Assembly: GCF_004210375.1 (NCBI RefSeq)
Contig: NC_134827.1
Location: forward strand, 98,116,672-98,180,671
Reading direction: 5' to 3'
DNA length: 64,000 nt
DNA from: Tachypleus tridentatus
Taxonomy: Eukaryota > Arthropoda > Merostomata > Xiphosura > Limulidae
In this document: in pieces, positions 1 to 64,000 of the stretch
How the letters are laid out: each line of letters begins with the position of its first letter
Position numbering within the stretch: position 1 is the stretch's first letter
Position numbers and translations under genes: made by a program
Notes under the pieces: generated by a model
The model's database searches: none
What the model saw: only the letters and a program-made list of their open reading frames with translations
What the model was told of the DNA's origin: nothing

Positions 1-1372
1 AAAACGATGGTTCAACAATTACGTCATGTAAGCAGCTTGTAGACAAATAACGTACGAGGGCTGTTCAAAAAAATACGCGGACTGACGTCATAAAACAAAA
101 TGTACTTTATTTAGAAGTTACAGGTCTGGGACCCCTTCAAAGTACTCTCCTCCCCGACGCACACACTTATCCCAACGGTGTTTCCACTAGTTGAAACAGT
201 CCTGGCACGCTTCTTTTGTAATGTCCTCCAGCTCCTTCGTCGCATTTGCCTTAATCTCGGGAATCGTCTCAAATCTTCTTCCTTTCAAGGGTCTTTTGAG
301 TTTGGGGAACAAGAAAAAATCGCAACGAGCAAGGTCAGGTGAATAGGGGGGTTGGGGTGGGGAAGAACAGTGATCGAGTGTTTGGCCAAAAACTCACGAG
401 TTCTGAGGCACAAATTTCGCGGCAACGCGGTGCATCTTCAATTTTGTCGACGACCCACACGTCGACAAATTCAACACCCTGGTGCGAGCAAATCGACGTC
501 TGACTGTCAGGGAGCTTGCTGAAGAGTGTGGGATATCAGTTGACGTGAAAGGACGTCCAGGACGCTCATCATCTTCAATAGACTGTCGACCATCCTTAAA
601 ACGTTCATGCCACTTGAAACATGCCGTACGTTTCATTGCAACATCACCGTAAGCCGTGTTAAGCATAGCAAAAGTTTCAGTCGCAGATTTTCCAAGTTTA
701 ACACAAAATTTCACAGCAAGTCGTTGCTCCTTCAGGTCATTCATTCTGAAATCCGCCAAACGAAAAGTCGCACTTCACTTAAAACCGCGTAGCTAATACA
801 CAAATGAAGATATCTGTAATCGGGAAATGGCGTCTTAATCAGCTGATCTGTGCGAACCTAGCGATACCAAGCGGATTCCCCTGGAACCAACTGGAGCCGC
901 GCAATTCAAACAATCTGCGTATTTTTTGAACAGACCTCGTATGCCACATTTTCTAGACAGAGATACTTGAAGGAAACTTGCAAGTTAACATAAAATTCCT
1001 GTTGATTTCAAATTCACTCAAAAGCCTAGCCCTAAAAAAAAGTCATTACTTAATAGAAATAATATAGAATCACATAATACCTATATTTTTCAATAGAATA
1101 ACATGCCAAAACAGTCCAAAATTCTACAGCAGAGAAACCTGGAAAAAATTGGAAACCAAAGTTACCAAACATAATAAAATTCCTACCATATTCAGCACCA
1201 TAGCAGCTTTAAAAAAATCCTCCGTATGTCGATACATAACACTGTAATTTTAAACAAAGAACGAATCATTAACTCACACAAAATAAATGACGTTATATTG
1301 ATTGGACTAAACACTATTCTAAACCAACATCCAGGAGTACCAAAGATACTTCCGGTTATCAAACATCAACAC
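1..1372. repeat. Dispersed repeat, copy A (hosts the mariner element)
   Basis: Bases 1-54 and 942-1372 match 27515-27587 and 28208-28610, with about 90% identity by eye. Copy B lacks the mariner and has about 620 bp of its own near 27588-28207. No coding sequence was recognised, so the family is unknown. Confidence 0.8.
55..939 (-). mobile_element. mariner element, internally deleted and rearranged
   Basis: The terminal inverted repeats are near-identical (CGAGGGCTGTTCAAAAAAA at left; CGAGGTCTGTTCAAAAAA at right after reverse complement). A TA duplication lies at 53-54 and 940-941. The minus strand encodes the transposase N-terminus (394-759, with MNDLKEQRLAVKF, KSATETFAMLN and SIEDDERPGRP), and 120-330 encodes the C-terminal tail (KLKRPLKGRRFETIPEIKAN, then KWKHRWDKC). 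The central catalytic part is missing. The segment at about 447-543 reads VRANRRLTVRELAEECG on the plus strand, inverted relative to the rest. It is non-autonomous. Confidence 0.92.
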
Positions 1373-1540
1373 ACACACACAAAATAAATTACGTTAGATT
1401 GATTGGACTAAACATTATTCTAAACCAACATCCAGGAGAACTAAAGATACTTCCTGTTACCAAACATTAACACACACAAAATTATATTTATTGGACTAAA
1501 CACTATTCTAAACCCGTATCCAGAAGTACTATTTATTTTC
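1262..1540. repeat. Tandem repeat, about 108-bp unit, 2.6 copies
   Basis: The motif ATTGATTGGACTAAACA followed by ATTCTAAACC and CCAGGAGTACCAAAGATACT recurs three times. The related copy at 28530-28610 has a single unit, so the expansion is specific to copy A. Confidence 0.75.
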
Positions 1541-1542
1541 AG

Positions 1543-1756
1543 ATTTGGGACAGAGGTCGCGAGAGTTGGAATGTTCTAAGATCGTCTATTTCCTTATGAG
1601 CAGTACTGTGATTTCTACTGTGAATGTAAATATGAGAAAAGACACTTCAAGAATGCCCAAACAGTCTTGTTTTCAGAGGCAAACGTCGGGGTCTTTATGA
1701 GAATTGTGATTATCCAAAGCGTGCTGGATGTCCAGATGGAATTCGTACAATAGGGT
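1543..1756 (+). pseudogene. Orphan peritrophin-A (CBM14) chitin-binding exon
   Basis: The segment is bounded by a good acceptor (TTTATTTTCAG) and a perfect donor (GTAAGT at 1757-1762). It encodes one chitin-binding type 2 domain: PYEQYCDFYCECKYEK, then in another frame CPNSLVF and LYENCDYPKRAGCPDG. The cysteine spacing matches obstructor/Gasp-type cuticle and peritrophic-matrix proteins. One in-frame TAA lies early in the exon (LVGMF region), and one single-base loss lies between the third and fourth cysteines. It is therefore probably a decayed exon or gene fragment. No partner exons were recognised, although the gene could extend off the left edge. Sequence error is the alternative explanation for the breaks. 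Confidence 0.65.
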
Positions 1757-2008
1757 GTAAGTAACCTAGAAAAGTATATATTACAAAGAAATATTTGTAC
1801 ACTTGATTTATCTAAGCTCTTCTAGTGGTGGAAATTGGAATTTGAAAAGTTACAAAATAAATAAGATTTTCGTGTCTTTTTATTTCTTTAAAGTTTACAA
1901 GTTGTATAGTGAGTAACATTTGCATTTAGACTAGGTGCGACGTTACGATTACTGATACACGAGTCAGAGAACAATCGCACCAGTAATCGAAATGTTGTAA
2001 CTTGTAAC

Positions 2009-2026
2009 ATATATATATATATATAC
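2009..2026. repeat. (AT)n microsatellite
   Basis: A run of AT dinucleotides about 18 bp long in noncoding sequence. Confidence 0.8.
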
Positions 2027-2203
2027 TTAATTAGTTAGTAAACTTCAAACAAAACTATTAATTAAGATTATTGTTTTAAACGTATTCTTATTTAGATGAA
2101 GAATTGTTGTCATTCTGACATGGAACTTGCAACGAATCTTCGGGTGGGACAGTATGTGTGGTGGTGGTAGGGGGAGGTCTATGAACTTGCAACGTTAATA
2201 TCT

Positions 2204-2262
2204 AAGGTTCGATTCTCCGCTACGGACACAGCAGACAGCCCACTGTGGCTTTACTGTGAAAC
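2204..2262 (+). mobile_element. SINE family C remnant
   Basis: It contains the B-box-like GGTTCGATTCTCC and then CAGCCCACTGTGGCTTTACTG, matching the family seen more fully at 62819-62935. The 5' end is lost. Confidence 0.5.
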
Positions 2263-2590
2263 AAACGGATATCACATTAATACTGGAAAGCCAAGCTGGT
2301 GAGATCGTGAGAGAAAAATATAAAACCAAAAGTTAAAAAAACTGAAAAAGGTTATCAAATAGTGGAATGTTGATACAGTAACATCTTCTGCCGCAAACAA
2401 TAAAGTAATAGTAATAAGTAAGTTGTTTCAGGCTGTACTGTAAAGTGCAGACATTAAAAGAACAGATTTTGTAATTTTGAGAGGTACAAATGTTTGAAAA
2501 ATAAACAAAACTAAATAAATTACTGCAGACTATCGCTCTCATTTTCGTACTTGCTTTACAAGCTATTAATATTTACCTTGAAATATGTTT

Positions 2591-2706
2591 TCTTGTTTAT
2601 AGTTAAGTGCAAGGCTACACAATAGGCTCGTTGTATTGTGCCCACCACCCTTATTGAAGAGCGATTTGTTGCTCTGGAAGCCCTGCAGACATACCGCTGA
2701 ACCACC
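2591..2706 (-). mobile_element. SINE family B copy (diverged)
   Basis: Read on the plus strand: GTTAAGTGCAAGGCTACACA at one end and GCAGACATACCGCTGAACCA at the other. It is the same family as 30270-30396, a tRNA-derived element of about 125 bp. The B-box region is badly diverged. Confidence 0.6.
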
Positions 2707-3212
2707 GGAAACATTTGTTTTGTATATCTCTAAACATGTATTTTTGTAACATCAAAAAAAAATATATTATTTATCTTTACAAAAAAAACGAATCATTGCT
2801 TAAACAGAGACTTTAAGGTTGACGAGTTTTCCTGCTGACAAGAATAAATTATTTCCTTTGAATTAAATGTTTAAATTTACTTTAAATTAATCACACGACC
2901 TATACTTACTGCTCGAAATGTAATTGATTTTTATATTATCTACAAAAATACCTAAAGAAAATTCTTTATTAATCGAAAAAAAATCATATGACGAATTTCA
3001 ACGCGATTTCCACATCTGTCACCTGATGTGAGCCAAAAGAGAAAGTCTTTATATATTTACGTAAGATTTTTAAAATATAATTTTCTTTTCTATTTCAGTG
3101 AAGAATTCTATTGAACTTCAGTTAGATTACGTTTTATTTTCTTTCAACAGCTTTAATATTTTGAGGTTTTAAATTATTTTCTCTAACATATTATTTTATT
3201 CCAAAACTAGAA

Positions 3213-3530
3213 GTACATTGCTGGCCAAAATCGTAAGGCCAATGAACACAAAGAAAAAATATGCCTTTTGCGTTGTTAGACTCAACCACTTATTTGAGGA
3301 TCAAGTGCACTTTGACCTTAGATATCTCTCTCGTTGTCCGGGAATATATGCGCTTATCCAGGGTCAGGTGTACTTGCATTCTTCCTTTTCTCTGTTGGTG
3401 TGGACTGTTTAGTATATTAATAATTACTACATGAGGGCCACAGTAACCCGCATTTACTCAGGACTCTATCAGAGCAATGTCCATGCATCTTTCACCAACA
3501 GTTCATCACCAATTGATCTTGAGTGAAAGT
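3213..3530. mobile_element. Tc1-like end fragment
   Basis: It begins TACATTGCTGGCCAAAATC, a typical Tc1-family terminal sequence after a TA. No transposase and no matching opposite end were found. It is probably one arm of a non-autonomous or truncated element, cut by the SINE that follows. Confidence 0.4.
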
Positions 3531-3534
3531 TTGA

Positions 3535-3802
3535 TTTGGTTTGTTTTAAATTTCGTGCAAAGCTACACGAGGGTTATCTGTGCTAGCCGTCCCGAATTTT
3601 GCAGTGCAAGACAAGACAGAAGGCAGCTATTCATCACTATCCATCGCCAATTTTTGGGCTACTCTTTTACCAACAAATGGTGGGATTAATCGTTATAACG
3701 CCCAAACAGCTGAAAGGGCGAGCATGTTTGGTGTGATGGGGATTCGAACCATGACTCTCGGATTACGAGTGAAGTGACTTTACCACCTGGCCATGCCAGG
3801 CC
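3535..3802 (-). mobile_element. SINE family A, near full length
   Basis: A tRNA-derived SINE of about 270 bp. Its head on the minus strand carries box A (TGGCCAGGTGG) and box B (GGTTCGAATCC). The body includes GCAAAGCTACACGAGGG, and the 3' tail is of the CAAACAAAC type. This is the reference copy for family A here. Confidence 0.85.
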
Positions 3803-4560
3803 TCTCAGTGTAAGTATCAACGAGATATGTTTTACAAAAGAATTAGTGTACCTGTGAATATTGTTGCCAAGTGAACTTTTGAATATGCCACCTAAAAGTT
3901 TATAAATCGATATGCCGATTTTGTTGCTCTGCTACAGTCACTATACTATAAGCATTGGAAGCTATAATTGTGTTAAAGGCTTATTAATAAGAAAACTACA
4001 GATATTTGACCAGGAACGTTTATAGATTTCGGTCATTATAAACTTCAGTAAACTAACTTTGGACATCGGTATTTACACGAGGCCATTAGATATTTTCGTT
4101 GGGAAAACTCACGCGTGAAGAATAGAGCTAGTTAGCATTACTGTCAAAAGAAGTGTATCTATGCATCAACGTAAGTCATTTGCAACTCGTGAACCGTCAA
4201 CAAAGTATTCAATTCCATACTGAATATAGGACTTGATATTGTTTGTAAAACTTTTGAAAAGAAACCATTATTTGTAGTAACCATTATCATAAATTACATT
4301 GATTGTATAGTAAAATATATTTATGTAAAGAACGAAAATTGTGTGTGTAAATATTGTTGGCATATATCATAATTTTAATACCCAGACATTTAATTAACTT
4401 CTAAATTAAAATCAAAATTTTCAGCTCTTCGAAATTTTATAACATAACGTACCTAACGTAAGTGACATAATAAATCAAAGACTCGTCTGAGATACATTGT
4501 CATATTTAACATAAAGTTTTGGTGCCCTATTTATAAACAATTATATCTACCAAGTTAAAA

Positions 4561-4787
4561 GGTGCGCAGCATTGGCAGGAGAATAAGGCACTCGACTCGT
4601 AATCCGAGGGTCGCCTTTTTAACCGTGGAAGCATTATAATATGTACATCACTCCCACTATTCATTAGTAAAAGAGTAGCCCAAGAGTTGGCAGTGAGAGG
4701 TGATGACTAGTTACCTTAAGTCTTCCACTGCAAAATTTTGGATGGCTATCTCAGATAGCCCTCGTGTAGCTTTGCACAAAATTTAAA
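4561..4787 (+). mobile_element. SINE family A with 12-bp target duplication
   Basis: The head (AAGGCACTCGACTCGTAATC) is damaged around box B, and the body ends CGTGTAGCTTTGCACAAAATT. It is flanked by perfect direct repeats ACCAAGTTAAAA at 4549-4560 and 4788-4799, as left by LINE-type insertion. Confidence 0.85.
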
Positions 4788-4976
4788 ACCAAGTTAAAAA
4801 TATAGCTGCAAAAATGTGTTTGTTATTGTCAAACCATTACTACAAAAACTAAACTTGTGGCTTCTGAAATGCAGACAATCAAAAGTTAAAAATTATTATT
4901 TTTATCTTTTTACAAAGACCAATTACTGTTTTTGATTAAAGTATACATTTGATTTTATTAAATATTTAGACAGCAC

Positions 4977-4982
4977 TTTATT
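4977..4982 (-). other. Poly(A) signal of ACADM (AATAAA)
   Basis: AATAAA on the minus strand lies about 180 nt past the ACADM stop codon. It is the first canonical hexamer downstream, giving a short 3' UTR. The cleavage site was not determined. Confidence 0.6.
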
Positions 4983-5162
4983 TTAGTTTTTTAAAATTTT
5001 ACAGTTCACATTTGGTACACAGAGTTAACAAAATATTTAGCTGTTTTTCCCTCCTTATAACCATTTGATTGAGCAAATTACAGATACAAGTAAATCTGAA
5101 TATAGAGGTTTCTTCAGTGCTTTCAAAATTAAGCACTTTCTTTGATGCTGACTTTCATATTC

Positions 5163-24009
<18,847 letters not shown>

Positions 24010-24024
<15 letters not shown>

Positions 24025-24062
24025 ATTGTTATTTTTTCACACAGTTCTTCTCGAAATAAAAC
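24010..24062 (-). other. ACADM: ACADM start exon: 38 nt of 5' UTR plus the first five codons
   Basis: A consensus acceptor (TATTTTAG) lies at 24063-24070 on the minus strand, and the donor is GTAATT. The exon carries untranslated sequence and then only MTLTK. At least one upstream noncoding exon is therefore required. A plausible donor for it is GAGCAG|GTAGTA, which would end that exon at 24624; its 5' end was not resolved. Confidence 0.75.
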
Positions 24063-24623
24063 CTAAAATAAAAAAAAATTCAAAATAATTACGTGTTATT
24101 CTATTAATATTATACATAAGTTGTTTAATAAAAATTTCAATTGCCTATTCTAAACAAATTTACAATTAAAATTTTCCAACTGAAAATTACTGGGACAATT
24201 ATTCATAATTAAAATGTTATACTATTATTAAGTAAATACATAAAAGTGTTATTTGCCTTCCGAAAATTCGTCTCTCAATTTTTTATAAACTGAATATTAG
24301 TCCCAATACTACGAGACTAGTATAAAAATGAAAGACTAATGTACCCATTTGGTAAGACAATAATAAACCATAAATCGTTTATTGAACATTGTTGACACCT
24401 TCTGGCTGTACTTTTGAATATTATGAATGGTTATGCATATAGTGAGATACAGTAAATACACCCACCTGGTTACAACTTGTCACAACATCGTATGCAAAAT
24501 GAAAAATGTACTTCAGTGGATTAAATATCAACGTAATTAAGCTAAGCCTTTTAGTAAAGGAATGAGAACGTAATGAAGAAAAAAATAATTCCAAAACAAA
24601 AAATATGTGAATCAAAATACTAC

Positions 24624-24860
24624 CTGCTCAAACTGTTCACTTTTTAACTTCAAAATTCTTGTCTGAATCAGGTCCACAACACAAAAATTGCACTTGTAAC
24701 GTAATTACTAATATTCGATTCGATCGTACGAACAACACAGGTCCTTCGCCTAATCTAAAAATCAATTCCCAATTCCAAAACATCAGTGTTTGCTATTGCT
24801 AAAGCTTATCAGTTATCACATTTCGCTTCCCTCTTCTGGATCATGTGCCATTCTTATTAT
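24624..24860 (-). promoter_or_regulatory. Putative ACADM first noncoding exon and promoter area
   Basis: This is inferred from the spliced 5' UTR of ACADM. A donor-like CAG|GTAGTA sits at 24624, and the following 240 bp hold more CpG (for example around 24720) than the surrounding introns. No TATA box or clear initiator was recognised, so the transcription start is unknown. Confidence 0.3.
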
Positions 24861-25395
24861 ATATTTTCTTCATGAATCAACATTTTGAGGAAGTAAATAG
24901 ATGGTTAAGGTTTATACCCATTCAAATTTTGATATTTTTAACATTAAAAGCTTTCATTTTTGAATAGAAAAGAAATGAACTTGCTACACATTGTTTTTAT
25001 TTCAGTTTAAATGTGGAACAGCCTCTTGTACCTTGTTCTACAAAATGCCATTGAACATAAAGTATTTCTATCATTCTAGAAAATAATTAAATAATAAAAT
25101 AGAAATATTAAAACTGTTTATCTCATACATATTAGTTTGGTTTAATTCTCAAATCTTTGCTTATTTAAAATTAGAAAATGTTGCTACTTCAATCTTTGCA
25201 CAAATAGTAATTCATAAAATTTTAAGCCGAATTTTGACATCTCTTTTAAGGAGCTAAAAATATCAACTATTTGTCACCAGTAATATTTACATTTAATTAT
25301 AATTTTCACAAGAGATTGTATTAGGCTTATCTTATTTTTAACACTACAAAACTTTTTATTCAGTCTTTTGGGAATTTTCAACCAGAAGTTATAGT

Positions 25396-25513
25396 TTTTT
25401 ATTGTTAAGCACAAAGCTACACAAAGGGCTATATGTGCTCTGCCCACCAGGGGCATCGGAAACCGAATTATAGCAGCATAAGTCTGCAGACACACTACTA
25501 TAGCAGTGGGGGC
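25396..25513 (-). mobile_element. SINE family B upstream of ACADM
   Basis: TTAAGCACAAAGCTACACAAAGGGC, a box-B-like GGCATCGGAAACCG, and ACTATAGCAGTGGGGG (plus-strand view) give a tRNA-derived element of about 118 bp. Confidence 0.65.
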
Positions 25514-25684
25514 TTCAACTGGAAGAAGAAAGCATAACAGTATTTCAAGTATATTATATATGCCATATTGATGGGCAACGACGCATTCTGCTCAATACAG
25601 AGCTCATTAGGCCTGCTGAAACTTGTTTTTTTATTCAAAGAATGGATAGATTATATTATTAAAAACACTTTATATTTTGTTTGC

Positions 25685-25796
25685 TTTTAAACATCTTGTT
25701 ACACACAGATCTATCTATGCTTTTCTCACAATGAGTATCAAAATCCGCTTTGTAGTGTTACAAATTCTAAGACTTACTACTAAACCACCGAGACGA
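25685..25796 (-). mobile_element. SINE family B, degenerate
   Basis: Only the pattern TTCTCACAATGAGTATCAAAATCCG, TAGTGTTACAAATTC and TACTACTAAACCACCGAG remains of the family B layout. Confidence 0.35.
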
Positions 25797-25950
25797 AATT
25801 GACTGGGGTACAAAAAACGTAATATTGAGCAAGACACTATTTACATAGGCCATTTCTTCCAAGAACAGTCGGTATTACGTGAATACTTTTTCTAAACCAG
25901 CGAAGCACTATTGTAATTAATTATACTTATTATAAGGCATTATTTTATTT

Positions 25951-26072
25951 CTTTGTTTATAGTTAGGCACAACACTATACACTGGTATATCTCTCCTCTG
26001 CTCATTACGAGTATTGAAACTTGATTTCTAGCAATGTAGAGTCTGCAAACATACCGCTGTGTGTGTCACTGG
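25951..26072 (-). mobile_element. SINE family B, diverged
   Basis: GTTTATAGTTAGGCACAACACTA, ATTACGAGTATTGAAAC and CAAACATACCGCTG match family B in order; identity is low. Confidence 0.5.
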
Positions 26073-26339
26073 GAGATCAAAGCATAAAGTAGTACTGTAC
26101 TAACCCCATCATATTGTTATAAGGTATAATTTTAATGTTATAATTTAATTTGTTCCTAGAAGGAGCAGCAAGCCATCACAGATAATGATGATACATTACT
26201 GTTAATCGACAAGTTTCAAGTAAGGGTAAATTAATTATAAAAATGAATAGACAACTTTAAGAAGTATAAAGGATTTCACCGAGTGGTTCAAACCAGTGTT
26301 ATTAGAGAGAGTTATCGTGTTTACTCATTAACTGGATCG

Positions 26340-26470
26340 AGTAACCATGAAATGCTGTAAAAAAATCTGTTGAAACGTTGTAATGGAATGTGGGCCTACA
26401 ACTCGTGTCGAAGTGAACTAGCTTGTATAAGAAATAAAGCAATTCTTTATCGTTACAGAGATTGGTTTCT
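26340..26470. repeat. Penelope-like tail motif, copy 2 (weak)
   Basis: CTGTTGAAACGTTGTAATGGA is followed by AAATAAAGCAATTC. It shares GAAACGTTGTA with the other tail motifs but lacks a clear CUGANGA box. Confidence 0.3.
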
Positions 26471-26509
26471 TCCCTTGTTTATTGAAATTAATGCAACGCT
26501 ACTCAATAA

Positions 26510-26658
26510 CTGTGTGGGGATTCTCTTTACCAATAAATAGTGAGATTGATAACAATATTATAATGTTCCAACAATTTAAAGGGCACAGATGTTTAGTGAC
26601 GAGATTCGAACACACAGTTTACGAGTTCAATGCTCTAACTCTCAGGCAATGCCTGGCT
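26510..26658 (-). mobile_element. SINE family A, head and half body
   Basis: CTCTTTACCAATAAATAGTG through GAGATTCGAACAC to AGGCAATGCCTGGC is the head-proximal half of family A. The tail half is missing. Confidence 0.7.
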
Positions 26659-26773
26659 TACATGGACTACATTTGGCATTATTTTTAACTTATGATTTTC
26701 AAAACCAGTGAAAATGTATAATACTTTTTAATCACTCTATGTCCACCATATCTACTACCCCATATGCAAGTGA

Positions 26774-26820
26774 AATGGTTTTCCTGTCACCATTGTGTTT
26801 CTTGTGATAGGAAAACCATT
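26774..26820. repeat. Short perfect hairpin, 17-bp stem
   Basis: AATGGTTTTCCTGTCAC at 26774-26790 pairs with GTGATAGGAAAACCATT at 26804-26820, with one G-U pair and a 13-nt loop. It may be a small RNA hairpin or the ends of a deleted transposon. Confidence 0.6.
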
Positions 26821-27514
26821 CATGTAGGTCATTTAATTTACCAGTAATTCTTCTTATTGATAATCTCTAAGGGGACAAATACAGAACGCAGCCTCATAAA
26901 AATGTATTAAGCATGATTTTTTATGACAAATATAATGAATTACAATCAACATTCGCTTGCCTAGTTAAAAACGTTCACACAACAACAGTTAACTCGGCTT
27001 GACTCCCGTTCCTCTCCCTAGGTAAGGGAGGAAGCAGGAAAGTTTTTGTTTGCTTTTCTTAGTAATTAAGAAAACATTACACTATTTTATAAGTTAGATA
27101 ATATGAGGCTCAAAAAATAACTTTAATGGGTCTAACACTCTCCTAGCATGGTCTTCGAAGTTAAGTTATATTTATTGACTTCAATCAGATGGGAAATAAA
27201 AGGCAATCTTGTATAAGAACTGTCAAGATCTATTTTCACCAATTCCAGTTAACTGAAAATTTTCTACAACAACATAATATTTCAAGTGTCCCATTTTATT
27301 GATAGCCTTTCTGCATGTTTTTGTTATTTATTTTCAAGATAACTTTATTTTAAAACTAATGTCAAAATTATGCACAATATTTGTGATCCCTAACAAGCAA
27401 GATACGGATACTTCATATCTTTTTGATTTCATTTTCACAGTCTGACAAAAATTAGCTTACATTTTAAAATATCACTAAAATAAAGACGGTTTCTTTTCCA
27501 GCTGTTTCCCTATA

Positions 27515-28612
27515 TGATTGTTCAACAAGTACATCATGTAAGCAGCTTGTGGACAAATAACGTATGCCACATTTTCCAGACAGAGATCTTTTATGATTAT
27601 ACCTCTGTTACGTGCATGGTTTTCTCTCAGTGATGTTTTCGTTTGTGCCGTGGATTGCTTAACACTTTAGTAATAGAGTTTTGATACACTGGGATACTGG
27701 TGTACAGAATAGCTGTTCTCTTCAATTAAGATAGATTTTTTTTATCTTGAATATCTTCTTGTTCAGTTCTTTGCTTAAAATGGGAGCATTTTGTATATAT
27801 GCTATGGTGTTTTGAGTTGCTTTGGTGGTAAACATGGGAAAGATAAGTTGACTGCTTATTATTTTCTTAACCTCGACTTTATTAGGTCCGACACACAGTT
27901 CAAAATCAAAATTCACCAAAGAATCACTGGTACAGGCCCTTTAGTTCCGCCCGTAAATTCAAACAAAACAAATCAATAAACTAAAAAAATATTATAAACA
28001 CGGTTTCAAGACTGTTCAACTGACTATAAGTCATTCCTTCATTCACATGAACAAATTTTCATTAATTATTATCAAATTTTTTCACAGCCACCCAAACAAA
28101 AACCTCAAACCTTAACCTGCAAACAACGTTGGCATTAACACACCAAACAATAACACAACATTACATTGCAGTTTACCATTTATTCCTGTAATCAGTTATA
28201 AAATAGTCAACACTTGGAGAAAACTTGCAAGTTAGCATAAAATTCCTGTTGATTTCAAGTTCACTCAAAAGTCTAGCCCTAAAAAAAAAAGTCATTACTA
28301 AATAAAAATAATATAGAATCACATAATACCTATGTTTTTTAATAGAATAACACGCAAAAAAAAACAGTCCAAAATTCCACAGTAGAGAACCTGGAAAAAT
28401 TGGAAACCAAAGTCACCAATAATAAAAAAAAATTCCACCATATTTAGCACCATAGCAGCTTTAAAAAAATCCTTAGTATGTCTATACACAACACTGTAAT
28501 TTTAAACAAAGAACGAATTATTAAATCACACAAAATAAATTACGTCATATTGATTGTACAATACACTATTCAAAACCAGCATCCAGGAGTACCAAAGATA
28601 CTTACGGTTACG
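27515..28612. repeat. Dispersed repeat, copy B (empty mariner site)
   Basis: It matches copy A at the left window edge. The sequence GACAAATAACGTATGCCACA is uninterrupted at 27551-27570, while in copy A the same TA carries the mariner. Bases 27588-28207 have no partner in copy A. Confidence 0.8.
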
Positions 28613-29324
28613 TGACCTTTTTGTTCCGTACTGTATACATATTACTGTCCACGTAAACTATTTCTACCTACTGGTTGTCTTGTCGAAATGTTGTACGTTT
28701 ATAACAAAGTTTCTTTCATTACCAACTTAAGCCGTCTCTAAGCTTTTATTTTCTAAAACGTGGATCCTTCTTCATCAAATTTAAATACAAGTGTTTTTGT
28801 TGTTGTTGTCATTTTTCACAATACTATTTTTCCTTCCTGGTGGTGTTGGTGGGTTTGAGGCCAACCGAAACATGTAAATTTTTCATAAAGACTGGTGCCT
28901 TCAATAACTTTAAATTACTGTGTACTCTTAAATATCATTTTAAGTGGGTTTTTAATGAATTTCTATACACAGGTGCCGTATTCATATTTCTTAATTTTTT
29001 TTAACCTGGTAGCCTACTATAGAGTCTATTGTAATAGAAACTACAATGCAGGGGTTATGTTTAAGATTGAGGTCATTTAATAAAAAAATGACTGGACATG
29101 GTCAGACAAAATATTTTTAAAAGAATGGAGTGAAAAATACTCCCATTATCTGTAGTTCAGTTCTTGTCCTTTTTATTATCATGGGTACAAACAAAGAAAA
29201 ATTCAATTTTCATAGAAATTAGTTTGAAAAACAGCAACTTAATTCATTAGTCCAGGAAATTGTATACTATTACCTGAAAACAGTATGGTGATTCTTAACT
29301 ATTAAATATGGGCAATTTTAACTC

Positions 29325-29602
29325 GTTGTTTGCTTTGTTTTGAATTTCGCGCAAAGCTACTCGAGGGTTATCTGAGCTAGCCGTCCCTAATTTTACATTA
29401 TAAGACAAGAGGGAAAGCAGCTAGTCATCACCACCCACCGCCAACTCCTGGGCCACTCTTTTACTAATAAATAGTGGCATTGACCGTCATATTATAACGC
29501 TTCCACGGCTGAAAGGGTGAACATGTTCGGTGTGACGGAGATTCGAACCCGCGAATCTCAGATTACGAGTGGAGTGCGTCATCCACATTGTCATACCGGG
29601 CC
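29325..29602 (-). mobile_element. SINE family A, full length
   Basis: Tail TTTGTTTTGAATTTCGCGC, body, box B (GAGATTCGAACCCGC in plus view) and terminal CCGGGCC are all present. It is one of the least diverged copies. Confidence 0.85.
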
Positions 29603-29808
29603 ATTTAACTTGTAAAAGTACAACATTAAAAACAGACAGGTGTTCATTGTTAACAAGACTACACACATTCAAAAAAGGAAAAATAGATTTAATCTAAAAA
29701 CAAATGCGTATAATAAAGCAACATTAACATTACGTATGAAACTTACAGCTAAGACTTTCGAACGTTTATCATAACACAGCGACAGTTTATTTATTACATT
29801 ATTGAGGA

Positions 29809-30085
29809 GTTTGTTTGTTTTTAGTTTTCGCGCAAAGCTACACGAGGGCTATGTGCAGTAGCCGTCCCTAATTTAGCAGTGTAAGACTAGAGGGAAAGCA
29901 GCATGTCCCCACCACCCACCGCCAACTCTTTGGCTACTCTTTTACCAACGAATAGAGGTGATTAACCGTCACTTTATAACGCCCTCACGACCGAAAGGGC
30001 GAGCATGTTTGGTGCGACGGGGATTCGAACCCGCAACCCTCATATTACGAGTCAAACGCCTTAACCCACCTGGCCATATCAGACC
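29809..30085 (-). mobile_element. SINE family A, full length
   Basis: It opens with (GTTT)n in plus view and retains CGGGGATTCGAACCCGC and CCACCTGGCCATATCAGACC, so boxes A and B look intact. Confidence 0.88.
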
Positions 30086-30109
30086 TCATTTCGAAGTGAA
30101 AGGCGAGAT

Positions 30110-30245
30110 TTAAGATGACTACCACAAACCACCCACCGCCAACCCTTTGGGGGAATCTTTATTAACGAATAGAGGGATGGAACTTCAATTATAACAAAGC
30201 TTCTTGTGGCTGAAGTGATGGATTTCGATAACGCGACTCGAAGGT
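30110..30245 (-). mobile_element. SINE family A remnant
   Basis: CCACCCACCGCCAACCCTTT, TTATTAACGAATAGAGGGAT and a decayed head follow directly after the previous copy. It is a partial, older copy. Confidence 0.5.
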
Positions 30246-30269
30246 TGCCAGTGAATTAACCTTTGTTTC

Positions 30270-30396
30270 ATTTTTTTTTTTTTTTAACTAAGCACAAAGC
30301 TACACAATGGGCTATCTGGGCTCTACCCACCACGGGTATCGAAACCCGGTTTCTAGCGTTGTAAGTCCGCAGACATACTGCTGAGCCACTGGGGTC
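30270..30396 (-). mobile_element. SINE family B, best copy
   Basis: Poly(T), then AAGCACAAAGCTACACAATG, CGGGTATCGAAACCCGG (box B on the minus strand) and CTGAGCCACTGGGGTCC. It is a tRNA-derived element with poly(A) tail and a length near 127 bp. Confidence 0.82.
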
Positions 30397-30816
30397 CCTT
30401 TGTTTCGAAGCATGTAACTTTTAATTCATATTTATCAGTATTATGAGCTGGGTGGTGTTAAATTTTCAAATCACATATGAAATGCAGTACACGTATAATC
30501 CGCCTTTTCATTAATCCCGATTTATTTCTGCCCATGTCCGGGGGTGTGCGGAGAGAAGTTTGATATGATAGTGAACATACGTTTAGGCTTAATGTAATGG
30601 TTAATATTGGCAAAGTTATGCAGAATAAGAGACCATCCTCAACAGTCATGACACTTGAAATTATTTTAGACAGAATTAGAGTAAATTAATCTTCGAAATA
30701 CTTCCCCCCTTTATTAGTTATATTTTTGTGCCCATAATACGAAGCGATAGGCGCGCGTATACCCACTTTAAATTTCTACTCAGAGTATCTACCAATCTAC
30801 CCTCAAATTAAAACTA

Positions 30817-32289
30817 TACTCTTCAAAATAAGAAACGCAAAAGGGATATTTTTTTATTATTTTAAAGAGAAATATATGTAATAACGTTACAAGCTCAGAG
30901 TATGTGATGTTACACGTGTTAAGGCACTGATTGTCAGACCAAAATGACAATAAAAGTTGTGCACTTTTAAAACGGAGGAAAACATCGGATTTTTCGCCAA
31001 AACGCATGCGTGGCCAATAAATTTGTTTGAGAGATCTGCATGTTCTGCAAGTGCAACATGTGCAAAATTCCTATAAAAGTGACGGGTTCTCGGTTTCCAT
31101 AGCACAGTGTTAAGCCACCGATACGCAATACAGTTACGCCAAGACTGACTGAAGCACAACGCAACAACGCCATTGGTCGCTTAGAAGCAGGCGAATCTCG
31201 ATCATATGTTGCCAGAGCTGTGAATGTCCGCCCAAGCACCATCACAAGGCTATGGAATCGTCACCAACAACATGGATCAACTTGTGACCGTCCACGATCT
31301 GGCAGACCTCGTGTGACCACGCCCGCACAAGATCGCTACATCCGGTTACGTCACCTTCAGGATAGGACCATCACTGCGACGTCTACTGCCTCAACCATAC
31401 CAGGGCTGCGTAGGATTTCCGATCAGACCGTATGCAACCGTCTACGAGATGCAGAAATCCGACCTCAACCTCCAGTCAGAGGCGTCATCTTCACCCAGCA
31501 AAATCGTCAAGCACGGCTGCAGTGGTGCTCGGGCACATCGGGTATGGCCTCATCGACGATGGAAGCATGTTTGTTTCAGCGATGAATCACGTTTTATGCT
31601 TTGTAGGCAGGATGGAAGGACCCGTGTTTACCGTCGCCGAGGTGAACGTTTTGCAGCAAACTTGTGCAGGAAGTTGACAGGTTTGGTGGTGGCAGCGTCA
31701 TGATGTGGGCTGCCATCGCCTACAATGCCAGAACAGACCTTTTACACATTCGAGGGAATCTTACGGCTCAACGATACGTCGACGAGATTCTTAGGCCCCA
31801 TGTGCAACCCATCATGATGAACGTCAACGATGTTTTTCAACATGACAACGCCGTCCTCACACAGCCCGACTCACCACTGTCTTCTTGAGACACCACAACA
31901 TCAACGTTCTTCCCTGGCCCTCCAGATCACCAGATTTAAGCTCCATTGAACACCTTTGGGACAAGTTGCGACGGCGACAGCCTCAACCGCAGACTCTACC
32001 TCAGCTTGCAGCCTGAGTGGACAGCCATTCCACAGGATGTGATTCGTCATCTCATCGCTTCCATGGGCAGGAGATGCCAAGCAGTTATTGATGCTCACGG
32101 GGGGGCATACTCGTTATTGACGTTGAGTGACGTTAAACTTCAACTAGTGAGCGTGGATTTCGCCTTTGCAGACTTTGGATGTTCAGCAGTGAATGTGCAA
32201 AGTTTCACACATGTCATACAGAACTACCCGAAATAAACTTAACAATTTGTCTCATATTTTGCCTTTTGCGTTTCTTTTTTTGAAGAGTA
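30817..32289 (+). mobile_element. Tc1-like transposon with intact ends
   Basis: Length 1473 bp. The ends TACTCTTCAAAATAAGAAAC and (reverse complement) TACTCTTCAAAAAAAGAAAC match over about 29 bp, with TA on both sides (30815-30816, 32290-32291). It carries a damaged transposase gene. Confidence 0.95.
31136..32110 (+). pseudogene. Tc1-family DD34E transposase, frameshifted
   Basis: The expected start is ACG instead of ATG (31136). The N-terminal paired-like domain reads LTEAQRNNAIGRLEAGES and RPSTITRLWNRH. The catalytic motifs all survive: FSDESRF, VFQHDNA and DLSSIEHLWDKL. The frame changes near 31540, 31670 and 31860, so no protein is made. Codon use and GC are higher than in surrounding DNA. 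Confidence 0.9.
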
Positions 32290-32372
32290 TATTTTTTGCA
32301 GGGTTAGAATAATCTACGAAACCTTGTTCCAATATATCAATAGAGATTTTACGTCCTAAGACTAAAACTGTA

Positions 32373-32445
32373 ATTGGATTTGAAATTATTCAAGAGATGA
32401 TGGACCTGTCAACTAAAACTTTGTACTTGAAAAACAATAACAACC
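32373..32445. repeat. Dispersed repeat piece, also at 44392-44460
   Basis: TTATTCAAGAGATGATGGAC and CAACTAAAACTTTGTACTTGAAAAA recur at 44392-44460 (TTGTTCAAGAGATGACAAAA and onward). The family is not recognised. Confidence 0.6.
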
Positions 32446-32654
32446 AAAACTAAAGTGATTCTACGAGGCATTATACTGCACCTCAAAAGGTCTGTTTAAT
32501 TTTCACAAACAACGATACATTATCCTCTTGAAGTTACTTAACAATATTATTATAATTTATAATATTACGATAATATTCATTCTATTGGTTTTTATAAGTG
32601 TACTTCATATTATTCCATTTTTTACTTAGTGTCACAATAAAATGGACATTGTTG

Positions 32655-32770
32655 TTTTAAATTAAGCACAACGCTACACAATGGGCTGTCTGTGCTTTGC
32701 TCACCACGGGTATCGAAACCCGGATTTTAGCGTTGTAAGACCACAGACATACCCCTGAGCCACTGGGGGA
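32655..32770 (-). mobile_element. SINE family B
   Basis: AATTAAGCACAACGCTACACA, GGGTATCGAAACCCGG and CCTGAGCCACTGGGGG are present. A second, shorter family B piece follows directly (32771-32849), so this is a tandem pair. Confidence 0.78.
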
Positions 32771-32849
32771 GCTCATAAACCTACACCGTGGGCTGTGTTC
32801 TGCTCATCACGGGTATGGAAACCCGATTTTCAGCGGTGTGTTACTGGGG
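32771..32849 (-). mobile_element. SINE family B, partial second copy
   Basis: ACCTACACCGTGGGCTGTG, ATCACGGGTATGGAAACCCG and TGTTACTGGGG. The region between box B and the end is shortened. Confidence 0.55.
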
Positions 32850-33144
32850 ACAAAATTGACATGTAAAGGCATTAATTTTACCTACGAAATTGGTGGGAAA
32901 CGTATTAATAAGATATGCTAGACGTTGAAGGCAGTAGTATGTTGGAGATCTGAGGTTGTGTATGATCCTATGAAGTTGCGCTGTGCATTGTCAAATGAAT
33001 GGTTTTCTTATAAAACCAACTGGCACAGAAAGGCTGCTCAACTGTTGCAGTTTAACGCAAGTCTTTACAGTCATTCTGAAAACAGTGCACATGATCTAAC
33101 TGTTTAGTTGATGTACTACCCGCATTTCAAAAACAGGCGGGAAA

Positions 33145-33315
33145 ACCATAAAATGTCTCTTACACAAACGTATGTTGTAACAGTGAGTGAAACATTCTGA
33201 TACAATAAAACTAAATATAATTTTTTTACATAAATTTTATATAAAACTAAATATAAAATGTTTCTTACACAAACGTTTGTTGTAACAGTGAGTGAAACAT
33301 TCTGATACAATAAAA
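33145..33315. repeat. Imperfect tandem duplication, about 106-bp period
   Basis: CTTACACAAACGTATGTTGT plus GTGAGTGAAACATTCTGATA occurs at about 33158-33207 and again at about 33264-33313. Confidence 0.75.
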
Positions 33316-33849
33316 ATTTCGCACTCAAACTTAGTGTACATAAAGACGTGTATTCCAAAACTTTATATAATGAAGAATTGATTTTACCATATCAGTACAA
33401 ATCAAAAGACCCTTATATCTGTTGTTTGTTATTTTAAGTTTCTGTCTTGATATTTAACGGCAACATATAGGTAAAAGCATTTTTTACCAATCAAAAAATA
33501 CATCTTTATTTCTTTCAGGATGGATTATGATAAATGAACGTGTGCCTGCAAAATGAGTACAGTATTATACAAGTTAACAAAAAAATGTGTTAAACTGCTT
33601 CCCGTAGAGATAAAAATACAACGATTATTATTGGATCGATAAGTTTTAGAAATGATTGCAAACGTCAGTTTAACGATATATTAAATTTAAAAAGGTGAGA
33701 AGTGCCTAAGTAAATTAAACTCCTAGTTCAATGTGTTGCTGTGAAAAAATCTATTAAATCTTTCATTACAATTAGAGTTAATAGTAAACACATTATTTGA
33801 CATTTGATATGTTCAATACATTGATTTATTTTACTATTAATAAATATAA

Positions 33850-34080
33850 TCCAACATCTAAGCACGCCCTCTACATTCCTACGCTCAATTACGCAACTTA
33901 CTATCGGCCAGTTACCTTTCTTTCTTTCTTTGTGAACCTGACTATGGCCGAAGAAGGTCGAAAAGTTGTTCGATCCTCTATATCGTGCTTTCTCTACCCA
34001 TACCAGCCCTTTATTACATATACAATATGTTTTAAAAGATACTTCGTACAGCGTACCAAATTGGCAACGTGAACTACTAG
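33850..34080 (+). repeat. Penelope-like tail motif, copy 3
   Basis: CAATTACGCAACTTACTATC, CCTGACTATGGCCGAAGAAG, GTCGAAAAGTTGTTCG and CTTTCTCTACCCATACCAGC. The order of boxes matches copies 1 and 4. Confidence 0.5.
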
Positions 34081-34434
34081 TACTTTGAGATGGCTTACAC
34101 AAACTGTATATTACTGAATATAGTTCGTTTTACAAAACTTAAACGATTAATATATATATATACACACAGAGATGTATTTGTGAATGGCTAATATATTCAC
34201 TAATACTGTCAGATATCATAAATAGAGACAAGTCTTCCATACAAATACATTTATGCGATGTAACAAACACTGCCTCAGTAGACGTCCTCATGAAACATGA
34301 GTGGTATCACGTGAAAACAGCTTCAAGTTTACAAATACTACTGAAATGCACTTCTGGATTGGTTTGCTGGGTCCAAACAACAATTATCTATAAGATCAAT
34401 AGTTATTCTTGACTCTGTTTCTCAACACCATAAC

Positions 34435-34535
34435 AAAATGGGGTAATAATGACCAAAGAAGGTCGAAACGTTGTTCGCTCCTCTACATAGAGCTTTCTCT
34501 ATCCATACCAGCTGTTTTACAAATATAAAATGCAG
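34435..34535 (+). repeat. Penelope-like tail motif, copy 4
   Basis: AATGACCAAAGAAGGTCGAA, ACGTTGTTCGCTCCTCTACA and CTATCCATACCAGCTGTTTT. It is a close relative of copy 3, about 500 bp away in the same orientation. Confidence 0.5.
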
Positions 34536-34549
34536 TAATAACGGCCACC

Positions 34550-36940
34550 TTTGCTCTAAGCGCAATTTTCAACAGTTTACATGCATGTCATAACAAAATC
34601 AAAAGGTTTTTAAATGAACCCTGTTTTATTATAATTATCACCTCTAGTTAAGGCAAAGATTGAACCTTTTTTTTTTTTTTTCAGACACAAAAAAATACTA
34701 TCCTTGTTCTTGAGGGGGACACTTTGACAGTAAGGTTGGACAAAAATGGATCCTCGAAAGAGTAAAACTATCCCCATGTAATCCATAACACCTACAATTC
34801 ATAGTAAACGTAGCATTTGCAAACTTCATTTAAATTAACTGAATCAATACATATGTTGCTGAAAAGTATTGCTAAAGTCTTATGCCTTGTAAAAAAGAAT
34901 GGGGTACTAATATGGGATAAGACAGGCTCTTATCCTAAGCCACTCACTGTAAAAAATAAGTAGAGTTGAACTATATCCTTTAACAGCATACTCATCTATC
35001 TATAATTCCTCATTGTGTGAATTCAATAAAGTATTTACACTGTAACCACGTAAAGAGACAAAACAAAGTGCTTACCACAGTTCTTCTTGCAGCACGTTTA
35101 TGAACAGTGCCGCATAAGTAACAGTTATACATAATTCCTTGTAGATGGAAGCATGATGTAACTGTTGATTTACACAGGTGGCCATTCTACTAAAGCACAC
35201 TGACTGAACTCACTTTCCCGAATAAGGAATTACTTAAAGGTTTCAAAAGGATAACAGATAACATTTGAGAAACAAAAGGTAAATGTTTGAAATGCATCTT
35301 TTTTGGGGTAAAAAAACAAATGGTGTATACTTACGAGAAAATACGACTATTAAAATTTACACAGTGCTTATTATGAAGGTTAATTTTGTAATGATTGTTC
35401 ATTACCGATGTTTAGAATCTTAGAAAAATCAATGTTTTGATTATACTTTTGGACAAAAACTGTACAATATAAACACCACAGAAATAATCCTTTGATAATA
35501 ACCAATCAATATGAATAAATAAATAAAATGTACAAATCCACTTACATATTACATTTAATAACTTTATCATACAGTGATAACATCTTGTGTTAGAAATCAA
35601 TAAAGCATGGGGAATTTCAATAGTTAAGAGGTGTTTGGACATAGCTGCTATGAGAAAAACAGACACACTGACTGTAAAACAATATATTAACATAATAAAA
35701 CTATTTTACACTGATAATAATAAACAGATTGAATAACAGCGATCGTCCACCCAATATTTTAACGTCTATGGTGAATATGAAGTAAAATAACACTGAATAC
35801 ATTTTAAATTTTTTAAAATATTATAGTTCGATAATTTGTTAGTTTTGTTTTCAAATTTGTTTATGGTTTCTCATTTACCACCAAGTTTGAAAAGTTTTAG
35901 CAACTATTATTCCTCAGACACAGTAAATAACTTAAATTAATAATAAATAAAAGGTTTTAAGAATACAGCATACTACTTGAATTATGACCAATTTGTAAAA
36001 TCACAATTTCATTTTAATATTAGTTTTAAAGAAATGGTAATTTATGTTCTTATCTTACCATCAAATGTGAAAACTATAATAATATAGCTTTAAAGCCACT
36101 TTTTAAAAGACAAAATTATTAGTAAGTCATAAAATTATTTACATCCTAAAAACTGTTTTGTTAACGCTAAAATTTATAAAGCAATCAAAATATAAAAACA
36201 CTAAACCTTAAAAATTCGTATTAGATGTTTAAAAATGTTATGAGTTTAGGTTAAATCATACAAATAACAAACCACATTAGGCACTAACCCTAGTACAATT
36301 ATTTTTCTAATAACTGAACTTAAGTCTCTCAAACACACACACACACACACACACACACAAAGATGCTTTATGAAACTGCAAAACTAATTTGTCTATCTAT
36401 TCAATATGTTTTATCTATTAAAATAACCTAGTAAGTTTCATGAGGTTTCATAGTGAGCAAATGCGATTACAAACAAACAGTGATATCAATATTTGATAAT
36501 AGGCCTTAGAAGCATAATATGTTATGATATTTGATTATAAAAATAACAACCTGCAACATAAACATATAGTTTTGGATTTTAGATACAATAATATGAGCTA
36601 TCTTGAATTACATTAAGAGGATACAGAACTCAGAAGTTTAGTTAGGTTGTGATTCCAACTATACAATGAATACCATGTACTCTCTCTTTCTTTGAAAAGC
36701 TCGTTATACAATAATATTTTAAATAAATAATTTGCTTTTAAAGCAATTTTGTTCAGTTAAAAATGTCATGACATTAAAACATAAAAATGCCTTTCACCAA
36801 AATTCCATACATTTTACACAGTTTATAACTTTAAATAAAACAACAAAAGACACGCTGTATAATAAGCAGTAACAAATACATCATTGCAATAGACACATTA
36901 CAATCCCGTAATGTTTACAACCTGTCATACTGACCATAAA
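34550..36940. other. Intergenic sequence without recognised genes
   Basis: AT-rich sequence. The open stretches are short and show no similarity I can name. Only low-complexity runs stand out: poly(T) at about 34668-34681 and the AC microsatellite. Confidence 0.6.
36333..36359. repeat. (AC)13 microsatellite
   Basis: An uninterrupted AC run of about 27 bp. Confidence 0.9.
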
Positions 36941-36952
36941 ATTGCCTTTTTA

Positions 36953-37471
36953 CAGTGGAGCGCCGTTAAGCCGCGGTATTTGGGGGTTAATCTGCTTAAC
37001 CGCGGCTTAAACCTTTGTGTAAAATTGAGGAAGCTACTGGTACATCATCATCAATGGAGTGATTTCTATTGGGTTTGTGACCAATATTTATACAATTCCA
37101 CAAAAATATCGGATTATCGAATTAAAAATACTTTAATTATTGATCACTTTTTTCACGGATTTACCGCGGATTAACTTTAATGTATGGAGAGGTGTGATTC
37201 GGTAACAATGGTAGCCTCCATAAAGCTGACATAGAGAGCGGATAAGGTAGATTAACGGTCGATTTCTATTAGAATATATTTTATTTATTTCCCAAATTAA
37301 AGCAAATCCTTTTTAAATATCCCCTTGAAGTTATAAAGACAAGGAGAGTGTGAGAAACTTTAAAAAGCCAGGTAGTAGATTTAATACATCAAACATTTGG
37401 GGACAAGACTTGCTACAGCGGCTTAAGCGATTTCGCGGTTTACTAATCCGCGGCTTAATGGCGCTCTACTG
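36953..37471. mobile_element. Pogo/Tigger-type MITE, 519 bp
   Basis: The ends CAGTGGAGCGCCGTTAAGCC and (reverse complement) CAGTAGAGCGCCATTAAGCC are flanked by TA at 36951-36952 and 37472-37473. TTAAGCCGCGG or TTAACCGCGG variants recur inside both ends. The TA target plus CAGT start fits the pogo branch of Tc1/mariner. No transposase is encoded. Confidence 0.85.
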
Positions 37472-37689
37472 TATTTAAGGCTGACAATTAAATAGTTGTA
37501 GTTTATTGGAAATAAAATACCCAATAAATTGTATACGATCTCATAATGCACTTTCATTTTCCAACCACAGTATATTTTCTTTTCCTTATGTTCAACACTT
37601 CTGAACTCTGAAAACTGACTTCTTTTCTAGGTACTTCAAAGACCTTTAACAAAAATTCAAAGTGGCTTGTGTGTTTTATGGTTCCAGGA

Positions 37690-37809
37690 TGCCCCTTTCA
37701 TGTACTCACATACTTTGTGAAAAAAAAAACATTTATCCTGCTCGAATTGCCCCTCTCATGTACTCACATACTTTGTAAAAAAAAAACAACATTTATCCTG
37801 CTCGAATTG
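37690..37809. repeat. Tandem duplication, about 61-bp unit
   Basis: TGTACTCACATACTTTGT, poly(A), ACATTTATCCTGCTCGAATTG repeats twice with few differences. Confidence 0.85.
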
Positions 37810-38550
37810 TGTCCAGAAATAACAATTTATACCACTTAAATCAACAAAAACTTTGCACCACCGCAATGAAGTCAGAACACGAAAATGAGTTACCACAATT
37901 CAGATGGCAGTATCATTCTATTATTAACGTTTAACATCATGAAATCATTTTGAGTATAAAGCAGCAATGTCCCATGAAAAACAAAGACAAATACTACAAA
38001 CATTTGTGTCATAATTAACAAATTATGTAACTGCATGAACTTAACATCTACCAGAAATTCAAAGTAAAATGATATGTACTTCTATTAAATGTCCATGGAT
38101 AAACTCATAAGGTCTGATGGTTGGAGAGATTCTTTCACCTTTGATGACTGAGTTATAAATGGTAAAAAAATTTCTAGCCACTTTATATATATACATACAG
38201 CAACAAATACTTTGTGAACCTACCAATCATGTAAAAAAAAGTGGATTCTTACAATTTTAGAAAGAGCATGAGAGGGCAAGATTTGTAACCAAATAAAGTA
38301 ATGGGTGAATATGAAGGAAGAAGTTGTTCTGAAACACAAAGATGGCATATGACATGAAACACAGAAAGAAGTAAAAGATGGATTGAAAAAAGAAATAGAT
38401 AAATTATGGAAACTTGCATTATTGTTTAATTGTTCGTGTATGTGAAATGAAATAAAGTAAAACCAATATTCATACAGAGAATGGACCTAAAAATGTAGTA
38501 CATGATATTCACAAAGTTTACATACTTGGTGTCTACATCAAACTTTCATT
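37810..38550. other. Intergenic sequence between the pogo-like MITE and CEP41
   Basis: AT-rich, with no ORF of note. The distal CEP41 3' UTR may reach into it, depending on which poly(A) signal is used. Confidence 0.5.
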
Positions 38551-38552
38551 AG

Positions 38553-38650
38553 TTTATTTAATACTGTTTGTGAGTTGGCATTTATTTCATTTGTTGTTTA
38601 AGTTATCTGAATTACGTCAATTTTCTCGAAACAAGTAGCACATTTTTATT
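38553..38650 (-). other. Candidate CEP41 poly(A) signals
   Basis: AATAAA occurs on the minus strand at 38645-38650, 38581-38586 and 38553-38558, about 600-690 nt past the CEP41 stop. Which one is used cannot be told from sequence. Confidence 0.3.
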
Positions 38651-39243
38651 ATTTTAGAAATTGATGCTAATACCTAAATTGCTTGTGTTTTAAGTATTAT
38701 TAAATACTCATTTTAGTTACAAAGTTACCAAAAAAATAAAATGAAAATCATCTGATTACTGAACTAAAGCATCTTATTGTCTTAACAAATTTGTAGAAAA
38801 AAAAACATATCTCACTTACAATTTCAAACTTTAAATGATACAGTGTGTGACAGTAATAAAACATACAATTTGACCTATGAATGGCATATCCTTGCTTTGG
38901 TGAAAAGGAAATAAAAACTTATTCATTCAGGATTCATAGATATCACAGAATTTCTATATATGTCTGTTTAAACGCCCAGACACTTCAGATACTCTTTTAC
39001 ATTTGTATTTTTCAAATATTTGTTTGTTAAACAAGCAGTATATCTGAATATTTAAATCAATAGTTCATTCTAAATAATGAGGAATATAAAACCCTGGTTT
39101 ACAAATACGTGAATTTCTTTTTGGTTACTAAAATTATTCATTTTTAGTATATTTTTTTTAATGTTCAAAGGACTATCTTTTTCAGTTGAATACTTCTGTT
39201 CTTGCTCTGATTTAGTTTACATGATTCTAATTACACAAGTATA

Positions 39244-42200
39244 TTATTTCCATGGTTTAGGTCTTCCAGGAACTCTATGAGCATTTACAACACCTGATTG
39301 TTTGTCAACATTCATCACTGTAGAGGGTGTAATGGTTCGAGACTGAGAATACACTGAAGGACCTGAAACAGTGAAATCAGAGGAAACTTTCAACAAAACT
39401 ATCATGAAGTAGTCCTTGCAAATAAAACACTAAGTAAAAACAAACAATCCAAACTATCATGAAGTAGTCCTTGCAAATGAAACACTAAGTAAAAACAAAC
39501 AATCAAAACTATCATGAAGTAGTCCTTGCAAATAAAACACTAAGTAAAAACAAACTATCATGAAGTAGTCCTTGCAAATAAAACACTAAGTAAAAACAAA
39601 CTATCATGAAGTAGTCCTTGCAAATGAAACACTAAGTAAAAACAAACAATCCAAACTATCATGAAGTAGTCCTTGCAAATAAAACACTAAGTAAAAACAA
39701 ACAATCAAAACTATCATGAAGTGGTCCTTGCAAATAAAGCACTAAGTAAAAACAAACAATCTAAACTATCATGAAGTAGTCCTTGCAAATAAAACACTAA
39801 GTAAAAACAAACAATCAAAACTATCATGAAGTAGTCCTTGCAAATAAAACATTAAATAAAAACAAACAATCCAAACTATCATGAAGTAGTCCTTGCAAAT
39901 GAAACACTAAGTAAAAACAAACAATCCAAACTATCATGAAGTAGTCCTTGCAAATAAAACACTAAGTAAAAACAAACAATCAAAACTATCATGAAGTAGT
40001 CCTTGCAAATAAAACACTAAGTAAAACAAACTATCATGAAGTAGTCCTTGCAAATAAAACACTAAGTAAAAACAAACAACCCATTAACAAATAGGTATTT
40101 ATGCATTTATAGTTATTTTGCACAAACTTTTATCACCACAACAATAAAAGTTCTAAAACCAAATATATTGAAGGTCCCTCCAAAATATTGTATTTCTTTA
40201 AACCATCTAGACAAGGTAATCTATCATTAGTTCCTATAATTATTTCTCATCAAGTCTAAAACGTAATTTCTGAAGGCATTACTGTTAACTTTGCAACAAA
40301 ATAAATTTATTATAGACACACAGACAAACCAAATTAATTTTCTACATGGTGAATTTATTTTATTTATTTGGTGTTTCACTGTGGCCTTGGAGAAAAAAGT
40401 GTGATAAATATTTTTTATGCAATTTTTAGCCACATTAGTTTAGTTAATTTTTAAACTGGTGTTCACAAGTTACACAATGAAAAGATTTTTAGCATGCAAC
40501 AGAACAACAACAAAAATTGAATTTAGAAAAACAAACAAAGAAATACACAATCCAGTAATCATGCTGAGATAGAACGATGAATAATCTTTTACACACAATT
40601 CTTCAAGTTTCTACTTACAAATTCAAATTGATTTATTTGTGCTAACCTTATAATATTCATTTTCCAGAATTCTATAAGCTCATCGTGAGTTTTTTTTGTA
40701 TTTATGTATCTTGTACACATGCACATCAAGAACATTTTCACACACTATTATTGAAGCAAGCTACCAAGAAATGTTACCTAACTGCACACTTCAAACAAAT
40801 CCTTCTGCTAATCTCTAAATAAATTAAAATTGTGATTACAATAAAAATTATGAACTGTAAAACTAAATTCTAAATGAATGAAAACTGTGGTTACCAAAAA
40901 AAATTATGATCTATAAAAACAATTCTAAATAAATTAAAATTGTGGTTACAAAAAAATTATGAGCTATAAAACTAAATTCCAAATAAATGAAAACTGTGGT
41001 TAACAAAAAAGAAATTATGAGCTATAAAAACAATTCTAAATAAATGAAAACTGTGGTTACAAAATAAATTATGAACTGTAAAACTAAATTCTAAATGAAT
41101 GAAAACTGTGGTTACCAAAAAAAATTATGATCTATAAAAACATTTCTAAATAAATTAAAATTGTGGTTTCAAAAAAATTATGAGCTCTAAAACTAAATTC
41201 CAAATAAACAAAAACTGTAGTTACCAAAAAAATTATGTGATATAAAACTAAATTCCAAATAAATGAAAACTGTGGTTAACAAAAAGAAATTATGAGCTAT
41301 AAAAACAATTCTAAATAAATAATAACTGTTGTTACAAAAAAAAAAAAGAGTTAACAAAACAGTTTCCAAACACAGACTGAAGTTAATAAGTTTTTAAACA
41401 TAAGGAAGATATTAAGTTAATAAGTTTTTAAACATGAGGAAGGCATTAAGTTAATAAGTTTTTAAACACAAAGAAGATATTACCAATTTAATATTTTTTC
41501 CTATCATTTTACATAACCAAAATTAACAAATTAATACAGACTAATTATTGTCTTCAGGTGTTAACTTCTGGGCCTAAGACATTATTTAGTTTTATTCAGA
41601 TAATGTGATCACAAACATGGTTTCATTAGAAAGTTATGTAGAATGTTCTGGTAAATATGACAACCTTAAGAAGTGTATTTGTTTGTTTTTGAAACTTGCG
41701 GAAAACTGTGTGAGGGCTATCTGCTCTAACTGTGATCAATTTAGTAGTGTAAGACTAGAGGGAAGGCAGCTAGTCATCACCACCCACCACCAACTCTTGG
41801 GCTACTCTTTTACCGATGAATAGTAAGACTGACCGTAACATTATAATGCTCCCACGGCCAGAACATTGAGCATGTTTGGTGTGATGAGGATTTGAACCTG
41901 CAACCCTCAGACTGCAAGATGAGTGCCCTAACCACTTGACCCTGCCAGGCCACCTTGAGAAGTACTGTAGCAAATGTTACAACAGTAAACCCAAATAATA
42001 CTATATTTACTGTTATGACATTTTGTCTTAAACATTAGTATATACAATTGTAAAGAAACAAAGTATACAAACTACATGTATTTCCACAGGGTTTCCGAGT
42101 GTTCTGTTTTACGATAAAATAAAACCATAATTAAAGTCACAAATTTTTATTTCTTGCTTTTCAAGTTAATGTGTTATGCTGTGTTGTAGCCAAGAGACTG

Positions 42201-45200
42201 CATAATCTTTCTCATGATTCATGACAAGCACACATTTTACTAACTGACAACACATAACTGTATAGTGGTGCGAGTGATTAAAAGAGGTTACCTGTCCAGG
42301 TAGCCTTTGACCTCCCTTGCAGGGAAATTAGGTTGAAATGAAATTACTTTCAGTATAAAACTATTAAAGATAAATAATCAAATGCAAGTGATAATTAATC
42401 AATCTGTTCTTTAAAAGTTTCTGCTAATTCTATAATATTCCATGGTCTGTAAATTACATTACGAAAACACACACACTGGATTGAGGGAAATTTTTTAATT
42501 CTAAAATAAACATCTAAATTAACCATTGAAATGTTTTAAAAAGGCAATTGTTTTTAAAAGTTGGGGAAAAAAATTGGAGTTCTACAGTATTTTGGCAAAG
42601 TCAGTGAAGGAAATAAAAACATGATATACATACATGTACTTGGTGTTGCACTGATTAGGAATCTGTCTAAATATACCTGAAGAAGATCAATATGTAATAT
42701 TGTTAAAGAAAATATTTTGCAATTCCTTGATACAAAACAGAATATTGACACTGACCATATGATAAATAAAAAATAATCTGATTTTAACACGTAAAAAAAC
42801 ACATACTTGGACATATAGCCATGACGACAAAAACTTGTTGAAACGTTGTACATTTTTCACTGCTTTAAACTTGTAATAAAATTTTCTTTGATACTCATTC
42901 AAGCTATTTCCAAACCGTATTAGTCTCAAAATGTATTTTTTTTTTAATAATCCAATGTACTTGGACACATAATTACTGTTTTATCTTCACACTAAAAACA
43001 TGCCAGAAAATGGCTTTACTTTGAAATCATTGGAGTTTTCCATGTTTTAGTTTCATAAAAATATAATGCAGCACTTGAAGTGGGAGGAAACCAAAAAGCA
43101 GGATGATTTGTGAGATGTTTAAGCTGAGTACTATATTTCTTGTTTTTCATGTGCATTATTTATTTATTACTATAAAAGTAAGCAAAATGTAAACAAAACA
43201 GAAATGTATTAGATTAGATTAGGCAAAATAATGGGAAAAAAATTAACCTAAAAATTCTACATTAAGTGTGTTCACAAACAGCTCATATATTACATTCAAT
43301 ACATTAATTAATGCTTGCTAATTGTTTGGTAAGTATCTTGCAATTCGTATGGTAATAATTAAACATGCTTCAAAAGGCAATAAAATAATATCATTAAGTA
43401 ATTTAAATACATTGTCATTAGTCTTAAGCTACTTAGGATAAACAATTGTTGTTTAGGTTTGTTTAATTTTTTAATGTGGTTACCCAAGTTAATCAAATCT
43501 GCTCAGTCCATATAGAGTTAGCAGTAGGAAATATAACACATAAAATATAAAGATTTACTGATGACGTATTTGTTAAGAGGTTTTAGGCATTGCACAAACG
43601 AAATTTGAAATTTTTAGACGAAGAAACTATTTTTAATCTTGACATGAATTATTATTACTTTGCACTCTGAGCAGTCTACACTGTAGCTTTGAATATTTAT
43701 GGACAAATGTTTAACAAAGAGCCCTAATTTTAAAAAATCTGATTTTACATTTATTCAATGTTTATCATATTTTGTGAAGATTCACGAGCCATGTTAACCC
43801 TCCCTTGCAATAGGCTTAGCAAAATCAACAAAGTTTGTAACCTAATTAAACTTTATAGTTTCCATACTGTAACTTCTAACATGTTTTATCTTCATTTTTT
43901 ATCTGCATAATCCATAAAACCTTTTCAGTAAACCTTAATATTTTGTTATTTTTTCTAATAGTAACTCTATACGAGTTTAGTCAGTTTGACAGACCTCGTA
44001 AATGTTATAAAAAAAAATACAAAGTAAATGTAATTTACCAATTTTTAGCCATGGCAAATTGGACCATAGAACAGTTCTTAGTTTATTTACTTTTTGAAGT
44101 ACAAAGTTCTAACTCGTGGTTCATCATCTCTTAAATGATTTAAGAACTAATTACAGTTTTTGACTCAGGAGGTCAAACTCATTCAATTGATGTATTTTAC
44201 CATGTCCAAGGTCTCGCAGATTAATTTAATCCTACTTCAAAGAATTTCAGTTTGGGGTAGGCTGGTAGAGATTCTGATGAATAATAAAATCAAACTGGGT
44301 ATATGCACACCCGATGCTTTGTTTTGCTGGCACATAGAAATATAGCTAATAAAGAGGAAACAGAAGTTTCGTGAATTACCCTCCTGATTGAAAATTGTAA
44401 TTATATTTGAATTGTTCAAGAGATGACAAAACAATCAACTAAAAGTTTGTACTTGAAAAAAAAAAAAAACAGATGTTTTATGAGTCGCCATACCACAGCT
44501 AAAAAACAACAACAAAAGAATAAAACTATTAGTGATGGGAACTGCCAGCCAATTGTTTCACAATGCTATTGTGATGCCATTACAATGAAAATTATTGTAA
44601 AGATGAAAAAGTGTGACAGTAAGAAAAAACAGCTTCTTTTCATGGCTTATATTACAAAGCTGTTGGAACCTTCTTTCTTTATAACTTGATCAAACAAAAG
44701 ACAATCACCAAATGAAGCTAAACAAAAGGATATCTGCTGAGGTAAGATGGTTTTTCGTACTGTGTCCTAACTGATGTAGAGAATTGAGCTTGAGAGTAGA
44801 CGGTTCACTGTTGCTTACAGAAGATCGGGCACTAAGAGTCACCCTTTTCTTAACTGGTGAGCTTTTCTGAGAAATACACGACTTTGGTAATGTGCCAGTG
44901 ATTAGTCCTTGAGGAAATTTCAAAGCTGCCAACTTTAACCCTTAAACAAAAAATGACAAATGGTTTACAAAAGTGACTAAACTGCTAAAAGATATATCTG
45001 TATGAAACATTGAAATGAAAATTAGAATACAGTACTTCAAGTCGTTAAAAGTTCCAGCCAACTATAAAATTAAGTAGGCAATTAAAAAAATTGTAACTTG
45101 TAAGACACTTGTGCAGTATTCACAGAAATTTGCTGAGATATACAACAAATACAATTCTTGTCTTTCTCTTTTTAATCTAAGTTTCTCTAGCATAACATAC

Positions 45201-48200
45201 ATAGTCAAGACCACCAAGATATATCAATTTTATTTGTAAGTAACACATCTGAGTTAAAATAAAATTTGAAACTTTAGGATTTATAACTTGTTTAATTTAT
45301 GATTGTATAATTATTTCTATCCTTTAGATATTCTTATAAATAAAATAAGAAACTATTCCACAACACAGAATGATCTAAATCAAAACATTTTTTGTCCTTG
45401 AGAAATTCAAACAAATTACTATTATAATAATCACTTTTTCTTTACTTCTTTCATATTAAAACATTACATATTTCAATGTAATATTGCAATATTACATGTT
45501 TCAATATATTCATGCTAGATCCAAAAGTATTCCGTTTAAATAATATTTTGTATCGTAATAATAAAGAATTTCCAAAAATGTTTTGAAAATTTTTAACTTG
45601 TGTTAAATCTAACCACTTCACAGATCTAGATCACTTTCAACTTAGAATTTAATCAGGTAATTTAAACACATGGCAAAATCTCCTGCTGTATTGAGAACAG
45701 TTGACTTTGATAGTGATCAGATGTAAGAAATGAAAAATAAAATAAAAGATAATTAAATCAGTCTCATTAAGACTAGTGGAGGTTTAGTAAAATAGAAGGA
45801 TATATTTAACACACACCCTCGGGTAAACTGAAATAATAAATTTATCATCCTATATTCAAAACGCAAATGTTCACGTCACTAACTGTAATAATAGTCATAT
45901 ATAAATGATTAAATTCTGCACATATGGTTAGTCCTTACATTAAGATTATGACTGGAATTAATACACTGTATTAATAACTGGATTAAATGTACACAATAAT
46001 AAATATCAGAGGTATGACGTTATGGTCATTAACAAGGAACAGGAAAGAAATAATAATTATAATTATGTTGCAAACTGGAGCCACTGCTGGACATCGTGTG
46101 AGGCAATTCAAACATGATTATATATAAATATAAGAAAAAAACACACTCTTATGACATGTGCTGATGTCACTATTGGAAGTGACGCAGAGTAATTTAAACA
46201 CTGACCGTGGAATATTTGTAAGTGATGAGAAACAATAAGTGAATACAATTATGCCACCTACTGAAACTGACAAATACAATCCAGATACACTCATGCATTA
46301 AATGTATCTAACAAGAAACATCAGTGGAATGTGATCATGTGTAATATTAAAACAACTGTGTTCTGATGTAGTGATAAATCAAACAGGATAATTTGTGAAA
46401 TATAGGAAACAGAGGAATAATTTAAAAAAATAGAACAAACATTACTTTAAGAAATTATTCCAAAAAAATTATTCTCCAAATGTAGCACATTTTATGTTTC
46501 CATCTTTGTGATATGACTACTGCATTATTTGCACATGGATTGTTTTGAGTGAATAGGATATATCATACAGAACTACAGAAATTATTCTTACTACAAAAGT
46601 GAGCTTATAGAGTTTAAAGTAGGATATCAGTATAACTTTGGCACATAACTTGCTTAAAAACTGAGAAGTTTTGAGCGACAAAAATAAACACCTATTACTT
46701 AAAACTCAAAATGGATAAAACCTGGAAATCAACATAAGATGGGATCATTTGGCTATGACATTAACTGTCTTTTGTTAGTTATATCTGGAATTTGTTGTTG
46801 TTGTTTTTTTTACTTTTAACCCAAAATCACATTTTACGGATGCAAGTTGCATACAGTTTCAAAAGTAAAAAAAATACTAATTTGGGGGGTGAAGCTAACA
46901 TTTTCCAAAATTTTGAAGACAGTAAATTAAAAAGCAACAAAAAGTGTGTCTTGCTACTTCAGTAGAGAAGGTGTTAAACTTTATGAAGCATACTATAATT
47001 CTTTTACATAAAGCAAATTCTTAACCAGGCAACACTAGCAGCAAATACTTAAAAATCACTCAGAATTCAGCTAATAGCATGGTTTAGAAACAAGATAAAT
47101 TTACCTCCTGAAAGTAAAAATACATTGTCATATCCTCGTTGAACTAAAGTAGATGCCACATTGGGGGCAATTGTTTCATCTTCATCATATATTACAATGA
47201 TTTTACATGGTCTGTTTTTCTGGGATTTTGGTTATGAAAGTAACTAAACACAAGTGAAAATACAACTAATGTCTACAGAGTAAGGATAACTGTAAATTAA
47301 TTGTTACACATTAAAATATTATTTTAATATATAATTGACTTTTAATGTAACTAAGGTGTCACTTGTGTTTATCTGAATTAAAATTTTAACTCTCTCACTG
47401 TAAGTTCAATCGATTGAACCTAAAAATTTACACCAAATTCAACTTAAAAGTTTTCATACAATAACTTTTAACAAGTCTTATATATTTTGAAATTTTGCAA
47501 GCTTTCAGTAAACATTGAGTCACTTGTTGACAAAAAATCAAAATTTCTAACAAAGTATTTTCACTAAATTTCTGAATACATGTAGTTAAAGTGTTAAATG
47601 CTAAGGGTGTAAAGCAATTTTCATGTTAACATGAAAATTTTCATGTTACTTTTCACCTTTTTGTTTGCATAATTTATAAATCCTCAATAAATTTAAAACA
47701 TTTTTGTCCAGTAAAATCTTATATTTTATCTGTTAGTTTCTTTACTTTAACTCTATGTGAATTTGGTCAGTTTGGTCGAACTTGTAACCACCACAAAAAT
47801 TTACCTTTCTTCTTTATATAAGGACTTCAAATTGTAACATTAAACTATATTTATATTTAAACCTGTAACAGTATAAATCTACATCTACTTAAATGTATTG
47901 TTTTATTGCTCTATGACCTGTGTTTAACTAATATTCCCCCAAAACAAATTGTAAATTACTTGGCAAATGTGAGGTATATGTTTCCCAATCAAATTACATA
48001 ACACACAAGGTATTTGCGAGTCGCTTTTGAGAGCACCTTGTAAAAAGTTTATTATTTTTATTTATTTTACCTAATATGACCTAAAACATTTCTAATTCTT
48101 ACATGTTTGTTTGTTTTTGAACTTTGCACAAACCTACACAAGGGCTATATCCACTAGCCATCCCTAATTTTGTAGTGTAAGACTAGAGGGAAGGCAGCAA

Positions 48201-51200
48201 GCTCTGTACTCAAATAAGACTGAAGGCTGTTTTTTATGCTTTGTGTGAACAAGACTACATCAGAAAAAGTAATTTATGTTGAATTTCATACTTTTTGGAG
48301 AGGTAGTAAATAAATTATAGATGAGGAGATGCCTAAACAGCAAATATCACAATTCTCATACCAGGGGAATTCAGGATTTTTTTTATATTACCCTGTACAA
48401 TCATAAAGTTTTGTATCAGCTTCATTATGCAGAGTACAATTGTTCATAATCTAGCAAGTTGTAAAACTTTTAATTATGCCATTATCTTTAAAAAAATCAT
48501 GTAAAATTTAATATTATATCAGAAAACCCTAATTATTTTTTTAAATAATAATTCATTTTAGAAAATTTGAAACCACAAATCTCCTTTCCCTGATAAAATA
48601 ATCATAAATTTTAACATCCTCATAAAAATTGAAAAATGAGAAATAACAGCCTTGGTGGAAATTGTTTCACTTTCCAAGTAAATAACATGTTAAAAATAGA
48701 GAGTCTTTCAACAGATGTATCCCAGTTTTTGTCCTGTGATTTTCAATGAAACAACAAATCATATAAAACCAATGGGAATTCAGTCTGTCTGGAAAATGTT
48801 TTATCAGAAAATTATTTTTAACAAACACCTTTAATAATTAAAAACTAATTTTGTATTTATTAAATTTCCAAAAGGATACAAAATCCAACAGTTCTTTGGT
48901 TTCATAGTTGCATGACCTGGACAACATCGTGTATGGATAATTCTTGGCTGATTGAAAACATAAGAATAATATATTAAGCACATTCAGATGTTTTACAAAA
49001 CAACTGTTCTTAGTCGAGTTTTGTTAAAATCCCAGATTTACTAACAGATTTGTTCCTTCTGGACTCCAAGGAGTGGTAACATAAAACAATCTTATTATGC
49101 TTTGGTAAGTCATGGTAAACTGGTATGGATATTATTGTTACAAATTGTAAAAGATTTTCACAATATGTTAAAAAATAAAAGTATTACTTACATCAACAAT
49201 CCTTAGCATTAATTTCTAGTTTACAATTTCAACCTTGCATGCATATTATCTAATAAATGTTTATCATGTATTTATCTACATACAAATGATTTATTTTGTT
49301 TTAAATTTCACACAAAGCCACATAAAGGGTATCTGGGTTAGCTGTTCCTAATTTAGCAGTGTAAGACTAGAGGGAAGGTAGCTAGATTTTGTTTGTTTGT
49401 TTTTGAATTTCGCGCAAAGCTACGTGAGGGCTATCTGCATTAGCCGTCCCTAATTTAGCAGTGTAAGCCTAGAGGGAAGACAGCTAGTCATCACCACTAA
49501 CTCTTGGGCTACTCTTTTACCAACAAATAGTGGGATTGATCGTAACATTATAATGCTCCCATGGCTGAAAGGACAAGCATGTTTGGTGCAACAGGGTGAA
49601 GGCAGCTACACCACCCAACCATCGCCAACTCTTGTGCTACTGTTTCATTAATGAATAGTGGGATTCACCATAACATTACAATACCCCATGGCTGAAAATG
49701 CAGGTATGTTCGGTAATTAGGAACTTGAACCCACGACACTGAGGTAATGAGATGAATGCATTAACCACCAGGTTCAGTTAAAAATGAACTTTAATTACAG
49801 TTTCGTATGAATTTCAATACTATTTATATAAATTCAATGAAAATGGATCATATTTAAAATTAATTCTAACATATATACTGCCTGATGTATACTCATTATG
49901 TATTCTAAATACAAACTTTATTGTTAAATCTTACAACTTTTAATATTCTGCAAAGACTGGTTTTTGAGGCTGCAATCTGTTCAACACCCAAGGTATATGT
50001 CTCCAAGATAATAAACTTTTAGGAGATTTAGTATCAAGTAAATAATAGATATACTTGGTATAAACCCATATATTGATAAATATCTTGCAAGTTATAAATA
50101 TCTTCAAATTAATTTGTTTTTTGTAGAGCAAGTTTTATCATGTCAAACAAAGTGTTCTATAGTTTAAACCAAAACATTTGTTGAACTAGAAAAATGACAA
50201 AAACTAACCTATAATAATGTGGCATTCTTTATATGCATCTCTGTCTCGAACATCTAACAGCACATACGGTAAACTTGCTTCATCCAGCGAAACTGGATTG
50301 TATTCTGGAGAATTTTTAACACCCTTTCTTAAGTCTAATTCTCCAACTCCACTGATGACACTAAGATAAAAGAAACAAAAATTTATTAGCATCATTAAAC
50401 AAGATGCAAACTGGACATAATAACTTTAGGTTATTTAAAGTTGGATAAGTTGTCTTATCACTGCATTCTGTGATTAGTGTATTGTCTTATTTACCTGTAC
50501 AGTACACGAAAGACTTGTCTGATAACAGTTATAACAGTTATAAGATATGTTAATTCATCTTTATAAAGATAAAACTAGAAATAAAATAACAGCAAAGGGT
50601 AGTGGGAAATATAAAAAATGATAACGTGATGTAACGTATAGGAAATACTGATATAAAAATATTACAGCATGAATAACATCAATAATGTAAAGTGAGTTTC
50701 ATTAGAAGTTTAGTTTTTAAAATTTTTTTAAGAATTACACAAAAATCAACAATTCCAGGATCAAATTGACTTAAAATTACAAATAGGGATTCTAGAACTT
50801 ATTGTAGCATTATCAAATAAACCAACACAGCAAATTGAATCTAGTATCTTTGCAGATGGACAGTTAGACTTACTTTGTCTGGTTTCTTAACTTATTGACT
50901 GCCAAGTATTTCAGCTGCTACAATACAACTCTAAAGCTTCTTCATTTTGTAACTTTTTTCGTGATGCCATTATGGATCGAAAGTGAAACAATTTGTAAGT
51001 AGGTCAAATGTATATATGGTGCTAACATCTAGTGTTAAAGTTAGGTATTATTGAGAACAAATTAACTCGTCCGTGGCACTGTGTTACCAATCGGCTTGGA
51101 CAAGTTATCTCATCTACGGCACTAAACAAGTTAAAGTCAACAGTTAAAGTATAATTTCTTAAAGATCTTTCCATAGATAGTAAAACAGCTGAATAAGTTT

Positions 51201-54200
51201 TTGTATGTGGAATATTATAAAACTATAAACTTTACACTTTTAATAGACAATAAAAATAATTCAGTTACCAAACTAGACTTTGTAAGACTAAAATAGGGAA
51301 ATATGTGGCAATTAACTTGTTTACTGCTGTCTTTTTGTATATTCAGCATTACTTAGCTGTGAGAAACTGGAAAATTTGACACATCATAGTTTTAAGTAAA
51401 TGAAAAGTGATATCCTTGATATTGATAAGATACTGTTGAAGTGATAAAATTCATGACATTTCTTTTTTCAACCTTATAACTTATACTAGTAAAACTCTCG
51501 TAATGATTTGTTTTTAAATGTTTTACACATCTCTGAAGGATAACTAAATCAAATAATCTAACAATGCTTAAATTCAAAGCATTCATACCTTGTTTAAGAC
51601 GTCTTAGAAAAGTAAATAATCTTTATGCTGATTTCACTTGAAACACTTCTCACTGAAAGTATGTAAAAGCAAAATGTGACTGTCGTACCTTTGAAATGTT
51701 GATCTTGTAGTATCCAGATCAGAAACTTCACTCTGTGCACTAGAATACTGTTGTACTCCAGGTGAGTTTCTATAATTAGTCTCACCTCTGGCCAATGTTA
51801 CGTCACTATACTCTCCGTTATCTATAATGAATATTCAAAAAGATAAAACTAACCAGCTGCAACATTTGTCCACTATCATAAAATTAATCTGGAAAGCATA
51901 TATATATGATCAACTAGTGTTTGAAAACTCTTTCAAACTAGAACCTTTAAACATTTAACAGTAATGACCCTATAGGATGGAACAACAAAACTATAGTATG
52001 AGTGAAGGAGTTTTCACCACAAATATTATGATACTGGTGTGAACAAACTTAAAATTATTCATAATAAAACGTTTAACTTCTAGCAATGCTTTCTACCTGT
52101 TAACTTATGACTAATTCATATAGTTGTTTCTTTTGAAAGTACAATAACAAGAGGTTGATGAAACTGATTTTTTAAAATGAGTGTGGCTGGCATGAAATCA
52201 TGTGATGAGCATGTGCACTGTTAAATATTTTTTAGTTAGATGCTTGATAGAGTGTAACAATGAGGAAATTGTTTGCCATTTTATACATGTGTGTGTGCCA
52301 GCTAACTGTTTTATCCACGAATACAGATGTATTCAAGATGAGGAAAAACATGTGGATCCAGCTGAGGAGGCTTAGACTGCCATTAACAGACATGTACAGG
52401 GCTATACATAATGTTTTAGAACAAAATAAACATTTTTCTTAAAAAAAACAAAACATTAAACTTGTCTGGTACAATGAAAAGTATTTGAAACATCCAAAAT
52501 ATACTCCTGTACTCTTATTGATATATTATAAATGCTGGATGTATGTGATATAAATTAAATATATTAAAATCTAAGTCTAGAAACATTAACCATATTTTTA
52601 TATATTGAATTCTTTTAACTTTAAGAAAATTGATATTCTTACTTTGAAAACTTTTCAATAGTCTAGTGAATGTGTTTACAACTATAATATACAGTAGTGT
52701 GTCTGTGTGGATGTGTTTGCATAATGCAAATAGAATGATACATGTGAATTCTCCATGTAAATTTTATATCAAGTTTACAATTAAATTTATCATAAATATG
52801 CTTTAAATGTTCTAGTAGTAAGTTAAATAAAGCTACTGCCCTGTACAAGACTAGTTTTGCTCAAGTTTCTCTAACCTTTATGGATAAACCTTTGAATCTT
52901 TCATCAATCAATAAGACTTTACAACATTTACTCTCTACACACAGGGTCGGTCAAATTGACCGACCACCTGACCTCCCTGTACTTGCAAGTCTTTATAGAT
53001 TTAATACTTCTAACTTTCAATATAGTGTGCACATCTTTACAATATTAGGCAGTCTTTCACACATAAAAAAATCATTTTTTTCAGGGAAGTATTTTTAATA
53101 AACCAAAATAAAGATTCATTCATGAACATACTGAATATTTGTTTTGAATAACCCACGTGTATGGATGTTCATGTTGAGATCAAAAATACTTTTCTTCGTC
53201 TCAAACATCCCAAATTTTATCTGCATAATCTCTGAAATCTCATAAATACATTTTAAATGTTTTTCTCAGTAAAACTCTATTTTATTGGAAACAAATCTCA
53301 TTCACTTTCTTTTTTTTTTTTATCTAGAATGACTTCAAATGTAAGATGAAACTATATACATTTATCAAGTTAACTTTAAATTTGTAACATATATTTGTAC
53401 TTACATTTTATTGATCTTTGAACTGTGTTTACCTGCTGTTCACACCAATACAAGTTGCAAACCATTAGGAAGATGAGACACTCATGTTACATTATCAAAT
53501 TACATTACCCGTTGAGCTACTCCGTATTACTCTCATGAGTGCCTTGTGAAACATTTTTATTATATCAATATTGTTTACTTTATCTAATCTAACCTTAACT
53601 AACTCAAAGAGATATTTATTTTTACATTTTAGTTACTTTTATAATCATAAATAAATAATGAATATAAGAAATAAAGTACTTACCCAAGTATTCTTTAACC
53701 CTACATTTTAAAACTAATGACAGTAGTGTATTAGATAATTTTTATTTAATTAAATAATGTACCAAATAACATAGATTAAAACCATAAAACATACAAGAAA
53801 TATGCAACTTCTTCTAACAATCACAGTTTTTCTGGCTTTTTAACTATGTAACAGAACAGTTACAAATGTCTCTAACATAGCTGCTGCAATTCTTTGGGGA
53901 ACTGAAGTTGAATTAGAAGTGAAACTGACTATTTTGTGTTCAGAACACAACATTATACAATACATCATTCGAAAGCCTTGACTTTCTATTGGTAATAGAT
54001 ACTGTATAATTAAATATAAGGGAGAACTATTAACATTTCTTGAAAGAGACAATGTGACAGAAGAGGTCTGATTTTTACTTGATAGCTCTGTAACAAAACA
54101 AACTTGAATGCTATAAAAATTATGACAATTTTATTGTGAGTACTTTATGTTTAATTTTATAGTAGTTTCCTAGGGGGTGGTTAATAAAACAGAGATGAGA

Positions 54201-55154
54201 AAATATCCAGACAAAATGCATCATGTGAGTCAAATTAGAAGTTCAGTATTTCTTAGAAATTTAAAAACTTAAAATTTATATACTATTAATGTATGGGTTA
54301 TTAGCTAAGATTTTATGCTGTGCTAATTGGTATTATATAAACAAAAAATAGTTTAATTAAATTATGAATGTAAGACACTAAAATTTTGTGTCATGCATAG
54401 TAAAGGATATTTGAGGAAAGAAGGTTATAGTGAGAAAAACCCCATAGAGAAACAATTTAAAAATATATATATATCAAAATTTGGGATCTCTCCCTTACCT
54501 TCTCTTGTTTGTTGCTGTAATTCTTTGGCCACTTCTATAACCTGTGAGTGAAATTTTCTCAATAACTCTTAATATATAATAACTTAAAGCAAGTTAGTAC
54601 AAAAAGTTTAAATGTATTACACTAATTTATCTAAACCAAGATATATTGTCCAAAATATAAATACATGCATATTTGTTGTTAGAATACAAACAGAAATTAC
54701 ATTTATAAATTTACTGAACCTTGTTTGAGTAAAAATTCCATCGACATACTTTTGCTAATCTTAGTTTCAAATAGTGCACCACCAAAACATAATGTTTTAT
54801 TAACATATTAGTATCCCTGCTAATCTTCAATATTTTGAGATGGATAAAAATACTTTCTAATAAAATACATAATAAATAGTAAAGTTATTCTTCAATTAAT
54901 TATATAAGTTTTAGTGTATCTTGAAACATTCTAAGTTTATCTTAAACTATTTTCATGTTTCACAATAACTACTTGGTACTATTGTTATTAGAATGCAAAT
55001 GCAAACTGTTTCAATATTATTAACACTCCTACAAAAAGTGGGGCCTAATAGGCCCCAGAGCAACTTGAAAGGTTATTAATATTAGGCTAATAATTTTGTA
55101 TTTAAATGAAATTGCCATTTAAATCCTTTAATGAATGGATTAACAAGATTCCCA

Positions 55155-55189
<35 letters not shown>

Positions 55190-58100
55190 GGGGAACGGGC
55201 TTGGAGAAATCAGAACTAGAAACGTCTTTTCGTAGGAGTGTTAATCTCTGAATAGAATGCAAATATGAACTGATTCAGATCTGTTATATTAAACTCTTAT
55301 CACAATGCAAATGTTAGCTAATATAAATTTTACATAAACATGCTGACTGCTTGAACAACCATGGAAAAAAAAAGCCCAAAAAACTCACCAAAGTTACAAA
55401 TGTTGAAAGCTTAATTCGTTTAAATATTTCTCCTCTTTTGTACTTCACGTCTGCAAATGAAATAAAGTAATAAACGTATACTGTAAATCAGTATCTTACA
55501 GAGCAGTAAACAGCTAAATAGTGCTTTTCAGCAGAAATGCACAAAAAATGCATTTGAAGTAAAGAAATATTGACATTTTTCAAGTTCAATCAAATTCCTT
55601 CTTCACCTGTATAATATTCAATGCAAATTAAAGTAAGTTTAAAACTTTCACAAAATTACAGCTCACTTTAAGGTCATGATACTTCAAAATTCCTCATAAT
55701 GAGCTTATAATTTCATGTTAATTAAATCTTAAAAATATGTTATTCATCCCTTTTTTAATGTGGCATAATATATATATATATATACAAGAAACTCTGAATC
55801 AACATAATTATATTGTACATTGTTTATTTGGGATTAATAAAAGTGTGGTAAAGTGTTTGCAAATATTTCTCCACAATTTACAATGTCTGTTTTTAATAAA
55901 TGAAATTATTGATTGGAGCAGTAAGTGAGAAGACTTCAAATTTAAATTATGTTATTTACCTTTTTCTTTCTATAGGATGTGGAGAAACTGAGAATTGATG
56001 TAAATATATCTTTTTAAAATTTAGAAAACACACCTTATATAATATTAATATTTAATTATTCATTAACTATGTTTTAATGTCCAATTTGTTCATATACACT
56101 GGTGATAAAGTAATTAAATTTCAGATGCAACTCTAAATAACTGTGATGTGCAGTTTAACTTATCTATGCCAGATGAATAAAATGAACTAAAGTATGACAT
56201 ATAGCCACAAGCTTCAGAATATTTATATGATAAGTCCTCTCAGTTGTAAGCCAAGGTCTTAAAGCTTCCTGTTTATTGTGTCCCCTAGCACTGAAAGGAC
56301 ATGTCCATGAAAATGTATAAATCTGGATTATGAGGAAGAAGCTGAACACCCATTGACATTTGAGCCATGTCCAACCACCAGTGCAAATAATCAACAAACA
56401 AATAAGGAAGAGAAAATGAACCTTCAAAGTATCTTGCACAATATTCCACTGGTCATGTAGAGCCCATTGAAGAAATGCATATGTGTATGACCTGAGGGGA
56501 TAAGAGCTGCCATGGATGATCACATCCCCAAAAACGACAGAACCTTGCAAGTTGAAATAAAAGGATCAATAAAAGTATGGAGAACTGAAAGCTTCATAGA
56601 ATGAAATTGAAGAGGAGAAGGTTGGGCTCAAATGAGATGGATGTTAACAAACATATCCAAATGGACACAAGATATTGTGTAGTCATAAGAAAGGACTTCT
56701 TCAATTTGATTAAGCAGTCCACATGTGCAACCTCCAGAAGCAGCTGATAAGTGTACTATGCAGACTTTTGTTTGGAACTAGCAAACAGTAGTCAGTTGTT
56801 CGTGTACTGAGGTAAGAGCAACCCTTCAGCCTGCAAGTGATGGCTGAATGCTTTGACCACTTGCCACAAAATGTACAGGGCTAAAGCAAGCCAAAGGGCA
56901 GTGTGCAAAATTAATAAACCACTTCACAATAAAAAATAAATGAAACATAGCATAAGGAATGATAAGTTGTTCTCCACAAATAAAGACAAATCTACCACAG
57001 GCTACTAGTATTTGGTTTTCTTGGGAATGACAAATAGCCTGGAATAAAAGCTTAAAAAAAAGATGATGAATAGGTTAAATGGTTTGTACTGCCTCAGACA
57101 AACATTGACTAGGTGTAGGATCTGGAGGCAATGGGAAGGAAATGGGTATTAAAGATAACGGAAGGAGAAAAAGAATTTTTGGATTGAATAACCCATGGAA
57201 GTGTGGCAAAGATTGCCAAAGGGAACAAATTTGGACAAGCAAGCTCCCACTGGACTGGAACCAACTGGGTAGTTGCTAGTATCCAAGGTGACATTACCAC
57301 CTATGTTGAGTAAACCAATAAGATGAGGAACTCCTAGAGAAAGGAACAAGTAAAAGCTAAGAAGAGCTAGAAACTGAAACACATGTAATCAAAGAGAAAA
57401 TGATAGAGTGTTGATGCACTGAATTCATGTGTGATTCCAAAGTCTCAGGCACATCACCAAAACATACTGCAGATAAGATATCCCAACATTAGAGAAACCA
57501 CTTGTATAAAGCAAAAGTCAAAGACAGCAAACACAGAGGTAATTATGAAGAGGGTGTCCCATGAAAACCTCTCAATGTTACTGTGGATCACTTCAGAAAG
57601 GAGATGGATTGTATATAAATATTGTAGCAGGGAAGTAATGGTATTCAGATGTTGACATTAATCTTCAACAGCCACCTAATCTGAAGAATACAGCCACACG
57701 CCAGACTCAACGCACACAAGTTAAGACCACAGACGCATCAATCACAACAGACGTCAATGTCACATTCAGTAAGAAGACATAATTCGTCCCAAACAGAAAC
57801 AGAATGACTCATCAATACGGATAGAATTGACCACTCAGTTTTACATCCACGAATGGCCTATCTATATCCTCCTGGTGCTTTTGTTGTTGTGTTAGTTTAT
57901 TTGTTGTTTTTTTCCCTGAAAGCTTTACTAACCATGATTTCCTTTTCAGCTACTTCCGGGCACCATCAGGGTAAATTATTCGGATCCCTGATCGTGAAAG
58001 TGTCTTTTCTTGGGGTACTCCCATTTCCTCCCCATAGTAAATTCTGAGGCTTTTGGATTTACAGATCTCTATTCTCTTGTGTTGTTTTGGGTGGGGGGGG

Positions 58101-61100
58101 GTCAATATTTAACCTCTCACAGACCACTACTGGACCTTTGTCACCAGCCTTCAGCATAATCTGGTATACTTAAAATTCTTTTGGGTTAGCTTTTAATTAC
58201 AAGTTCAGCACGAAATTTAACTTCACGAGTAGGACAAAGAGAAAGACTCTTCTGAGCGCCCTCAATTGCTTTGAGTTTCTTTCTGAGATGCAAAGTATTA
58301 AATTGGAATACCTGCAATGATTTTTAATTTTTAATGGTATGACAAAAGCAAGAAAACTGGGCATGGGATAAATACACCAGAAAATCAAGGAATGCCCATC
58401 CCATGGGTAAAACTGACCACAATCACCGAGACTCAAGAAATTGGTAGTCACCCTGATGGTAAACTAATGCAAATTGATTCATAGCCAGTGAAAGGCTCAG
58501 TACGAAAAATATTTACGATTAAGAGGGAAAAAAAAAGACTAAGAAATTCAGTTAACTGAAAAATAATGAGGAAATTGTATTTCAGAAATGATTTAAGTTC
58601 ACAAATTTGAAAAATACGAAGACTACCAAAAAAAAAAGTCTTGACAAGTACTGTCAGACAAGAAGTGATGGTTCTGTGGAATTAGAGGGAGTCACATGCA
58701 TCAAGAGAGTACATTTCACACTTATTGGTTGAGGGTTGTTGCATGTGAGATTCATTGGAATCAGTCTATTCCAGATGGGTGGGAACTACTTCTTGCTATG
58801 ATGAATATATTACTGGAACCTGTGAAACAATGTACTGTTGCTGATATTTATATACATATTGATTACAAGTCAAAAAGGTAATTATCTCCAAGTAAAAAAT
58901 AATGGGCTAAGAATCACTTGAAATACTGATAACAGTTTTGGTTTCTTATTTAGGATAGGGTATTGATTTATTGGAAAAGGACTACTAGGATGATTATGGA
59001 GTTAGAAGGATAATCTTGTAGGGATATGTTAAGACCACTTAATATCTTTTTCTCTGAAAAAAAATGAAGGGTAAAACATGATCTTATCCTGATATTATCA
59101 GGGGAAATTCATAAGTTAAAGGCCCCTGATTTCTTTGTGCAATAATTTGAAGATATCAGGATGAGAGGACAAAAGTTATAAATGTGATAAAAACATACAC
59201 TAGGCAAAGGTTAAGACAGTTTCATATTTCCAACATGGTAATTAACTTATGGAATGAATTGCCAATGGCAGTGCCAGCATCCTATGTGAATTTAATAGGG
59301 AATTAATGATTTTAATTTTTTGGAAAATAAAAGTTGATTTAAATTTTTTACTTTTCCAATTGGTGGGTGTGAAAGAAATCTTAAAGGACCAAATGGTCCC
59401 TTGTTACCCATATCTTATGTTATAAGGTATCTAATATTGTCAGTTTTAAATTGATCCTATAAATAAGAAGATGAGTTGTTGGGATAACATAACTTACTTT
59501 TATAAATTTCTTGCATCCTTCCCACATATCTTCTCACACTAGAACCTAACAAAATGGACTTATTAGTATGTTCATATCACAACATATACAACTTTGCTAT
59601 CATCTTTATCAACAAATACTGTTTACTTTTACATAATATTCTAGGTAACTACTATTATTAATTTATCAAATGTTAACAAACATATATAAGGAGATCTGTA
59701 GTAGAAGTTGTATACGTGTACAACATATTTGTATTGCAAGATCCTTTTCTACATACACATGTGGAATTTTTTTTTAGTAAATTCTCACCTCCTACCTTCA
59801 CTCCAAAAACAGAAAACTAATCACTGAGTCCAGTTCCGATGCTCCAAATATTTATTAACCCTTTCTTAAATTTTAAAGTTGCAGCCTGGAAGACTGGCTC
59901 AGTGTGTGATGTGCGTAACTTTTCAAAGGATATTTATAATTTTTTTTTAGAGTTAGAAGCACCACTTGTTTCATTGAAATGTTGATTATTAAAAATTAAA
60001 ATCAGGTTAAATACATGTACACTAATACTTTGGAAAACATACTTACCACTGTCAACAACAGGTCTAACACATCTGTACCTTGGGTTTTCTGGAACCTTTT
60101 TATTTAAAACCTGAATAAAGAATAATTTATATTTCTAGATTAATTGTGTATCAAAACCATAAAATCTTCCAAACTTAGCCTGAAAATATTATTTTATTCC
60201 TAATATTATTCAGTGGATGAAAAATGCAAAAAAATAATAATTTGTTAATAAAACATTAAAGCATGAAAAAAAATGTTTACATTCTTATTTTAGAATATAA
60301 TGGAAATGATTCAGTAATAAACAAAATATAAAGTGATTTACATTCAAACAAATATATAGATATATAAAAATCATCCAACTTTTGCCACAATAATAGAAAA
60401 AATGTAGCAAATTCACCAAACTTCCAAAATGTTAGGCTTTACAATGCACATTTCTAACATTCATTATTACAATTTGATTTTTCTCATATTCTTGAGTTTT
60501 AAAACAAAACAGTAATAGTATAAAAAGTCAGGTTTGCTAATTTTCTCTAAATTGTTTTCAATATTCAGAAATGCAAATTGAAGAAATAGAATGTGAACAT
60601 TTGAGTGAGATAAATATCAATATAAGTATTATAGAGGGAAACAAACAACATTTGATAAAAGACAAACCTACAGTTGAGTGTTTAGCTATAGTAAAATGAG
60701 CTGTCTGAATTATAGGATCTATTTATACAAATTTTGAATTTAAATTTTAAAGTTAAAAAAGAAGTAATACTTGATCAAATATTTATTTTTAGTTTCCTTA
60801 TTACAAGAAGGAAATTGACTTGCTGAAAATGATGCAAAAACAGAATATTATCCTGATAATACTGAGTTTACCATATTCCAACCATGAAGACAAGCCTAAG
60901 AGAAATGGGCTTTTTTTTTTTTTTCTGAAGCAGAAAAGAACCACAGATTAGCCCAAAACATGTACACAGATATGTCTAATACTGTCACTGTCAACTGTTT
61001 AACTACTGTAAACATATTTCTTTCTCATCTCTTATAGATGATATAGAAGCTAAATATCACTTTTAACAAAGAAATACACAACACAGTTAATACTACAAAT

Positions 61101-61943
61101 AACAGAAATACATTTGGAAAATCTTAATTCTACAGTTCACTGTCATTTGAGTTCTATAACTGGAAAGCGTAAAAGTATGCAATGCATGGCTGACAGTGCT
61201 GCCCCAGCACTCGGGAGACTTACCCTTAAAGTTTAGAATTGTTTTCCACTCAAGTTAACCAGAACATTATCAGAAGTGGTAATTGCAAAAGCTACAAAAA
61301 ATTATTATTTCGCATTCACAATTATTTTTTGCCTCTATTATTTCTTTTTTTAAACACGAAAAATTCAGCACAGAACAATTCTAAGGCAACAAAAAAACCT
61401 AATAAAACTTAAGGTGTGCAGTTTAGCCTCTACCACTGCATCATTGTTAGTATTAATATGTAGTGTCTCTTAATTGTTTTACTAATTTAAAGCAGGTAAC
61501 AGCAACTAGTGAAATTTCAGAATTGCTGTATTTTTTAATTTTATTACGTTTTAGTCCATTGACTTAAGACTAAACAGCAAGCATATATAGTACCAGTAAT
61601 AAATAGCATTATTATTAATAGTAATTAGTACTATAAACTGCAAAATACAGCATTTTAGGGATAATTTATACATTTACAAGACCGAAATTCGTTATTATTA
61701 AAAATAAATTATTAAAAGAAAAACTTAATATTTAAAGACAAAGGATGTAGACCAACAAAATAATACTTATGCTGAAGGTCATAAATAACAAAAGAACAAA
61801 TATATTACATTACAATAGGAGCAGAGCCAAATCCCTTTTTCGTATAAGTAATTCTCGAGTTTATGAAAGCTACTTAGTGAACTTACAGCATCTTTATCTA
61901 GTTTCTTCTTGTAACCATATGCTAATCTAGCCATCGAAGACAT
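39244..61943 (-). CDS. CEP41: Centrosomal protein of 41 kDa, rhodanese-domain ciliary protein (11 coding exons found)
   Basis: CEP41 is a centriole and cilium protein known to be needed for TTLL6-dependent tubulin glutamylation of the axoneme. Coding exons in order: 61887-61943, 60047-60110, 59498-59545, 55389-55450, 54499-54541, 51689-51821, 50209-50360, 48880-48947, 47105-47219, 44761-44940 (3' end uncertain), 39244-39362. Phases agree throughout. The sum is 1041 nt, about 346 residues; human CEP41 has 373. The start ATG has an in-frame TAG five codons upstream. Landmarks shared with vertebrate CEP41: VPENPRY near the N-terminus, EIFKRIKLSTF, SVISGVGELDL, LLDVRDRDAYKECHI opening the rhodanese domain (about residues 165-260), FLLSGGLK, FPQGLITGTLP, and a C-terminal GRPKPWK. 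Where an active rhodanese carries its catalytic Cys loop, this protein reads IVIYDEDETIA with no Cys, as in the human protein, so it is probably not catalytic. The weak point is the link between the last two exons. Confidence 0.95.
39395..40080. repeat. Minisatellite, 13 units of about 43 or 54 bp
   Basis: CTATCATGAAGTAGTCCTTG, CAAATAAAACACTAAGTAAA and AACAAACAATC repeat 13 times. Unit length alternates because the AACAATC end is sometimes dropped. The array begins about 33 bp from the acceptor of the last CEP41 exon, inside the intron. Confidence 0.95.
40810..41345. repeat. Tandem array, about 57-bp unit with higher-order period
   Basis: CTAAATAAATGAAAACTGTG, GTTACCAAAAAAATTATGA and GCTATAAAACTAAATTC repeat about ten times. 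A block of four units starting near 40850 recurs near 41078, a higher-order period of about 228 bp. It lies in a CEP41 intron. Confidence 0.88.
41383..41482. repeat. Tandem repeat, about 36-bp unit, three copies
   Basis: GTTAATAAGTTTTTAAACA followed by TAAGGAAGATATTAA three times, adjoining the previous array. Confidence 0.88.
41675..41951 (-). mobile_element. SINE family A with target duplication
   Basis: Full-length copy in a CEP41 intron. Direct repeats ACCTTAAGAAGT (41663-41674) and ACCTTGAGAAGT (41952-41963) differ at one base. Confidence 0.9.
42292..42315 (-). other. Candidate 24-nt CEP41 microexon
   Basis: On the minus strand, a pyrimidine-rich tract ends in CTGCAAG. It is followed by 24 nt and then GTAACCTC. 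Phase 1 in and phase 1 out fit between the penultimate and last CEP41 exons without a stop. The evidence is splice-site shape and phase only; no homology supports it. Confidence 0.22.
42790..42920. repeat. Penelope-like tail motif, copy 5 (weak)
   Basis: GCCATGACGACAAAAACTTG, TTGAAACGTTGTACATTTTT and CTTTGATACTCATTCAAGC. It shares GAAACGTTGTA and a following AT-rich tail. Confidence 0.3.
43880..44030. repeat. Unclassified dispersed repeat, copy 1 of 3
   Basis: TTTATCTGCATAATCCATAA, TTTTCAGTAAA, GTAACTCTATACGAGTTTAG and TCAGTTTGACAGACCTCGTA. Related sequence lies at 47640-48070 and 53180-53610. Confidence 0.5.
44392..44460. repeat. Dispersed repeat piece, partner of 32373-32445
   Basis: TTGTTCAAGAGATGACAAAA, CAACTAAAAGTTTGTACTTG then poly(A). 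Confidence 0.6.
44705..44940 (-). other. CEP41: CEP41 penultimate exon with undetermined 3' border
   Basis: The reading frame stays open from the acceptor at 44941 through GLKLAALKFPQGLITGTLP, a Ser-rich stretch and LTSADI, to a TGA at 44705-44707. A phase-1 donor is needed to join the final exon. The candidate used in the gene model is CACA|GTACGA at 44761; GTAAGC further upstream is a stronger donor but has the wrong phase. Reading through to the TGA would give a shorter isoform without the conserved PKPWK tail. Confidence 0.6.
47616..47639. repeat. 24-bp perfect palindrome
   Basis: The half-site is AATTTTCATGTT, followed at once by its reverse complement. It lies at the edge of the dispersed repeat that starts near 47640. 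Confidence 0.85.
47640..48070. repeat. Unclassified dispersed repeat, copy 2 of 3
   Basis: TTGCATAATTTATAAATCCT, CCAGTAAAATCTTATATTTT, TTAACTCTATGTGAATTTGG, TCAGTTTGGTCGAACTTGT and, near the end, GAGCACCTTGTAAAAAGTTT. A TTAA with a downstream GGTC/GACC-type motif suggests a piggyBac link, but this is not proved. Confidence 0.5.
48104..48204 (-). mobile_element. SINE family A, tail half
   Basis: (GTTT)n, TTTGCACAAACCTACACAAGG and GTAAGACTAGAGGGAAGGCA; 5'-truncated. Confidence 0.78.
48880..48947 (-). other. CEP41: Short divergent CEP41 rhodanese exon
   Basis: This 68-nt exon is too short for simple ORF detection. It has an acceptor TTTTCAATCAG and a donor GTATCC, and its phase fits both neighbours (2 nt in, 0 out). 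It encodes NYPYTMLSRS followed by KELLDF. These align with the human NP/YP-TLSRT and DILEY segment, closing the gap between exons 50209-50360 and 47105-47219. Confidence 0.85.
49290..49776 (-). mobile_element. SINE family A, interrupted by another SINE
   Basis: The outer copy lies at 49290-49384 and 49598-49776. It includes the tail (TTTGTTTTAAATTTCACAC), the body and a degenerate head (AACTTGAACCC). A second family A SINE lies inside it. Confidence 0.8.
49385..49597 (-). mobile_element. SINE family A nested in the older copy
   Basis: The younger copy has a GTTTGTTTGTTTTTGAATTT tail and is cut at its 5' end just before box B. The host duplication is GAAGGTAGCTA (49374-49384) and GAAGGCAGCTA (49598-49608). 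Confidence 0.85.
50891..51130. mobile_element. piggyBac-like short element
   Basis: TTAA at 50887-50890 and 51131-51134. The ends CTTATTGACTGCC and (reverse complement) CTTGTTTAGTGCC match at most positions. The right part holds GGCACTG and CGTCCGTGG palindromic motifs. It is 240 bp, noncoding, in a CEP41 intron. Confidence 0.5.
52945..52965. repeat. 21-bp palindrome of piggyBac-terminus type
   Basis: GGTCGGTCAA, a central A, then TTGACCGACC. It lies just after ACTCTCTACACACAG. Such palindromes sit near piggyBac-family ends. The dispersed repeat copy at 53180-53610 follows. Confidence 0.55.
53180..53610. repeat. Unclassified dispersed repeat, copy 3 of 3
   Basis: TTTATCTGCATAATCTCTGA, CTCAGTAAAACTCTATTTTA, GACTTCAAATGTAAGATGAA and GAGTGCCTTGTGAAACATTT align in order with the copy at 47640-48070. 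Confidence 0.55.
55024..55240. mobile_element. TTAA-flanked MITE (piggyBac-like) carrying a 28S rRNA piece
   Basis: TTAA at 55020-55023 and 55241-55244. The inverted ends CACTCCTACAAAAAG and (reverse complement) CACTCCTACGAAAAG match at 14 of 15. Just inside the left end is the palindrome GGGGCCTAATAGGCCCC. Length is 217 bp. Nothing is coded; about 83 bp of the interior is 28S rDNA. Confidence 0.75.
55131..55213 (+). other. 28S rRNA gene fragment (about 83 bp)
   Basis: ATGAATGGATTAAC, GATTCCCACTGTCCCTATC, TACTATCTAGCGAAACCACA and GGGAACGGGCTTGG follow the conserved large-subunit rRNA sequence that lies downstream of the R2 and R1 target sites. I count about four or five changes from the arthropod consensus as I remember it. 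Similarity stops sharply at both sides. Confidence 0.88.
55768..55786. repeat. (AT)n microsatellite
   Basis: A short ATAT run in a CEP41 intron. Confidence 0.7.
56160..57700 (-). mobile_element. DIRS-like retrotransposon fossil (reverse transcriptase region)
   Basis: Old and broken, with many breaks. Minus-strand peptides across about 56600-57000 have the arrangement of a DIRS-type reverse transcriptase: a palm stretch, then a cloven YxDD-like box, then a W-x-I-N-KS-like stretch. Sequence further along may be RNase H. No split direct repeats or recombinase region was identified, and both borders are uncertain (it may reach 58500). It lies in the large CEP41 intron. Confidence 0.55.
58890..59445 (+). 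mobile_element. LINE 3' end, CR1-like
   Basis: Plus-strand peptides WKRTTRMIMELEG, RPLNIFF, DIRMRGQKL, then FHISNMVINLWNELPMAVPA match the C-terminus of CR1-type ORF2 (RATKM, RL-LGL-TLE-RR-RGDLIE, F-FS-RVV--WN-LP). About six stops or frame changes occur. The 3' UTR ends with TGGTCCCTTGTTACCCATAT and TTATGTTATAAGG. Confidence 0.75.
60945..61051. repeat. About 105-bp repeat in CEP41 intron 1
   Basis: ACATGTACACAGATATGTCT, AATACTGTCACTGTCAACTG and ATAGATGATATAGAAGCT recur at 62415-62520, on the other side of the first exon. Identity is high, about 85%. Confidence 0.75.
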
Positions 61944-62200
61944 TTTTCTTTGTTTCTAATATGATTATTAACAAATATCTGTATTACAAAATCAAAACTA
62001 AATATCACAGGAACAGTTAAATAATAAAATCTGACTTATTTTAACACGTCGAAAACATATACCTAACGCCTTAGAAACACATCTTAAAATCTCCATAACG
62101 TCATGCGCCCTCTTTTGTCATAAACATATTTCACTTCATAAGCATTAAAGAGAGAGAAAGAGAAAGGCAGATTATTTTCTTTTTTATAACACGAGCCATT
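61944..62200 (-). promoter_or_regulatory. Putative CEP41 5' UTR and promoter area
   Basis: It is placed by position only, directly upstream of the CEP41 ATG. An in-frame TAG lies 13-15 nt before the ATG. No TATA box, X-box or other factor site was recognised with confidence. Confidence 0.3.
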
Positions 62201-62414
62201 TTTTCAAGGAAATGTAAGAATTATGATATTCAGTAATCGATCACTATATTTTGTCAGTTAAAAATTGCAACTTATTCTCAACATTCCAGCGACCCCCGAT
62301 CGCTTTTTTAGATTTCTGCAAAGTGTGTCACTTGAGGATGTTAAGAAGTTTTTCGTTATTACCCAGGTATAAGACCATAAGTTTGAGCTCAGCTTAATGT
62401 GCACACATTTTATT

Positions 62415-62520
62415 AACCCCAAAAAAATGTACAAAGATATGTCTAATACTGTCACTGCCAACTGTTTAATTACTGTAAAAAATATTTCTTTGTAACCTGT
62501 TATAGTTGATATTGAAGCTT
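62415..62520. repeat. About 105-bp repeat upstream of CEP41
   Basis: ATGTACAAAGATATGTCTAA, TACTGTCACTGCCAACTG and TATAGTTGATATTGAAGCT: partner of 60945-61051, same orientation. Confidence 0.75.
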
Positions 62521-62818
62521 TTCCTGATATGTTTAGAAATATTTCAGACTTGAAAGTAAACTCAAGACTTTCAGTTCTCACCAGTATTCTACGAATGTTT
62601 GTTTATGCATTTATGACAGAACTGCTAAAGGTATTTGTCACCTTCCTTAATTTTAAAATCCTATCCAGTAGAAAATCAGCAAGTCAATAGAACCCTACCA
62701 TTCACCATCCTTGCTACGGGATTGAATATCCCTTTTCTAAGTGCACCTACAACTTGAAATACGGGCATATTTTACGGTATCGTACAAAATCAATCCCGGC
62801 TCACTACTACAAAAAGTT

Positions 62819-62935
62819 TCCTGCTGGTACAGCGGTAAGTCTACGGATTTATAAGGCTAAAGTCAGGGGCTCGATTCCCCTCGGTGGATTCAACAGATAG
62901 TCCACTGTGGCTTCGCTAGAAGAAAAACACACACA
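62819..62935 (+). mobile_element. SINE family C, best copy
   Basis: CTGCTGGTACAGCGGTAAGT (box A area), GGGGCTCGATTCCCC (box B) and CAACAGATAGTCCACTGTGG, ending AGAAAAACACACAC. It is tRNA-derived, about 117 bp. Confidence 0.8.
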
Positions 62936-63359
62936 TTTATACGAAGATACATCACTGGAATACCAGAATATTCTACGACTGATGTTTTTACTAACTGAAC
63001 TACCTGGACTCAAGTTCCAAGCAAACAACTCCTTATTTTGAACATTACACGAATGATGAAGCCATATACCAGTACTTATATTTAAAATAATTAAATATGT
63101 CATACAATTTAAATACATTACCACATACTTTAAGAACAAAACAATTTTTCAATAAACAATTAAACCATTAGATTAGAAAATAAAAAAAACTAATCAATTT
63201 GGTATTTTTAACCTGGACAACATTTTACGATACATGAGTTACTTAACAAGGTTAGACACTCAAAGATTCAAGTCTAGGGAGAACAATCAGCTAACATTTG
63301 GTTTTGAATTAACAGTATTATTAACTATGAAACATAACACTATCATAGCTGAACTGCAG

Positions 63360-63452
63360 GACGTGTTGTGTGGCATATTGTAGCCCAAACTTTCAACCTT
63401 TTGATCTGCAACCTAACACACAAACCATCATGCAATGCCTGGCTCATACTAA
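63360..63452 (-). mobile_element. SINE family A head remnant (doubtful)
   Basis: ATGCAATGCCTGGCTC resembles the terminal part of the copy ending at 26658; the rest is not alignable by eye. Confidence 0.25.
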
Positions 63453-64000
63453 AAAACAATAAAAAAGACTTTGTTACGTAATATCACAATGTTTATAGAC
63501 AACTTAGAAGTATTACCAAAGGTTCTACACAGATCTGGTTTCTTTTACTCTTTGACCTTTCGAAGAAAATGTTAACGGTGATTCTTCTTAATAATTGACT
63601 ATTGATGTGTTAACATAAAATAAATACAATTTTTGTGATATTTTCGGGTACACTGATTTCTTGAGGTGACTGTAATAACCATCACTAATAAAATATTGTG
63701 TAGAAAATATGTTACAGAATGCATCTAAACTTTGACTTGACTGGTTGAAAGAAAGTGCACATAAATAAAGGTTGATTAATCTCTGTTATATGACTAGACT
63801 GATATCTTAGAGGTGATGATTTTGGCAAATTGGGAGAATTTATCATTAAATGCTTATCCAAAATATGGTTAACTCTTTTATAACGCATTTGCCTCCTACA
63901 AAAGTTGACAATTCTCATTAAAAACCACTAAAGAGAAAGACTACTTGATTTTTCCACACCTTTACATGAATGATGTGGTCAGAAAACCCATTAGCGCATA
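63453..64000. other. Intergenic right edge, nothing recognised
   Basis: AT-rich DNA with no exon, transposon end or repeat that I can identify on either strand. Confidence 0.6.

Follow-up and report, generated by a model that had tools for sequence, protein, structure and literature searches.

How does an 83-bp piece of 28S rRNA come to sit inside a short inverted-repeat element of a horseshoe crab, and what has moved it? The element occupies 55020..55244 of the window, by which we mean the whole 64,000-nucleotide stretch that was analysed, and is read on the + strand, which is also the 28S sense strand (TTAACACTCCTAC...GTAGGAGTGTTAA). It measures 225 bp with both TTAAs and 217 bp between the outer TTAAs, and is 98.2% identical over 225 bp to another family copy (L005). 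The left TTAA target-site copy (55020..55023) was assigned by sequence reading and from the flanks of 42 copies, the right one (55241..55244) likewise by sequence reading and from copy L055, whose unoccupied paralogous site has one TTAA, and immediately inside them stand the inverted ends CACTCCTAC and GTAGGAGTG. The left arm (55020..55119, + strand), common to the MITE and a full-length piggyBac element by 96-98% identity over the first 100 bp, contains a subterminal palindrome, GGGGCCTAATAGGCCCC (55040..55056), which is present near both ends of the full-length element too. A fold-back, ATTTAAATG / CATTTAAAT (55100..55124), lies at the breakpoint where the MITE departs from the full-length sequence. 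It is followed on the + strand by the 83-bp 28S piece (55131..55213; alignment 97.6%, E 3.9e-36), by the first 11 bases of a non-28S tail (55214..55224; GACTAGAAACG in the family, AACTAGAAACG in the window copy) and by the right end (55225..55244), whose last 18 bp are the right end of the full-length element.

Rfam gave no matches within the window at the gathering threshold, so the 28S identification depends on sequence alignment. The 28S reference was assembled from dispersed fragments of the same genome (L063, L069 and L070), not from an intact rDNA unit; a consensus built from 28 sampled copies agrees with it at all but 1 of 83 positions, and longer dispersed fragments that cover the same stretch match Rfam LSU_rRNA_eukarya. 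The piece spans what we take to be the R1 site, downstream of the presumed R2 site. The element at 55020-55244 with its 83 bp of 28S sequence is confirmed: coordinates, ends, palindrome and 83-bp match were all found as the initial annotation had described them.

That annotation had also suspected an rRNA-bearing repeat family, and a search of the 2.17-Gb genome bore this out: each 28S junction is present about 2,000 times, and ends and 28S borders are shared. Allowing up to three mismatches, there are 2,024 occurrences of the left junction (1,046 + 978) and 1,961 of the right one (1,011 + 950), and the exact 19-base end is found 1,926 times forward and 1,945 times in reverse; reversed-pattern controls gave 0 in each case. 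The best 40 of 700 candidates in a whole-genome search with the element plus 10 flank bases match at 97-100%, and the best 40 of 202 candidates for the 28S piece plus three bases on each side all align across the full 89 bases. A chance match to 28S is ruled out by the roughly 2,000 genomic copies per junction and the empty controls, and a single-copy element by the same junction counts. By hand count, the first 100 listed places of the 19-base end include 34 two-ended elements; the spacing is that of the 225-bp element (204-206 between end patterns) in 28 of these and different in six.

Sampled copies have a fixed length (223-226 bp). The annotation had allowed that the element might prove single copy, or that its ends might recur without the 28S piece; it is multicopy, and the 28 sampled copies, of 223-225 bp, fit one consensus with the same 28S borders, at 0-7 substitutions each and a mean divergence of 1.4%, a value that may truly be higher because these copies were located via the exact end. 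A script's motif flag missed the 28S in one 225-bp copy, which aligns like the others. Judged by this mean divergence from the consensus, the spread of the MITE family is recent. A later, separate insertion of 28S into some copies was rejected, all 28 sharing the 28S borders. With TTAA at both ends, short non-coding sequence and many near-identical copies of fixed length, the element has the features by which a MITE is recognised.

The flanks of 42 copies of 215-235 bp are AT-rich and hold no strongly conserved base beyond TTAA. Seven of the first 8 copies have a TTA ahead of the left TTAA, but this is a sampling effect: it occurs in 7 of 42 overall, and those eight were the top-ranking ones for a query that extended into 10 bases of window flank. 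Joined flanks gave one usable unoccupied site in 70: the paralogous site of copy L055 has a single TTAA (142 aligned positions, 89%), and an additional four bases directly adjoining the TTAA differ, so that the site is nearly, not perfectly, clean. Movement at TTAA, which the annotation had expected to be visible at empty sites in relatives, is thus supported within this genome by one site, with its four-base difference.

A profile search with PF13843 (best 116 of 1,651 candidate places) led to a full-length partner. The 10-base MITE end TTAACACTCC is present in 11 of the 20 PF13843 loci that were cut out (L022-L032), and nine of the 20 carry both MITE ends, 2,186-2,249 bp apart. The first 100 bp of the MITE are 97-99% identical to the nine full-length left ends, and its last 18 bp equal their right ends; between these stretches there is no match, and none of the nine has the 28S piece. 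Transposase frames are uninterrupted in the three loci that were translated (L024, 533 aa; L026, 536 aa; L030, 529 aa, with a C-terminus different from that of the other two). The partner transposase matches PF13843 with E 4.4e-68, and its best relative of solved structure is PDB 6x67 (E 3.6e-71), which we take to be the piggyBac of Trichoplusia ni; its aspartates align with 6x67 at what are presumably the catalytic positions. The terminal inverted repeats of the MITE are therefore common to nine full-length elements encoding a piggyBac (PF13843) transposase. PF13843 copies L013-L021, of which L013 lies in a 651-codon open frame, are without the MITE-family ends, and several piggyBac lineages thus coexist in the genome.

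The source of the 28S piece is indicated by 28S fragments dispersed outside the MITE. A query from farther upstream in 28S was matched 44 times in the best 40 of 539 candidates, and a 33-base pattern whose last bases are AAATCAG occurs 1,480 times at no more than one mismatch, MITE copies included. For a sample, 40 fragments were fetched of at least 100 exact matches to a pattern ending at reference position 308. Among 50 fragment loci (L063-L112), several of them near-duplicates, the 28S alignment is on the examined strand in 47, and L080 and L111 are MITE copies. The 3' ends fall at reference 302-321 in 41 of 45 non-MITE fragments and the 5' ends are scattered; because the pattern forces ends at 308 or beyond, the informative part is the sharp drop thereafter. 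Some of the dispersed fragments (L063-L065, L070 and L073-L112, except the MITEs) enter a tail of ~50 bases.

The right 28S junction of the MITE, AAATCAG followed by non-28S GACTAGAAACG, is identical in 15 non-MITE loci: AGAAATCAGGACTAGAAACGTG occurs exactly 16 times, 15 of them non-MITE and one in a MITE (L141). In the non-MITE loci the tail GACTAGAAACG continues to ...CACCGAGTCAGTAAAGAAACGA, and a pattern for this tail end gave 12 matches with at most one mismatch (two pairs being near-duplicates), eight joined to 28S and four without it; Rfam applied to 11 fragment loci found LSU rRNA and no family for the tail. As the MITE holds the tail's first 11 bases, its 28S piece is best understood as a 28S-plus-tail fragment that has been truncated on both sides. 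The recurrence of the MITE right junction in non-MITE 28S fragments makes a truncated dispersed fragment the likelier source, and the piece was probably not captured straight from an rRNA gene.

Other 28S fragments have different surroundings. Locus L069 holds rearranged tandem 28S pieces at 1339-2131, including repeats of ~48 bp around the R2 site, and several fragments (L090-L093, L107, L135, L139 and L142) lie in or beside what we take to be a tRNA-derived SINE. Six of the 40 fetched fragments have 28S that begins exactly at the presumed R2 site, behind nearly identical upstream sequence. Loci L077, L096, L105, L108, L110 and L112 show R2 3' ends, then 28S, terminating in the same 28S stretch. 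At L158 (G000:C7:10034900-10037500), a frame matching R2 proteins (9nl3, E 9.4e-59) has 28S on both sides. R2 junctions with duplicated 28S sequence are reported for Limulus (PMC3774820).

Taken together, the 225-bp element is probably a non-autonomous piggyBac MITE, mobilised by its partner, with a 28S filler that came from a truncated dispersed fragment and is now a passenger. It is assigned to piggyBac because nine full-length elements share its ends and first 100 bp and three translated frames are uninterrupted, and it was most likely moved in trans by the partner transposase. The full-length family would supply a transposase that recognises the ends common to the MITE, which would be excised and pasted into TTAA with duplication of the TTAA. 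An ancestor with these ends would have broken at a fold-back-prone point ~100 bp in, the break would have received a truncated dispersed 28S fragment (28S, then GACTAGAAACG) as filler, and that single configuration would have multiplied to ~2,000 copies, taking the 28S along as passenger. What the sequences show are the copies, the ends and arm in common, the unbroken partner frames, the common tail and one nearly clean unoccupied site; trans mobilisation, filler-type acquisition and passenger status are what we infer. Several observations count against this explanation. The MITE ends start CAC, and piggyBac ends usually begin CCC or CCY; the MITE retains only ~18-19 bp of the partner right end, and laboratory piggyBac needs more right-end sequence than this. 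No target duplication surrounds the 28S piece within the 225-bp element, which leaves filler acquisition an indirect reading, and the unoccupied-site comparison has its four-base difference right at the TTAA.

The same ends without 28S bound elements of 144 bp (L051), 64 bp (L113), 76 bp (L114), 162 bp (L115) and 319 bp (L117). One relative of 393 bp (L116) folds back on arms of ~127 bp, and its apex carries a different 28S piece (reference 229-316) between duplicates of a 20-bp word, which stand at positions 103 and 271. In L068 the left arm is followed by a longer 28S piece (reference 105-308), which starts at or within ~3 bases of the same apex point, and then by GGAC; its right end was not found within the fetched stretch. 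L068 may share one 28S acquisition event with the 225-bp element, because its junction begins GGAC like the MITE tail. 28S thus entered the MITE group at least twice, perhaps three times.

A possible but unlikely extension is that 28S fragments recurrently patch breaks in hairpin-forming DNA of this genome. On that reading they closed the apex of a fold-back MITE on at least two and perhaps three occasions, hairpins abound in the 3' flanks of other fragments, and a single patched MITE rose ~2,000-fold in number; a repair scar would then have turned into a mobile rRNA-bearing family. Perfect hairpins of at least 9 bp within 120-base flanks were found downstream in 15 of 45 fragments, upstream in 6 of 45 and in 18 of 288 control windows, a downstream excess (Fisher p 1.7e-6; for example L086, L088, L097 and L104) from a test that was devised after the flanks had been seen and from 45 loci that include L068 and some related ones; the hairpin-rich 3' flanks are a lead only. 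Inverted repeats between the two flanks of a fragment do not exceed the swapped control, except in one 12-base case. Shared flank words of at least 8 bases surround 8 of 50 fragments, against ~2.5 expected from swapped flanks, and target duplications around the dispersed fragments are weak at best.

In direct capture, an element that had jumped into rDNA, or had been repaired from it, would have taken over 83 bp of 28S in the manner of Pokey; we regard this as improbable. The single difference in 83 positions between consensus and 28S would fit it, the 28S piece contains a TTAA, and Pokey (PMC3849761) shows that piggyBac elements can occupy 28S and carry rDNA pieces; however, the right junction is a non-28S tail common to 15 non-MITE loci, and the TTAA within the 28S piece holds no insertion. 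In the rDNA sequence covered, which consisted of fragments and not of intact units, neither a MITE nor a partner copy turned up. The initial annotation had spoken of host-gene capture by a short piggyBac-like element: the short TTAA element with piggyBac-type ends, its 28S and its high copy number stand, supported by a full-length family with the same ends, and the capture was probably not direct, given the right junction common to non-MITE fragments.

That the 28S aids spread, for example by hiding the element from small-RNA silencing or by replacing missing right-end sequence, would be surprising. The 225-bp configuration does outnumber its relatives (28 of the 34 hand-counted two-ended elements among the first 100 listed) and little of the partner's right end is retained, but the 28S is not better conserved than its surroundings (2.0% divergence among the 28 copies, against 1.0% on the left and 1.3% on the right) and a founder effect accounts for the dominance. 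It is scarcely credible that the family is a 28S-derived SINE merely resembling an inverted-repeat element: SINE28 is known (PMC8010984), and other dispersed 28S fragments exist in the genome, but sampled copies have a fixed length with both inverted ends and TTAA only, and MITE ends and arm are common to a DNA transposon, in keeping with the annotation's idea of a route other than a SINE. A SINE as mover was also set aside on anatomy, as variable 5' truncation, a 3' tail and a lack of inverted ends are not what the copies display.

A conserved rRNA segment that includes the R1-site region has thus been carried by a DNA transposon to ~2,000 places, and in this horseshoe crab such mobile 28S copies can mislead estimates of rDNA copy number and the mapping of R elements and small RNAs. 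The animal now offers a MITE that spread recently to high copy number beside a partner that appears intact, and the filler of this MITE is traceable to a second dispersed fragment family.

Among known systems, the Trichoplusia ni piggyBac (6x67) resembles the partner in a transposase homologous over most of its length, with an aligning cysteine-rich C-terminus; the horseshoe crab family differs in its CAC ends, end sequences and 2.2-kb elements. SINEs spread by reverse transcription and have no inverted ends. The MITE is like SINE28 (PMC8010984) in being dispersed 28S-derived sequence, and unlike it in having inverted ends and moving at TTAA. The R2 and R2/R1 SIDEs of Drosophila are likewise small and non-autonomous with rDNA-related parts; they sit in the 28S gene and use R2 or R1 machinery (PMC3414825), whereas the MITE has TTAA and piggyBac ends. 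Coagulogen exons, a mark of horseshoe crabs, are present in the genome: one equals PDB 1aoc, the coagulogen of Tachypleus tridentatus, at 48 of 48 aligned residues, and a second does so at 48 of 51, its 3 differences falling among the first residues, which may be intron; the animal is thus probably T. tridentatus. In the main text of the T. tridentatus genome paper (PMC6390705), DNA transposons are the largest repeat class (23.06%), and MITE, piggyBac and SINE each have 0 occurrences. Among titles and abstract starts (most subscription papers lying outside coverage), Pokey was the only case recognised of a MITE or piggyBac with rRNA pieces. Pokey of Daphnia (PMC3849761) is the nearest precedent: like the MITE, Pokey and mPok belong to the piggyBac superfamily, stand at TTAA sites, include MITE derivatives and enclose sequence derived from rDNA, in their case intergenic-spacer repeats, with an ITS2 piece also marked. 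Pokey inserts in 28S genes and carries spacer (PMC3849761), whereas the horseshoe crab MITE carries 28S itself; it is the MITE that holds this piece, and none of the nine full-length copies examined does, unlike in Pokey; and the MITE has reached ~2,000 copies against 90-110 for mPok.
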